Of a DNA stretch of 60,357 nt, positions 1 through 60,357 are shown piece by piece. The stretch is from Bacillota bacterium (lineage in GTDB: Bacteria > Bacillota_I > Bacilli_A > Erysipelotrichales > Erysipelotrichaceae). Location: positions 1 to 60,357 of the forward strand of contig JAHFCO010000009.1 of assembly GCA_023249475.1 (NCBI GenBank), in the 5' to 3' direction. The first letter of the stretch is position 1. Each line of letters opens with the position of its first letter. Under the pieces are notes generated by a model, which saw only the letters and a list, made by a program, of their open reading frames with translations, did not search any database and was not told the DNA's origin. The position numbers and the translations under genes are program-made.

Positions 1-100
1 CGATCGGCGCCATGACGCTGTCGAGTTCATGATAGCCATCCGCCCGCTTTTCGACCACATCCAGACAGAGATTGACTTTACCGTACGCTTTCGTTTTCAT
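1..100 (-). CDS. ispE: 4-diphosphocytidyl-2-C-methyl-D-erythritol kinase, N-terminal fragment
   Basis: Only the first 33 codons lie in the window; the gene continues off the left edge. The start at 98-100 gives a peptide beginning MKTKAYGKVNLCLDV and containing RADGYHEL, which matches the IspE/GHMP-kinase N-terminus (AKxNLxLxV followed by DGYHEL). IspE phosphorylates CDP-methylerythritol in the MEP isoprenoid pathway in the cytoplasm. Its start overlaps the end of rsmA by 23 bp, so the two are translationally coupled. In Bacillus ispE also lies downstream of rsmA, but with yabG, veg and sspF between them; here nothing intervenes. Confidence 0.82.
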   Translation of the reverse strand, partial: MKTKAYGKVNLCLDVVEKRADGYHELDSVMAPI

Positions 101-923
101 ACCACACCTCATAGAGTTTGACGAATTCAGCCAAGGTCAGCGCTTCCGCACGGACGCTCTCCGATAATCCCGCTTTCAAGATCGCAGCCTGGATTTTCTC
201 TTGATTCCCAAGTTCCTTTAGATTGTTCGCCAAGGTCTTGCGGCGTTGGGTGAACGATGTCTTGACCAGTTTGAAGAAACGGTCGGGGTCTTCGATCGGA
301 AGGATGTTACGGCGTACGAATCGGACGACGGCCGAATCCACGTTTGGACGAGGCAAAAAGACGCCTTTGGGGACGTTCATGACGTTTTTGACTTCATAGA
401 GGGTTTGAACGATGATGCTGAGGGCGTTATAGTCTTTGGTGGAAGGTTTCGCCACGAAACGGTCGGCGACTTCTTTCTGCACCATGATCGTAAAGGAAGT
501 GATCTTAGGGAGATTCTCCAGGATATGGAAAAGGATCGGGGTGGTGACATAATACGGAAGATTGGCACAGAGCGTCAATTCGCCCTCCGGCAATTCTTCG
601 GCTCTCACCTCAAGGAAATCCTTCAGGATGACCTTCACATTCGGATATGGACTCATCGTATCGGCCAATACTTCGATGCAACGCGGATCGATTTCATAGG
701 CGGTCACCGATTTCGCTTTTAAGGCAAGCTGTTCGGTCAGCGCCCCGATGCCCGGTCCGACTTCGATCACGTTCGTCGTTTCGTTGATTCCGCTGACCCG
801 TGCGATTTTTTCGACGACCGACGGATCGATGATGAAATTCTGTCCGAATCCTTTTTTCGCGCTCATCCCGTATCGTTTCAAGATGGCCAGCGTACGGGCA
901 TTGGCGCTTATCGGTTTTTCCAT
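78..923 (-). CDS. rsmA: 16S rRNA (adenine1518-N6/adenine1519-N6)-dimethyltransferase
   Basis: The 281-residue protein has the KsgA N-terminal signature KGFGQNF (about residue 24), SAM-binding motif I VIEVGPGIGALT (about 53-64) and catalytic motif IV NLPYY. The family dimethylates two adjacent adenines near the 3' end of 16S rRNA late in 30S assembly. The open frame extends 27 codons further upstream, but the ATG at 921-923 is preceded closely by GGAGGAG and matches the family start (MEKPISANARTL), so I chose it. It overlaps the end of rnmV by 16 bp and the start of ispE by 23 bp, forming a compact rnmV-rsmA-ispE operon as in many Bacillota. Confidence 0.95.
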   Translation of the reverse strand: MEKPISANARTLAILKRYGMSAKKGFGQNFIIDPSVVEKIARVSGINETTNVIEVGPGIGALTEQLALKAKSVTAYEIDPRCIEVLADTMSPYPNVKVILKDFLEVRAEELPEGELTLCANLPYYVTTPILFHILENLPKITSFTIMVQKEVADRFVAKPSTKDYNALSIIVQTLYEVKNVMNVPKGVFLPRPNVDSAVVRFVRRNILPIEDPDRFFKLVKTSFTQRRKTLANNLKELGNQEKIQAAILKAGLSESVRAEALTLAEFVKLYEVWYENESVR

Positions 924-1450
924 AACTCCTCCACGGTGTCTTTTAGTTTTTGGGGGGTGATCCGCAACATCCCGCAACGTTTCAAGAACGTCTTGGCGTT
1001 GCAATCCCCGATGTTATAATGATGGGCGACGCGTTTTCGGCGCATTTCGCTTTCCGGTCCGCCCACCAACCCAAGGCCGACAAGGTCGGATAATGCGAGG
1101 GTTTGCGTCGTTTCTTCAAAGGTTCTGATGTTTTCAAGGGCGGCGAGGATATCGCTTGCCTTGGCGTGTTCGACCCCGATCTTGCCTTTCCCCAAGGCAA
1201 GATGTTGGGGGAGAAACGCATGTTTCGCCTCCGGGACAAGCTTGGTGATTTGTCGACGGATTCTTTCACCGGTCGAATCCGGGTCGGTGAAGACGATGAT
1301 GCCGCGTTGACGCGCCGTTTCGATAATGAGTTTTTGGGTCGTTGGACTTAAGGTCGAACCGTTGGTGATGATGGTTTCACAGTCGGCTACGGACTTCAGG
1401 AGGGCGCTGTCATGCTTGCCTTCGACGACCAACACTTCACGGATGGGCAT
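908..1450 (-). CDS. rnmV: Ribonuclease M5 (5S rRNA maturation)
   Basis: The 180-residue protein starts MPIREVLVVEGKHD, the RNase M5 Toprim start with its catalytic glutamate (VEGKHD), followed by the Toprim DxD motif in FTDPDSTGERIRR. RNase M5 cuts precursor 5S rRNA, with help from ribosomal protein L18, to give mature ends. GGAGGAAG precedes the ATG. It lies between the YabE-like gene and rsmA exactly as in Bacillus subtilis (yabE-rnmV-ksgA). The upstream terminator and an extended -10 promoter suggest that transcription restarts here. Confidence 0.95.
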   Translation of the reverse strand: MPIREVLVVEGKHDSALLKSVADCETIITNGSTLSPTTQKLIIETARQRGIIVFTDPDSTGERIRRQITKLVPEAKHAFLPQHLALGKGKIGVEHAKASDILAALENIRTFEETTQTLALSDLVGLGLVGGPESEMRRKRVAHHYNIGDCNAKTFLKRCGMLRITPQKLKDTVEELWKNR

Positions 1451-1473
1451 GTTTCTTCCTCCTTGACTGGAAT

Positions 1474-1482
1474 ATTATATCA
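1474..1482 (-). promoter_or_regulatory. Extended -10 promoter of rnmV-rsmA-ispE
   Basis: On the minus strand TGATATAAT is a perfect extended -10 element (TGn-TATAAT), 24 bp before the rnmV start. A -35 at 17 bp spacing would be GCGGTT, which falls in the upstream terminator stem and is weak; extended -10 promoters tolerate this. Confidence 0.5.
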
Positions 1483-1492
1483 CGCTTCCAAT

Positions 1493-1513
1493 AAAAAACC
1501 GCTTGCGCGGTTC
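1493..1513 (-). terminator. Terminator of the YabE-like gene
   Basis: On the minus strand the stem AACCGC/GCGGTT (1497-1502 with 1507-1512) has a 4-nt loop and is followed by TTTTTTAT. It begins right after the stop codon at 1514. Confidence 0.8.
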
Positions 1514-2344
1514 TTACTTACAGATTCTTTGTCCAAGCGAATTCCTGGTCCATTTCGCAAAACCGACGATGGTCGCGACCGGGGCATGTTTCCCGATCAT
1601 CCGCACCGCACTTAAATTCTTTTCGGATCCCACGAAGAGATCCAACAACGATCCGGAGACGCCGCGGTCGACAACCATCACTTTGAACGGTTTGCCCGGG
1701 GTAAGTCCCATTCCGGAATAGGTATGATTTGAGATTTCCAGGATCGTGCACATCGGCAGACTGGGGCTCGAAGCGACAAGATAATAGCCATTGAATGTGA
1801 TTCCGTCTTTCCACGTTCCGTCACGTTGACGGACGGCGGTCGTGGACACGCGTATGCCGGAAGCTGTTCCGGCCGTACCATCCGCATAAGGCTGGCATCC
1901 ACCGCAGTCGGCCCCGTATCGGGAGAAGCCTGCATTGAAATACGCGCCTTTGGCGACTTTGGCACCATACATCCAGATCGTTGGAACCGCTTCTTTCGTT
2001 ACGGTCGATCCGGGCACGGCGATTTTCGACAAGACGTTCCCTAACCCGTCATAGGTGATCCGGTAGGTCGACGACTGTGTCTTGGGTGAACCTTCACTGA
2101 TCTTGGATATCAACCAAGGGATTCCGGTTCTTGAGGCTGTGGCTGGTTTGACCACGGAAACTTGTTTTGCGAGTACTGTGCTTTCCACGACTTCTTCCAT
2201 GATGAACCCATCTTCGGAAGTGAGCGTAACATCCTCGCTCGAGAGGGTCTGCAAGACGACTTTTTTGTCTTCTTCGATGCCCCAGCTGCACGCGGAAAGT
2301 GAAATGACCAAGAAAACTAAGATGATCTTTTTGAGTTTGATCAA
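1514..2344 (-). CDS. YabE-like lipoprotein with G5-like and 3D (double-psi barrel) domains
   Basis: The protein has 276 residues if it starts at the TTG at 2342-2344, 8 nt after AAAGGAGA; the GTG at 2360-2362 overlaps that Shine-Dalgarno and is less likely. The N-terminus is a lipoprotein signal (KLKK, then a hydrophobic core ending LSAC). The middle (about 90-130, STYRITYDGLGNVLSKI and onward) resembles a degenerate G5 domain. The C-terminal half carries the 3D-domain hallmarks: YGADCGGC, then ASGIRV, then VVDRGVSGSLLDLFVG with its conserved aspartates. Bacillus YabE (cell-wall-binding, RpfB/MltA-like) occupies the same locus between tatD and rnmV, so this is its positional counterpart. It probably acts outside the membrane on envelope glycan. 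Unlike my recollection of Bacillus YabE, it is lipid-anchored. The enzymatic activity is inferred. Confidence 0.75.
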   Translation of the reverse strand: MIKLKKIILVFLVISLSACSWGIEEDKKVVLQTLSSEDVTLTSEDGFIMEEVVESTVLAKQVSVVKPATASRTGIPWLISKISEGSPKTQSSTYRITYDGLGNVLSKIAVPGSTVTKEAVPTIWMYGAKVAKGAYFNAGFSRYGADCGGCQPYADGTAGTASGIRVSTTAVRQRDGTWKDGITFNGYYLVASSPSLPMCTILEISNHTYSGMGLTPGKPFKVMVVDRGVSGSLLDLFVGSEKNLSAVRMIGKHAPVATIVGFAKWTRNSLGQRICK

Positions 2345-2371
2345 GAGATAGTCTCCTTTCACATCGGGTTA

Positions 2372-2400
2372 ACTGTAGCACACTTCCTAAAATCTGGCAA
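2372..2400 (-). promoter_or_regulatory. Sigma-A-type promoter of the YabE-like gene
   Basis: On the minus strand: -35 TTGCCA, 17-bp spacer, -10 TACAGT, located 28 bp upstream of the chosen TTG start. Confidence 0.65.
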
Positions 2401-2440
2401 ATTTTCGACTGTTTTCGTTGTCAGATTAGGGCACTAAGCA

Positions 2441-2467
2441 CAATGAAACGGCTTACTTTAGCCGTTT
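2441..2467 (-). terminator. Terminator after tatD
   Basis: On the minus strand the perfect 8-bp stem AAACGGCT/AGCCGTTT (2460-2467 with 2446-2453) has a 6-nt loop. The tatD stop codon lies in its ascending arm and loop. The following T-tract is short (TTTCATT), so termination may be incomplete. Confidence 0.55.
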
Positions 2468-3240
2468 TTCGAATGAAAGAGTCTTTGATAAGTGACACTC
2501 ATGACGCTCTGCAAGGTTGCCACATCGATTTCCCTGAGTCGGCAAATCTCTTCGCCGACGTGGATGACGTACGAACTTTCGTTACGTTTCCCCCGAAAGG
2601 GCATGGGTGTCAGATACGGACTGTCCGTCTCGATCAAGAGGGATTCCAAGGGGATTTGTTTAGCCACTTCCTTGGGGACGACCGCGTTCTTAAAGGTCAC
2701 CGGACCGGCCAGTGAGATGACATACCCCAACTTGATGAACTCGCGCGCCATCTCGACGCTGCCTGAATAGCAGTGCATGATGCCGGCACGGGCACAGGGG
2801 TGGTTTTTCAGGATTTCGAAGGTTTCCTGGGTCGCATCCCGGGTATGGATCAGGATCGGCAGGTCCAGTTGGTTGGCGATGTCGATCTGTTTGAGAAACG
2901 CGACGCGTTGAAGCTCCCGGTGTTCCGGTGCTTCATGCCAGTAATGGTCCAGTCCGATCTCACCGATGGCGACGATCTTGGGATGTCGCCATAGCTTCAG
3001 CATTTCTTCCCAGGATTCGTCGTTCATTTCTTCGATTTCCTGCGGATGAAATCCGACCGCCACATCGAACAGGTCGTCGCTCTCCGCCAAGGCGATGGCT
3101 TGTTTCGAATTCGCGACCCCGCATCCGATCAAAAGGATCTTACTCAACCCCGCCGCTTTCGCGCGTGCGATCGTTTCATCGCGGTCCAGATCGTAATCCT
3201 CGGACGTCAGATGGGCGTGGCTATCGATCCAGCCTACCAT
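2458..3240 (-). CDS. tatD: TatD-family metal-dependent hydrolase/DNase
   Basis: The 260-residue protein has the full TatD metal-ligand set: DSHAHL near the N-terminus, the glutamate in IGEIGLDH (about 95), IHTRDA, MHCYSG and ETDSPYLTP. Family members are cytoplasmic Mg-dependent 3'-5' exonucleases or phosphoesterases of the TIM-barrel amidohydrolase superfamily. The start overlaps the RDD gene stop by 7 bp, which indicates translational coupling. In Bacillus, tatD (yabD) precedes yabE-rnmV-ksgA, and the same order is kept here. The substrate cannot be read from sequence. Confidence 0.93.
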   Translation of the reverse strand: MVGWIDSHAHLTSEDYDLDRDETIARAKAAGLSKILLIGCGVANSKQAIALAESDDLFDVAVGFHPQEIEEMNDESWEEMLKLWRHPKIVAIGEIGLDHYWHEAPEHRELQRVAFLKQIDIANQLDLPILIHTRDATQETFEILKNHPCARAGIMHCYSGSVEMAREFIKLGYVISLAGPVTFKNAVVPKEVAKQIPLESLLIETDSPYLTPMPFRGKRNESSYVIHVGEEICRLREIDVATLQSVMSVTYQRLFHSKNG

Positions 3241-3680
3241 ATGCGGGTTTTCGCGGCGATGTCATGGAAGGAGGAATGATTGTCGGCGATGAGGGTGTAG
3301 ACGATCGACAAGATGCCCAAAAGGAATAAAGGGGATTTCGACGCGCCGAAGATCAGTTCTTTGACGGTGGAACGAAGCAGGCAGGTCCAGCCATCCAAGG
3401 TGCCGTCGATCGCACGGACTTCCAGGTTCATCAGTTTCTTTCCGATCGTGGTTTTCATCGAGTAAAGCGAGAGGGTTTCATAGAGGATGTAGAGGATCGA
3501 CACGGATCCTGTGAACGCCCAGAAGGGGTTGCTGATCATCCAGTTCCAAGGAAGGAACCAGAAGAGTACTCGGAATAATACGGAAAAGACAAAGAGCAAG
3601 ATGCCGAGGACGAAGGTCGGGATCGCGATGATGATGTGGTCGATGATGTTGGCGAGAATGCGACGAATGACGAGTTCCAT
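3234..3680 (-). CDS. RDD-family integral membrane protein
   Basis: The 148-residue protein has two strong hydrophobic segments near the N-terminus (about 10-38 and 44-70), a charged middle (TTIGKKLMNLEVRAIDG) and a third hydrophobic segment near 115-130. The RRILANIID start and the GKKLMNLEV segment are typical of the RDD family, whose conserved Arg/Asp residues sit in or near the first helices. Function is unknown in most bacteria; sodium/proton antiport has been reported for one member. It sits between mnmE (8-bp gap) and tatD (7-bp overlap), so it is part of that operon. Confidence 0.75.
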   Translation of the reverse strand: MELVIRRILANIIDHIIIAIPTFVLGILLFVFSVLFRVLFWFLPWNWMISNPFWAFTGSVSILYILYETLSLYSMKTTIGKKLMNLEVRAIDGTLDGWTCLLRSTVKELIFGASKSPLFLLGILSIVYTLIADNHSSFHDIAAKTRIW

Positions 3681-3688
3681 GGGGTTAC

Positions 3689-5020
3689 CTACTTTCCGAG
3701 ACAGAAACGGCTGAACAGTTCGTTCAGCAGGAAATCCTTGTCGACGGGATGAAGGATTTCGCTTAATCGTAAGAAGGATTCTTGAAGGTCGACCGCGATG
3801 AGGTCCAGTTGGACCCCTTCATCGAGTCCCTTCAGTGCGGATTCCATCGCATCGAGCGCCTGTGACGCCAATCCGATCGTCCGCTCATTCACCAAAGCCC
3901 CCGTTTTCAGGACGACCTGGTGATCGGCGAACCGCCGGTTGATCGCTTGGATCAAACTGTCGATCTCGCCTTTCAACGCACTGACTTCGATGTCTTGTTG
4001 AGATGTGTTCAAGTCCGATTTATTGTAGACGACCAAGCGTTTCGCCGGATCGACCAGTTTGAGTAACGTTTCATCTTCTTCATCCGGTTCGCTCGATGCA
4101 TCCAAAACCAGAAGGATCAGTTCGGCTTCTTCGAGCGCTTTCTTGGATTTCTCGATCCCGATCTTCTCGATGAAGTCGCCGGTCTCCCTGATTCCTGCCG
4201 TATCGATCAAGTGCAAGGTGACATTCTCAAGCCGGATCGTCCCTTCGACCAAATCCCGGGTCGTTCCGGGGATTTCCGTCACGATCGCCTTGTCTTCCTC
4301 AAGCAACGCATTCAGCAGGCTCGACTTCCCGACATTGGGTTTCCCCACGATGACGGTCTTGACGCCTTCTTTCATCTGTTTTCCGGAGGACGCATCTTTC
4401 AAGATGCGTTCAAGTCTGATTTTCCATTCCTGGCATAAGGGTTGGATGAGTTGGCGGGTCATCTGTTCGACATCGTCGTATTCGGGATAATCGATGTTGA
4501 CTTCGATGTTGGCGATGATGGACAAGAGGTCGTCCATCAAGGGTTCGATCAACCGTTTCAAGGATCCTTTGATCCCTTGGACGGCCATGGCCGCGCTTTG
4601 CGAGCTGTCGGCTTCGATCATGTCCTGGATGGCTTCCGCCTGGGTCAGGTCGATCCTTCCGTTCAGCATCGCCCGTTGGGTGAATTCACCGGGTCGGGCT
4701 AAGCGCGCTCCTGAACTTAAGATGGCGGCCAAGATCCGTTTCGTGATGTAGACGCCGCCATGGCAGTGGATTTCCGCCACGTCTTCCTTGGTATACGACC
4801 GAGGTGCCTTCATGACGAAAACCAAGGTTTCATCCAGGACTTCGTGGGTTTGCGGATCGTGGATAAAGCCATAGTTGACGGTATGGGATGGAATCGTCGT
4901 GAAATCCCGTCCCGTGAGACGGGAAAGGATCTCGACTGCCCGATCCCCGCTGATGCGGATGACGGAGATCGCCTGTTCGCTTAGTGCGGTGGAAATCGCG
5001 GCGATGGTATCGCTGAACAT
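3689..5020 (-). CDS. mnmE: tRNA uridine-5-carboxymethylaminomethyl modification GTPase MnmE
   Basis: The 443-residue protein has the N-terminal tetrahydrofolate-binding domain (AISVIRISGDRA), a helical domain, an inserted G domain with P-loop GKPNVGKSSLLN (about 219-230), GTTRD, DTAGI and NKSD, and the C-terminal FCLGK with the essential cysteine. MnmE works with MnmG to install the (carboxymethyl)aminomethyl group on the wobble uridine of certain tRNAs. GGAGGTGA precedes the ATG. In most Bacillota mnmE is adjacent to mnmG or rnpA/yidC; here it lies directly downstream of parB, far from mnmG (10.6 kb). Only a weak terminator separates it from parB, so read-through is likely. Confidence 0.96.
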   Translation of the reverse strand: MFSDTIAAISTALSEQAISVIRISGDRAVEILSRLTGRDFTTIPSHTVNYGFIHDPQTHEVLDETLVFVMKAPRSYTKEDVAEIHCHGGVYITKRILAAILSSGARLARPGEFTQRAMLNGRIDLTQAEAIQDMIEADSSQSAAMAVQGIKGSLKRLIEPLMDDLLSIIANIEVNIDYPEYDDVEQMTRQLIQPLCQEWKIRLERILKDASSGKQMKEGVKTVIVGKPNVGKSSLLNALLEEDKAIVTEIPGTTRDLVEGTIRLENVTLHLIDTAGIRETGDFIEKIGIEKSKKALEEAELILLVLDASSEPDEEDETLLKLVDPAKRLVVYNKSDLNTSQQDIEVSALKGEIDSLIQAINRRFADHQVVLKTGALVNERTIGLASQALDAMESALKGLDEGVQLDLIAVDLQESFLRLSEILHPVDKDFLLNELFSRFCLGK

Positions 5021-5037
5021 TCATTCACCTCCGATGC

Positions 5038-5061
5038 AAGAAGACACGGTTTCCCCGTGTC
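5038..5061 (-). terminator. Weak terminator after parB
   Basis: On the minus strand the stem GACACGG/CCGTGTC (5055-5061 with 5043-5049) has a 5-nt loop and is followed by TTCTT. It starts inside the parB stop codon. The short T-tract and lack of room for another mnmE promoter suggest partial read-through. Confidence 0.55.
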
Positions 5062-5929
5062 AGTTTTCTTCTTCCAAGCATCCCAAAGCTTCCAGGATGC
5101 GGTTTAAATCCTCATCATCGCTAAACGCGATGACGATCTTTCCATCATCGACCTTCACCTTGCTTTGAAGCTTGGTTTGAAGCAGATCGGTCACATAACG
5201 GTAGTCCTTCTTTATTTTTTCGACTTCGGGTTTTTTAGGTTGGTTTCTTTCTTTGATGAGTTGTTCGACGGCACGGACCGAAAGATTCTCTTTGACGATT
5301 CTCTTCGCGATTTCTTCGATCTCCGCATCTTCTTCCAACGTGATCAACGGGCGGACATGGCCCATGGTCAACTTTTTGTCACGGACCATTTCTTGAACGC
5401 TCTGCGGAAGCTTGCGAAGACGCAGGATGTTGGTGACATGTTCCCGGCTCTTCCCGACCTTCTGGGCGAGTTGTTCCTGGGTCAAGCCCATGCGATCGAT
5501 CAACAATCCATAGGCGTCGGCTTCCTCGATGATGTTGAGGTCTTCGCGCTGAATGTTTTCGATCAACGAGATCTCCATCATTTCTTCTTCGCTGAAATCC
5601 ATGATGATGGCGGGGATGGTGGCGAGTTTCGCGATGCGTGCCGCACGGACACGACGTTCACCGGCGATCAATTGGTAACCGGAGACCGCCTTACGCAACA
5701 AAACCGGAGTGAACACCCCGTGTTGTGCGATGGATTGGGCAAGTTCGTCGATTTTCTCAGGGTCGAAATGCAGCCGCGGTTGATAGGGGTTGGGATGGAT
5801 GATCGAGAGGTCGATTTCTTCCTTGGGGAATGATTTATCGTTCCCTTTCTGGATTTCTTCCAACATCGACGTGACATCTTCACCGAAGATCGCACCGAGA
5901 CCCTTCCCTAAACGACTTCGATCACTCAT
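5060..5929 (-). CDS. parB: Chromosome-partitioning protein ParB (Spo0J type, CTP-dependent clamp)
   Basis: The 289-residue protein starts with a ParA-interacting peptide (RLGKGLGAIFG). The N domain follows with NPYQPRLHF and GERRVRAAR (CTP-binding motifs), then the helix-turn-helix (VGKSREHVTNILRLRKL, then LTMGH) and a C-terminal dimerisation segment. ParB loads at parS, spreads as a CTP clamp and recruits SMC. At the four positions that separate parS- from Noc-type binding (Caulobacter R173/T179/A184/G201) it has R, I, K and G. Arg and Gly are the ParB type, but Ile and Lys are not canonical. The start overlaps parA by 4 bp (ATGA). Confidence 0.93.
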   Translation of the reverse strand: MSDRSRLGKGLGAIFGEDVTSMLEEIQKGNDKSFPKEEIDLSIIHPNPYQPRLHFDPEKIDELAQSIAQHGVFTPVLLRKAVSGYQLIAGERRVRAARIAKLATIPAIIMDFSEEEMMEISLIENIQREDLNIIEEADAYGLLIDRMGLTQEQLAQKVGKSREHVTNILRLRKLPQSVQEMVRDKKLTMGHVRPLITLEEDAEIEEIAKRIVKENLSVRAVEQLIKERNQPKKPEVEKIKKDYRYVTDLLQTKLQSKVKVDDGKIVIAFSDDEDLNRILEALGCLEEEN

Positions 5930-6708
5930 GATTGTACCTCCCCTTCGTTTTGGGCGATGACTTCTTTCGCAAGCGCGGCATAAGCCCGCGCCCCTTCGGA
6001 TCGTACATCGTATTCGAAGATCGATTGTCCGCGCGAAGGCGCTTCGGACAAGCGTGTATTACGAGGAATGAAGCTCTTATAGACCCGCTCTTTGAAGTAC
6101 TTACGCACTTCCTGCTGGACCTCGACGCTCAGCCGTGTCCTGGTATCGAACATCGTCAGCAAGACGCCTTCGATGAAGAGTTTATCGTTGAACAGCTTCT
6201 GGACCAAACGGATCGTCGACAACAACTGGGTCAAGCCTTCAAGCGCGTAGTATTCGCATTGGACGGGGATGATGACCGAATCCGCGGCCGTCAATGCGTT
6301 GGTGTTCAGTAAGCCCAGCGACGGAGGGCAATCGATGATGATGAAATCGTAGTTCGGCTTCACGATGTCCAGTTTATTCTTGAGTAATCTTTCTCTTCCG
6401 ATTTTGAATTCGACCATCTCCAGATCGGCTCCCGCCAGATCGATGGTCGCCGGAACCAAGGTGAGGGGCGGCATCTTGATGGCGACACTCGCCTGATTGA
6501 CACTGATATCGCTTAACAGTACGTCATACGCACTGTGTTTGATGTTTTGACGGGAAGCGCCGACCCCTTGGGTCGCATTCCCCTGCGGGTCGAAATCCAC
6601 AAGCAAAACCTTCCGCCCTAAATAGGCGAGACCGGCAGCCAGGTTGATGCTGGTGGTCGTCTTTCCGACTCCTCCTTTTTGATTGGCTACGGCGATGATT
6701 TTACCCAT
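5926..6708 (-). CDS. parA: Chromosome-partitioning ATPase ParA/Soj
   Basis: The 260-residue protein starts MGKIIAVANQKGGVGKTTT, the deviant Walker A (KGGVGKTT) of ParA/MinD ATPases. It also has switch I/Walker A' (DFDPQGNAT), Walker B (IIDCPPSLG) and VPVQCEYYALEG-type motifs (here IIPVQCEYYALEG). Soj-type ParA is the partner of ParB in origin segregation and also regulates DnaA. The frame extends 6 codons upstream, but the ATG at 6706-6708 begins the canonical family sequence and is preceded by AAAGGAAG. It lies between noc and parB in the Bacillus-like order noc-soj-spo0J. Confidence 0.95.
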   Translation of the reverse strand: MGKIIAVANQKGGVGKTTTSINLAAGLAYLGRKVLLVDFDPQGNATQGVGASRQNIKHSAYDVLLSDISVNQASVAIKMPPLTLVPATIDLAGADLEMVEFKIGRERLLKNKLDIVKPNYDFIIIDCPPSLGLLNTNALTAADSVIIPVQCEYYALEGLTQLLSTIRLVQKLFNDKLFIEGVLLTMFDTRTRLSVEVQQEVRKYFKERVYKSFIPRNTRLSEAPSRGQSIFEYDVRSEGARAYAALAKEVIAQNEGEVQS

Positions 6709-6726
6709 GAACCCACTTCCTTTCAT

Positions 6727-7494
6727 CTATTTTGGGAAACGTAATGTAATCCGGACTTCCTTCTCGTCTTCTTCGACTTTCTTATGGACGTCGACCCCGG
6801 TCTTCAGGATCATCCCGACCGCCGCCTCGATCGTATTCAGTGCGATCTTCAGGTTGCGTGTGATGCCCTTGGTTCTCGGTTTCTTCATCTCTTCTTCGTG
6901 TTTTTTGACTTTACCGTTGATCCATTGTTCGGTCTGGCGAACATTCAAGTTCATCCCGACGATCTTCTTGAACATATCGTGACGCTCTTCCGGGACGACG
7001 TTCAACAATGCACGCGCGTGGCGTTCGGTGATGACCCTTTCGCTCACGGCTTGCTGGATGTCCTCGGGGAGTTGAAGCAAACGGATCTTATTCGCGATCG
7101 CCGATTGGGACTTCCCGACCTTGCTTGCGATCTTCTCTTGGGTCAATTGACTCTCGGCCATGATTTTAACGTAGGCTTTCGCTTCTTCGATCGCGGTCAA
7201 ATCCTCGCGTTGAAGGTTCTCGACCAACGCCATTTCCGCCATCTGCGTCTCGTCCGCTTCGCTGATCAAACAGGGAACCGTGATGAATCCCGCCATCTGC
7301 ATGGCGCGATACCTTCTCTCCCCGGCGATGATTTCATACTGCAGCCCGGATTTACGTACGGTGATCGGTTGGATCAAGCCGTTCTCACGGATGGATTGGG
7401 CAAGCTCCATCAACGATTCCCGATTGAAATCCAATCGCGGTTGATAGCGGTTGGGTTTAATCAGTTCCACAGGGATATCAAAGGTCTCTCTCAT
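6727..7494 (-). CDS. noc: Nucleoid-occlusion protein Noc-like (ParB paralogue)
   Basis: The 255-residue second ParB-type protein has NRYQPRLDF, GERRYRAMQ, and the helix-turn-helix VGKSQSAIANKIRLLQL followed by ITERH. At the four specificity positions it carries Q, K, Q and R. Bacillus Noc has Q, K, K, R and ParB has R, T, A, G, so this is the Noc class by sequence as well as by position (rsmG-noc-parA-parB). Noc binds NBS sites and blocks septation over the nucleoid. The protein starts only a few residues before the N domain (MRETFDIPVELIKPN). It therefore lacks the ~10-residue amphipathic helix that tethers Bacillus Noc to the membrane. AGGAGGAAGC before the ATG supports this start. Confidence 0.88.
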   Translation of the reverse strand: MRETFDIPVELIKPNRYQPRLDFNRESLMELAQSIRENGLIQPITVRKSGLQYEIIAGERRYRAMQMAGFITVPCLISEADETQMAEMALVENLQREDLTAIEEAKAYVKIMAESQLTQEKIASKVGKSQSAIANKIRLLQLPEDIQQAVSERVITERHARALLNVVPEERHDMFKKIVGMNLNVRQTEQWINGKVKKHEEEMKKPRTKGITRNLKIALNTIEAAVGMILKTGVDVHKKVEEDEKEVRITLRFPK

Positions 7495-7502
7495 GCTTCC
7501 TC

Positions 7503-8198
7503 CTACAAAGGTTTCTTCTTGATTTGGGCGAAATTCCGGGGATATCCCTTGGGTGTTTCACCGGTCTTCCTCAATACTATATTATAACGCAGGCCTGCGC
7601 TCGGCAGTACTTCCTTTTGGATTTCTTTTCTCTCCAGCCTCAACACTTCCATCGCATGGACGCTTTCCTGCAGTTCATCCATCCCCGAACTCCCCTTCAT
7701 CGCAATGACGATCCCGTCGGCTTTCACCAAGGGCGCACACAATTCAAGCAAGATCGGCAAGGCCGCGACAGCGCGTGCCGTCGCCGCGTCGTATCTTAGT
7801 TTACGGTTCACGAAATCCTCGGCGCGTTCATTGACGACGATAGCGTTCTTCAATCCGAGTTGTTTGACGACTTCGTTGAGGAAGGTGGTTCTCTTCCCGA
7901 TCGGTTCGACCATCGTCACCTTCAAGTCAGGCAGGGCGATCGCCAAGGGGATCGCCGGGAACCCGGCTCCCGATCCGACATCGACCAGACTCTTCGATTC
8001 CTGAAGTAGAGGAACCAGACAGAGACAATCCAGGAAATGCTTCTCACGCACTTCCTCGATCGCCGTGATGGCGGTCAGGTTCATGCGTTGATTCCATTCC
8101 GAAAGAAGTTCATGATAGCGATCCAGCATCGCGAATTGCGACGCGGTGAAAGGAATCTTACGTTGACCGAGGGCTTCGGCGAGTTCTGATTGATTCAT
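7503..8198 (-). CDS. rsmG: 16S rRNA (guanine527-N7)-methyltransferase
   Basis: The 231-residue protein is close to the usual 235-240. It has the RsmG/GidB features: NQRMNLTAI at about 36, KHFLDCL, SAM motif LVDVGSGAGFPAIPLAI (about 68-84), and TARAVA. It methylates G527 of 16S rRNA, and loss causes low-level streptomycin resistance in other bacteria. GGAGGAACGAC precedes the ATG. It heads the rsmG-noc-parA-parB operon (8-bp gap to noc). In related genomes mnmG lies directly upstream; here a 2.4-kb insert of plus-strand genes plus a thioredoxin gene intervenes. Confidence 0.95.
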   Translation of the reverse strand: MNQSELAEALGQRKIPFTASQFAMLDRYHELLSEWNQRMNLTAITAIEEVREKHFLDCLCLVPLLQESKSLVDVGSGAGFPAIPLAIALPDLKVTMVEPIGKRTTFLNEVVKQLGLKNAIVVNERAEDFVNRKLRYDAATARAVAALPILLELCAPLVKADGIVIAMKGSSGMDELQESVHAMEVLRLERKEIQKEVLPSAGLRYNIVLRKTGETPKGYPRNFAQIKKKPL

Positions 8199-8217
8199 GT
8201 CGTTCCTCCGTGTTGCT

Positions 8218-8246
8218 ATTTTATCATAGATGCCCCCCTAGCGTAA
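8218..8246 (-). promoter_or_regulatory. Promoter of rsmG-noc-parA-parB
   Basis: On the minus strand: -35 TTACGC, 17-bp spacer, -10 TAAAAT, 20 bp upstream of the rsmG start. The -35 lies inside the inverted repeat at 8230-8276. Confidence 0.5.
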
Positions 8247-8276
8247 GGGTGTATGCGTATTATCTTACGTGGGCAT
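8230..8276. repeat. Interrupted inverted repeat over the rsmG promoter
   Basis: Two nested arms pair: ATGCCC (8230-8235) with GGGCAT (8271-8276), and CGTAAG (8242-8247) with CTTACG (8264-8269), leaving an asymmetric 6/1 internal loop and a 16-nt apical loop. No T-tract follows, so it is not an intrinsic terminator. It covers the -35 of the rsmG promoter and could be a protein-binding site. Confidence 0.45.
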
Positions 8277-8352
8277 CGAACTGTACGTTTCTGTGGATTT
8301 GAACTTAAATCGATCTTCCCCAAGGTTTCAAGGGTCATCCCTCATTTTATCC

Positions 8353-8380
8353 TTGAACGCTTTTTGAATTGGGATACAAT
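8353..8380 (+). promoter_or_regulatory. Promoter of the tandem lipoprotein genes
   Basis: -35 TTGAAC, 16-bp spacer, -10 TACAAT, ending 22 bp before the ATG at 8403, which has GGGAGGAA upstream. Confidence 0.6.
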
Positions 8381-8402
8381 AAACTTATTGGGAGGAATTT
8401 CT

Positions 8403-9005
8403 ATGCGAAAATTCATCATTGTCTTCATCGTTGCTTTTATTCTGGTCTTGTCCGGCTGTCAATCTCAGAATGATCTTACCGAAATCACGAATCAGATCAA
8501 CGAAAACAAGGCGACCCTTCAGGCAAACACAAACAAAATGATTCAACTCGATGCTTTGCTGAAGGAAATGAAAGAAAAGGTCGACAGTTATATCCCTACG
8601 TTTCTAGAACGGGGTTCGGCGTTTTGCTGCGACACCGGGATCGAATATTATGATGAGGCGAAAGACCTGATGATCCTCACCCCGGCGTTAACCAACATCC
8701 GCATCGAATTCAAAGGGAAACTGCCGGTTCAGATCACGATGAACGAACAGAGAGGGTTGGTCCATTTCTATTTCAACGGGGAATTGGGAAGCGATGGAAA
8801 CATAACGAAAGAATTCATTCTCGGCTACGAAGCGGTAAGCAAACTTGCGCTTGAACGCGCCGGGATCAAAGATATCGTGCTTGACCTTGGAAACGGGATG
8901 GCTTTGGTGAGGGTGAATGGGGAACCTTCCAAACTGACCGGATCTTCGCTTAAAATCAGGGAAGACTTCGAGAAGCTGGTTTTCACCGTTACGCTCGGTA
9001 AGTAA
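8403..9005 (+). CDS. Lipoprotein of unknown function (tandem paralogue 1)
   Basis: The 200-residue protein starts MRKFIIVFIVAF with a lipobox LSGC at about residues 16-19, so the mature protein is predicted to be lipid-anchored outside the membrane. The open frame extends 50 codons upstream, but the ATG at 8403 has GGGAGGAA and gives the signal peptide. Residues about 24-60 are polar and helical (TNQINENKATLQANTNK), possibly coiled coil. The globular part has EYYDEAKDLMILTP and IEFKGKLP, repeated in the next gene (SYYDSARDVTIVTP and IEVEGQLP). I recognise no family. It is transcribed against the surrounding housekeeping genes. Confidence 0.8.
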   Translation: MRKFIIVFIVAFILVLSGCQSQNDLTEITNQINENKATLQANTNKMIQLDALLKEMKEKVDSYIPTFLERGSAFCCDTGIEYYDEAKDLMILTPALTNIRIEFKGKLPVQITMNEQRGLVHFYFNGELGSDGNITKEFILGYEAVSKLALERAGIKDIVLDLGNGMALVRVNGEPSKLTGSSLKIREDFEKLVFTVTLGK

Positions 9006-9007
9006 CC

Positions 9008-9574
9008 ATGAAGAACACGTCCATCGCAGTCGTCGTCCTTCTTCTACTCGTTTTCGGCGGTTGTACGCAAAAAGAGTCGGAAGAACTTACGAAATTGAAA
9101 TCCACGTTGGAGTCCCAACAATTTTCAATCGCCATTCAGGAAACGTCGATCAATGAAATGACGAGCGAAATCACCGAACTGGCGAATTTAACCGAGGTTT
9201 ATTTGGTTGATCATAGTGCATCCATTCTCGGTGAGAATTTTTCCTTATCTTATTATGACAGTGCGCGCGATGTCACGATCGTCACCCCGACCAAAATCAA
9301 TGTCCAGATCGAAGTCGAAGGACAATTACCGGAATATGTCTTCGTTTCGGAAACGGATACGAGTATCGATTTCTTCTTCCATGATGCCTCGAAGATCGAA
9401 TTCATCACGGGGTATGCGGTCTATTCTAAAGAAGCCACCAGCGGGGTTGATCTTGGAAGTGGATATATCCTTGCGAGTACGCGGATCATCTGGACGGATC
9501 TCAATGAAGACCAAATGAAGTTACGCGATGAGTTCGCGGGTCGTAAATTCACCATTATTGTGAATCATGATTAG
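9008..9574 (+). CDS. Lipoprotein of unknown function (tandem paralogue 2)
   Basis: The 188-residue protein has a signal peptide with lipobox FGGC (about 16-19), a polar helical stretch (SEELTKLKSTLESQQ) and the same globular core as its upstream neighbour (SYYDSARDVTIVTP, IEVEGQLP, a hydrophobic FITGYAVYSK segment against FILGYEAVSK). It starts 2 bp after the stop of paralogue 1 with only a poor Shine-Dalgarno, so it is probably translationally coupled. The pair is a diverged tandem duplication. Function unknown; the role is presumably at the outer face of the membrane. Confidence 0.8.
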   Translation: MKNTSIAVVVLLLLVFGGCTQKESEELTKLKSTLESQQFSIAIQETSINEMTSEITELANLTEVYLVDHSASILGENFSLSYYDSARDVTIVTPTKINVQIEVEGQLPEYVFVSETDTSIDFFFHDASKIEFITGYAVYSKEATSGVDLGSGYILASTRIIWTDLNEDQMKLRDEFAGRKFTIIVNHD

Positions 9575-9614
9575 TACGAATTTCATGTAAGTTAATCAAC
9601 CAAAGGAGAAACCT

Positions 9615-10103
9615 ATGTCGAAAACCGCTTTATTGATCGTGGATATGCAGAAGAATTGTAAAACCAATGCATCGTCGACCGATTCATTTCTCTCCGCCGT
9701 CGCCTACATCAATGAAGTAAGCAAGATCTTCCGATCGAAGAGCTTACCGGTCGTGATCATTCAAGATTTAGAAGACGCCGGACCGGGGGAAGAAGGATTC
9801 GATTGTGTCGACGAGTTGATCGTGGAAGAATCAGACTTCCATATCCACAAACGATTCAGTAATTCTTTCTGGCAAACCGAACTGGATACCTTGCTTCGAT
9901 CACAGGATGTGGATAGTGTAGTGGTGAGTGGATTCGCCGCAGAGTATTGTGTTCTCTTTACCTACAACGGTGCGGTCGAGCGGGGCTATTCCACCTTCTT
10001 GCTTCAACATGGAATCGCCGGGGTTCATGAAGAAGAGATCGAACGAATCCAACAGCTTCGACCGGTGGTTTCATACAACGCACTCGGATACTTCCTTAAG
10101 TAA
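9615..10103 (+). CDS. Isochorismatase-family cysteine hydrolase
   Basis: The 162-residue protein has the Asp-Lys-Cys triad of the family: D10 in LLIVDMQK, the lysine in IHKRFSNSFW (about 77), and the cysteine in AAEYCVLF (about 117), plus the cis-peptide region VVSGFAAE just before it. Members are cytoplasmic amidases such as nicotinamidase, pyrazinamidase and N-carbamoyl hydrolases. The substrate cannot be assigned here; nicotinamidases usually carry a Zn-binding DxHxxH motif, which I do not see. CAAAGGAG precedes the ATG. It lies 40 bp after the lipoprotein pair and may be co-transcribed. Confidence 0.88.
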   Translation: MSKTALLIVDMQKNCKTNASSTDSFLSAVAYINEVSKIFRSKSLPVVIIQDLEDAGPGEEGFDCVDELIVEESDFHIHKRFSNSFWQTELDTLLRSQDVDSVVVSGFAAEYCVLFTYNGAVERGYSTFLLQHGIAGVHEEEIERIQQLRPVVSYNALGYFLK

Positions 10104-10111
10104 TCGAAAAG

Positions 10112-10142
10112 AAAAGAAATCCCGTGGTTCGGGATTTCTTTT
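10112..10142. terminator. Bidirectional terminator between the cysteine hydrolase and thioredoxin genes
   Basis: A 13-bp perfect stem AAAAGAAATCCCG (10112-10124) pairs with 10130-10142 around a 5-nt loop, with A/T-rich ends on both sides. It serves the two convergent genes. Confidence 0.85.
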
Positions 10143-10467
10143 ACGATAGGAGATCAAGGATCCGTTGGATCTTGTTGAAATCGATGAAGCGGCTTTCACG
10201 CAGCACTTCTTTTCCTTCGTGGAACACAAGGATGGTCGGTACGGTGAACACATTGTTTTGGGCGGCGATGTCGGGATGCATCGATCCATCGATCTTTAGA
10301 AGAGGAAAAGCATAGTTCGAACTGAGTTCCGTCAATTTCGGAAACACCGCCTTACAGACATTGCATGTCGGTGTGGTGAAATAAAGGATCGCCGTGGGTT
10401 GGGCGTTGATGTTGTCCGCAAAATCCTGAGGGCTTTTTATCGATTTAAGTCGTGTTGTTTCAATCAT
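10141..10467 (-). CDS. Thioredoxin-like protein
   Basis: The 108-residue single-domain thioredoxin fold carries the redox motif CNVC in TTPTCNVCK (about 35-42) and the cis-proline in FTVPTILVF. Thioredoxins reduce protein disulfides in the cytoplasm. The active-site dipeptide Asn-Val differs from the Gly-Pro of classical TrxA and is closer to YtpP-like proteins. The frame runs 4 codons upstream to a TTG, but that TTG overlaps the TTGGAG Shine-Dalgarno, so the ATG at 10465-10467 is preferred. The whole upstream region consists of two promoter-terminator modules, the nearer one ending 9 bp before the start codon. Confidence 0.85.
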   Translation of the reverse strand: MIETTRLKSIKSPQDFADNINAQPTAILYFTTPTCNVCKAVFPKLTELSSNYAFPLLKIDGSMHPDIAAQNNVFTVPTILVFHEGKEVLRESRFIDFNKIQRILDLLS

Positions 10468-10475
10468 ACGTTTCT

Positions 10476-10545
10476 CCAAGGAAAAAGAGGCACCGCGGCC
10501 TCTTTATCATGATTCAAGTATGCCATCGAACCTTTAATTCTTCAA
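10476..10545 (-). repeat. Promoter-terminator module, copy 1 (adjacent to the thioredoxin gene)
   Basis: On the minus strand: -35 TTGAAG (10540-10545), 17-bp spacer, -10 CATACT (10517-10522), then about 6 nt to an ATG (10508-10510). An 8-bp stem AAAGAGGC/GCCTCTTT (10498-10505 with 10484-10491) follows, with a 6-nt loop and TTTTT. The segment 10476-10520 is repeated with one mismatch at 10577-10621. The predicted product is an RNA of about 30 nt, unless the terminator is suppressed to express the thioredoxin gene immediately downstream. Confidence 0.6.
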
Positions 10546-10576
10546 CTGATTTGCCCAAGAAGTTTTCTTGATTCGA

Positions 10577-10646
10577 CCAAGGAAAAAGAGGCACCGCGGC
10601 CTCTTTATCATGATTGAAGTATACGATAGATGCTTTGATGTTTCAA
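10577..10646 (-). repeat. Promoter-terminator module, copy 2 (adjacent to mnmG)
   Basis: On the minus strand: -35 TTGAAA (10641-10646, overlapping the mnmG stop), 17-bp spacer, -10 TATACT (10618-10623), ATG at 10609-10611, then the same hairpin (10599-10606 with 10585-10592) and T-tract as copy 1. It is offset from copy 1 by 101 bp. The hairpin also serves as the mnmG terminator. Confidence 0.6.
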
Positions 10647-12514
10647 GTATTATGACCGCCCTTTTGTTTCTGTCCGATCACCATCGCCAGTACGGCGATA
10701 TCGGCCGGATTGACACCGGAAATCCGGCTCGCTTGGCCAACGGTTAATGGTCGGATCGCCGTCAGTTTCTGTCGGCCTTCCAGGGAAAGGTGGTCCATCG
10801 CATGATAATCCAGCTCTTCCGGGAGTTTCAGATCTTCCATCGCTTTTAAACGTTCTGCTTCTTTTTTCGCTTTGACGATGTATCCTTGATACTTCACTTC
10901 GATCTCCACATGGTTGAGAACTTCCTCGTCGACCATCGAAAGATCCATAAGCGGTTTTAAATCATCGAGTTTTATGTTGGGACGTTTGAGTAGGTCTTCC
11001 GCCAACATCCCTTCGATCGAGGGTTCATACCCGTGATTCGCTAGAATCGCGTTGAGTGTTTCACTTCGCGGGAACCGCGTCGTTTTTAAGCGTTCGACCA
11101 ATTCGTTGCGTTGTCTTGTGGCTTCTTCGTATAAGCCGTATCTTTCATCATCCAATAGCCCGATGTCCCTTCCGATCTGGGAGAGCCGTTGTTCGGCATT
11201 GTCATGGCGAAGCAAGAGTCGGTATTCCGCACGGCTTGTTAAGAGTCGGTAGGGTTCTTTGGTGCCTTTGGTGACCAGATCATCGATCATGACCCCGATG
11301 TAGGCTTCATCCCGCTTCAAGATGACCGGGTCTTTCCCCTGGATCCATCGTGCCGCGTTGATGCCTGCCATCAATCCTTGTCCGGCGGCTTCTTCATAGC
11401 CCGAAGTGCCGTTGATTTGCCCTGCGCAATAGAAACCTTCCATATCCTTCACTTTGAGGTCGGCCGTTAATTGTAGCGGGTCGATCGCATCGTATTCGAT
11501 CGCATAGGCGTACTTGTCGATGACACACTGTTCCATTCCCGGTAAACTCCTCAACATCTCGTCTTGGACGTCATGCGGGAGCGAGGTGGAGAACCCTTGG
11601 ATGTAGGTGGTGTCGAGCTCGAGGGATTCCGGTTCAAGGAAGATCTGATGACGTTCCTTATCGGAGAAACGGACGAGTTTGTCTTCGATCGACGGACAAT
11701 ACCGTGGACCGACCCCTTCCACCAAGCCGGAATACATCGCGCTGCGTTTGATGTTGAGCTTGATGATCCGGTGGGTTTCGGGTTGGGTATAGATCAAGTA
11801 ACAGGGGACCTGTTCTTTAATGACGTTTTCTTTCTTGGTTAGAGAGGAAAAATGGATGAATTCTTCATCCCCGGGTTGAATCAACCCTTTCGAGAAATCG
11901 ATCGAGTTTGTTTTGATTCGAGCCGGTGTCCCGGTCTTCAATCTAAACGTACGCAATCCGGCATCACGGAGGGATTGCGATAGATTCTTCGTCGTCTTCT
12001 GATTCTCCGGTCCGCTTTCCGTCGCCGTATTCCCGACCAGGATCTTTGCGGACATATAGGTCCCCGACGTCAGAACCAATGCTTTGCAGGGTAGGATTTC
12101 CTGGTTCCCCAAGCGAAGTCCGACCACTTTCTTCTCTTCGAAAAGGATCTCTTCCGCCATCGCTTCGACCACGGTCAGATTCTCGGTATGATTGACGATT
12201 CGTCCCATCTCGCGGGAGTAGGCGATTTTATCGGACTGGACACGTAAACATTGGACACCCGGTCCCTTGTTTGTGTTCAGCATCTTGAATTGTAATGCCG
12301 TCGCATCGGCGACGATCCCCATCTGTCCACCCAACGCATCGATCTCACGAACGACGATCCCTTTCGCGGGACCCCCGACGGAAGGATTGCAGGGCATGAT
12401 GGCGATCCTGTCTTTATTCATTGTTACAAGGGCGGTCTTTACACCCATACGGGCACACGCCAGCGCGGCTTCGACACCCGCATGACCCGCACCGACGACC
12501 AATACATCAAACAT
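10643..12514 (-). CDS. mnmG: tRNA uridine-5-carboxymethylaminomethyl modification enzyme MnmG
   Basis: The 623-residue protein has the FAD-binding start MFDVLVVGAGHAGVEAA, NPSVGGPAKG, the CAGQINGTSGYEEAAGQG motif and the C-terminal helical motif RISGVNPADIAVL. MnmG uses FAD, NADH and folate, with MnmE, to modify wobble uridine 34. The ATG at 12512-12514 follows AAAGGAGGG; the frame's 7-codon upstream extension lacks support. An extended -10 (TGTTAAAAT) lies at 12538-12546 on this strand. The usual neighbours mnmE and rsmG are not adjacent. Confidence 0.96.
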   Translation of the reverse strand: MFDVLVVGAGHAGVEAALACARMGVKTALVTMNKDRIAIMPCNPSVGGPAKGIVVREIDALGGQMGIVADATALQFKMLNTNKGPGVQCLRVQSDKIAYSREMGRIVNHTENLTVVEAMAEEILFEEKKVVGLRLGNQEILPCKALVLTSGTYMSAKILVGNTATESGPENQKTTKNLSQSLRDAGLRTFRLKTGTPARIKTNSIDFSKGLIQPGDEEFIHFSSLTKKENVIKEQVPCYLIYTQPETHRIIKLNIKRSAMYSGLVEGVGPRYCPSIEDKLVRFSDKERHQIFLEPESLELDTTYIQGFSTSLPHDVQDEMLRSLPGMEQCVIDKYAYAIEYDAIDPLQLTADLKVKDMEGFYCAGQINGTSGYEEAAGQGLMAGINAARWIQGKDPVILKRDEAYIGVMIDDLVTKGTKEPYRLLTSRAEYRLLLRHDNAEQRLSQIGRDIGLLDDERYGLYEEATRQRNELVERLKTTRFPRSETLNAILANHGYEPSIEGMLAEDLLKRPNIKLDDLKPLMDLSMVDEEVLNHVEIEVKYQGYIVKAKKEAERLKAMEDLKLPEELDYHAMDHLSLEGRQKLTAIRPLTVGQASRISGVNPADIAVLAMVIGQKQKGGHNT

Positions 12515-12631
12515 AGTTCGCCCTCCTTTGCCCACTTATTTTAACATACCCTGTCAAATTGGGGGAATTCGATGACCTCGCTTCGATATGCGTCTGAAAA
12601 AGTGCTACACTAATGGATATGGAGGAAGAGT

Positions 12632-13513
12632 ATGACAACCTACGATCAAAAAACACTGGACGTTCTGCGCAAGATGCAGGACGGGGAAATGACGGAACAT
12701 TATGTTTACAGTGCGTTGGCGAACCGCTTGAAAGAAGGCGACCCCAACAAGGCGATCTTACAGCGGATCGCCAATGAAGAGAAAGGGCATAGCAATCTTT
12801 GGAAACGACACACCAAGACGGAAGCGAAAGTGGACCACCTTCGCATCGCCTGGTTTAAAGCCTTGAGTCGGATTTTCGGATTCACCTTCACTTTGAAATT
12901 GATGGAGAAGGGGGAAGACCAAGCCAACGATGTCTATCAGGAAATCGCGAAGACCTTCCCGGAAGCGACCCGCGTCGCCGAAGATGAACAAGCCCACGAG
13001 AAAGACCTCTTGGGGATGTTGGATGAGGAGAGATTGCGTTATGTCGGTTCGATGGTGCTGGGTCTCAACGATGCGCTTGTTGAATTGACCGGGACCTTGG
13101 CCGGTTTAAGCTTCGCATTACAGAACACGAAAATCATCGCATTGAGCGGATTGATCACCGGGATTTCCGCGACACTATCAATGATGAGCAGCGAATATCT
13201 CTCGGCACGCAGCGAAGGGGCCCAACATCCATTGAAAGCCGCATCCTATACCGGCATCATGTATATCGCGGCCGTCGTCATGTTGGTGCTGCCGTATCTG
13301 ATTTTCCCCGCAAACCAATACCTCTATGCCTTGCTGAGTATGTTGGTGATCGTCATCCTGATCATCTTCATCTTCACCTACTACGTCTCCGTCGCGCAGG
13401 ATCTGCCGTTCAAGAAACGTTTCGTGGAAATGGCCGCGATTTCGCTGACGGTCGCCACGATCGCCTTCATCATCGGGATCATCGTCAAACAGTTCTTGGG
13501 AATCGAAGTCTAA
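12632..13513 (+). CDS. Membrane ferritin-like/VIT1 iron (manganese) transporter
   Basis: The 293-residue protein fuses an N-terminal rubrerythrin/ferritin-like four-helix domain (about 1-140; E and H ligands in DGEMTEHY, ANEEKGHSNLW, AEDEQAHEKDL) to a C-terminal VIT1/CCC1 membrane domain with about five helices (GLNDALVELTGTLAGLSFAL, MMSSEYLSARSE). This architecture is the Er-VIT1/MbfA type, which senses or oxidises Fe2+ in the cytoplasm and exports it, protecting against iron and peroxide stress. GGAGGAAGAGT precedes the ATG. It stands alone between divergent mnmG and a convergent methyltransferase gene. No Fur-type box was seen at its own promoter. Confidence 0.88.
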   Translation: MTTYDQKTLDVLRKMQDGEMTEHYVYSALANRLKEGDPNKAILQRIANEEKGHSNLWKRHTKTEAKVDHLRIAWFKALSRIFGFTFTLKLMEKGEDQANDVYQEIAKTFPEATRVAEDEQAHEKDLLGMLDEERLRYVGSMVLGLNDALVELTGTLAGLSFALQNTKIIALSGLITGISATLSMMSSEYLSARSEGAQHPLKAASYTGIMYIAAVVMLVLPYLIFPANQYLYALLSMLVIVILIIFIFTYYVSVAQDLPFKKRFVEMAAISLTVATIAFIIGIIVKQFLGIEV

Positions 13514-13515
13514 AA

Positions 13516-13543
13516 AGAAAATCGGAGTCATTCCGATTTTTTT
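13516..13543. terminator. Bidirectional terminator between VIT1 and methyltransferase genes
   Basis: The stem AAATCGGA (13519-13526) pairs with TCCGATTT (13532-13539), with a 5-nt loop. T-tract on the plus strand and A-rich upstream side for the minus strand. Confidence 0.8.
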
Positions 13544-14291
13544 ATACTTTGCGTGCAACGATGATGAATCGGTATTCCGTACTTTGGATATAGCCTTTCT
13601 CATCCATCAGCGCTTGAAGCGCTTCAAGTCGAGGAAGATACGCATCGACACTGAATCCCGGGAATTCCCAGGGGATGTTTCTCGCATAGAACACGACGGC
13701 ACCGACATCGAAGAACTTTAGATTCAGCGAAGCTTCCTGATATGTCTCGACGCTAAACCCCGCTTCGATGAAGGTTGTCTTTTGGGATGAGCCGCTGAAG
13801 TCCGCATATTCGCTCAGAAACTCCGGCATGAACCATCGTGAGAGTTCTTCGTTGTTTCTCCCGCCGACTTGTTGGGTGATGAACCATCCGCCGGGTTTCA
13901 ACACCCTCATCACTTCATGGATGTCATAGGCTTCATGGCGGTCGATCACCACGTCGAAATAAGCGTTTGGGTAATCAAGATGGTTGGTTTCATCCACCCC
14001 TTTGACCGTGATCCCTAACGGCTCCAATTTATGCTTACAGATTTCCAAATTCGGGGGATACCCTTCGGTGACACTGGTCAATTCAAAGGGATGATTCAGC
14101 GTAAGAAGAAACTCGCCACCGCCCGTCCCGAGATCCAATAAACGGTCGGTCGGTTTGAGATGTTTTTTGACTTCCGCCATATACTCCCAGGGGATCGCTT
14201 CGCTCTCCCACCGACCGTCGAGGATGGAAAAATCCCATCCCTCGATGCTTTTTCGTTCTTCTTCCAACCAGATTTCGTGGTACTTTTCCAT
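13542..14291 (-). CDS. Class I SAM-dependent methyltransferase
   Basis: The 249-residue protein has motif I LLDLGTGGGE (about 51-60), an acidic motif II region (SVTEGYPP), FDVVIDRHEAYD as motif IV, and VMRVLKPGGWF as the post-motif. This is a methyltransferase-11-type Rossmann fold. Substrate unknown; the gene resembles stand-alone small-molecule or rRNA-type methyltransferases of Bacillota, but no diagnostic substrate domain is visible. It is divergent from the GntR operon and shares a 109-bp intergenic region with it. Confidence 0.8.
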   Translation of the reverse strand: MEKYHEIWLEEERKSIEGWDFSILDGRWESEAIPWEYMAEVKKHLKPTDRLLDLGTGGGEFLLTLNHPFELTSVTEGYPPNLEICKHKLEPLGITVKGVDETNHLDYPNAYFDVVIDRHEAYDIHEVMRVLKPGGWFITQQVGGRNNEELSRWFMPEFLSEYADFSGSSQKTTFIEAGFSVETYQEASLNLKFFDVGAVVFYARNIPWEFPGFSVDAYLPRLEALQALMDEKGYIQSTEYRFIIVARKV

Positions 14292-14338
14292 ATTCGCTCC
14301 GTTTTCATCATTGTATCACACGCTTATTATCAAATCGA

Positions 14339-14367
14339 TTGACAATATGCCGTTGCCGTACTACTGT
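14339..14367 (+). promoter_or_regulatory. Promoter of the GntR-ABC operon
   Basis: -35 TTGACA (perfect), 17-bp spacer, -10 TACTGT. Transcription should start near 14374, 27 bp before the ATG. Confidence 0.7.
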
Positions 14368-14387
14368 ATTAGTGTAGATAGTACAGT
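14363..14387 (+). promoter_or_regulatory. Probable operator of the GntR/YtrA-type repressor
   Basis: The inverted repeat ACTGTA (14363-14368), 13 bp, TACAGT (14382-14387) overlaps the -10 and the predicted start of transcription. That is the position expected for autorepression by the regulator encoded just downstream. Confidence 0.55.
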
Positions 14388-14400
14388 TGGGAGGTACACT

Positions 14401-14775
14401 ATGATCGCACTCAACCAAACCAGTCGTACGCCCATCTACCAGCAAATCCGTGAACAGGTGCTGGCACAGATCGCGTGCGGGCTATTGTCTCCTCATCAAC
14501 AACTACCCGGTGTCCGAAGTATGGCGATCGATTTGGGGATCAACCCCAATACGGTCATGAAAGCCTATGTGGAACTGGAACGCGAGGGATTCATCTATTC
14601 CGTCGCAGGAAAAGGCTCGTATGTCAGCGAACCCAACGGGGATGTTTCCGTGATCCGCCAGGAAAAATTGGCGGAAGTCAGGGAAGTCCTTTCGAAACTT
14701 CGCCCCTATGGCATAACGAAAGAAGAAATCATGAAGTTAGTCGAATTGATGTATCGTGAGGAGGAAACCCGATGA
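14401..14775 (+). CDS. GntR-family (YtrA subfamily) transcriptional regulator
   Basis: The 124-residue protein starts with PIYQQIREQVLAQIACGLLSPHQQLPGVRSMAIDLGINPNT-type sequence: the GntR winged helix (about 10-75), followed by a short two-helix tail of about 45 residues rather than a ligand-binding domain. This is the YtrA subfamily, whose members repress linked ABC transporter genes. The open frame runs 82 codons further upstream, through the promoter, but the ATG at 14401 is preceded by GGGAGG and begins the family sequence. It overlaps the ABC ATPase start by 4 bp (ATGA). Confidence 0.92.
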   Translation: MIALNQTSRTPIYQQIREQVLAQIACGLLSPHQQLPGVRSMAIDLGINPNTVMKAYVELEREGFIYSVAGKGSYVSEPNGDVSVIRQEKLAEVREVLSKLRPYGITKEEIMKLVELMYREEETR

Positions 14776-15662
14776 TTCAACTCAGCCATGTTTCTAAATC
14801 CTTCGACACCAAGAAGGTCCTCGACGATGTGAATTGGGAAGTTCCCCAAGGAAGCATCTTCGGATTGGTCGGTCCTAACGGTGCAGGCAAAAGTACCATC
14901 CTGCGTTTGATCAGCGGCGTACTCTTACCTGACCAAGGCGAAATCACCATCGCCGGCCAGAACGTCTATAATAATCCGTCCGTGAAAAAGAAAATCCTGT
15001 TCGTTCCGGACGACCCGTATTTCCTGCCGCAGACGACCTTGGCGGAAATGAAGAAGTTCTACGAGATCTTCTATCCGAGTTTCAAGGAATCGATGTACCG
15101 TAAACTGTTGAACAACTTCCCGATCAATGAACATGCGAAGATCAACACGTTCTCCAAAGGGATGAAACGTCAGGCGAACGTCATCCTGGCCTTGTCGATC
15201 TTGCCCGAAGTCCTGCTGTTGGACGAAGCGTTCGACGGACTGGACCCGGTGATGCGTTTGACACTGAAGCGGATCTTGACCGACCAACTCTTGGAACGGA
15301 AGTTCACCGTCGTCATTTCATCGCATAACCTGCGTGAACTCGAAGACATCTGCGACCGGATCGCCTTGATCTCGGACGGGAAAGTCGGACTCAACGACGA
15401 GATCGAAAACATCCGCGCCTTGTATCACAAATTCCAAGTCGGTTATTCCCGCTTGCCTGAACACAGTGTTTTCGAAAGCTTCAACCCGATGCATCTTGAA
15501 GTGCGCGGTAACGTCGCGGTGTTGGTCATCAAAGGCGACGCCGAGTTATTGAAGCAACAATTAAGCGAAACCCAACCCGTCCTGTTGGATGAAATCCCCA
15601 TCACGATGGAAGAAGTCTTCGTCTACGAAATGGAGGGTAAAGGCTATGGTCAAATTGTTTAG
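14772..15662 (+). CDS. ABC transporter ATP-binding protein (YtrB-like)
   Basis: The 296-residue protein has Walker A GPNGAGKST (about 35-43), Q-loop region, signature FSKGMKRQ, Walker B VLLLDEAFDGLD and the switch histidine in VISSHNL. A C-terminal extension of about 75 residues follows, as in multidrug/antibiotic-type ATPases. It energises the permease encoded next and is translationally coupled on both sides (4-bp overlap with gntR, 17-bp overlap with the permease). The YtrA-type regulator suggests induction by envelope-acting compounds, but the substrate is unknown. Confidence 0.92.
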   Translation: MIQLSHVSKSFDTKKVLDDVNWEVPQGSIFGLVGPNGAGKSTILRLISGVLLPDQGEITIAGQNVYNNPSVKKKILFVPDDPYFLPQTTLAEMKKFYEIFYPSFKESMYRKLLNNFPINEHAKINTFSKGMKRQANVILALSILPEVLLLDEAFDGLDPVMRLTLKRILTDQLLERKFTVVISSHNLRELEDICDRIALISDGKVGLNDEIENIRALYHKFQVGYSRLPEHSVFESFNPMHLEVRGNVAVLVIKGDAELLKQQLSETQPVLLDEIPITMEEVFVYEMEGKGYGQIV

Positions 15663-18204
15663 CGCTCGGATACAGACGTTCTATTTCCGTTTTCTGATCG
15701 GTCGCAACAAGCGTTTCATCGGCTTGATGACCGCCACGATGATGGTCGTCTATCCGGTCTTCGTGATGACGATCCTCTCCTTGAATGATTTCACCGCCCC
15801 CAACGAACTGTTCCTGACAGGTCGGATCCTGGCGATCCTCTTCTTCGTCTTCTTCTCGATCTTGGTCCCGATCCTGATGTTTGGCTACCTCAACAACAAG
15901 CGCGACCTGGATGTCTACTTCTCGTTACCCATCAAACGCGAACAGATGCTTCAAACCACGGGCTGGGCCGGGTATTTCATCCTGTTGATCCCCTTCGCCC
16001 TCACCTGGTGGACCGGCGGACTGTTGGCGATGATCTATGCGAATCTCTCCTTGTTCATCCTCTTTGAATCCTTCATCACCGCCATCTTGATCGGATCCGC
16101 CATCTACATGGTCGTGGTCTTCACGATGATGAATACCGGGACGACCTTGGATGCCTTCCTTTATAGCCTGGGCGTCCACCTGATCCCCTTCCTTGCCTAC
16201 GGCGCCTACATTTTATTCGGTTATTCCATGTTGCTGGGGTTCAGCGACATCAACAGCATCCGCATCCTGAATTTCATTTCCCCGATCTGGGCGATCTTCA
16301 ACACGATCTTCGCCACGAGCGACCTTCTCTTCCCCCCGATGGCCTACGGCCTATACTGGGTGATGATTTCTTTGGTCCTCTGTGCGGTTTCCAGTTACCT
16401 CTATACGATCCGTCCCAGCGAAAAAGCGGAGAACCCGTTTGTCAACAAACGTTTCTTCCCGATCATCAGCACGACCTATGCGGTGTTGACGCTCATCCTT
16501 CTCTATAACTTCATCTATAACACCAATAGCAGTACGAGCTTACTCACGATCCCGAATTTGATCTTCCCCTTGATGTTCGCCGGAATCCTCTATCTGATCA
16601 TGGATACGATCGCCAATCGTTCCACCAAGAACCTTGGCAAAGCGATGTTGAATTATGCATTGGTCGCGGCGATCACCTTATCCGTCTTCATCCCGAGCAC
16701 CTTGACGGGTGGCTTCGGCTATGTGACCCGCGTTCCGAAAGCGACCAACGTGAAGAGCGTGGAGTTGAACCTCACCGGTTCCTCCGGTCTGTTCTTCCCC
16801 ACCAACAACCTGTCCTATACCTATAACAGTTTCGACGGATACACCGCCGAAGCGGCGCGGATCCTGAAGGCGCTTCAGACCCCGAACTTGGTGTTTGACT
16901 CCGAAGCGGATATCCAAGCCGTCATCGACTTCCACAAGATCGTCCTGAGCGAATACAAGTGGGTCGATTACTCCACCAAATCCTATCCCGCCAGAGGGTA
17001 TGCGGGCGATGTGCTCAACGAGATTCCGGGTTATACCCCGTCGTACGAGCCCTTCCCCTTCGACAATCTGGACTATGGCACCACGACCGTGACCTTCACC
17101 TATCGTCTGAATGACGGGTCGAAGTTCCGTCGCAGCTATGAAACCTCGGCGATGTGGTCGAAGAATCTGACCGCATTGTTGGCTAGCGAGACAATGGTTA
17201 AACTCAGCGCGCCGTTGATTTCCAACCGCGGCTTGTTCGACTCGATCTCCGGGTTCAAACTCCACGACGCCTTGATGACCAACGTCAACGCGAACCTCCC
17301 CGGTTTCGATTTCGAAGACTTCGTGAGTGAATACCTGAAAGACATCGAGGCGATCGCGGCCGATGGGACGATCGAACCGACGTCGACCTTGGTCGCTTAC
17401 CTTGAACTGAGCGCCGTCAAGAAACTCACGATTTCCAATGCATTGACCGTGAGCGACCGCATCGCGATCGATTCACGCTTCACAAACACCTTGGCATGGC
17501 TCTCTTCCAAAGGCTATGCGATTCCGCAAGCGCGCTATGACGAAGACACCGCCGTCCTGGTTCTGCCGAAAACGGCCACCAAGAACGCCATCTTCTTCAT
17601 CGCCAACGCCAGCACATCGATCTATTCCTATTCCGAGAACGAATCCGAAGTCGTCTACGTCCGCTTGACGCCGGAACAAATGGTGAAGATCGCTCCGTAT
17701 CTCAGTGCCTCGGGGTTCAGCGAAACCGCGCTCCCCACCGTCTTCACCGTCAACAACGTGGTGAAGGGGGACGTCTCCAACAGCGAAGCCTACAATCCGA
17801 TGGGATTGATGAACCTCTTGGTTCAAGCCCAACATGTGGACGAAGTCCTGGCGATCGTCGCCGACAATCCGCGTGAGATCGGCCGAGGGTTCAACTTCTT
17901 CACCGACACCAACCTGCTCTCCGGTCGTTTCGTGGATACCTCGGGTCGTGCCGAGTATGTCTTCGAAGGCAACCGTGCCACCAAGTACTATGACGGCGAA
18001 CTCTACGATGAGTGCGAGTACTACATCGATGCGAGTGGAAACCACATCATCATCGAATACCGCTCTTCCGAAGACCCGGACACCAAGCCGATCGCCATCG
18101 AAAGCGCACTCTGGAACGTCGATCCCAGCGGTGAGTCCTTCACCCATAATTTCCTGGGTGTCTCGACCTCCATCAGTTTCGAATTCAAGAAAGTATCGGA
18201 CTAA
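15646..18204 (+). CDS. Very large ABC transporter permease with C-terminal ectodomain
   Basis: The 852-residue protein has about nine or ten membrane helices in residues 20-375 (for example RFIGLMTATMMVVYPVFVM and ILAILFFVFFSILVPIL). They are followed by about 475 mostly hydrophilic residues, probably outside the membrane. The membrane part resembles the ABC-2-type permeases linked to YtrA regulators. The C-terminus (KYYDGELYDECEYYIDASG and onward) resembles the DUF6449-type segment found in some Bacillota permeases, a tentative assignment. The frame's upstream 19 codons lie in the ATPase gene; the ATG at 15646 follows GGAGGG. Its length is well above usual 250-650-residue permeases. Confidence 0.82.
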   Translation: MVKLFSARIQTFYFRFLIGRNKRFIGLMTATMMVVYPVFVMTILSLNDFTAPNELFLTGRILAILFFVFFSILVPILMFGYLNNKRDLDVYFSLPIKREQMLQTTGWAGYFILLIPFALTWWTGGLLAMIYANLSLFILFESFITAILIGSAIYMVVVFTMMNTGTTLDAFLYSLGVHLIPFLAYGAYILFGYSMLLGFSDINSIRILNFISPIWAIFNTIFATSDLLFPPMAYGLYWVMISLVLCAVSSYLYTIRPSEKAENPFVNKRFFPIISTTYAVLTLILLYNFIYNTNSSTSLLTIPNLIFPLMFAGILYLIMDTIANRSTKNLGKAMLNYALVAAITLSVFIPSTLTGGFGYVTRVPKATNVKSVELNLTGSSGLFFPTNNLSYTYNSFDGYTAEAARILKALQTPNLVFDSEADIQAVIDFHKIVLSEYKWVDYSTKSYPARGYAGDVLNEIPGYTPSYEPFPFDNLDYGTTTVTFTYRLNDGSKFRRSYETSAMWSKNLTALLASETMVKLSAPLISNRGLFDSISGFKLHDALMTNVNANLPGFDFEDFVSEYLKDIEAIAADGTIEPTSTLVAYLELSAVKKLTISNALTVSDRIAIDSRFTNTLAWLSSKGYAIPQARYDEDTAVLVLPKTATKNAIFFIANASTSIYSYSENESEVVYVRLTPEQMVKIAPYLSASGFSETALPTVFTVNNVVKGDVSNSEAYNPMGLMNLLVQAQHVDEVLAIVADNPREIGRGFNFFTDTNLLSGRFVDTSGRAEYVFEGNRATKYYDGELYDECEYYIDASGNHIIIEYRSSEDPDTKPIAIESALWNVDPSGESFTHNFLGVSTSISFEFKKVSD

Positions 18205-18207
18205 ACC

Positions 18208-18235
18208 AAAGCGAGGGATCACCCCTCGCTTTTTC
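18208..18235 (+). terminator. Terminator of the GntR-ABC operon
   Basis: Stem AAGCGAGGG/CCCTCGCTT around 18209-18231 with a 5-nt loop and TTTTT; it also faces the convergent FMN-protein gene. Confidence 0.8.
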
Positions 18236-19034
18236 AATGCCCTCTTTTTGTCGGTAGGGATAACGCTGAAGGAAGGTTCCCGCTGACCAAGGCTTCGCTT
18301 AACGCATCGTTCACCGCGTTCACAATCCCGACGGACGTGAAGGTCGCCCCGGAGACGCTATCCACATCCAGGCTCTGCGCCGCGATGATCGCCTCTGGGA
18401 TCGAATTGAACGCTTTTTGGTAGTAACGGGAATTCCGTTCGTTGTGGCTTACGATCGAGATCGAAGTGATCGTATTGTCCTGGAGGACGACTTCGACCGT
18501 CAAGTTGTTTCCATAACCCGTCGCCGACCCTGAATAGATCCCGTCCGTGAATTCACCGTAGATCAATTGTCCATCCAAGGTAGCGGGATCCAAGGTATAG
18601 ACTTCGCTACCGCTTGTCCCCGAACTGAGAATCTCAAGGATCCGGATGCCCCCGACATCGTTGATGTGTAAGGCGAGGGTAAGGATGAACGCTAGGGTTA
18701 AGAAACGGTGGATGGCGAGCCAGCTCTTGATTTTCGAGAGTCGGACGCGAAACATGTAGGTCAATCCTAACAGAATCGAGAGGATCCAGGTGAACGTCCC
18801 CAAGTTGAGGTCGATGACGTTCATCGACGAGTTGAGTCCGTGAAGAAGCCCGGTCGTCACCAGAGCGACCCCGACTTCCTTGTGGTGTTTACGAAGCGAA
18901 CGGTTGAGGGATATCCAGAAAGACCGTCTCTTGGGTTGATATCTTATCATTTTCCGTGTGATGTACGTGATTGCGAGATAGAGCGCCAAGCCGATCGAAA
19001 TCCATGCCAAACCATAATTCAAGAATGTTTCCAT
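18234..19034 (-). CDS. Membrane redox protein: ferric-reductase-like heme domain plus FMN-binding domain
   Basis: The 266-residue protein has one N-terminal helix (about 5-25) and three further helices (about 54-70, 78-96, 105-125) with histidines H50/H51, H65, H109 and H123 placed as in b-heme-binding ferric-reductase-like proteins. An external FMN-binding domain (about 150-255) follows, with GIYSGSATGYG and SGAT, whose Thr231 is the expected site for covalent FMN attached by ApbE. It probably moves electrons across or along the membrane to an external acceptor. The partner, acceptor and flavin transferase are not in this window. It is transcribed alone after the glycosylase terminator. Confidence 0.8.
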   Translation of the reverse strand: METFLNYGLAWISIGLALYLAITYITRKMIRYQPKRRSFWISLNRSLRKHHKEVGVALVTTGLLHGLNSSMNVIDLNLGTFTWILSILLGLTYMFRVRLSKIKSWLAIHRFLTLAFILTLALHINDVGGIRILEILSSGTSGSEVYTLDPATLDGQLIYGEFTDGIYSGSATGYGNNLTVEVVLQDNTITSISIVSHNERNSRYYQKAFNSIPEAIIAAQSLDVDSVSGATFTSVGIVNAVNDALSEALVSGNLPSALSLPTKRGH

Positions 19035-19107
19035 ACGATTCTCCTTGTCTTGTCCTGTTATACCAAGGAGATGTGGCGGAATTCGGTCGCTGAAGTGAAC
19101 GAAAAGA

Positions 19108-19141
19108 GAAAACCTCCGGAGGTTTCGGTTTCCGGAGGTTT
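19108..19141 (-). terminator. Terminator after the DNA glycosylase gene
   Basis: On the minus strand a perfect 10-bp stem AACCTCCGGA (19111-19120) with 19131-19140, 10-nt loop, followed by TTTTCTC. Confidence 0.75.
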
Positions 19142-19148
19142 CTTGTGT

Positions 19149-19769
19149 TTATTCGTTGGGTTTCGCCAAGTGCGACGCATGCCAGAGATAGAAGGATGCG
19201 GCGGTCTGATAGGGTGCATAGCGTTGATAGAGGATGTCGAAGAACTCCTTCGTACACTCGTTCTCAGGATAGAGTCGTTCGATCCCCCGGCGTATGGCCA
19301 GATCGCCGAAGCTCATCACGTCTTGTTTTTCGTACGTGAAGATCAGCAGCATCTCGACGGTCCAGCGTCCGACCCCTTTGATGGGCAAAAGGGTATCCAT
19401 GATTTCCTGGGTGCTTTTCTTCCCCAGTTCTTCAAAATCGAGGGTGTTCTCCGCTTTGATCCGTGCGATGCCTCGAAGGTAGTTGGCTTTCGAGTTGGAC
19501 AAGCCGCACGAGCGAAGCTCATCGATCGACGCTTGGACGATCTTGTCGGGATTCCCGAGCGGATAACGTTCGAAGAAACGGTTGGAGATGGAGGTGGCGG
19601 CTTTGGTCGAGACTTGTTGGGCGATGATGCAATCCAACACGGCAAGATAGGGGTCCGTGATCCCTTCGCGGGACAGCGGACCGACGGTGTCGATGTAGGC
19701 ACCCAGACGTTCGTCCCTCTCTCTGAGTCCGTCCATCGCTTCCTGCGAGACGGTGAGTGTTTTGTACAT
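19149..19769 (-). CDS. DNA-3-methyladenine glycosylase (AlkA/HhH-GPD type)
   Basis: The 206-residue protein has the helix-hairpin-helix LLPIKGVGRWTVEM (about 122-135) and, downstream, the catalytic aspartate in FGDLAIRRG, together the HhH-GPD signature. The IIAQQVSTKAA segment is typical of AlkA. It removes alkylated purines, starting base-excision repair. It lacks the AlkA N-terminal beta domain, like the short Bacillota forms. Its ATG overlaps the metG stop by 1 bp (TAATG), so it is expressed with metG under the T-box. Confidence 0.9.
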   Translation of the reverse strand: MYKTLTVSQEAMDGLRERDERLGAYIDTVGPLSREGITDPYLAVLDCIIAQQVSTKAATSISNRFFERYPLGNPDKIVQASIDELRSCGLSNSKANYLRGIARIKAENTLDFEELGKKSTQEIMDTLLPIKGVGRWTVEMLLIFTYEKQDVMSFGDLAIRRGIERLYPENECTKEFFDILYQRYAPYQTAASFYLWHASHLAKPNE

Positions 19770-21676
19770 TAGCGGACGATCGAACCTTCGCTCAACGTAT
19801 CGACACTGAGGATTTCCAGCGTTTCGCCTTCTTCGCCGACCAAAAGCATCCCTTGGCTTAGTTCGCCTCTTAGTTTCGCGGCTTTCAAGTTCGCAACGAC
19901 GATGACTTTCTTACCGACAAGGGATTCGGGAGTGAAGTGCGTCGCGATCCCGCTGACGATCTGACGGACTTCCGGACCGACCTGGACTTGGGAGACCAAC
20001 AGTTTCTCGGCGGACGGATGTTTCTGACAGGAAAGGATCTTGCCGACGCGAAGATCGATCTTGGCGAAGTCTTCGATCGTGATTTCAGGCTTGGTTTCCA
20101 GTTTCTTGGGCGCCGGCGTCAATTTCTCGAAGACTTCCTTCGGATCCAGACGGGCGAACAGGATCGTCGGTTGTTCCGTGACCTTCGTGTTTTCTTCCAA
20201 GTTGCCAAACGTAGCCAGGCTTTGCTTGTCGCGCTGTGCCGTGTTCAGTTGGTCGAGGATGGATTTCGATGTCTCGGGGATGAAGGATTCTAATAGAACG
20301 GCTGCGAAGCGGATCGCTTCCAACAGGTTATAGATGACGGTTTGCAGTCTCGGCAGGTCGTCCGGCGTCCGAGCGATGACCCAGGGTTGGGTCTCGTCGA
20401 TGTATTTGTTTGAACGGCGCAACAGATCCAGCACATCGTCGATCGCGTCCTGGACACGGAGGTTGGCCATGTGGGCATCGGCTTTCTTCACGGTTTCCAA
20501 GGCGAGGTCGATCAATTCCTGATCCGGATGCGCATTGACGCGCGGGTTGTTTACAACCCCTCCGAAGTATTTGTTGGTCATGGTCAGCGTACGGTTGACC
20601 AGGTTCCCCAGGATGTTCGCCAAGTCGGTGTTGATCCGCTCGACCATCAAGTCGTAGGTCAATGTTCCGTCCTGTGCGAACGGCATTTCATGCAGCATCA
20701 GATACCGCACCGCATCCACGCCGAACAGTCCGACCAAATCATCCGCATAGATGACATTGCCTTTCGACTTGCTCATCTTGCCTTCGCCCACCAACAACCA
20801 GGGGTGGCCGAAGACTTGTTTCGGGAGTTCGATCCCCAACGCCATCAGCATGATGGGCCAGTAGATCGTATGGAAACGCAGGATGTCTTTGCCGATCAGA
20901 TGGACATCCGCCGGCCAATACTTCTTGAAGATTTCCCCATGGTTTCCATCCACGTCATAGCCGATCCCGGTGATGTAGTTGGAGAGGGCGTCGATCCAGA
21001 CATAGACGACATGGTCGAGATCGAAGGTGACGGGGATCCCCCACTTGAAGGAGGTACGGGAAACACAGAGGTCTTGAAGACCCGGTTTGATGAAGTTGTT
21101 CATCATTTCGTTCTTACGGGATTCCGGTTGGATGAAGGAAGGGTTGTCTTCGATGTATTTCACCAAGCGGTCGGTATAGTTGCTGAGCTTGAAGAAATAG
21201 GACTCTTCTTTCGCACGGTGGACATCGCCGCCGCAATCCGGACATTTCCCGTCGACCAACTGCGTGTCGGTGTAGAAGGATTCGCAGGGGGTGCAATACC
21301 ATCCTTCATAGATGTCTTTATAGATGTCGCCTTGTTCATAGAGACGTTTGAAAATCTTCTGTACCTGGAGTTCATGGTACGGGTCGGTCGTCCGGATGAA
21401 CTTGTCGTAGCTGGTGTTCATCAAGTCGAAAAGACCGCGGATCACCCCGGCGACTTCATCCACGAAGGCCTGCGGCGTCTTCCCCGCGGCTTTCGCTTTT
21501 TCTTCGATTTTCTGTCCGTGTTCATCCGTCCCCGTCATGAAATAGACATCGTAACCTTCTTGGCGACGGTAGCGTGCGATGCTGTCCGCCAATACGATCT
21601 CATAGATGTTTCCGATATGCGGTTTACCCGATGTGTAGGCGATCGCCGTGGTAATGTAATAGGTTGGCTTGGTCAT
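19769..21676 (-). CDS. metG: Methionyl-tRNA synthetase
   Basis: The 635-residue protein has the class I signatures KPHIGN (HIGH) and KMSKSKGN (KMSKS), zinc-knuckle cysteines CTPC and CPDC (about 127-147), and a C-terminal Trbp111/EMAP-like tRNA-binding domain (IDLRVGKILSCQKHP). It charges both initiator and elongator tRNA-Met. The open frame extends 47 codons upstream, but that stretch is the T-box leader; the ATG at 21674-21676 follows AAGGAGGAAG. In Bacillus metS lies just upstream of tatD; here the two are about 16 kb apart. Confidence 0.97.
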   Translation of the reverse strand: MTKPTYYITTAIAYTSGKPHIGNIYEIVLADSIARYRRQEGYDVYFMTGTDEHGQKIEEKAKAAGKTPQAFVDEVAGVIRGLFDLMNTSYDKFIRTTDPYHELQVQKIFKRLYEQGDIYKDIYEGWYCTPCESFYTDTQLVDGKCPDCGGDVHRAKEESYFFKLSNYTDRLVKYIEDNPSFIQPESRKNEMMNNFIKPGLQDLCVSRTSFKWGIPVTFDLDHVVYVWIDALSNYITGIGYDVDGNHGEIFKKYWPADVHLIGKDILRFHTIYWPIMLMALGIELPKQVFGHPWLLVGEGKMSKSKGNVIYADDLVGLFGVDAVRYLMLHEMPFAQDGTLTYDLMVERINTDLANILGNLVNRTLTMTNKYFGGVVNNPRVNAHPDQELIDLALETVKKADAHMANLRVQDAIDDVLDLLRRSNKYIDETQPWVIARTPDDLPRLQTVIYNLLEAIRFAAVLLESFIPETSKSILDQLNTAQRDKQSLATFGNLEENTKVTEQPTILFARLDPKEVFEKLTPAPKKLETKPEITIEDFAKIDLRVGKILSCQKHPSAEKLLVSQVQVGPEVRQIVSGIATHFTPESLVGKKVIVVANLKAAKLRGELSQGMLLVGEEGETLEILSVDTLSEGSIVR

Positions 21677-21689
21677 GGTTCTTCCTCCT

Positions 21690-21895
21690 TGGAAATAAAA
21701 AAGCGCCCTGTCTAAGGACGCTTCTGCGTGGTACCACCTTAGTTCACCTTGCGGTGCACTCTTACTGTAACGCCAGTTCGCGGCCGAGTCGGCAGTTCGG
21801 GGTTCATGTTCACTCATCGTAAGGTTCGGCTTTCACCCTTCGCCGACTCTCTTTGCCCTTGGATCAAGCTACTCTTCCCGTCATCACATTTAATG
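21690..21895 (-). promoter_or_regulatory. T-box riboswitch (methionine) leader of metG
   Basis: On the minus strand the T-box motif AAGGTGGTACCACG (21727-21740) is followed by a terminator stem AAGCGTCC/GGGCGCTT (21716-21723 with 21701-21708) and a T-run. Upstream lies a long stem-I region with AGAGAGTCGG pairing to CCGACTC. An AUG at 21805-21807 in a purine-rich loop (GAACAUGAA) is a plausible Met specifier. Uncharged tRNA-Met would stabilise the antiterminator and allow metG expression. Confidence 0.9.
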
Positions 21896-21900
21896 CCCTT

Positions 21901-21929
21901 ATTATACGGGGGGATTGGATGCTTGTAAA
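21901..21929 (-). promoter_or_regulatory. Promoter of metG
   Basis: On the minus strand: -35 TTTACA, 17-bp spacer, -10 TATAAT; start of the T-box leader near 21894. Confidence 0.75.
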
Positions 21930-21954
21930 GGGTTGAGCGATTCGACGTACGACA

Positions 21955-21981
21955 CAAAAAACACTCCCTTGCAGGAATGTC
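21955..21981 (-). terminator. Terminator of the small membrane protein gene
   Basis: On the minus strand the stem ACATTCC/GGGAGTGT (21974-21980 with 21961-21967, one G-U) is followed by TTTTTT. Confidence 0.7.
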
Positions 21982-22451
21982 TATTTCTTGGTCGAACGTC
22001 GATCGACGACAATCGTTTTCCCCGTCAACTTGCGATACTGAAGGGCGAGACGGATGACGGTGATCCATAGGACGATGAAGATCGGCCAATAGGATCTCAA
22101 CGTCGTGGCGAATCCCCACATCAACACTTGTTCGACCAGACTGATGCCGAACCGGTCGCGCTGCTTTAGGATCGCCAGTACTTCGACCTTCTCGCTTCTT
22201 TCGTTGGTGTTCAGGATGTATTTCGTGTACTTGCGTTTCAGATATTCGCGCAAAAGCAGGATTCCGATGAAAATGATGTCAAAGACGAGCCCCGATTCAT
22301 CGGGGAGGGCGATCAACACGACAAGAAGTCCGGCGGAGGCGACGGAAAACATCACCGTCAAGATCATGTTGATGCGGGCATACAAGACTCGGTCGATCGC
22401 GATGGGTTCGCGGTGACGGATCAGTTGGCGTGTGGAGAAGAGATTGGTCAT
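21981..22451 (-). CDS. Integral membrane protein of unknown function
   Basis: The 156-residue protein has about four hydrophobic segments (about 27-48, 55-70, 103-114, 117-135) separated by a basic loop (LREYLKRKYTKYILNTNERSEK) and a basic tail. No family recognised. AGAGGTG precedes the ATG. An extended -10 (TGATAAAAT) overlaps the stop of the upstream phosphatase gene, so it may have its own promoter. Between metG and the phosphatase there is no functional hint. Confidence 0.72.
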   Translation of the reverse strand: MTNLFSTRQLIRHREPIAIDRVLYARINMILTVMFSVASAGLLVVLIALPDESGLVFDIIFIGILLLREYLKRKYTKYILNTNERSEKVEVLAILKQRDRFGISLVEQVLMWGFATTLRSYWPIFIVLWITVIRLALQYRKLTGKTIVVDRRSTKK

Positions 22452-22475
22452 GGGGCACCTCTGGCGTTCATTTTA

Positions 22476-23141
22476 TCATAAGCCGGTGAAATAGGATACG
22501 TTGATGTCCCGTTTGTCGACCTTGATCGAAATGAAGTCGATCTCTTGACCTTTCTCATCGAGGACGATCGCACTGAGTTTTCCGCCATAGACGCAGGCGG
22601 TATCGATGTCGATGCTGTGGGTAAGGGGGTCTCTTAGCGGGGTGAGTTCAAAGCGGGGGGTGTGCCCGTAGACCTGGGTCTTGCGGATATCCTTGATCGG
22701 GGAGCGATGCCAGATCAGGGATTCGCGCTCCAACGGATCGTCCGCGACGGCGGATAAGCCCGCATGGGAGACAAAGACGAAGTCGTCTTCGTAAAATAGA
22801 GGAAGATTCGCGAACCACGCCGCGTCTTCTTCGATGCTTTTCCCGGATTTACGGTATTGATTCATCGTTTCCCCTCCCATCGAATGAAACCAGGGATTGG
22901 AATCTCTTGAAAGGACCAATGAAACCACTTCGTCTTCATGGTTGCCGAGAACGAAGGTCACGCGGTCGGGATAACGTGCTTCCAGTTGACGCGCGTAGGC
23001 GACGGTTTCCACGATGAACCGTCCGCGGTCGACCAAATCGCCGACCTGGATCAAGCGTTGGGTCTCTGGATCCCAACGTTTCAGTATTTCGATGAACGTA
23101 TTCAGGCATCCGTGGACATCGCCGATGATGAAATAGTTCAT
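22476..23141 (-). CDS. PPP-family metallophosphoesterase (serine/threonine phosphatase type)
   Basis: The 221-residue protein has all PPP signature motifs: GDVHG (about 7-11), GDLVDRG (about 34-40) and GNHE, plus later histidine ligands (SHAG, YGHTP). It uses two metals to hydrolyse phosphoesters, either phosphoprotein or dinucleotide polyphosphate (ApaH-like) substrates. The start at 23139-23141 follows GGAGGATACT; the 6-codon upstream extension is unsupported. No linked kinase is visible. Confidence 0.9.
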   Translation of the reverse strand: MNYFIIGDVHGCLNTFIEILKRWDPETQRLIQVGDLVDRGRFIVETVAYARQLEARYPDRVTFVLGNHEDEVVSLVLSRDSNPWFHSMGGETMNQYRKSGKSIEEDAAWFANLPLFYEDDFVFVSHAGLSAVADDPLERESLIWHRSPIKDIRKTQVYGHTPRFELTPLRDPLTHSIDIDTACVYGGKLSAIVLDEKGQEIDFISIKVDKRDINVSYFTGL

Positions 23142-23161
23142 AGTATCCTCCGTATGCATTC

Positions 23162-23191
23162 ATCATACCATTCTTGCTTCATCGGATTCAA
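23162..23191 (-). promoter_or_regulatory. Promoter of the phosphatase gene
   Basis: On the minus strand: -35 TTGAAT, 18-bp spacer, -10 TATGAT with an upstream TG (TGGTATGAT). Confidence 0.55.
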
Positions 23192-23201
23192 ATCGGACGA
23201 T

Positions 23202-23224
23202 AAAAAACCGGGTTGCCCCGGTTT
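23202..23224 (-). terminator. Terminator of the perR-rubrerythrin operon
   Basis: On the minus strand the perfect 8-bp stem AAACCGGG/CCCGGTTT has a GCAA tetraloop and a T-run; it lies 3 bp after the rubrerythrin stop. Confidence 0.85.
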
Positions 23225-23227
23225 GGA

Positions 23228-23764
23228 TTAATAGTTCTTAACGTCGATCGCGAAATGCGCTTGCTTGTATCCGCAAACCGGGCAGACCCCCGGCGCTTTT
23301 TCGCCTTCGAACTGGTAACCGCAGATATCGCATTCCCACACGACTTTTTCATCGCGTTTGAAGACGTTGCCGTCACGGAGGTTCTTCAGAAGATCATTAT
23401 AGCGGTCTTCATGACGATGTTCGATCTTGGCGACTTGTTCCATCTGGAACGAAATCTTGTCGAAGCCTTCTTCCTTGGCGACTTCGGCGAAGCCTTTGTA
23501 CATTTCGGTCCATTCATAGTGTTCACCGGCGGCGGCGTCGACCAAGTTGACATCGGTGGTCGGCAGACCTTCATGGAGGGCTTTGAACCACAAGAACGCA
23601 TGTTCCTGTTCGTTGCGGGCGGTTTCTTCGAAGTAGGCGGCGGTTTGTTCCATGCCTTCTTCACGGGCTTTCATGGCGTAGTAGGTGTACTTGTTGCGGG
23701 CCATCGATTCTCCGGCGAACGCGGCTTCCAGATTCTTCTCGGTACGGCTTCCTTTTAGATTCAT
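23228..23764 (-). CDS. Rubrerythrin
   Basis: The 178-residue protein has an N-terminal ferritin-like diiron domain (about 1-135; E ligands in AAFAGESMARNKY, ETARNEQEHAFLW, AKIEHRHEDRY). A C-terminal rubredoxin domain follows with CDICGY and CPVCGY binding one iron. It reduces hydrogen peroxide in anaerobes and microaerophiles, using electrons passed through its rubredoxin centre. It follows the PerR-type regulator by 16 bp, so peroxide or iron status should control it through the box upstream of perR. Confidence 0.95.
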   Translation of the reverse strand: MNLKGSRTEKNLEAAFAGESMARNKYTYYAMKAREEGMEQTAAYFEETARNEQEHAFLWFKALHEGLPTTDVNLVDAAAGEHYEWTEMYKGFAEVAKEEGFDKISFQMEQVAKIEHRHEDRYNDLLKNLRDGNVFKRDEKVVWECDICGYQFEGEKAPGVCPVCGYKQAHFAIDVKNY

Positions 23765-23780
23765 GGTTGTTTCCCTTTCC

Positions 23781-24191
23781 TTATGTCAAATGTCCGTCGA
23801 CATTTGATCCCTTCTTAAGACATGATTCGCAAATCCCTTCGAAAACGATCCGATGCGTCAGGATGCGGGCTTTCATCTGCGTCTCGACCTTGTCGTTGAG
23901 TTCGTTCAGATACAGACCTTGGATATCGAACAATCCGTCGCAGGCTTCGCAATGGAGATGGTAGTGCGGATATTCCCTTCCGTCATACATCGAACCGACC
24001 GTCGGATGTTCGATCTTGTTGATCTTGTTCTGATCGGCCAAGAGGTTCAGGTTCCGATAGACGGTCGCCAAACTGATGCGTTTGTCTTCTTCCTTCAGTT
24101 TATTATAGACCTGTTCCGCACTGAGGTGCCCGTAGTGGTTACGCAACATCTCAAGTAAACGCGTTCTTTGTTTCGATTGCTTATGGTTCAC
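23781..24191 (-). CDS. perR: Fur-family regulator, PerR type
   Basis: The 136-residue protein starts at a GTG after AGAGGTG. The winged helix has LATVYRNLNLL. Zinc-site cysteines are CEAC (about 80-83) and CESC near the C-terminus. All five ligands of the PerR regulatory metal site align (H22, D69, the two histidines of HYHLH and D in LFDIQ, equal to Bacillus H37, D85, H91, H93, D104). Asp at the 85 position argues for PerR over Fur. It lacks about 16 residues (helix 1) found in Bacillus PerR, and an in-frame stop rules out a longer start. It is followed by rubrerythrin. Confidence 0.85.
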   Translation of the reverse strand: MNHKQSKQRTRLLEMLRNHYGHLSAEQVYNKLKEEDKRISLATVYRNLNLLADQNKINKIEHPTVGSMYDGREYPHYHLHCEACDGLFDIQGLYLNELNDKVETQMKARILTHRIVFEGICESCLKKGSNVDGHLT

Positions 24192-24208
24192 GATTCACCT
24201 CTTTTTTT

Positions 24209-24227
24209 GATAATGGGAATCATTATC
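24209..24227 (-). promoter_or_regulatory. Fur/PerR box in the perR leader
   Basis: The 19-bp sequence GATAATGGGAATCATTATC matches the classical 19-bp Fur box at 17 positions. It sits just downstream of the -10 and upstream of the Shine-Dalgarno, the expected location for autorepression. Confidence 0.8.
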
Positions 24228-24233
24228 GTCTTA

Positions 24234-24261
24234 ATTATACTCCACCCCGGGTCGCATGCAA
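24234..24261 (-). promoter_or_regulatory. Promoter of perR-rubrerythrin
   Basis: On the minus strand: -35 TTGCAT, 16-bp spacer, -10 TATAAT (perfect). It lies directly after the rsmI stop codon. Confidence 0.7.
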
Positions 24262-24263
24262 CC

Positions 24264-25121
24264 CTAGCTTTGTCCTTTTTGATGGAAATGCGAATAGATT
24301 TCATTTTTCGAAATCCCGGTTTCCTCGCTGACCTTACGGATCGCCTGGGAAGCGGAGATTCCGTTGCTGATGTAGGACGTGATCATTTCGTTGACTTCGC
24401 TCAGATCCACATCGGGTTGATGCTCATCCTTGTTCCCTTCGACGACCAGTACGATCTCCCCTTTGAGGTCGTCCGCGACTTCGATCAGTTCGCTTAGCGT
24501 ACCGCGCAGGAACTCTTCGTGACGTTTGGTCAGTTCCCTGGCGATGCAGGCGTTCCGGTCTCCGAAGACTTCATGGATTTTCTTGAGGGACTTCTGGATC
24601 CGGTGCGGCGCTTCATAGAAGATGACGGTATAGGGGTAGGCTTTCAATTGGTTGAGTTGCGCCCGGCATACTTTGTCGCTGACCGGCAAGAACCCGAAAA
24701 ACAGAAAGGGCTGCGGGGAGAGACCGGAGGCGACCAAGGCATCCAACACGGCGCTGCTTCCGCTGATCGGAACGACGTTGAACCCCGCCTCCACGATCTT
24801 CTTGACCAGGTGTTCGCCGGGATCGCTGATCAGCGGGTAACCGGCATCGCTGACCAAGGCCACGTTCTGCCCGTTTTCCAGCATCTGCAGTATCCCGTTG
24901 GCGCTCTGCGTCTCGTTGTGTTCGTGGTGCGAAATCATCCGCGTTTCAATCTGAAAATGCGTCAAGAGTTTCATGGTATTGCGTGTATCTTCCGCCGCGA
25001 TCACATCGACCTGCTTTAAAACCTCGATCGCCCGCGGTGTCATCTCGTTGAGATTCCCGATGGGGGTCGCGACCAAGTAACAGGTGGGACGGTCATTGTC
25101 GAAACTCTTCTGTCTTCTCAT
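24264..25121 (-). CDS. rsmI: 16S rRNA (cytidine1402-2'-O)-methyltransferase
   Basis: The 285-residue protein has the RsmI/tetrapyrrole-methylase motifs: LVATPIGNLNEMTPRA near the N-terminus, AEDTRNT, VSDAGYPLISDPG and FYEAPHRI. It adds the 2'-O-methyl group of m4Cm1402 in the 30S P site. A C-terminal helix-turn-helix-like segment (SASQAIRKVSEETG) is usual in the family. It is the last gene of tmk-holB-ricT-rsmI, overlapping ricT by 4 bp. In Bacillus yabA, yabB and yazA lie between ricT and rsmI; they are absent here. Confidence 0.95.
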   Translation of the reverse strand: MRRQKSFDNDRPTCYLVATPIGNLNEMTPRAIEVLKQVDVIAAEDTRNTMKLLTHFQIETRMISHHEHNETQSANGILQMLENGQNVALVSDAGYPLISDPGEHLVKKIVEAGFNVVPISGSSAVLDALVASGLSPQPFLFFGFLPVSDKVCRAQLNQLKAYPYTVIFYEAPHRIQKSLKKIHEVFGDRNACIARELTKRHEEFLRGTLSELIEVADDLKGEIVLVVEGNKDEHQPDVDLSEVNEMITSYISNGISASQAIRKVSEETGISKNEIYSHFHQKGQS

Positions 25122-25996
25122 TTCTCATCATCCTTTTTATCTTCAGGTGCCACGCGGTCTTTGAACGCTTCGTCAAACGGAAGGAACAAGGCTTCTTCGC
25201 GGCTTTCCAACTTCGCCTGGCGCGTTAAAAGATTCATCGACGTCACTCTGTACCGTTTGTTGTTGTAATCGATCTGCTCGTTGAGTTTCGGACAACCCTT
25301 GCGAAGTTGTTTGTAGTTGGCATCTTCGTATTTCAGACAGCACATGAGTTTTCCGCATTGTCCGGAGAGTTTCTGGATGTTCAGGGCCAACAATTGGTTT
25401 TTCGCCATGTTGATGGACACGACGTCGAAATCGCTCAGATAACGCGAACAGCAGGTTTCCATTCCACAGGGACCCAATCCGCCGACGATTTTCGCTTTAT
25501 CGCGCGGACCGATTTGACGCAGTTCGATCCGGCATTTGAAGACCATCGCCAACTCTTTCAACAGGTCGCGGAAATCGACGCGTTCATCGGCGACGTAGAT
25601 GAAAATGACTTTGGATCGATCCAGCGTATATTCCGCACTGATCAGATTCATGTCGAGCTTGCATTTCTTGATGGCTTCGTTGCATTTGTGGATGGCTTCT
25701 TTCGCCAATTCTTTATTGCGTTCGTAGTTGGAGATGTCCTCGCGGGTCGCTTTGCGCAAGATCGGTTTCAATTCTAGCGCATGGTCGATCGTCGCGATGT
25801 CCCGGGCTTCGCTGATGATTTCGCCCAGTTCGATCCCGCGGATGGTCTCGACGACCACATGGTCGCCATAGGCATATCCTTCATGGGTGGTGCCGAAGGT
25901 ATAGGCTTTCTTATTGCCTTTGAATCGGATGGAGAAAGCGGACTTATAGCGCGGAGCCGAATCGTGATTCAGATGCTCCGGTTGATGTTCGTTCAT
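25118..25996 (-). CDS. ricT: RicT/YaaT-family protein (PSP1 domain)
   Basis: The 292-residue protein has the PSP1 domain (about 20-110; YGDHVVVETIRGIELGEI) and the cysteine-rich segment GGLGPCGMETCCSRYL and GQCGKLMCCLKYE, which in Bacillus RicT contributes to Fe-S cluster binding. With RicA and RicF it stimulates RNase Y mRNA processing. RicA and RicF are not in this window. It overlaps holB and rsmI by 4 bp each, the same neighbourhood as in Bacillus (holB-yaaT). Confidence 0.93.
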   Translation of the reverse strand: MNEHQPEHLNHDSAPRYKSAFSIRFKGNKKAYTFGTTHEGYAYGDHVVVETIRGIELGEIISEARDIATIDHALELKPILRKATREDISNYERNKELAKEAIHKCNEAIKKCKLDMNLISAEYTLDRSKVIFIYVADERVDFRDLLKELAMVFKCRIELRQIGPRDKAKIVGGLGPCGMETCCSRYLSDFDVVSINMAKNQLLALNIQKLSGQCGKLMCCLKYEDANYKQLRKGCPKLNEQIDYNNKRYRVTSMNLLTRQAKLESREEALFLPFDEAFKDRVAPEDKKDDEK

Positions 25997-26973
25997 ACGG
26001 TAACCTCCTTGAGTTGATAGAGGATCGAATCGATAAGCAGACCGAGATTCGCATTCCCGGAAATCTTCGATTCGCTCTCGTTGAATAGCATGAAGACTTT
26101 GACACAGTCGAACCGTCGGCTGACCGCGTCTTTCCGGCGATTCCAGGATTCATTCTTGAAATCGACGTTATATTTCACATCTTTGAAGAAAAGCATGCCG
26201 ATCCTTAGGAAATACGCCAAGGCTTTCCGGTTGCTTGCGGGGTCTTTCCCGCGCAACACCTGGCTTTGGAAAAACAATTCGCCCGCGAACGGTTGGGCTA
26301 GGTACTCATCGATGAACTGGCCGAACAAGGAAACCGCGCTTTGGTAATCATCCGATTCGGAGACTTCCTTGATTTCCTCAGGGTCGTTGACGAATTGACG
26401 AAGCATCCTCTCATCGAAGGGATCCAATTCCATCACCGCAAGTTTCTCCTCCAACAAGTCTTTCATCGACGTGGTGAAGGGGATGTTTTGACATCGCGAG
26501 ACGATCGTCTCCAAGAGACGTTCGGGTTGTTCGCTGATCAAGATGGCATGGGTATCGTTGCCCGAGGGTTCTTCCAGGAACTTCAGCAGACTATTCAGCG
26601 CTTCGGTCGTCGCGTTTTCCGCCGGGTCGAGGATATAGATCTTCTTTCCCGCGCCTTCCAACGCCGTCTTCGAGAATTGATCCTGGATTTTCAGGATTTC
26701 TTCCTTCTTGATCGTACGGTCGCTGCCGTCGATCAGGATCATGTCGGCGTAATTGCCGTGCAAGACTCTTTGACACGATTCGCACTCTTCGCATGCCCAG
26801 GGGTTCGCGTTAGGACAAACCAAGGTCTGTGCGAACAAGATCGCCAAATCCCGTTGTTTGCTTCCCCGTTTCCCGCTGAACAGATAGGCGTGGGAGAGAT
26901 GTTTGCTTTCAAACGCTTTGGTTAAAATGGCGAACGCGATCGGCTGGCGTGCGCTAAGCTCATTTTTCCCCAT
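25993..26973 (-). CDS. holB: DNA polymerase III subunit delta'
   Basis: The 326-residue protein has the clamp-loader AAA+ fold: SHAYLFSG at about 27-34, zinc-binding cysteines CPNANPWACEECESC, NSLLKFLEEP and the SRC motif in ETIVSRCQ. As usual for delta', the P-loop (SGKRGSKQ) is non-canonical, in keeping with a structural subunit. It loads the DnaN clamp. Overlaps tmk by 14 bp and ricT by 4 bp. The Bacillus yaaQ/yaaR genes between tmk and holB are absent. Confidence 0.94.
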   Translation of the reverse strand: MGKNELSARQPIAFAILTKAFESKHLSHAYLFSGKRGSKQRDLAILFAQTLVCPNANPWACEECESCQRVLHGNYADMILIDGSDRTIKKEEILKIQDQFSKTALEGAGKKIYILDPAENATTEALNSLLKFLEEPSGNDTHAILISEQPERLLETIVSRCQNIPFTTSMKDLLEEKLAVMELDPFDERMLRQFVNDPEEIKEVSESDDYQSAVSLFGQFIDEYLAQPFAGELFFQSQVLRGKDPASNRKALAYFLRIGMLFFKDVKYNVDFKNESWNRRKDAVSRRFDCVKVFMLFNESESKISGNANLGLLIDSILYQLKEVTV

Positions 26974-27598
26974 GGTCTTCGATCCTCTTCAATAATGCGT
27001 CCAACGCTTCGACGCAGACGGTGTCGACCTTTTGGTTCGCATCGATGACGGTGATCCGGTCGCCGAACCGTTTCAAGACTTCTTTGTATCCTTCGACGAC
27101 CCGGAGATGGAACCCGACTTCTTCCTGGTCCAAACGATCCAAAAAACGCCGTCCGGAAATCCGTTGCAGCCCGACTTCCGCCGGTAAATCGAAATAGAGG
27201 GTGATGTCGGGGAAATGCCCTTCGATCGCGAACGCATTGATGGATAGGACTTCATCGAAGCCGATTCCGCGTCCGACGCCTTGATAAGCGAGTGAACTGT
27301 CGACGAAGCGATCACACAAAACCAGCTTCCCCTCCGATAGGGCAGGCAGCACTTTTTCGATCAGGTGCTGACGCCGTGAAGCGGCATAAAGCAAGGCTTC
27401 GGTTTTCACATCCATCGCCGTGTTCTTGGGATCCAGGATGACATGGCGGATCTGTTCCGCGATTTCGATCCCGCCCGGTTCACGTGTCACGACCACGTCG
27501 AATCCGCGCTGAACCAGCGCCTTCATTAAATATTGACTGACGGTGGTTTTGCCACTCCCGTCAGGTCCTTCCAACGTAATAAAAAGTCCGTTTCGCAT
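26960..27598 (-). CDS. tmk: Thymidylate kinase
   Basis: The 212-residue protein has the P-loop EGPDGSGKTT (about 10-19), the TREPGG motif, and DRFVDSSLAYQG. It phosphorylates dTMP to dTDP. First gene of the tmk-holB-ricT-rsmI operon. The Shine-Dalgarno (GAGGG) is modest. Confidence 0.96.
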   Translation of the reverse strand: MRNGLFITLEGPDGSGKTTVSQYLMKALVQRGFDVVVTREPGGIEIAEQIRHVILDPKNTAMDVKTEALLYAASRRQHLIEKVLPALSEGKLVLCDRFVDSSLAYQGVGRGIGFDEVLSINAFAIEGHFPDITLYFDLPAEVGLQRISGRRFLDRLDQEEVGFHLRVVEGYKEVLKRFGDRITVIDANQKVDTVCVEALDALLKRIEDHGEK

Positions 27599-27617
27599 AC
27601 GAAGCCCTCACTGGGTT

Positions 27618-27646
27618 ATTATACCATGCCAACCCCATGCAAACAA
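27618..27646 (-). promoter_or_regulatory. Promoter of tmk-holB-ricT-rsmI
   Basis: On the minus strand: -35 TTGTTT, 17-bp spacer, -10 TATAAT, 20 bp before the tmk start. No clear terminator for the gene upstream was seen in 27599-27647. Confidence 0.6.
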
Positions 27647-27647
27647 A

Positions 27648-28931
27648 TCAAGGTCGGGCGGGATCGAGAACACGTTGAACATCAAAGAAATGCTCGTTGA
27701 GGTAAGCCGCGTCCTTGGTCATACTGACCCCGTCGATGTCGACGCGGGCGAAGAACGTCATCCCGTCGATCACTGAAACATCCCCTCGGCGATCGACGAT
27801 GAAATAGGCGCTGTACCCGTAATCCTTAACGACCTGGAGGCTGTCTCCGGTGAGTTTGTATCCGAAGGGTGCCACGAACAAGGTCGTGTCCCCGGCGATC
27901 GAACCGATTTTCGCGGTCCATTTCGCAAAATCCTCATCGATTTTCTCCGGTATGGAAGAGGACGAGTAATACGCTCCGTCCGCATGGCTGTAACTGTGGT
28001 TGGCGAAAATCCAGCCCTTTGACTTAAGCGCTTCGACGACCTGGGTCGCCGCTTCGATCTCGTCGTTGTTTGTAAGGCGGAATCCAAGCGTCCCCGCATG
28101 TCCGCTCAACGCGAGGATACCGCGTGCGCTCTTGTAGGAGAAATCGGGATGGGCTTCGAGGAAAATCTCCAGAATGGGGACGATGTCCCCGTCTTTCGTG
28201 AGAATCTCTCCGTCTTTCGTTTCGACACGGGTGTAAATCTCGCCGTTCTTGAGGGTCAACCCCCGGGCGAATCCATCCGCCGGTTTTGGATCCGGATAGG
28301 ACATATCATCGATCGAAAAGATGAACGGGATCTTTCCTTCGGGAAGTTTCAACGGTTTACGGATGTATTTGCCATCTTTGTATTCATAGACGTCGTAGAA
28401 ATCCACGACGACGAACCCTCTGGCATACATCTCCTCTAGGATTCGTTTGAACTCGTAGACGGTGATGTTCCAACTGTTATAGCCCGCCGCGTTGTGGCTG
28501 CCTTCCCCGAACGCAATCGAAGGGTCGATGATCAGATTGTGGAAAAAGAGATGACGAACCGGGGAATCGTAATTTACCAAAGAATCGATCGCGTTTTGAA
28601 AATATGCGATCCGATCTTTGATTCTGGGATCATCCTGTATCTTTGGTTCCTGCCTCAATATCGCCAAAGCTTCTTCATAGGCATACCCCTCGCCCATGGC
28701 GTTCGCTTCGATGATCGTCTTTTCGATCAATGCATCGTCCTTGTGCGAATTCAAATACTCTTCAAGTTGGTTCTGCATTTCGACGATTTTATCGTTGATC
28801 TCCTGTAGGATTTTTTGATCTTGACTATATTTCAAGGTCATCAGCGCGAACACGAGGAAAAGGATGAGTGCCGGAATCAAGAACACCCTTCCCCAACGAA
28901 TGCGACGTCTCTTGCGATGTACCGTTTTCAT
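27648..28931 (-). CDS. Membrane-anchored polysaccharide deacetylase (NodB-like), active-site-intact copy
   Basis: The 427-residue protein has a basic N-terminus (HRKRRRIRWGR), one membrane helix (about 16-34), a coiled-coil-like stretch (about 35-65) and an extracellular NodB-like domain (about 200-420). NodB motifs: SIDD with D208/D209, HSYSH with H312/H316, and FVAPFGY. It should therefore be a metal-dependent glycan de-N-acetylase outside the cell. The frame extends 43 codons upstream, but the ATG at 28929-28931 follows GAAGGAG. The neighbour upstream is a full-length paralogue that has lost these ligands. No peptidoglycan synthesis genes are in the window, so the substrate is open. Confidence 0.85.
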   Translation of the reverse strand: MKTVHRKRRRIRWGRVFLIPALILFLVFALMTLKYSQDQKILQEINDKIVEMQNQLEEYLNSHKDDALIEKTIIEANAMGEGYAYEEALAILRQEPKIQDDPRIKDRIAYFQNAIDSLVNYDSPVRHLFFHNLIIDPSIAFGEGSHNAAGYNSWNITVYEFKRILEEMYARGFVVVDFYDVYEYKDGKYIRKPLKLPEGKIPFIFSIDDMSYPDPKPADGFARGLTLKNGEIYTRVETKDGEILTKDGDIVPILEIFLEAHPDFSYKSARGILALSGHAGTLGFRLTNNDEIEAATQVVEALKSKGWIFANHSYSHADGAYYSSSSIPEKIDEDFAKWTAKIGSIAGDTTLFVAPFGYKLTGDSLQVVKDYGYSAYFIVDRRGDVSVIDGMTFFARVDIDGVSMTKDAAYLNEHFFDVQRVLDPARP

Positions 28932-28991
28932 AAAGTACTCCTTCGAACCTATTATAATCACATTCTCCATAAAATCATCTTGATCCGCGAT

Positions 28992-29012
28992 AAAAAAGAC
29001 CGTTTCCGGTCT
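28992..29012 (-). terminator. Terminator after the NodB-like pseudoenzyme gene
   Basis: On the minus strand the stem AGACCG/CGGTCT (29007-29012 with 28997-29002) has a GAAA tetraloop and a T-run of six. It means the two paralogues are separately terminated. Confidence 0.85.
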
Positions 29013-29028
29013 GTAGATGCTCATCGAT

Positions 29029-30306
29029 TTAGCGTAGAGGATCCAAGATGCTATCCACATCGAAGAACGTTTCGGTAATGTACTCTTTTTCGTTGGCCAT
29101 GGTGATTCCGCTGATACTGATGCGCGAGAGAACCAACATCCCCGTGTTTTCCGTCAAATCCTTCGTACGATCGAGTGTGAAGAAGGTTGTATATCCGTAT
29201 TTCTTCAAGACGTTCATCGTCTCCGGATTCATCATGTTTCCAAAAGGCGAAACGAATAAAGGAGAATCCCCGACGATCGGCTTGATGATTTTATCCCATT
29301 TCGCTAAATCCGCGTCGATCTTCGTCGCGTCGATCGAGGTAGAATAGATGTCCAATTGATTCCCGTAACTGCTACACCCGAACACCCAACCTCTTTTCTT
29401 CAACTCGGCGGCAAGCACTTTCGCATCTTCGATTTCACCGTCGTTGGTCAACCTGAACCCAAGCGTCCCCGCATACCCCGTCACCGCAAGAATCCCCCTT
29501 GCGCCGCGATAGGAGAAATCGGGATGTTGTTTGATGAAATCCTCCATGATCGGAACGATGTCCCCGTCGGTGGTGATCTCGATACCTTCGGCGGTTTGGA
29601 CACGCGTCACGATTTCACCGTTGCGAAGCGTCATCCCGCGAGCGAATCCATCTAAGGGTTTGGGGTCCGGATAGGACATCTCATCCACGGACAAGATGAA
29701 CGGGATCTTCCCCGCCGGTAATTTCAATTCTTTGCGGACCATCTTTCCGTCCACGATTTCATATGCATCATACATATCGACCAGGATATAGTTCCGTTCG
29801 TATAATTGCTGGATGATTCCCTTGAATTCATAGGTCGTGATGTTCCAACTGCGGTATTCTTCCGGATCGTGACTGGTTTTCCCGAACGCGATCTTGGGTT
29901 GCGTAATCAAATTGTGAAAGAAGAGATTGTTGATTTTTCCCGAATAGGTGACCAAGGCATCCATGGCTGCTTGATAAGTGGCAATTTTCTCTTTGATCGA
30001 TGCATTATCCTGGATCGACTCGTTCTGTTTCAGCACCGCCAACGCCTCGTCGTATTCATACCGCAATGCCAACCCGTCGGCGCTCGCGATGACCGTTTGA
30101 ACCAACTCTTGATTCTGATGTCCGTTAAGGTATTCCTGCAACTCTTCCTGCAACTGTTTCACTCGATCCTCGATCGATTTCAGGTTCTTTTGATCATTGA
30201 TATAGATGACCGCCATAAAGGCGACGGCGACCGCCACCACCAGTATCGGCAATAGTACGACCCTACCCCATCGGATACCGGGTCTTCTGTGACGTGTAGT
30301 TTTCAT
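29029..30306 (-). CDS. NodB-like membrane protein, metal-site-degenerate paralogue
   Basis: The 425-residue protein aligns without gaps with the downstream gene over the first 320 residues: basic start, membrane helix (about 16-34), coiled coil, NodB-like domain. The first catalytic Asp is kept (SVDE, D208), but the second is Glu209. The two zinc histidines 312 and 316 are Ser and Asn (SSYGN in place of HSYSH). FVSPFGN replaces FVAPFGY. It is therefore probably catalytically dead and may bind glycan or partner the active copy. Both H131 (FHNLI) and H146 are shared by the pair. The ATG at 30304-30306 follows GGAGGATAC; the longer frame crosses the divergent promoter. Confidence 0.83.
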   Translation of the reverse strand: MKTTRHRRPGIRWGRVVLLPILVVAVAVAFMAVIYINDQKNLKSIEDRVKQLQEELQEYLNGHQNQELVQTVIASADGLALRYEYDEALAVLKQNESIQDNASIKEKIATYQAAMDALVTYSGKINNLFFHNLITQPKIAFGKTSHDPEEYRSWNITTYEFKGIIQQLYERNYILVDMYDAYEIVDGKMVRKELKLPAGKIPFILSVDEMSYPDPKPLDGFARGMTLRNGEIVTRVQTAEGIEITTDGDIVPIMEDFIKQHPDFSYRGARGILAVTGYAGTLGFRLTNDGEIEDAKVLAAELKKRGWVFGCSSYGNQLDIYSTSIDATKIDADLAKWDKIIKPIVGDSPLFVSPFGNMMNPETMNVLKKYGYTTFFTLDRTKDLTENTGMLVLSRISISGITMANEKEYITETFFDVDSILDPLR

Positions 30307-30324
30307 AGCGTATCCTCCATCCCT

Positions 30325-30352
30325 ATTATACGCAAAATTGCTATGATATAAT
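30325..30352. promoter_or_regulatory. Divergent -10 elements for the NodB-like gene and nudF
   Basis: Plus strand: extended -10 TGATATAAT (-10 at 30347-30352) serving nudF. Minus strand: -10 TATAAT (30325-30330) serving the NodB-like gene. Neither has a good -35. The two sit back to back in a 70-bp intergenic region. Confidence 0.55.
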
Positions 30353-30376
30353 AGATGCGTGTTGAGGAGGATTCGT

Positions 30377-30919
30377 ATGAATTTAAAAGAAACCAAACGT
30401 TCGTCGAAGCCTTTGATTCAAGGGAAAATCGTGAATCTGAGACACGACCAGGTGACCTTGCCCGATGGGCGCGAAGCCCTGCGCGAGATCGTGGAACATC
30501 CCGGCGGCGTCTGCATCGCCGCCCGTCTTGACGATGGGAGATTCCTGGTGGTCGAACAATACCGCTACGCCCATTCGCGTGTCTTCACCGAATATCCGGC
30601 GGGGAAAAGAGAGCCCGGGGAAGATCCGCTTTCCTGTGCGATGCGGGAATTGGAAGAAGAAACAGGTTATCGGGCGAAAGTCATGATCCCGATGGGTGAG
30701 TTCATCCCTTCGCCAGCCTATCTCGAAGAAGTCATCTATCTCTACTTCGCCCCCGAACTTGAATTCGTCGGTCAACGTCTGGATGACGGGGAATTCCTGA
30801 ACGTGAAGAAGGTCGAACTCGCCACCTTGGTCCAAGCCACGATGGACGGGGATTTGATGGATGGCAAGACCATCGCCTTGACCTTGAAACTAAGCCATTA
30901 TCTACAAAATCAACAATGA
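30377..30919 (+). CDS. nudF: ADP-ribose pyrophosphatase (Nudix)
   Basis: The 180-residue protein has a complete Nudix box (about 78-100: GKREPGE, then REL-EEETGY, fitting GX5EX7REUXEEXGU). The preceding EQYRYA and the downstream GEFIPSPAY and proline-rich loop are typical of ADP-ribose pyrophosphatase. It hydrolyses ADP-ribose to AMP and ribose 5-phosphate. The ATG at 30377 follows TGAGGAGGA; a TTG start 6 codons earlier overlaps it. Monocistronic, with its own terminator, on the lagging strand. Confidence 0.92.
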   Translation: MNLKETKRSSKPLIQGKIVNLRHDQVTLPDGREALREIVEHPGGVCIAARLDDGRFLVVEQYRYAHSRVFTEYPAGKREPGEDPLSCAMRELEEETGYRAKVMIPMGEFIPSPAYLEEVIYLYFAPELEFVGQRLDDGEFLNVKKVELATLVQATMDGDLMDGKTIALTLKLSHYLQNQQ

Positions 30920-30941
30920 GGGAATCTTCCCTCTTTTTTTT
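30918..30941 (+). terminator. Terminator of nudF
   Basis: Stem GAGGGAA/TTCCCTC (30918-30924 with 30927-30933), then seven T. The stem begins inside the stop codon and the loop is only 2 nt, so the closing pair is probably open. Confidence 0.8.
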
Positions 30942-31009
30942 AATCGTGTTTACGATTGAATGGTCGATGGGTTGTTTTAAGAAACAAAGACAAAAAGAAG
31001 CGTACATGT

Positions 31010-31040
31010 AAAAAGCACCGGGGGTTTCCCTCGGTGCTTC
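31010..31040 (-). terminator. Terminator of gpmI
   Basis: On the minus strand AGCACCG/CGGTGCT plus GGG/CCC (31014-31038) with a one-base bulge, followed by TTTT. The 70 bp between this and the nudF terminator holds nothing I recognise. Confidence 0.75.
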
Positions 31041-31043
31041 GGT

Positions 31044-32612
31044 TTATTTGATGACGCTTTCCAACCAGATCGGATCGGGTTCGAGTTCCAACAGTTCGGT
31101 GACGGTCGCCGCGATGTTCGCAAGACCGAAATCCCCTTCCTTCAACGTCACGTCGGCTCCGGTGATGATGAGCGGGACTTTATTGAGGGTATGGGATGTC
31201 TTGGCTTTGGGGGTCGCCTTGGGGTCCTTGGATTTCTCGTACATTTCATCCGCGTTCCCGTGGTCGGCGGTGACGATCAGGATCCCGTTGGCGGCTTGTA
31301 CCGCATCATAGACGCGTTTGAGCTGAAGGTCGACGGATTCGACGCCGATGATGGTGGCTTCGTAGTTGCCCGTGTGTCCGACCATGTCGCCGTTGGGGTA
31401 GTTGCATCGTAGGAAATCAAAGTTTCCGCTGTTGAGGGCGTCGATGAGCGTGTCGGTGATCTGCGCGCATTGCATCCACGGCCGTTGTTCAAACGGCAGG
31501 ACGTCGGATTTGATTTCGACGAAGGTTTCCAACGCATCGTCGAACTTCTCGGTCCGGTTGCCGTTCCAGAAGTAGGTGACGTGTCCGTATTTCTGCGTTT
31601 CGGAAACCGCGTATTGACGAATCTTGTTGGCGACGAGGTATTCCGATAGGGTGTGTTTGATTTTCGGCGGGGTGACGAGGAAGTTCGTCGGGATTTTGAG
31701 GTCGCCGTCGTATTGAAGCATCCCGGCGTAGAACACCTTGGGTCTACGTACACGGTCGAATTTGGTGAATTTCTCTTCTTCGAATGCACGGCTAAGTTCC
31801 AACGCACGGTCGCCACGGAAGTTGAACAGGACGACGGCGTCGTTGTCTTCGATCGTTCCGACCGCTTTCCCGTTTTCCGCGATCACGAACGCCGGCAGGA
31901 ATTGGTCGGTGAACCCGCCTTCGCTGCGATAGGTTTCGATCGCTTCTTTCGCACTGTTGAACATCCGGCCTTCACCCAAGACATGGGTTTTCCAGCCGAT
32001 TTCGACCATGCCCCATTCCGCTTCGTAACGGTCCATGGTCACGCGCATCCGACCGCCGCCCGAAGCGATTTTCGCATCGAATGTCGCGTCGCTGACTTCG
32101 CTCAGTACGTTTTCAAGCTGGTCGACATAGATCAGCGCGGAGGTTTCCGGAACGTCGCGACCATCCAACAGGATATGGACGCGTACTTTTTTCAATCCGT
32201 CGATCTTCGCCTGTCTGACGAGGGCGAAAAGATGGTCGATGTGGGAATGGACGTTGCCATCCGACAACAAGCCGATGAAATGGACGGTTCCGTCTTTCGC
32301 GAACGCCTTCAGTTCATTCCAGGTTTGCGATGTGAAGATGTCCCCCGATTCGATCGAGGCGTTGACGAGTTTCGCACCCTGGGCGTAGATTTGTCCGCAA
32401 CCCAAGGCGTTATGACCGACTTCCGAGTTCCCCATGTCTTCATCGCTGGGGAGGCCGACGGCGGTTCCGTGGGCTTTCAGGGTGATGTTGGGATAGGAAG
32501 CCATGAGGGTATCCAATGTAGGGGTATACGCGTTTTTAACCGCATTGCCATAGGCGTTGTCGGATAATCCGACGCCGTCCATCACAACTAAGACGACAGG
32601 TCTTTTTGTCAT
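31044..32612 (-). CDS. gpmI: 2,3-bisphosphoglycerate-independent phosphoglycerate mutase
   Basis: The 522-residue protein has the iPGM start VLVVMDGVGL (metal Asp), the phospho-serine motif DMGNSEVGH (about 59-67), LLSDGNVHSH, LDGRDVPET, YPNGDMVGHTG and TADHGNADEM, all metal and substrate ligands of the alkaline-phosphatase-like fold. It interconverts 3- and 2-phosphoglycerate in glycolysis using two Mn ions. AAGGAGAC precedes the ATG. Possible -10 elements are TGGTAAAAT and TACAGT about 25-35 bp upstream. It is not next to the other triose glycolysis genes. Confidence 0.97.
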   Translation of the reverse strand: MTKRPVVLVVMDGVGLSDNAYGNAVKNAYTPTLDTLMASYPNITLKAHGTAVGLPSDEDMGNSEVGHNALGCGQIYAQGAKLVNASIESGDIFTSQTWNELKAFAKDGTVHFIGLLSDGNVHSHIDHLFALVRQAKIDGLKKVRVHILLDGRDVPETSALIYVDQLENVLSEVSDATFDAKIASGGGRMRVTMDRYEAEWGMVEIGWKTHVLGEGRMFNSAKEAIETYRSEGGFTDQFLPAFVIAENGKAVGTIEDNDAVVLFNFRGDRALELSRAFEEEKFTKFDRVRRPKVFYAGMLQYDGDLKIPTNFLVTPPKIKHTLSEYLVANKIRQYAVSETQKYGHVTYFWNGNRTEKFDDALETFVEIKSDVLPFEQRPWMQCAQITDTLIDALNSGNFDFLRCNYPNGDMVGHTGNYEATIIGVESVDLQLKRVYDAVQAANGILIVTADHGNADEMYEKSKDPKATPKAKTSHTLNKVPLIITGADVTLKEGDFGLANIAATVTELLELEPDPIWLESVIK

Positions 32613-32686
32613 AGTGAGTCTCCTTGTTTAACTGTATCATTTTACCATTTTTCGTGAATTTTCGCACATGAAATGAACGATCGCAA

Positions 32687-32712
32687 AAGAAAGGCGCCGC
32701 TTGGCGCCTTAT
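32687..32712 (-). terminator. Terminator of divIC
   Basis: On the minus strand the perfect 8-bp stem AAGGCGCC/GGCGCCTT (32703-32710 with 32691-32698) has a 4-nt loop, followed by TCTTTT. It overlaps the divIC stop codon. Confidence 0.75.
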
Positions 32713-33020
32713 TCATCCTCATCGGATTTGGGAAGGTAGAAAATCTGTTCCCCTTCTTTGCTTAACATGTATGCCGCGCGTGCATAGCTACGCACATAGT
32801 CGGGATCCATCAGTTTTTCTTTTTGTTGAACCAGGGCGGCGTTCTCGTCCTCGAGTTCGCTCAGTTGCCCCTGGGCGGATGTCAGTTGTTGGCGCAACTC
32901 GATCGTCGCCGCCACTTCCGTGCCCACCTGAAACAACATAAACGCGCTCGCGCTCAACAGGATTACATTCATGACTCGCTGTACTGATTTTTTGGGACGC
33001 AAAACTCGCTTCTTGTCCAT
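32709..33020 (-). CDS. divIC: Septum formation initiator DivIC-like protein
   Basis: The 103-residue protein has a basic cytoplasmic start (KKRVLRPKKSVQR), one membrane helix (about 17-35), an extracellular coiled coil (about 40-75: LRQQLTSAQGQLSELEDENAAL) and the short DivIC/FtsB C-terminal motif (DPDYVRSYARAAYML). It belongs to the divisome FtsL-DivIC-DivIB complex. It follows the rqcP S4 gene as in Bacillus, but yabP and yabQ (sporulation) are missing between them. It has its own promoter. Confidence 0.88.
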   Translation of the reverse strand: MDKKRVLRPKKSVQRVMNVILLSASAFMLFQVGTEVAATIELRQQLTSAQGQLSELEDENAALVQQKEKLMDPDYVRSYARAAYMLSKEGEQIFYLPKSDEDE

Positions 33021-33059
33021 GAAGAGTCTCCTTTATCGTTGAAATGCTCGTGTAGTTTC

Positions 33060-33087
33060 ATTATACTGACAATTTCATAAAATGCAA
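33060..33087 (-). promoter_or_regulatory. Promoter of divIC
   Basis: On the minus strand: -35 TTGCAT, 16-bp spacer, -10 TATAAT (perfect), about 40 bp before the ATG. Confidence 0.7.
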
Positions 33088-33116
33088 GAGTGTCAGTTGC
33101 GACGAATTGTGAACGA

Positions 33117-33389
33117 TTATGGGTTGGTCGTGTGCGGGATGATCGATTCATCCAACACTTCGTACATCGAGACGGCGTCGGATTTCCGGATGGAGAACTC
33201 GATGGACAAGACACGGACCTTCAAGCGGCGATGGCCGAAGAACAGTTCGATTTCATCCCCGGGCTTGACTTCGCTGGAGGGTTTCGCGACTTTCCCGTTG
33301 AGAAGCACGCGGTCTTGGTCCGCCAATTCCTTCGAGATCGTACGGCGTTTTAGGATTCGGGATACTTTAAGGTATTTGTCAATTCGCAT
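33117..33389 (-). CDS. rqcP: S4-domain ribosome quality-control protein RqcP (YabO)
   Basis: The 90-residue protein is almost entirely an S4 RNA-binding fold (RIDKYLKVSRILKRRTIS, VLLNGKVAKPSSEVKPGD). RqcP binds stalled 50S subunits and works with RqcH in adding C-terminal alanine tails. It overlaps the mfd stop by 11 bp and precedes divIC, the yabO-divIC order of Bacillus. Standard length for the family. Confidence 0.9.
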   Translation of the reverse strand: MRIDKYLKVSRILKRRTISKELADQDRVLLNGKVAKPSSEVKPGDEIELFFGHRRLKVRVLSIEFSIRKSDAVSMYEVLDESIIPHTTNP

Positions 33390-36300
33390 GGGAGCTTCCT
33401 TTCGGGGTGAGTTTGGCGCTACGTTCGAGGATCGATACGGCCAAGGTCAGCCATTCACCGGTTTTCGGGAGGGTCACGATGATCGATCCCCCCGTGTACT
33501 TCAAGGTCACGGTCGTGGAGAGGTCGGAGATCAACTTGAACAGTTTCACCCCGTCGACCGTTTTCGACCATTCGACGCTGAACGCCAACTCGGCGTTCTG
33601 TTTTCGTTCTTTGAAACTTGCGACCCTCGGGTCCTTGACTAACAATTCCAAGCGTTTCTTTTCAAACAGGAGGACGACCGACCGTGGCAGTTTCCCGTAG
33701 AGGTCGATGATTTCATCCTGCAGTTTCTTCAGTTCATGTTCGGTGTCGGTCTTATCGATCCGCTGATACAACGAAATCTTCTCGAAATCCTGGGGTGCGA
33801 AGGTCTGCGGGATGTACGCATCGACCTGGATGTTCTGTTTGATCTCCATTTCTTTATCGACATAGGGGATCCCGGAACGCTTCTCCTGGATCGCCTGGGC
33901 AAGCAGTTCGATGTACATGTCGATGCCGACGGTGTCGATGAATCCCGATTGGGAATCCCCAAGCATCTCCCCGGCGCCGCGGATGGTCAAATCCCGCATC
34001 GCGATCTTATAGCCGCTCCCGAGCTCGGTGAACTCCTTGATGGACTGCAGGCGTTTCTGGGCGATTTCGGAGAGTTGTTTGCGTGGCGAATACATCAGGT
34101 AGGCATACGCGAGCCGGTCGCTCCGACCGACCCTTCCTTTGATTTGGTAGAGTTGGGACAAGCCGAAGGTGTCCGCCTGGTCGATCACGATGGTGTTCGC
34201 GTTGGGGATGTCGATGCCCGTCTCGACGATCGTCGTACAGACCAGGACGTTGTATTCGTTGTTGGTGAAGCGATACATGACATCTTCGATCTCTTCGCGA
34301 TGCATCTGCCCGTGGGCGACCGCGACTTTCGCCTCCGGGATGTCCTGCTTGATCTGATAGGCGACGCTGAAAATCTGGGAAACGTTGTTGAAGAGGTAGA
34401 ACACCTGTCCGTTACGTGCCAGTTCGCGTTGGATGACTTCCTTGATGACCCCTTTGTTTTTATGCAAGACGTAAGTCTGGACCGGAAGTCGGTTCTGGGG
34501 CGGGGTTTCCAACTGTGAAAGCGACCGTACCCCGATCAACGACATCTGTAGCGTACGTGGTATCGGCGTGGCGCTGAGGGAAAGCACGTGCACGCTCTGT
34601 TTGACTTCCTTGATCTTCTCTTTATGTTCGACCCCGAAGCGTTGTTCTTCGTCGATCACCAACAAACCCAAATCCTTGAACCGGACATCCTTGGATAAAA
34701 TGCGGTGGGTCCCGATCAGGATATCGACTTTCCCTTCGCGGACATCGTGGACGATCTCTTTGACCTGGCTCTCGATGACGAAACGGTTGAGGACCCGGAT
34801 CGTGACGGGATAGTTCGCAAACCGGCGTAGGAACGTCTGGTAATGTTGGCGCGAAAGAACGGTGGTCGGACAAAGGAACGCGACTTGTTTGTGTTCCGCG
34901 ACCGCTTTGAACGCCGCCCGGATGGCCACTTCGGTCTTCCCGAACCCCACATCCCCGCACAACAAACGATCCATCGGTTTCGGCCGCATCATGTCGTCTT
35001 TGATTTCTTGGATCGCCTGCGCCTGATCCTGGGTCAAAGGATACTCGAATTCTTCCTCGAATTCTTCCTGTAACTCGCTATCGGGTCCAAACGCATAGGC
35101 GATGTCTTTCTCCCGTGTCGCATAAAGCGCGATCAAACGGTCGGCGATGTCGCGTACGTTCTCTTTGATTTTCGCCTTCGTCTTGGTCCACTCGTTGGAC
35201 CCCAGTTTATTCAGCTTCGGAACGACCCCGTCCCTCGATACGAATTTACGGACGAGTTGGAACTGTTCCAACGGGACGAACAGTTGGTCGTCGCTGCGGA
35301 AAACGATATGCAGGAAGTCACGGTGGACCCCGTCGACTTCCTTGGTCAGGATGCCGAGGTATTTCCCGACCCCGTGTTGATGGTGGACGACATAATCCCC
35401 CACCTGCAAATCTTGGTAGGTGCTCAGCGTTTCGGCTTCCTTGAATTTGTTCGCATACCTCCCGATCGGGATATGGCGCTGGAACAATTCTTTCGAGGTG
35501 AGGACAAGGACGGGCGGTTCGATCAGTTCGAAGCCTTCGTCCCGCTCTTCGTGCACGATCATCAACCCGGCTTCATCCAACGGTTTCTCGCTTAGGGTAT
35601 AGGGGATCTTCTGGGTCAGGAGTACATCGATGACGCTTTTGATTTCAGCATCCTTGAGACAGAGGATCACATGTTTCTTCTTGCGTTCGATGTCGATGAG
35701 CTTCACGGCTTGCGCCAAGGGTTCCTGGGGGAAATGCACATCCCGCAGCGGGAAGCGCATTTCTTTCCCATGGGTCTCGAACAGTTCGAAATCGATCCGT
35801 CGATGCGTCGCCAACACCGTGTTCAGGTCATGGAAAACGGAGAACGTGGTCAGTGCTTCTTGGTCCTGGCTCTTCTCCTGGAGATAGTCGACCGTTTCTT
35901 CCATCAGGTGGCGGACATGGTCTTTCACGTCCTGGATCGGGGAAACGAGCACCAACGGATCATGGGCATAGGAAAAGAGTGATTCGTTGTCTTCGAGATA
36001 TGCGGTATAACGATAGAGAACGTTCTCTTTGATGTGGTTTTTGATGCTATCCAAGTCCCGTTGGACATTGTTTTCAAGCACGTCGTATTCATCGGCGGAA
36101 CGCCGATTCTTCTCGCGAACCAACGCTTCCTCGGCCTGGTCGACGATTCTGGCGATCTGCCGATCCGTCAACAGGAGGTCGGTCGCCGGTTGGATTTCCA
36201 CCTCATCCAGCGTTTGGACGGAGCGCTGCGAACTCAGGTCGAAGGTACGCAGACTCTCGATCTCCACGTCGAAAAACTCGATCCGCAGCGGTGCCTCGGT

Positions 36301-36843
36301 ATTGATCGGATAGACATCCACGATCCCCCCGCGCATCGCGAAACAGCATGGTTGGTCGACACGGTTGACCTGGGCATAGCCGATGACACGGAGTTTCTCC
36401 GCCAGTTCCTTGGGTTCGATGCGTTGGTTCAGTGCGAGTCGGATCGTTTGGTCGTGAAAATACCCAGGACTGGGGAGGTGCCGCAGCGCGGCTCCGACAT
36501 GGGTCACGCAGATTATCGGGTTCCCCGAACTCAATCGGCTCAAGGTTTCCATTTTCTGGACATTGATTTCAGGCGACGACGCGATCGCTTCGACACGCAG
36601 CGACTCTTCGCTCGGGAAGAGTGCGGTTTCCTCGTCGCTCAACCAGGTCTGCAATTTCGCATGCAGGTGCTGGGCTTGGTAAAGGTTGGGTTTGACCACG
36701 AAGATCGGTTGGGGGCGTACACGGTAGGTCGCCGCCAACAGAGCCGCTTCCTGAACCAGCGACAAATGCGCAAAAGAGCCCTGTCCCTTCGACAGCGCCC
36801 GTACGGAAGCCTCTTTCATTAAGTGCTTGAGAATCCGTTCCAT
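33379..36843 (-). CDS. mfd: Transcription-repair coupling factor
   Basis: The 1154-residue protein has the UvrB-homology module, an RNA-polymerase-interacting domain (about 485-560: YVVHHQHGVGKYLGI, VDGVHRDFL) and RecG-like SF2 helicase motifs (Walker A CGDVGFGKTEVA, DEEQ box VIDEEQRFGVEHKE, SATPIPRTL, GRVGRSDR). A C-terminal regulatory domain follows. Mfd removes stalled RNA polymerase at lesions and recruits UvrA. The ATG at 36841-36843 shares bases with the pth stop (TGATG); a GTG immediately before it is less likely. Full length, no disruption. Confidence 0.97.
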   Translation of the reverse strand: MERILKHLMKEASVRALSKGQGSFAHLSLVQEAALLAATYRVRPQPIFVVKPNLYQAQHLHAKLQTWLSDEETALFPSEESLRVEAIASSPEINVQKMETLSRLSSGNPIICVTHVGAALRHLPSPGYFHDQTIRLALNQRIEPKELAEKLRVIGYAQVNRVDQPCCFAMRGGIVDVYPINTEAPLRIEFFDVEIESLRTFDLSSQRSVQTLDEVEIQPATDLLLTDRQIARIVDQAEEALVREKNRRSADEYDVLENNVQRDLDSIKNHIKENVLYRYTAYLEDNESLFSYAHDPLVLVSPIQDVKDHVRHLMEETVDYLQEKSQDQEALTTFSVFHDLNTVLATHRRIDFELFETHGKEMRFPLRDVHFPQEPLAQAVKLIDIERKKKHVILCLKDAEIKSVIDVLLTQKIPYTLSEKPLDEAGLMIVHEERDEGFELIEPPVLVLTSKELFQRHIPIGRYANKFKEAETLSTYQDLQVGDYVVHHQHGVGKYLGILTKEVDGVHRDFLHIVFRSDDQLFVPLEQFQLVRKFVSRDGVVPKLNKLGSNEWTKTKAKIKENVRDIADRLIALYATREKDIAYAFGPDSELQEEFEEEFEYPLTQDQAQAIQEIKDDMMRPKPMDRLLCGDVGFGKTEVAIRAAFKAVAEHKQVAFLCPTTVLSRQHYQTFLRRFANYPVTIRVLNRFVIESQVKEIVHDVREGKVDILIGTHRILSKDVRFKDLGLLVIDEEQRFGVEHKEKIKEVKQSVHVLSLSATPIPRTLQMSLIGVRSLSQLETPPQNRLPVQTYVLHKNKGVIKEVIQRELARNGQVFYLFNNVSQIFSVAYQIKQDIPEAKVAVAHGQMHREEIEDVMYRFTNNEYNVLVCTTIVETGIDIPNANTIVIDQADTFGLSQLYQIKGRVGRSDRLAYAYLMYSPRKQLSEIAQKRLQSIKEFTELGSGYKIAMRDLTIRGAGEMLGDSQSGFIDTVGIDMYIELLAQAIQEKRSGIPYVDKEMEIKQNIQVDAYIPQTFAPQDFEKISLYQRIDKTDTEHELKKLQDEIIDLYGKLPRSVVLLFEKKRLELLVKDPRVASFKERKQNAELAFSVEWSKTVDGVKLFKLISDLSTTVTLKYTGGSIIVTLPKTGEWLTLAVSILERSAKLTPKGSSHAN

Positions 36844-37409
36844 CACTCCACCTTCTTGTTGAACTGATTCATCACATCCAAAAACGGTTGTTTCGCAAAC
36901 TCGATCGCCGCGTCGGACGCATGCTCGATCGCTTTCTTATGGAGGTCGCGTTTCTCTTTCTCGATTTTCCCCAAGACATAGTCGACGGTCGGAATCATCG
37001 GGTTCTTATCGATCCCGACCCGGATGCGCGGGAATTCCTGGGTATGCAGGTGAAGGATGATGTTCTTCATCCCGTTCTGCCCCCCGGCGCTCCCTTTTTC
37101 ACGTAACCGCACTTTACCGACCGGCAGATCCAAATCGTCGTACACCACCAGGATGTCCTTCGGTTCGATTTTATAGAAGCGCGCCGCCTCGACCACCGCT
37201 TCCCCCGAAAGGTTCATGTAGGTCTCGGGTTTCATCAAGAGAACCTGTTCGTTCCCGATCGTCACCGTGGCGACCTTCGCCTTGAATTTGCGGACCAACG
37301 ACGGATTCCCGACTTTCCTCAACACTTCGTCCAACACCATAAACCCGGTGTTATGACGGGATTGTTCATATGTTTTCCCCGGATTCCCCAGGCCGACGAT
37401 CATTTTCAT
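36843..37409 (-). CDS. pth: Peptidyl-tRNA hydrolase
   Basis: The 188-residue protein starts MKMIVGLGNPGKTYEQSRHNTG, containing the Pth signature with the catalytic histidine (RHNTG) and the conserved asparagine (GNPG). Further motifs are YDDLDLPVGKVRLR and GQNGMKNI. It cleaves peptidyl-tRNA released from ribosomes. The ATG at 37407-37409 follows AAGGTGATGG; the longer frame is not supported. Coupled to mfd by a 1-bp overlap. A TATAAT lies at 37430-37435 on this strand without a clear -35. Confidence 0.96.
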   Translation of the reverse strand: MKMIVGLGNPGKTYEQSRHNTGFMVLDEVLRKVGNPSLVRKFKAKVATVTIGNEQVLLMKPETYMNLSGEAVVEAARFYKIEPKDILVVYDDLDLPVGKVRLREKGSAGGQNGMKNIILHLHTQEFPRIRVGIDKNPMIPTVDYVLGKIEKEKRDLHKKAIEHASDAAIEFAKQPFLDVMNQFNKKVE

Positions 37410-37540
37410 TCCATCACCTTCTTGCCTAGATATTATACACGATAAAGGACGGGCTTGTCTTGCGTGCTTTACTTCGTCCATCGACGGGATTATGATTGGA
37501 TTAGATCGTGGGAGTCGTTTGAAACGATTTTGGGGGCACT

Positions 37541-37939
37541 ATGAAAAAATGGGTTTTATCCCACAAGATTCTTTCCGTCTTTCTTGTTTATCTTTTGATT
37601 CAAGGCGGGTTTAACCTGCACAAAATCTTCTTTTATCGTACGTATCTCGAATACTCCGAGGTCTTGCGTGTCGTCGATCCGGTTTCGGGGGATGTCCTGG
37701 TGGCCTATCGTGGCGAATGTGACTTGTTTTGCCCAAACACCATTCGCATCGACCTTGAATCGTCCTCGGGTGTCGTCTTGCGTGAAGAATTCATCTTCAT
37801 CGACCATTGTAGCGGGATCGCAATCATGTGGACGTCGGATCGGCATGCCATCATCAATACCAAAGATGTGAATGTGGATACCGACCTTTTCAAATCGAAC
37901 GCGAAGAACTCCTATCCCTGTCTCACCTCTACCCCTTGA
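37541..37939 (+). CDS. Small exported or membrane-anchored protein of unknown function
   Basis: The 132-residue protein has an N-terminal hydrophobic segment (about 10-26: ILSVFLVYLLIQGGF) without a lipobox, then an extracellular-type domain. It contains four cysteines, including RGECDLFCPN, DHCSG and a C-terminal SYPC. The AIMWTSDRHAIINTKDV stretch resembles the end of DUF5412-type small exported domains, a weak impression only. The Shine-Dalgarno is poor (GGGGGC). It is separated by 58 bp from the next lipoprotein, which has its own promoter overlapping this stop codon. Confidence 0.6.
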   Translation: MKKWVLSHKILSVFLVYLLIQGGFNLHKIFFYRTYLEYSEVLRVVDPVSGDVLVAYRGECDLFCPNTIRIDLESSSGVVLREEFIFIDHCSGIAIMWTSDRHAIINTKDVNVDTDLFKSNAKNSYPCLTSTP

Positions 37940-37963
37940 ACCCCAACACTCATTGTGTATAAT
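37936..37963 (+). promoter_or_regulatory. Promoter of the 37998 lipoprotein gene
   Basis: -35 TTGAAC (overlapping the previous stop), 16-bp spacer, -10 TATAAT; 34 bp before the ATG. Confidence 0.7.
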
Positions 37964-37997
37964 GAAATCAAGATGCGTCGACATCGGGAGGCGATTG

Positions 37998-38927
37998 ATG
38001 AAAACGATAAAAAACATCCTGTGCTGGTTATGTATTTTACTCGTAGTGTCGGGTTGCTCATCCAAGAGTTCAAGCCAAAAATGGGTTCAAGATGAAATGG
38101 CGGGGATTACGGATCCCGGTTTCACCGTGGTCAGTAAATCGAAATCCAGCAATGAAGTGAAATTCCAGTTCAAAAACGTGGAAGTCGCCGCGGTCAACAC
38201 CTTCCTCGCGACGCTTTACGAGTCGGAATTCAAGGTCTCCGTCAATTACAATTATGAAACGAATTTCTATAGCTACGCCGCCTACAACGATGCCGGGGAA
38301 AGCATCCATTTCACCTATGATGCCACAAACAAAACCGCGGTCTTCATCTATGGGATCAAGGGGAATTCCGTGTTTGTCTCGGGGGTCCGCGATGTCGGGT
38401 ATTTCATCCGAGCCAATTACGATTATGCGGCGGACGACCTTGGGGAAAACTACATCGCTTCCTTGTGGTACACCGTCAACCCCGGGGTTAAACTCACCAA
38501 TCAAACCGATGTCATCCTGTCCTGCACGGTCAAGAACGTTCGCATCAAGAGCGGTTCCAGGGTCGGAAACCTCAGCATCGCCAACGATCCCTACGCTGCA
38601 GGGACGGACAACTTCACCAAGACATGCTCAGGATATGGTGATTTGCAGTTCGTCGTCCGCCAGAAAGGCATCGGCAGTTATCCGACGACGATGGATTACT
38701 CGGAAAACAAGGAAGCGTTCTTCAACGCCATGGGCGTCTCGCAGGGCGATCTGAACTTCGTCGTTCAGTTCACGATCGAGATCACCACCGACAAAGGGAC
38801 GTACACGAGGGATTTCGAGGTCAAGGTATTGCCGGACGGCAACGACACGACAAAGATGGGGCTGACCTATGATGTGGATAAAACGATATCGGATTTATCG
38901 CAAGGAATCCCCTTCACGAAACAATGA
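37998..38927 (+). CDS. Lipoprotein of unknown function
   Basis: The 309-residue protein has a lipoprotein signal with lipobox VSGC (about 17-20), a serine-rich linker (SSKSSSQK), then about 280 residues that look beta-rich with many aromatic residues (VNYNYETNFYSYAAYND, IRANYDYAAD). No family recognised. GGGAGGCG precedes the ATG at 37998; the longer open frame has no support. It is on the lagging strand with the two neighbouring exported-protein genes. Probably envelope-associated. Confidence 0.78.
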   Translation: MKTIKNILCWLCILLVVSGCSSKSSSQKWVQDEMAGITDPGFTVVSKSKSSNEVKFQFKNVEVAAVNTFLATLYESEFKVSVNYNYETNFYSYAAYNDAGESIHFTYDATNKTAVFIYGIKGNSVFVSGVRDVGYFIRANYDYAADDLGENYIASLWYTVNPGVKLTNQTDVILSCTVKNVRIKSGSRVGNLSIANDPYAAGTDNFTKTCSGYGDLQFVVRQKGIGSYPTTMDYSENKEAFFNAMGVSQGDLNFVVQFTIEITTDKGTYTRDFEVKVLPDGNDTTKMGLTYDVDKTISDLSQGIPFTKQ

Positions 38928-38969
38928 CACGAAGACATGCGAAAGCATTTTTTCTTTCGGGCATTTTCA

Positions 38970-38997
38970 TTGAAACATAACGCAAACTAGATACAAT
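38970..38997 (+). promoter_or_regulatory. Promoter of the cytochrome b5-like lipoprotein gene
   Basis: -35 TTGAAA, 16-bp spacer, -10 TACAAT; 37 bp before the ATG. Confidence 0.65.
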
Positions 38998-39034
38998 CTA
39001 CTTACTTGAAGATACCGAAACGGAGACCTTATCT

Positions 39035-39352
39035 ATGAGAAATAAACGATTCTTTTTAGTTATCCTTCTAATCCTTTTCTTGGGTTTGGCTGGCTGTGCC
39101 GCGCCGAAGACCGAAGAACTACCGACATTCACCTTAACCGAACTTGCGGAATATGACGGAAAGGACGGGGCGAAAGCCTATGTCGCCGTCGATGGCAAAG
39201 TCTATGACGTGACCAACATTGAAGAATGGACCGGCGGGGCGCACTATAACGGGGCGATGGCCGGTGTCGACCTGAGCGACCTCATCAGTAAATCCCCTCA
39301 CGGAAAAGGCATCCTGAACCGTGCGAAGTTGGTCGGGACGTTAACGGAATAG
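39035..39352 (+). CDS. Cytochrome b5-like heme-binding lipoprotein
   Basis: The 105-residue protein has a lipobox LAGC (about 18-21) followed by one cytochrome b5-like heme/steroid-binding domain: FTLTELAEYDGKDG, AYVAVDGKVYDVTN, then GGAHYNG and SPHGKG with the two candidate axial histidines. It should be a lipid-anchored extracytoplasmic heme protein for electron transfer, or a small-ligand binder. No partner oxidoreductase is adjacent; the FMN/heme membrane protein at 18.2 kb is a conceivable functional partner only. Monocistronic with its own promoter and terminator. Confidence 0.83.
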   Translation: MRNKRFFLVILLILFLGLAGCAAPKTEELPTFTLTELAEYDGKDGAKAYVAVDGKVYDVTNIEEWTGGAHYNGAMAGVDLSDLISKSPHGKGILNRAKLVGTLTE

Positions 39353-39414
39353 TCGACAACAATTGCATCCATCCAAGTCCATGCGTTTCCCTCCCTTAAC
39401 GACGGACGAATAAA

Positions 39415-39445
39415 GCGAAAACGATGCCGAGACGCATCGTTTTCT
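39415..39445. terminator. Terminator after the cytochrome b5-like gene
   Basis: Ten-bp stem AAAACGATGC (39418-39427) with GCATCGTTTT (39434-39443), 6-nt loop. It can also act on the convergent pyr operon, whose last stop is 56 bp away. The rest of 39353-39500 is AT-rich with no feature recognised. Confidence 0.8.
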
Positions 39446-39500
39446 TTCTTTATGTATTCTATTATATTAAATTCTATTTCTATTATAATGACGATTCAGT

Positions 39501-40126
39501 TCATCTTTTCCAGTTCTGGGGGTCTTTTTTCCACTCCAATAGCACGTCAAGGTGTTCCTTTTGGATATATCCCTGTTCCTGGGCGACCTGGATCAAGGTG
39601 GTATAGTCGCTGAGGGTCACCAACTTGAGTCGATGTTCTTCGAAATTGGCGATGCCTTTGGGCAGTTGATAGGTGAAGATCGCGGCGACACCTAGGACAT
39701 CCGCGCCTTCCCTCCGTGCGGCTTCACAGGCATCCAGCACGCTTCCCCCGGTCGAGATCAAATCATCGATGACGACCATTTTTTGGCCGGCCGTGATGCG
39801 ACCTTCGATCTGGTTTTCTTTCCCATGGTCTTTGGCTTTCGTCCGAATGTAGACCATGGGGAGATTCATGATCTCCGCCACCCAACAGGCTTGGGGAATC
39901 CCGGCCGTCGCCGTCCCCGCGATCACTTCCACTTCCGGATAGCTCTCGCGGATGGTTTTTGCGAGTTCGGCAGCGATGTCGCGGCGCACTTCCGGATAAC
40001 TTAGCGTGATGCGGTTGTCGCAATAGATCGGGGAGAGGATCCCACTCGCCCAAGTGAAAGGGGAGTCCGGCCGTAGACTGACGGCTTCGACATTCAGTAA
40101 GTGCCCTGCGATGCGTTGTGAAGTGT

Positions 40127-40130
<4 letters not shown>
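39501..40130 (-). CDS. pyrE: Orotate phosphoribosyltransferase
   Basis: The 209-residue protein has the PRPP-binding motif [12 protein letters not shown] (about 120-131), the [12 protein letters not shown] segment and [14 protein letters not shown] loop of OPRTase. It couples orotate to PRPP to form OMP, the fifth step to UMP. The ATG at 40128-40130 overlaps the pyrF stop (ATGA); the upstream 6 codons are not needed. It is the last gene of the operon, as in Bacillus. Confidence 0.96.
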
Positions 40131-42523
<2,393 letters not shown>

Positions 42524-42531
42524 GTTTCCTC

Positions 42532-45500
42532 CTAAAGGGTCTGGGTCGCGAAGGAACGCGACTCCAGGACATGCACGATGGCGCGTGCCGTATCGATCGA
42601 TGTGACTTGCGGTATTCCGTGTTCGACCGCTTCCCTGCGGATGAGGAAACCATCCGACGTCACGCTACGGTCTTGCGAAAGGACGTTGACGACCAAGGAA
42701 ATCTTGTTTTTGCGTAATAACTCGAGGATGTTGCAGTCGGAATCGACGTTGATTTTGCTGACCTCGACGACGCTGATGCCATGGTCGCGGAAAAGCGCGG
42801 CCGTCCCCGGGGTCGCCAGGATCGCATACCCGATCTGGATGAAGCGTTTCGCCAGTTTCATCGCTTCTTCTTTCTTCGCGTCTTCGATCGTAAAGAGCAC
42901 CGTCCCGTGGTCGAGCAGTTTGTATCCGCTCGCCGCGAACGCTTTGTATAGCGCTTTATCCAGTGTTGTGTCCGACCCCATGACTTCCCCGGTGGATTTC
43001 ATTTCCGGACCCAAGGTCGTATCGACCCTCCGTAGTTTCGCAAAAGAGAACACCGGTGCTTTCACGTGGATGCGATCCCCCGCTTCGACCAATCCATCCT
43101 TATACCCCATGTCCTTCAACGTTTCACCCAGGATCACCCGGGTGGCGATCTGCGCCATCGGGATGTCGGTGACTTTACTCAGGAAGGGGACGGTCCGGGA
43201 AGACCTCGGATTGACTTCGATGACATACACTTCGTCTTGATGGATGATGAACTGGACATTCATCATCCCGATGCATTTCAAACCTAAAGATAGTTTACGG
43301 GTATAATCGACGATCGTATCGATGTTTCTCTGACTGAGGGATTGCGGAGGATAGACGGCCATCGAGTCGCCGCTATGGACACCCGATCCTTCGATGTGTT
43401 CCATGATCCCCGGGATCAAGACGGTTTCCCCGTCGCAGATCGCATCGACTTCGCATTCTTTCCCTTGAAGGTAGCGGTCGATCAAGACCGGATGTTCCTG
43501 CGACGCCTGGACGGCGTTCTGGATATATGCATTCAGCATCTCCGGCGTATCGATGATTTCCATCGCCCTCCCCCCGATGACGTAACTCGGACGGCAGAGG
43601 ACAGGATATCCGATCCGCCCTGCGATTTCGAGCGCTTCGTGAGGATTGGTCGCGGCCGCCCCCAAGGGTTGCGGGATCTTTAGTTCACGCAACGCGCTTT
43701 CAAAGGCTTTGCGGTCTTCGGCGCGATCCAGGTCTTCCAACGCGGTGCCGAGGATCTTGATGCCGCGTAACGAAAGGGATGATGCGAGATTGATGGCGGT
43801 TTGCCCTCCGAACTGGACGATGACCCCCAACGGTTTCTCCAAATCCAGGATATGCATCACGTCTTCCGTGGTTAGAGGTTCGAAATAGAGCTTATCCGCG
43901 ATCGAAAAGTCGGTCGACACGGTTTCCGGGTTACTGTTGACGATGATCGCTTCGTATCCCGCTTTTTGGATGGCTTTGACGCAATGCACCGTCGCGTAGT
44001 CGAACTCGATCCCCTGCCCGATCCGGATCGGACCCGAACCCAACACGACGATGGAGGGTTTCCCTGATTTGAAACTCTCGGTTTCCTCTTCGTAGATCGC
44101 ATAGAAGTACGGGGTGCTGCTGGCGAATTCGCCGGCGCAGGTATCGACCATCTTGTAGACCGGGATCAGTTTGTTTTCTTTTCGGAAGGTTTCAACCTCA
44201 AGCGTATTCTTATCCCAATAGGCTGCGATGGTCGGATCGCTGAAACCGTAGGATTTCAGTTTCTTCAGCGCCTTCAGATCCATCGGATGACTCATGGCAT
44301 ATCGTTCAAGTTCGACGATGTGCTGCAGTTTATCCAGGAAGAAGAGATCGATCTTGGTGAGACTGTGGATTTCTTCGATGTCGTAGCCCCTGCGGATCGC
44401 TTCGACCAGATAGAACAGACGGTCGTCCTGGGCTTTGACGAGTTTGCTTGTCAGAAAGGAATCATCGGCTTCGTCGATCTTCTTCATCGACAAATGCGTC
44501 GTCCCCAGTTCAAGCGAACGCACGGCTTTCAGAAGGGATTCTTCGATCGTCCTTCCGATCGCCATGACCTCCCCGGTCGCCTTCATCTGCGTGCCGAGCT
44601 TGCGATCCCCCTTCTCAAACTTATCGAAGGGCCATCGCGGGATTTTCGCGACCACGTAGTCCAAGGCCGGTTCGAATTGGGCATAGGTCGTCAAGGTCAC
44701 CGGATTGCGTATTTCGTCCAAGGTCAACCCGACCGCGATCTTCGCGGCGATCTTGGCGATCGGATACCCGGTGGCTTTGGAAGCCAGGGCGGAAGATCGG
44801 GATACCCGTGGATTCACTTCGATGATGAAATAGTCGAACGAGTCGGGGTACAGCGCCAATTGGACGTTGCATCCGCCTTCGATTTTAAGGGCTCGGATAA
44901 TTTTCAAGGAAGCATCGCGTAGTAGTTGGTATTCGACGTCGGTCAGCGTCTGGCTCGGGGCGAAAACGATCGAATCCCCCGTATGGATTCCGACCGGGTC
45001 GAAATTCTCCATGTTGCAGACGACGATCGCATTGTCGGCTCGGTCGCGCATGACTTCATATTCGATTTCCTTGTATCCGGCGATGCTCATTTCGATCAAA
45101 CATTGGGTGACCGGCGAGAGTTTCAACCCGTTCTCGACCACTTCCGCCAAGACCTCGGCGTTTTCACACATCCCGCCGCCGGTGCCCCCCAAGGTGAACG
45201 CCGGACGGACGATGACCGGATACCCGATCTTCTTCGCGAACTCAAGCGCTTCTTCGACGGTATGGACGATCGCGCTGACGGGAACCGGTTCGCCGATTTC
45301 TTCCATCAGGGACTTAAACAACTCGCGGTCTTCGGCTTGTTCGATCGCTTCCAGTTTCGTCCCCAACAATTCGATCTTCAATTCACGCAAGATCCCGGAA
45401 TCGGCCAATTCTTTGGCCATGTTTAGACCCGTCTGTCCGCCCAAGGTCGCCAGGATCGCATCCGGTCGCTCTTTCCGCAGGACTTTCGTGACGAATTCGT

Positions 45501-45711
45501 AGGTGATCGGTTCGATGTACACTTTATCCGCGACTTCCTTATCCGTCATGATCGTCGCGGGGTTGGAGTTGATCAAGACGACTTCATACCCTTCTTCCCG
45601 GAGCGAGAGACACGCCTGCGTCCCCGCATAATCGAATTCCGCGGCTTGTCCGATGACGATCGGTCCCGAGCCGATCACCAGGATCTTGTGGATGTCCGTA
45701 CGTTTAGGCAT
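42532..45711 (-). CDS. carB: Carbamoyl-phosphate synthase large subunit
   Basis: The 1059-residue protein has the two homologous ATP-grasp halves typical of CarB ([17 protein letters not shown] at about 14 and [16 protein letters not shown] at about 550) and a C-terminal regulatory MGS-like domain. It joins ammonia from CarA, bicarbonate and two ATP into carbamoyl phosphate. The frame extends 33 codons upstream into carA, but the ATG at 45709-45711 follows AGGGGAAAC. 8-bp overlap with carA. Near-normal length (about 1070). Confidence 0.97.
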
Positions 45712-46789
45712 GTTTCCCCTCCTTCCATGTATCCATGCTTTCCATGAAATCATCGAAGAGATGGACGGCGTCGTGCGGTCCGGGGGTCGCATCCGGATGG
45801 AATTGCACACTGAACGCCGGAACGTCGCGGTGCCGTATCCCTTCGATCGTATTGTCGTTGATTTCCAGATGCGTCACCATCAAATTCGTTCCCGTGAGAC
45901 TTTCGGGATCGACCGCATAGCCATGGTTCTGGGAGGTGAAATCGATCCTTCCCGTCGCGACTTCCCGGACGGGGTGGTTGAACCCGCGATGTCCGAATTT
46001 CAGTTTATAGGTATCTGCATTGCAGGCGAGGGCGAACAACTGATGACCGAGGCAGATCCCGAAGATCGGGACTTTCCCTAAGATTTCTTTGATCATTGCG
46101 ACCGCTTCCGGGACGTCCTTTGGATCCCCCGGGCCGTTGGTCAACATCACGCCGTCGGGAAGTTGGCTAAGCACATCCTGTGCGCTTGAATCGTAGGGTA
46201 GCACGACGACATCGCATCCGCGTTTCGCCAGTTCGCGCAAAATACTGTGCTTCAGTCCGAAATCCACCACGACGACCCGTCGTTTGGTTCCCGGATTGGG
46301 ATAGGCGGTCGGCGTCGAGACCTGTGATACCTGGTTGGTCGGCAGTTTCCTGTTCTGCAGATCCAGTAACGCCTGGTCTAGATCGATCCCCGCATCGACG
46401 ATGCATCCCTTGATCGTCCCCTTATCCCGCAGCATTTTCGTGAGTTTACGTGTATCGATCCCTTGGATCCCCGGGATTTTCTTGTTTTTCAGGAACGTAT
46501 CCAAATCCATCGCGCATCGCCAATTGGACGGACGTCGCGCGGCTTCTTTCACGATGATCCCCCGGCAGGTCGGATGGATCGATTCGCTGTCATCCCGGTT
46601 GATCCCGCAATTGCCGATCAAAGGATAGGTGAAGGTCAGGATTTGTCCGTTGAACGATTGGTCGGTGATGGCTTCCTGATACCCGCTCATCCCCGTGGTG
46701 AACACCACTTCCCCGACACATTCCCCTTCATAACCGAATCCCTCGCCATGAAACATCGTTCCATCTTCCAACAACAGTATTTTTTCCAT
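45704..46789 (-). CDS. carA: Carbamoyl-phosphate synthase small subunit (glutaminase)
   Basis: The 361-residue protein has the CarA N-domain ([15 protein letters not shown]) and a class I glutamine amidotransferase domain with nucleophile cysteine in GICLGHQ (about 238-244) and the His/Glu pair in [12 protein letters not shown]. It supplies ammonia to CarB. The stop overlaps carB; its ATG directly abuts the pyrC stop codon. The catalytic triad is intact. Confidence 0.97.
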
Positions 46790-48061
46790 TTATCCTCGCC
46801 TCCAGACGATCTTGCCATCCACGATCGTCATGACGGTCTCCCCGTAGACTTCCCAGCCGATAAAGGGGCAGTTCGACGATTTCGATTCGAACCGAGTCGC
46901 GTCGATGATCGTATTTTTTTCCAGGTCGATCAAGGTAAGGTCCGCGACTTCGCCGACCTCCATTTTCCCTCCGGTCAAGCCAAAGGTTTTCGCCGGGGTT
47001 TCGCTCATCCAAAGGAGCAATTGTTTCAAAGAAAACACGCCGGTTTTAACCAGTTTCGTATACAGGACGGGGAACGCCGTTTCCATCCCGATGATCCCGA
47101 ACGGCGCCTCAAGCATCCCTTTCGCCTTCTCTTGGGTTGTATGCGGCGCATGGTCGGTGACGATCAGATCGATGGTCCCGTCCAGCAACCCTTCGATCAG
47201 GGCGTCTTGGTCTTCTTTCGAACGCAAAGGAGGATTCATCTTGAAATTCGCATCCAGTTCCAGGATGTCCGTATCCGTCAACACCAGATTATGCGGTGTC
47301 GTCTCGCACGTCACGCGGATCCCCGCTTTCTTCGCATCCCGGATCACCCGGACCGTCTCTTTCGCCGAAACATGGCAGACATGGTAGTGCACGCCGGTCG
47401 CTTCCGCCATAAGCAAATCGCGGGCGACTTGGGACGATTCGCAAACGCTTGGAATCCCCGGGACCCCCAACCGACAACTGACCTTTCCTTCATGCATCAC
47501 GCCGCCATACTTCAACCCTTCGTCTTCCGCATGGGCGACCACGATCGCATCCACTTTCTTGGCCTGCTTCATCGCTTCATACATGACCCGACCGCTCTGA
47601 ACCCCGACCCCGTCGTTGGTGAAGGCGAAGGCCCCGTGTTCTTTCAGTCGCTCGAAATCAACCAAGGTTTCACTCTTCAACCCTTCCGTGATCGGAGCGT
47701 ACGGCAGAACGCGGATGATCGCTTCTTTATTGATGAGATCCATCACATGATCCATCCGATTGACCGTATCCGGTGCGGGATTCGTATTGGGCATCGCGCA
47801 GATCGTCGTATATCCCCCATGCGCCGCCGCCCTTGTCCCGCTCTGGATGGTTTCCTTCGTTTCAAACCCCGGCTCACGCAAATGGACATGGACATCGATG
47901 AAGCCTGAGGTGATCAGCGCCCCGTCCGCATCGATGATTTCATCCGCATTTTCTTGTATTTCTCCGATCCGTTCGATTCGATTCCCTTGAATCAAAACAT
48001 CGATTCGTTCAAATTCATCGTTTTCAAGAACCCGTCGTGCGTTTTTAATCAGCAGACTCAT
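46790..48061 (-). CDS. pyrC: Dihydroorotase
   Basis: The 423-residue protein is a class I dihydroorotase: [11 protein letters not shown] (about 57-67, metal histidines), carbamate region, [18 protein letters not shown] and DHAPHT. It cyclises carbamoyl aspartate to dihydroorotate. The frame reaches 59 codons upstream into pyrB, but [11 protein letters not shown] at 48059-48061 is the family start. It overlaps the pyrB stop by 4 bp. Confidence 0.96.
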
Positions 48062-48969
48062 AGGACTCCCCTGCCTTTCAAGATCGCTTCCAACACCGCC
48101 ATCCGGATGAAGACTCCGTTTTCCATCTGACGTACGATGCGTGAATTCTCTGCTTCGACCAGCGCATCCGCCAGTTCCACATCCCGATTCACCGGCGCGG
48201 GATGCATGAGGATCGCCTTGGGTTTCATCGTTTTCCATCTCTCCATCGTCAACCCATACCGGGCGTGATAGCTTTCCTTTGAAAACGATTCGTTCCCCGC
48301 ATGACGCTCGTGTTGCACCCTCAGAAGCATGACCACGTCCGCTTCTTTGATCGCTTCATCGACGTCGACCTTCTTCCCGAACAGGTCGAACGCTTCGTCG
48401 TACCAAAACTCCGGACCGGCGAACAAAATCTCGGCACCCAACCGTTTCAACATCATCGCATTGGAACGGGCGACGCGTGAATTGCGGATGTCCCCGAGAA
48501 TGGCGACCTTCAATCCTTCAAACGTCCCGAATTCTTCATGGATCGTCATCAGATCCAGTAAACACTGTGTCGGATGTTGGCCCCGACCGTCGCCGCCGTT
48601 GATGATCGAAACCGGTAAATGAAGGAGGTCCGTGTAATACTCATCTTGAGGATGACGGATCACCATCACTTCGACCCCGATCGCAGCCATCGTCAACACG
48701 GTGTCATAGAGCGTCTCCCCTTTATTGACCGAACTGGTGGAAGGTTCGAACTGGATCACGCCCATCCCAAGTTTCTTCTGCGCCATCTCGAAACTCCGGT
48801 GCGTCCGCGTGCTGTTCTCGAAGAACAAGTTCGACGCAAAGACCTGCCGTTTCAGTGCTACTTTCTCACCGTGTTTAAATTCTTTCGCCCGCCGAATCAA
48901 CGCGTGGACTTCATCGATCGTCAACGCCTCGACACTCAGCAGATGTTTCATTGTCATGGTTTCGGACAT
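48058..48969 (-). CDS. pyrB: Aspartate carbamoyltransferase catalytic subunit
   Basis: The 303-residue protein has the carbamoyl-phosphate motif [13 protein letters not shown] (about 45-57), SSVNKGET, and [10 protein letters not shown] plus HPAPVNR. It makes carbamoyl aspartate. No pyrI regulatory chain is present, as in Bacillus. The ATG at 48967-48969 follows GGAGGGGCG. A PyrR-type attenuator lies in the 123-bp gap from pyrR. Bacillus and several relatives have the uracil permease gene pyrP between pyrR and pyrB; it is absent here. Confidence 0.97.
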
Positions 48970-48984
48970 ATCGCCCCTCCTTCG

Positions 48985-49085
48985 CAAAAAAAGCTCGACA
49001 CCCCGAGTTACCCGAGTGAAGAGCTTTGTGTGAACGAAAAGGATTGCGTTCCTAGCTCTTCCGGGTCTCTCTGTACTCGGTTAAA
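48985..49085 (-). promoter_or_regulatory. PyrR-responsive attenuator before pyrB
   Basis: On the minus strand AGTACAGAGAGACCCGG (49061-49077) resembles the PyrR-binding loop (consensus ARUCCNGNGAGGYU, about three departures). It is followed by a terminator-like hairpin whose outer arms are AGCTC (49021-49025) and GAGCT (48992-48996), with a T-run of seven. High UMP/UTP bound to PyrR would favour termination before pyrB. Confidence 0.7.
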
Positions 49086-49092
49086 GAACCAT

Positions 49093-49765
<673 letters not shown>

Positions 49766-49770
49766 TTCAT

Positions 49771-49799
49771 ACTTTACTTCGATTCATGTATAAAGTCAA
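49771..49799 (-). promoter_or_regulatory. Promoter of the pyr operon
   Basis: On the minus strand: -35 TTGACT, 17-bp spacer, -10 TAAAGT; transcription should start near 49764. Confidence 0.7.
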
Positions 49800-49894
49800 A
49801 TCCAAATCGGACATTTCACCTCGTCTTCTCTCTTTTCCCTACCCATTGCGATAAGATGACGGTATAATTTAGACAATTCAAAGGAGAAATTCTT

Positions 49895-50224
49895 ATGCCA
49901 GAACTCGTAAGATATCAAGATTCCCCCGTGATTGCGGTAAAAGGACCCATCACCCGTAAGATCCTCGCCCATGGTCCGTCGTTGATGACGGTCGAAGTCA
50001 GCTTCTCAGACGAATTCGTCGATGTCCCTCATTCCCATTTCCATGATCAGATCTGTGTCATCCTTGAAGGGATGTTCGAATTGAATCTGAATGGTGAAAT
50101 GATCAGGATGACCCCCGGTGATTCGATCTTCCTTCCGGGAAACGTTCCGCATTGCGTCAATTCGCTGACTCCCGGAAAACTGTTGGATATTTTCAACCCA
50201 CGCCGCGACGACTTCCTAAAATAG
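49895..50224 (+). CDS. Cupin-domain protein
   Basis: The 109-residue single-domain cupin has motif 1 HSHFHDQICVILEG (about 46-59; metal histidines) and motif 2 PGDSIFLPGNVPHCV (about 73-87). Such proteins bind a metal and a small ligand or act as isomerases or dioxygenases; no specific function can be assigned. CAAAGGAGAAA precedes the ATG and a TATAAT is at 49863-49868 without a good -35. It is a lone plus-strand gene between the pyr operon and jag. Confidence 0.85.
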   Translation: MPELVRYQDSPVIAVKGPITRKILAHGPSLMTVEVSFSDEFVDVPHSHFHDQICVILEGMFELNLNGEMIRMTPGDSIFLPGNVPHCVNSLTPGKLLDIFNPRRDDFLK

Positions 50225-50229
50225 CCAAA

Positions 50230-50253
50230 AAAATAGACCGTGAGGTCTATTTT
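50230..50253. terminator. Bidirectional terminator between the cupin gene and jag
   Basis: Ten-bp stem AAAATAGACC (50230-50239) with 50244-50253, GTGA loop, A/T tracts on both flanks. Confidence 0.85.
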
Positions 50254-50873
50254 ACGTCGTTGTTTTTCGTGCGGTCGAAGTGGATGCGTAAGCGACGGTT
50301 GATCCCTTCGCCTTCCGATTCCGTACGGATGTTTTTCATCTCGCTGAGGAATTGGTGGACGACCTTACGTTCGTCGTTGGGCATCGGATCGAGCGTTGCG
50401 CTGATCTTGGTGCGTTGGACGGTCCGTGCGACACGTGAAGCGATACTCTTCACCTTGTCGTAACGGTCGACCTTATAGTTGTTGATGTCGATCATCACGT
50501 TGAAACGACGTCTGAACGCGGAATTCACGGCGGCACGTACGACAGTGTTCATCGCCGTCAGCGTCTGCCCGTTCTTACCGATCAAGATTGCGTTGTTCTC
50601 GGCGTTCAACATGATTTTAAACGTTTCTCCGTCCTGTTGGACGTCGACTTCCACGTTTTGTTCCAAAGAAGTGAAGAAACGATCCAGGTATTCCTTGAGG
50701 AATTCCTTCACATCGACCATGGCATAGATTTCCGCCGTGACCGACGTTCCAAATCCAAGGAATCCGGCTTTTTCTTCCGTCACGAAATAGGTCAGTTCAT
50801 CGACTTTGACGCCTTTTTCGCGAGCGGCATTCTGGAGTACATCATCCAGATTCTTACCGGAATATTTCTTCAT
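50247..50873 (-). CDS. jag: RNA-binding protein KhpB/Jag
   Basis: The 208-residue protein has an N-terminal Jag-N domain (about 1-50; REKGVKVDELTYFVTEEKAGFLGFG), a KH domain with GKNGQTL (about 100) and a C-terminal R3H domain (DPMPNDERKVVHQFL). KhpB pairs with KhpA and binds many RNAs, affecting cell elongation and division. Overlaps yidC by 4 bp in the rpmH-rnpA-yidC-jag order. In many Bacillota mnmE follows here; it does not in this genome. Confidence 0.94.
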   Translation of the reverse strand: MKKYSGKNLDDVLQNAAREKGVKVDELTYFVTEEKAGFLGFGTSVTAEIYAMVDVKEFLKEYLDRFFTSLEQNVEVDVQQDGETFKIMLNAENNAILIGKNGQTLTAMNTVVRAAVNSAFRRRFNVMIDINNYKVDRYDKVKSIASRVARTVQRTKISATLDPMPNDERKVVHQFLSEMKNIRTESEGEGINRRLRIHFDRTKNNDVK

Positions 50874-51766
50874 ACGGCTTTACCTTCCGGTTTGTCGATG
50901 AAGTAGTGTTGAATGTATAAGGTTTGTGCGACTTGCGCGACGGCTGAAATCAACCAGTACAAGGACATCGCGGTCGGCCAGCTGATGGACAGGAACAAAA
51001 TCATACCCAATGAAGTGTACATGACGGTGTTCATCGAGTTGCCCTTCTTCGGCTTGTCGCCAGGATGGTGAATCGGTTTGTTTTTCTTAGATGTGCGTTC
51101 GGCCAACCAGGTCGGTAACTTCATCGACAAGAATTGGAAGACGGCCATCAAGAGGAAAATGAGGACATAAACCCAACCGCCGGTGGTAATCGTCTTGAAT
51201 CCGGACAACGGGGTGTTCTGCAAACTCTGTCCGAGGATCGATCCGGTCTGGACGGCGACGGAACGTTGAACGGCTTGATACATCGCGAAGATGATCGGTA
51301 ACTGGATGAAGGTGATCAAAATCGTCCCGAACGGGTTGATGTTGTGTTTCTTATACAGGTCGTTCATTTCTTGTCCCATCATCATCTTGGAACGGTCGTC
51401 GGTCTTTCCGGCATACTTGTCTTGGACCTTTTTCATTTCAGGTTGGATGACTTGCATCTTCTGTGAAGCGACGGTGGATTTGATCGTGAAAGTCAAGGTC
51501 AACAACTTGATGCCGATGGTGACGATGATGATCGCGAATACGACGTTGGCATAGGTGGAAATGAAGTTGATCGCCTGCGCTAACGGATAGACCAAGAACG
51601 CGGTGAACCAACTTTCATCCAGGACGCTGGCGAACGTCGTGGACAGCTTGATGAGGTACTCTTCAAGCACATGGCCTTTACTGTCAGTAATCCGAGTACA
51701 GCCGCTCAACAACACCAAGATTAGGGGGGCGTACATCAGGAATTTTTTGCTTCTTAAATTTTTCAT
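50870..51766 (-). CDS. yidC: Membrane protein insertase YidC (SpoIIIJ/Oxa1 type, lipoprotein)
   Basis: The 299-residue protein has a lipoprotein signal (LLSGC at about 19-23), then about five membrane helices with the YidC/Oxa1 core (ANVVFAIIIVTIGIKLLTL, NPFGTILITFIQLPIIFAMYQAV, SLYWLISAVAQVAQ). The conserved hydrophilic-groove basic residue is probably in the IKSTVASQKM area. It inserts and folds membrane proteins with or without Sec. The ATG at 51764-51766 follows AAGGAGATT; the 27-codon extension is unsupported. Confidence 0.95.
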   Translation of the reverse strand: MKNLRSKKFLMYAPLILVLLSGCTRITDSKGHVLEEYLIKLSTTFASVLDESWFTAFLVYPLAQAINFISTYANVVFAIIIVTIGIKLLTLTFTIKSTVASQKMQVIQPEMKKVQDKYAGKTDDRSKMMMGQEMNDLYKKHNINPFGTILITFIQLPIIFAMYQAVQRSVAVQTGSILGQSLQNTPLSGFKTITTGGWVYVLIFLLMAVFQFLSMKLPTWLAERTSKKNKPIHHPGDKPKKGNSMNTVMYTSLGMILFLSISWPTAMSLYWLISAVAQVAQTLYIQHYFIDKPEGKAV

Positions 51767-51797
51767 TCGAATCTCCTTACGTGTTACGGTGGGTACA

Positions 51798-52130
51798 CTA
51801 CATTTTAACTTTTTTAACCAGGTTTTCCAACTCTTTTTTATTGGCATGGAAGTCCAATTTCAAAAAACCCTGACGAACAAGCACAATCGAGTCATAATTT
51901 TCTGAAAAACTGTAAATTTCCTGGCACATCATGCGTACTTGCCGCTTGATTTTATTGCGGATGACCGCATTCCCAAGTTTTTTCGACACTGAAATCCCGA
52001 TCCTGGCGTTGCCTGTGTTCGCCGGACGCTCTTTCACATAGAGGGCGAAGGAAGCACACGTAAAGAATTTCCTGCGGTTGAGGATTTTCTGGAAGTCTTC
52101 ATTCTTTTTTACCCTGTAGAGTTTTTTCAT
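51798..52130 (-). CDS. rnpA: Ribonuclease P protein component
   Basis: The 110-residue protein starts MKKLYRVKKNEDFQK and has the RNP signature KLGNAVIRNKIKRQVR (about 60-75). It assists RNase P RNA in cutting tRNA 5' leaders. The ATG at 52128-52130 matches the family start but has no clear Shine-Dalgarno. A GTG at 52149-52151 would add 7 residues and sits right after AAGGG; the start is therefore uncertain. It lies 33 bp after rpmH. Confidence 0.93.
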   Translation of the reverse strand: MKKLYRVKKNEDFQKILNRRKFFTCASFALYVKERPANTGNARIGISVSKKLGNAVIRNKIKRQVRMMCQEIYSFSENYDSIVLVRQGFLKLDFHANKKELENLVKKVKM

Positions 52131-52163
52131 GGGATTGATAAAAAAAGCCACCCTTAGGTGACT

Positions 52164-52298
52164 TTACGCCGACAAGACCTTCCTGCCTCTAGCACGACGA
52201 CGGGCTAAGACTTTGCGGCCTCCGACCGTTTTCATTCGGGCTCTGAAACCGTGGACCTTTTGGTGTTTTCGTTTGCTCGGTTGATAAGTTCTTTTCAC
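52164..52298 (-). CDS. rpmH: 50S ribosomal protein L34
   Basis: The 44-residue protein starts [20 protein letters not shown] after the initiator and ends [11 protein letters not shown], the near-invariant L34 sequence. The start is the GTG at 52296-52298, five bases after GGAGGTGG; no ATG is available. It is the first gene of the rpmH-rnpA-yidC-jag operon, just left of oriC as in most bacteria. Confidence 0.96.
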
Positions 52299-52349
52299 AA
52301 GAGCCACCTCCAGTTCTGTATTGTTACAATATTGAGCAATTGCCTTATG

Positions 52350-52378
52350 ATTATACATAATCCACTGAAATAAGTCAA
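52350..52378 (-). promoter_or_regulatory. Promoter of rpmH-rnpA-yidC-jag
   Basis: On the minus strand: -35 TTGACT, 17-bp spacer, -10 TATAAT. A strong, near-consensus promoter. Confidence 0.8.
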
Positions 52379-52539
52379 CGAATCCAAGAAAATACTTATC
52401 GATGCCCGAAATATCTGATTTCGGACCCTTTTCTGACGCTACTTTTCTCAAATCATCGGGTTTTTCATGCCGATTTTCGTTTCATTTTACCATGGATCTC
52501 CATCTTTTTCTGATTATTCGTACATTTCTTTGGTTTGTT

Positions 52540-52900
52540 AGAAAACAGTCCTTTTGGTTAAGTTATCCACAACCCCTTTCTGTGGATAAACCTCGGAATT
52601 CCCCACCGTTTTTTTTATGTCTTACCCACAGAAAAACGGATAGTGTGGAAAACGTTGTAAAAGCTTGAAAACATAGGGTTTTCACTGTGTTGTTAACTAT
52701 GGATAACCCTGTGGAATCACCTTCACTTTCCACAGTTATCCACGATTTCTCCAATGTGTATAAATTTTCACCAACTTTCAACTTTCATAAAGATGTGGAG
52801 AATTGTGGAAAACTCTCCAAAAGTGGCATAAACAGGCACTTATCGAACGTTTGTTTTGTGGGAAATCCTGTGGTTATTTTTTTTGATGTGGAAATCTCCT
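52540..52900. other. oriC, upstream DnaA-box cluster
   Basis: The rpmH-dnaA intergenic region holds perfect DnaA boxes TTATCCACA at 52563-52571 (plus) and its complement at 52581-52589. One-mismatch boxes are at 52622-52630, 52644-52652, 52698-52706, 52736-52744, 52794-52802 and 52804-52812. Weaker ones lie near 52710, 52726, 52869 and 52887. This corresponds to the incA/incB part of a Bacillus-type bipartite origin. No gene is visible in 52299-52941. A weak dnaA promoter (TGGAAA, 17 bp, TAGAAT at 52911-52916) overlaps the last boxes, which would give DnaA autorepression. Confidence 0.9.
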
Positions 52901-52941
52901 AAAAAGTCGATTAGAATGAACCTACGCAAAGGGGTTTTATC

Positions 52942-54297
52942 ATGAATGGAGTCGAGTTTTTATTCTCCGATATCTGGTCAAAGACCAAGTCGATCATTAA
53001 GGATCATGAAAGCATCGGGAAAATCATCTATGACACATATTTCGACGACTCGAAACTTATCGATCTGAATTCGGACAAAGCAGTGATCGTCGTTCCCACC
53101 AACCTTCAAAAGATGGTGCTTTCACAACGCCTTGATTTGATTAGTCAGTCCTTGGAAAAGGTTCTTAATCGTGCCGTAAGTTGCGAAGTCGTTATGCAAA
53201 ACGACCTCAAGAAGATACAGATCGAAGACAGTAAACCTGAACCGTATAATGATTATCTGGAACAAGACAATGTCTTGCCTTTCTATACCTTCGATAACTT
53301 CGTTGTCGGACCTTCCAACAAGGAGGTTCATTCGGCGGCGCTGGCTTGTGCTTACAATCCAGGTAAATTCTACACCCCATTATTCATTTTTGGGAATTCC
53401 GGGCTCGGAAAGACCCATTTGGTCAATGCGATCGGAAATTATATTAAGAAAAACGATCCGGCAAAACGGGTATATTACACTTCCAGCAGTGATTTCGTAA
53501 GCAAAGTGGTCAATTCCATCAAAAACAATTCGATCGAAGAATTCAAGCGTTCGATGAACGAGTTGGATGTGTTATTGGTCGATGATATTCAATTCTTAGC
53601 AGGCAAAGAGAAGTCGCATGAGATTTTCTTCCATATTTTCAACGAATTGGTCAACAACCGCAAGCAAATCGTTCTGACAAGCGACCGGGATCCTTCGGAA
53701 ATCAAAGGCTTGGAAGAACGGATGGTCAGCCGTTTCTCTTCCGGGTTGTCCGTCGGGATCGATTCGCCTGAATTCGAGACATCGTTGGCGATTCTACGGT
53801 TCAAAATGGAAAACCAAAGCATGGATGCTGGGATGATCGATGAAGAAGTGTTGAACTATATCGCCACGAACTTCTCAAAAGACGTCAGAAAGCTAGAAGG
53901 GGCGCTGAATCGTTTGATTTTTTATTCCATAAATTTCGGAAATAACGAAAGAATCGATTTCAAAACCGCTTTAGGGGCTTTTAAAGGGAGTAGTAACGTC
54001 GATAAAAACGAGTTGAACGCGAATAAAATCAAACGGATCGTCGCGGACTACTATGGATTGACCCGACAACAACTGATTTCGAAGAGTCGTACGAAGAATA
54101 TCGCCAATGCGAGACACATCGCGATGTACCTCTGCCGCAAGACGCTGGACCTTCCCTTTATCCGGATCGGGGAAGAATTCGGCAAGCGGGACCACTCCAC
54201 CGTCATGAATGCTTGTATGAAAGTTGAAGAGAATATCAAAAAAGATGTCAACTTCAAGCAGGCACTTCTGGAAATCGAGCGTCAGTTCACTCAATAG
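52942..54297 (+). CDS. dnaA: Chromosomal replication initiator DnaA
   Basis: The 451-residue protein has an N-terminal DnaD/helicase-interaction domain, a linker, and the AAA+ domain with Walker A GNSGLGKTHL (about 154-163), Walker B VLLVDDIQFL and sensor motifs. The C-terminal DNA-binding domain carries the DnaA signature (FGKRDHSTVMNAC). It binds the boxes on both sides of its gene, melts the origin and loads helicase. CAAAGGGG precedes the ATG. Confidence 0.98.
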   Translation: MNGVEFLFSDIWSKTKSIIKDHESIGKIIYDTYFDDSKLIDLNSDKAVIVVPTNLQKMVLSQRLDLISQSLEKVLNRAVSCEVVMQNDLKKIQIEDSKPEPYNDYLEQDNVLPFYTFDNFVVGPSNKEVHSAALACAYNPGKFYTPLFIFGNSGLGKTHLVNAIGNYIKKNDPAKRVYYTSSSDFVSKVVNSIKNNSIEEFKRSMNELDVLLVDDIQFLAGKEKSHEIFFHIFNELVNNRKQIVLTSDRDPSEIKGLEERMVSRFSSGLSVGIDSPEFETSLAILRFKMENQSMDAGMIDEEVLNYIATNFSKDVRKLEGALNRLIFYSINFGNNERIDFKTALGAFKGSSNVDKNELNANKIKRIVADYYGLTRQQLISKSRTKNIANARHIAMYLCRKTLDLPFIRIGEEFGKRDHSTVMNACMKVEENIKKDVNFKQALLEIERQFTQ

Positions 54298-54447
54298 CTT
54301 GTTTTTTATCCACATCTTTGCACTTTCCTTCCACATGCAAAAGTGATAAAATAGTATTGTAAATAAAGGGTTTTCGAGCATTTATCCACACTATGAACAG
54401 TCTTAATAATTATTATCTTCAGGATAATATAAAAGGAGGAAACCGGT
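54298..54447. other. oriC, downstream DnaA boxes and probable unwinding element
   Basis: The dnaA-dnaN gap has two perfect TTATCCACA boxes in the same orientation (54306-54314 and 54382-54390). They are followed by a very AT-rich stretch (54402-54435, with TAATAATTATTATC). This matches the incC/unwinding part of the Bacillus origin. No dnaN promoter is obvious; GGAGGAAACC at 54435-54444 is the dnaN Shine-Dalgarno. Confidence 0.8.
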
Positions 54448-55569
54448 ATGAATTTCAGAATTTCAAAACGCGTCTTCTATGGAGCCTTGGCCGCGGTGTC
54501 CCGTGCGATCGCCGCGAATTCGCCTCTTCCTTGGTTGACAGGCATCAAGATCGACGTCAAAGAGAATGAAATCTATTTGACCGGTAGTGATTCGGACATT
54601 TCCATCCAACGTGTCCTGAAGAAAGAAGGAAATGACTTCGTGATGGATATTCGGGAAACCGGATCCATCGTCATCGAAGCGAAGTACATTCTTGAAATCG
54701 TCCGCAAGATCGACGCGGATGAAATCGAACTTGAAGTCGTGGACGGACTGTTGACGAAGATCAGCGGGCATTCCGCCGAATTCAACATCAACGGGATGAA
54801 AGCTTCCGAATATCCCAGTATCGATTTTTCGAAACCTTCGAAGCAATTCGAAATCGATGCCGATGTCTTATTGAAAATCATCACGCAGACCGGATTTGCG
54901 ACCAGCGATAAAGAAACCAGACCGGTCTTGACCGGGGTCAACTTCAAATGCGACGGTTCGAAACTGGAATGCGTCGCGACCGATAGTTATCGTTTAGCGA
55001 AGAAGACGGTCATCCTCTCGGGTGAGAACCATTTCAACATCACGATTCCCGCCAAGAGTCTGGGGGAAGTCGCCAAGACGATCGAGCGCGAAGGGAAAGT
55101 CCTTATCTGCGTATCGGACAAGAAAGCGCAGTTCTGGATCGATTCCACGGTCATCCAAACCCGCTTGATCGACGGACTCTATCCGGAAACCGGACGATTG
55201 ATCCCGACCGAGTTCCTGTATGAATTGACCTTGGATGCCCGGGACATGTTGAATGCGATCGACCGTGCTTCCTTCATCAAGAGCGAAGGGATATCAATCA
55301 TCAAACTGAGTGCCAGTTCCAACGAAGTCATCATCTCCAGTAAATCACAGGAAGTCGGATCTTCCATGGAAAAACTGGATGTCATCCAATATACCGGGAA
55401 ACCGCTCGAAATCTCGTTTAGCGGACGCTATGTCTTCGATGCGATCCGTGTTTTGGCGGGTTCGGTCGTGAAAATCGAGTTCAGCGGAGAGATGAAACCG
55501 TTCGTCATCCGCAATGTCGACGACGACTCGATTCTGCAGTTGATCTTGCCTGTACGTACCTACTCCTAA
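54448..55569 (+). CDS. dnaN: DNA polymerase III subunit beta (sliding clamp)
   Basis: The 373-residue protein has the three-domain clamp fold; recognisable segments are TGSDSDISIQ (about 45), RPVLTGVNF (about 155), TDSYRLA and the C-terminal ILPVRTYS (family ends LPMRL/VRTY). It encircles DNA and tethers polymerase III and other factors. Downstream is a strong terminator, so dnaA-dnaN are a unit. Confidence 0.97.
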   Translation: MNFRISKRVFYGALAAVSRAIAANSPLPWLTGIKIDVKENEIYLTGSDSDISIQRVLKKEGNDFVMDIRETGSIVIEAKYILEIVRKIDADEIELEVVDGLLTKISGHSAEFNINGMKASEYPSIDFSKPSKQFEIDADVLLKIITQTGFATSDKETRPVLTGVNFKCDGSKLECVATDSYRLAKKTVILSGENHFNITIPAKSLGEVAKTIEREGKVLICVSDKKAQFWIDSTVIQTRLIDGLYPETGRLIPTEFLYELTLDARDMLNAIDRASFIKSEGISIIKLSASSNEVIISSKSQEVGSSMEKLDVIQYTGKPLEISFSGRYVFDAIRVLAGSVVKIEFSGEMKPFVIRNVDDDSILQLILPVRTYS

Positions 55570-55578
55570 GCTGAATTT

Positions 55579-55602
55579 GCCCCTAACAATAGGGGCTTTT
55601 TT
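55579..55602 (+). terminator. Terminator of dnaA-dnaN
   Basis: Stem GCCCCT (55579-55584) with AGGGGC (55591-55596), 6-nt loop, then six T. Just after it TGGTAAAAT (about 55605-55613) is an extended -10 for the next operon. Confidence 0.85.
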
Positions 55603-55646
55603 GTGGTAAAATAGAAGAGGTAGGAAACGAAAGGAAGGTCGACGCG

Positions 55647-55846
55647 ATGATCAAAATCACAACCGAATTCATCACTCTTGGACAGTTTCTGAAGATGACC
55701 GATTGGATCGATTCGGGCGGTCAGGCGAAGATCGCCGTGAAGACATTGAAGATCTTCGTCAACAATGAAAAAGAAGACCGGAGAGGGCGCAAACTCTATC
55801 CGGGAGATGAAATCAAAGTCGAAGGGAAAGCCTATCGAATCGATAA

Positions 55847-55850
<4 letters not shown>
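55647..55850 (+). CDS. yaaA: S4-domain RNA-binding protein YaaA (RlbA)
   Basis: The 67-residue protein has a single S4 fold (LGQFLKMTDWIDSGGQAK, KIFVNNEKEDRRGRKLYPGDEI). It sits between dnaN and recF as in Bacillus, overlapping recF by 4 bp. Function is poorly defined; it associates with ribosome-related roles in other species. Confidence 0.9.
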
Positions 55851-58859
<3,009 letters not shown>

Positions 58860-58871
58860 GGAGGAATGGAC

Positions 58872-60357
58872 ATGGAAGAAAACAATACGTTTGACAAAAT
58901 AAAACATGTGAATATCACCTCCGAGATGAAGACGTCGTTCTTGGACTATGCGATGAGCGTCATCGTTTCACGTGCCTTGCCGGATGTCCGTGACGGACTG
59001 AAGCCGGTTCACCGCCGGATCCTGTATGCGATGAACGATTTGGGCATGCATAGCGACAAACCGTTTAAGAAATCCGCCCGTATCGTCGGGGAAGTCATCG
59101 GTAAGTACCATCCCCACGGCGACGTGGCGGTCTACGATACGATGGTCCGCATGGCCCAGGAGTTTTCATACCGCTATATGCTGGTCGACGGACACGGGAA
59201 CTTCGGTTCGATCGACGGCGACGGCGCGGCGGCGATGCGTTATACCGAAGCACGCATGTCGAAGATCGCGATGGAACTCTTGAGGGACATCCAGAAGGAT
59301 ACGATCGATTTCCAAGACAACTATGACGGGGAAGAACAGGAACCGGTGGTTCTGCCGGCGCGTTTCCCCAACCTGCTTGTCAACGGGGCGACCGGGATCG
59401 CGGTCGGCATGGCCACCAACATCCCTCCGCACAATATCGGGGAAGTCATCGACGCGACGATCGCGGTCATGGAGAATCCCGAGATCACCGTCTTGGAGTT
59501 GATGGAGAATTATATCAGCGGTCCGGATTTTCCGACCGGCGCATATATTTTGGGTCGTGCCGGCATCAAACAGGCGTTCGAGACCGGACGGGGTTCGTTG
59601 GTTATCCGCAGTAAGGTGGATGTCGAAGAACTCCCCAACGGGAAAAAGATGCTGATCGTGACGGAAGTCCCGTATCAGGTAAACAAGGCCATGATGGTCG
59701 AGAAGATCGCCCAGCTTGTCCGCGATAAAGCCATCGAAGGCATCACCGATCTGCGCGATGAATCCAACCGCGAGGGGATTCGTGTCGTGATCGAGCTTCG
59801 ACGGGATGTCCAGACCGAAGTCATCTTGAACCAACTTTACCGAATGACATCCTTACAGACGACCTTCGGGGTGAATACCTTGGCGTTGGTCAACGGCGCA
59901 CCGAAACAATTGGGTTTGAAGGCGGTTCTACAGTATTATGTCGACCACCAGGTCGAAGTCATCGTACGTCGAACCAAATACGATTTGGTGAAAGCGAAGG
60001 AACGCGCCCATATCCTGGAAGGGTTGCGCATCGCATTGGACCATATCGATGAGATCATCGCGATCATCCGTTCAAGCAAGGACGACACGTCGGCCCAAGC
60101 GAACCTGATGGAACGCTTTAGTCTCAGTGAAATCCAAGCGAAAGCCATCCTCGAGATGAGATTGCGTCGACTGACCGGGTTGGAGCGTCAGAAGGTCGAA
60201 GACGAATACAACGAACTGTTGGTCGTCATCACCGATTTGAACGACATCCTGGCGAACCATTACCGCGTCGTGACGATCATCAAGGAAGAATTGATGGAAA
60301 TCAAACGACGTTTCAATGATCCGCGCCGCAGCGAGATCATCGATGCGGACTTGGATA
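58872..60357 (+). CDS. gyrA: DNA gyrase subunit A, N-terminal part (truncated by window end)
   Basis: The first 495 codons are present and open to the edge. Motifs: [20 protein letters not shown], the winged-helix region [18 protein letters not shown] and the catalytic tyrosine in [10 protein letters not shown]. The ATG at 58872 is 7 bp after AAGGAGG; an in-frame ATG at 58866 is too close to it. The residue equivalent to E. coli Ser83 is Val (codon 59124-59126), while Asp87 is kept. Starts 12 bp after gyrB, so they are co-transcribed. Confidence 0.97.

Follow-up and report, generated by a model that had tools for sequence, protein, structure and literature searches.

Why would a bacterium keep, next to the gene for an apparently intact membrane-anchored polysaccharide deacetylase, a second copy without the residues that hold the catalytic metal? 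The question is raised by two tandem genes in a window of 60,357 nucleotides (GC content ~52%) from an Erysipelotrichaceae assembly (GCA_023249475.1, contig JAHFCO010000009.1). We call the upstream gene, whose product lacks the metal ligands, D, and the downstream gene A. The pair is flanked by a divergent NUDIX gene and by tmk, both named by reading the sequence. An initial annotation described tandem NodB-like paralogues and held the metal-null copy to be selected rather than decaying.

Results

Gene D encodes a NodB2-type protein without metal ligands

Both open reading frames are intact, and their positions and active-site residues are as first annotated (Table 1). A and D are 51% identical across 427 alignment columns; the claim of a gap-free alignment over the first 320 residues is nearly right, the first gap falling at column 317. 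Both proteins start with basic residues, followed by a membrane helix that runs on without interruption into a stalk, and both have a NodB domain predicted with confidence. The N-terminal hydrophobic segment begins at residue 16 (mean hydropathy 2.5 in A and 3.2 in D). Neither A nor D has a cysteine among its first 60 residues, so both lack the lipobox of the BA0330/BA0331 group. Scored against Pfam Polysacc_deac_1, A reached 31.7 bits, above the cut-off of 23.1, and D reached 19.1 bits, below it.

Table 1. Features of the D–A locus (window coordinates)
Feature	Position	Strand	Basis
Gene D, membrane-anchored NodB2-type protein, metal ligands absent	29029..30306	minus	425 aa, intact ORF
D transmembrane helix, ~residues 13-35	30202..30270	minus	hydropathy and model; helix continues to 80 as stalk
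D His131, kept (MT5-like motif; = PplD acid/base His)	29914..29916	minus	alignment; motif-order mapping
D Asp208-Glu209: Asp208 kept, ligand Asp replaced by Glu	29680..29685	minus	alignment
D 312-316 SSYGN: metal-ligand His pair gone	29359..29373	minus	alignment
D Arg395 (= A Arg396), kept, putative Asp208 partner	29122..29124	minus	invariant column R396
Terminator-like hairpin 3' of D	28997..29012	minus	terminator scan and folding
Gene A, membrane-anchored NodB2-type putative deacetylase, metal ligands intact	27648..28931	minus	427 aa, intact ORF
A transmembrane helix, ~residues 13-35	28827..28895	minus	hydropathy and model; helix continues to 80 as stalk
A His131	28539..28541	minus	alignment
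A Asp208-Asp209	28305..28310	minus	alignment
A 312-316 HSYSH, metal-ligand His pair	27984..27998	minus	alignment
Tract diverged between species: D codon 90 to D end, spacer, A start; A-side edge gradual	28830..30036	minus	sliding identity, breakpoint, GC3

Structure prediction of both proteins, which the annotation had proposed, gave a confident NodB domain in each [AlphaFold2; pLDDT 93.3 (A) and 91.9 (D), pTM 0.84 each]. Each model begins with a single helix at residues 13–80 that spans the membrane and forms the stalk, then has two more helices and a catalytic-type domain from residue ~119; only helices precede residue 119, and an Fn3-like domain before NodB is absent from both. The solved structures closest to D by VIA-align were 6go1, 4hd5, 4v33, 4u10, 6dq3, 4wcj, 3vus, 4f9d and 4f9j (Z 17.2–17.9, rmsd 3.0–4.0 over 211–225 residues), followed by BpsB (Z 14.8) and the remaining structures (Z ≤9.8). 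Foldseek ranked the same structures at the top for A. In the NodB2 class of CE4, as defined in the literature, the His motif MT5 precedes MT1 and MT3 lacks its first proline (PMC10967932). In both A and D, FFH at 129–131 precedes D208, and the modelled fold is that of the NodB2 class (PgaB/IcaB/PplD/BA0330).

The ligand signature of this class (MT1 Asp-Asp with MT2 H(S/T)xxH) is present in A and absent from D. In the streptococcal enzyme PplD, H105 reportedly acts as acid/base, D168-H223-H227 bind zinc and D167 pairs with R302 (PMC8807736). Our own mapping, made by motif order, equates H105 with H131 of A, D167 with D208, D168-H223-H227 with D209-H312-H316, and R302 with R396. H131, D208 and R396 were invariant in a 51-row alignment that includes the D copies of the window genome (G000) and of a sister species (G001, Erysipelotrichaceae MAG UBA12416). 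What D lost is thus the metal ligands; the other named catalytic residues remain in it. The D copy of G001 is likewise without ligands: it keeps Asp-Glu at 208–209 and has T312 and D316, compared with S312 and N316 in the window. No new histidine is common to the two D copies in their alignment. The two A copies and all ten single copies of the family agree at 90 columns. Both D copies retain 57 of these, 16 are lost in only one D copy and 17 in both, from which we conclude that D drifted beyond the metal site.

The pair arose by duplication before the split of two species

Searching 272 genomes of the GTDB family with A gave matches in 15; three of these were short and weak, leaving 12 genomes in four genera. 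When the query was a 14-row alignment, 14 genomes out of 315 in the order matched, two of them weakly and partially. Two copies occurred only in the window genome and G001, which are both of the sampled genomes of the genus, and the other ten genomes had one copy. A survey of relatives for a co-conserved pair, another proposal of the annotation, thus found D and A in both sampled species, in the order D then A and at the same position between the NUDIX gene and tmk. In G008, which belongs to another genus, a single copy lies between these two genes. All ten single copies of the family (L010, L012–L020) have Asn at ligand position 209 and keep both histidines (HSYTH), which makes the intact Asp-Asp of A the exception within its own family.

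We built a tree from 41 ectodomains, chosen by hand out of 102 aligned rows, with the active-site columns masked. The A copies grouped together (support 100/100), as did all four sequences (100/100); support for the D copies as sisters was good, though not full (96/88). This topology places the duplication before the species split and, as sampled, within this lineage. The D branches measured 0.27 and 0.70, compared with 0.09 and 0.06 for A.

A scan across bacterial genomes confirmed at least 424 relatives; the best 80 of them, mostly from Bacillota, were retained. The HxxxH histidine pair was kept in 87 of the 88 ORFs matching the family profile in these best 80 loci of 424, and the sole loss was the D copy of G001. 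Outside the genus, seven of the 80 loci had two copies, with HxxxH in 14 of 14 ORFs; no inactive pair was found outside the genus among the best 80 of at least 424 relatives, a survey depth at which distant degenerate copies may be missed. Tandem pairs with intact motifs in both copies were seen in Blautia and other Lachnospiraceae-type genomes (L078, L087, L091, L092, L093, L096 and L099). One family member, on a long branch (1.72), lies on a contig labelled Candidatus Nomurabacteria (L080), which may reflect either a wrongly labelled bin or a transfer. Pfam annotation of ten neighbouring proteins at six loci chosen from the 80 (glycerol kinase-type, aquaporin-type, MerR, metallo-hydrolase, DinB-like, sialate esterase, dehydrogenase, AdoHcyase, aminotransferase and AAA) gave no shared functional context.

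D is under purifying selection and has a mosaic structure

All between-species figures compare two genomes only, the window genome and G001. For six neighbour genes dS was 0.24–0.43. The D stalk (residues 1–75) had a dS of 0.20, a dN of 0.006 and 99% identity, and the DNA encoding anchor and stalk was ~96% identical. The D ectodomain was saturated at synonymous sites (pS 0.84), with a pN of 0.30 and 55% identity (DNA ~58%). The corresponding values for A were a dS of 0.60 and a dN of 0.07 in the ectodomain and 67% identity in the stalk (residues 1–75). Codon models returned omega values of 0.083 and 0.078 for the A/D ectodomain tree and of 0.043 and 0.027 when A was added to the D copies as a third row (two output values each); these are only a guide, because NG86 dS was infinite for the D ectodomain and the codon-model branches were over-long. 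D is under purifying selection. The annotation had named a frameshift or rapid decay in sister strains as one observation that would speak against a selected copy; the frame of D is open in G001, and open frames together with the pN and pS of the ectodomain are not as expected under decay. The claim of a selected metal-null paralogue, present with its partner in both species, is therefore upheld. With residues needed for catalysis lost and the predicted fold and purifying selection retained, D has the properties of a putative pseudoenzyme.

It had been overlooked that D changes abruptly from a conserved stalk to a diverged ectodomain. In an 18-kb block that is otherwise roughly 93% identical (80–99% per 150 bases, one spacer apart), identity fell to 46–67% from ~29999 to 28810. 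The breakpoint lies near D codon 90, where within ~10 codons identity drops from 87–100% to 50–60% per 10 codons. GC3 of the D ectodomain was 0.46 in G001 compared with 0.64 in the window and 0.59–0.69 in five G001 neighbours. The simplest reading of the low GC3 is that the tract was imported in the G001 lineage by recombination, its source being a relative of lower GC in which the pair was likewise present. In G001 (L009, 8747–9094) the D–A spacer is unrelated to that of the window, and over its first 90 codons A is highly diverged and low in GC3 (0.51), as if A start and spacer had been carried along with an imported D ectodomain. Elsewhere in the 18 kb, only the spacer that separates the NUDIX gene from gpmI (window 30900–31027) is strongly diverged (53%).

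We do not claim that gene conversion has recently acted on A and D within the window genome: the A copies differ at 86 sites of codons 201–350, and at these the window D agreed with the window A at 35 and with the G001 A at 22 (p 0.11).

A terminator had been assigned to each gene. That of D fits the terminator-like hairpin 3' of the gene, and in G001 the spacer, for all its unrelated sequence, also contains a strong hairpin followed by a T-rich stretch (z −2.58). For A the assignment did not hold, as the scan found no minus-strand terminator after the gene and folding of the A–tmk spacer did not exceed that of shuffled sequences (z 0.65). By eye, a TATAAT box and a GGAG-type ribosome site can be read 5' of both genes; they are absent from the promoter-scan list.

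The genome encodes cell-wall functions

The annotation had raised the possibility of a wall-less lineage. The genome contains three transpeptidase and six Mur-ligase matches and two LCP ligases, and its sister genome belongs to Erysipelotrichaceae; judged by gene content, the organism is Erysipelotrichaceae-like with wall genes, not wall-less. Its one PF00953 gene (contig C38) adjoins transpeptidase and Mur-ligase matches and is thus probably MraY. A second PF00953 gene, a family to which GacO and TagO presumably belong, was not found in the 96% complete genome. A third CE4 protein is of ordinary type (TFDDG and HSYSH).

The one phosphoglycosyltransferase of the genome lies within a polysaccharide locus on contig C21 (L118, C21:34000-53900). 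At 1636–10702 of this locus, a gene run has 35–41% GC compared with ~52% in the window and was probably acquired. Of the 19.9 kb searched, nine pieces at 67–91% identity, separated by large gaps, matched G001; because the locus is only partly shared, surface glycans probably differ between the species.

Discussion

We favour, at about even confidence, a reading in which D is a non-catalytic protein that binds wall glycan as a tether or adaptor and was kept after loss of its ligands, while A is a wall-glycan deacetylase. A duplication within the lineage, before the split of the two sampled species, would have given rise to D, which would then have lost its metal ligands while keeping the fold and H131, D208 and R396. 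Held on the membrane by its conserved helix and stalk, D would most likely bind peptidoglycan or a wall polysaccharide and remove no acetyl groups. A, as a membrane-anchored NodB2-type protein with a putative activity, would probably strip N-acetyl groups from wall glycan.

The mosaic break lends itself to another account, possible but rather unlikely, in which D would be a variable module of the cell surface. Its anchor and stalk would stay fixed, whereas its NodB ectodomain, dead as a catalyst, would act as a glycan-reading lectin and be swapped between lineages by recombination as the wall polysaccharide changes. Drivers of such exchange could be the tracking of a strain-specific wall polysaccharide or escape from phages or host recognition. 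The sharp break at codon 90 inside an otherwise ~93% identical block, the saturated synonymous divergence of the ectodomain against the neighbour dS, its low GC3 in G001 and the differing polysaccharide locus are all consistent with such exchange; this is, however, one comparison of two species, and a single import gives the same picture without repeated exchange. D could instead be a regulatory subunit, joined to A by the stalk helices and controlling the activity or location of A. The genes are adjacent, anchor and stalk have the same architecture and helix 13–80 is present in both models. However, the D stalk stayed fixed while that of A changed, which makes the coiled-coil heterodimer entertained in the annotation less likely; moreover, a terminator-like hairpin separates the genes in both species, within unrelated spacers, and BA0330 and BA0331 reportedly ran as monomers in gel filtration (PMC4505593). 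We consider this role unlikely.

It is distinctly improbable that D is still an enzyme, using other ligands (E209 with N/D316) or metal-free catalysis by H131-D208. The retained H131, D208 and R396 and the E209 common to both D copies would fit such an activity, but both histidines are gone in both species, their replacements differ (S/T312, N/D316), no new shared histidine compensates, and the family otherwise keeps HxxxH in the ORFs surveyed. A decaying duplicate might be suspected from the Pfam score under the cut-off and the longer D branches. Both species, however, keep the frame open even though synonymous sites are saturated, pN is only 0.30, omega lies far below 1 and the stalk is nearly unchanged, so that decay is very unlikely.

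For the favoured reading, a glycan-binding D beside a deacetylase A, the closest comparison is with BA0330/BA0331 (BC0361) of Bacillus anthracis and B. cereus (4v33, 6go1, 4hd5), which are likewise membrane-anchored adjacent NodB2 paralogues and among the best structural matches of D. Their genes are adjacent on one strand by published coordinates (PMC6115787). The proteins are 55% identical and reportedly showed no deacetylase activity on common substrates, bound peptidoglycan and were proposed to stabilise the wall (PMC4505593). They are lipoproteins with Fn3 and keep Asp-His-His in both copies, whereas A and D are anchored by a transmembrane helix with a helical stalk and lack Fn3, and D is without ligands. 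The analogy is thus inexact, and we use it as a working comparison, not as membership.

PplD of Streptococcus pyogenes (6dq3) resembles A in its N-terminal transmembrane helix, linker and NodB2 domain. It is, however, a single active enzyme acting on the GlcNAc that links polysaccharide to peptidoglycan in a GacO-initiated pathway; the one PF00953 gene of the present genome is the probable MraY. The poly-N-acetylglucosamine deacetylases PgaB and IcaB (4f9d, 3vus, 4wcj) share fold and motif order with A and D; poly-N-acetylglucosamine was rejected as a substrate here, as the PgaC/IcaA synthase model stayed below cut-off in the genome. The CE4 pseudoenzymes BA0150 (4m1b), BA3943 (7bkf) and Encephalitozoon cuniculi CDA (2VYO) are, like D, NodB folds minus catalytic or metal residues (PMC10967932). 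The structures 4m1b and 7bkf were weaker matches of D (Z 7.7–7.9, VIA-align), and the passages covered give no sign of tandem pairing with an intact membrane copy. Nor did the titles and abstracts surveyed on CE4 pseudoenzymes and BA0330/BA0331 contain a tandem pair of intact and metal-less NodB proteins.

Judged from the best 80 loci of 424, the NodB2-type family is widespread in Bacillota, with the His ligands otherwise kept. Inactive deacetylase relatives were already known; here an intact and a metal-less copy stand side by side. The order of events can be read, from duplication in one lineage through loss of the metal ligands to retention under selection, with single-copy genera as reference. 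The pair thereby offers a clean natural test of the role of the NodB fold without its metal, and of whether wall binding alone accounts for proteins like BA0330 and BA0331.
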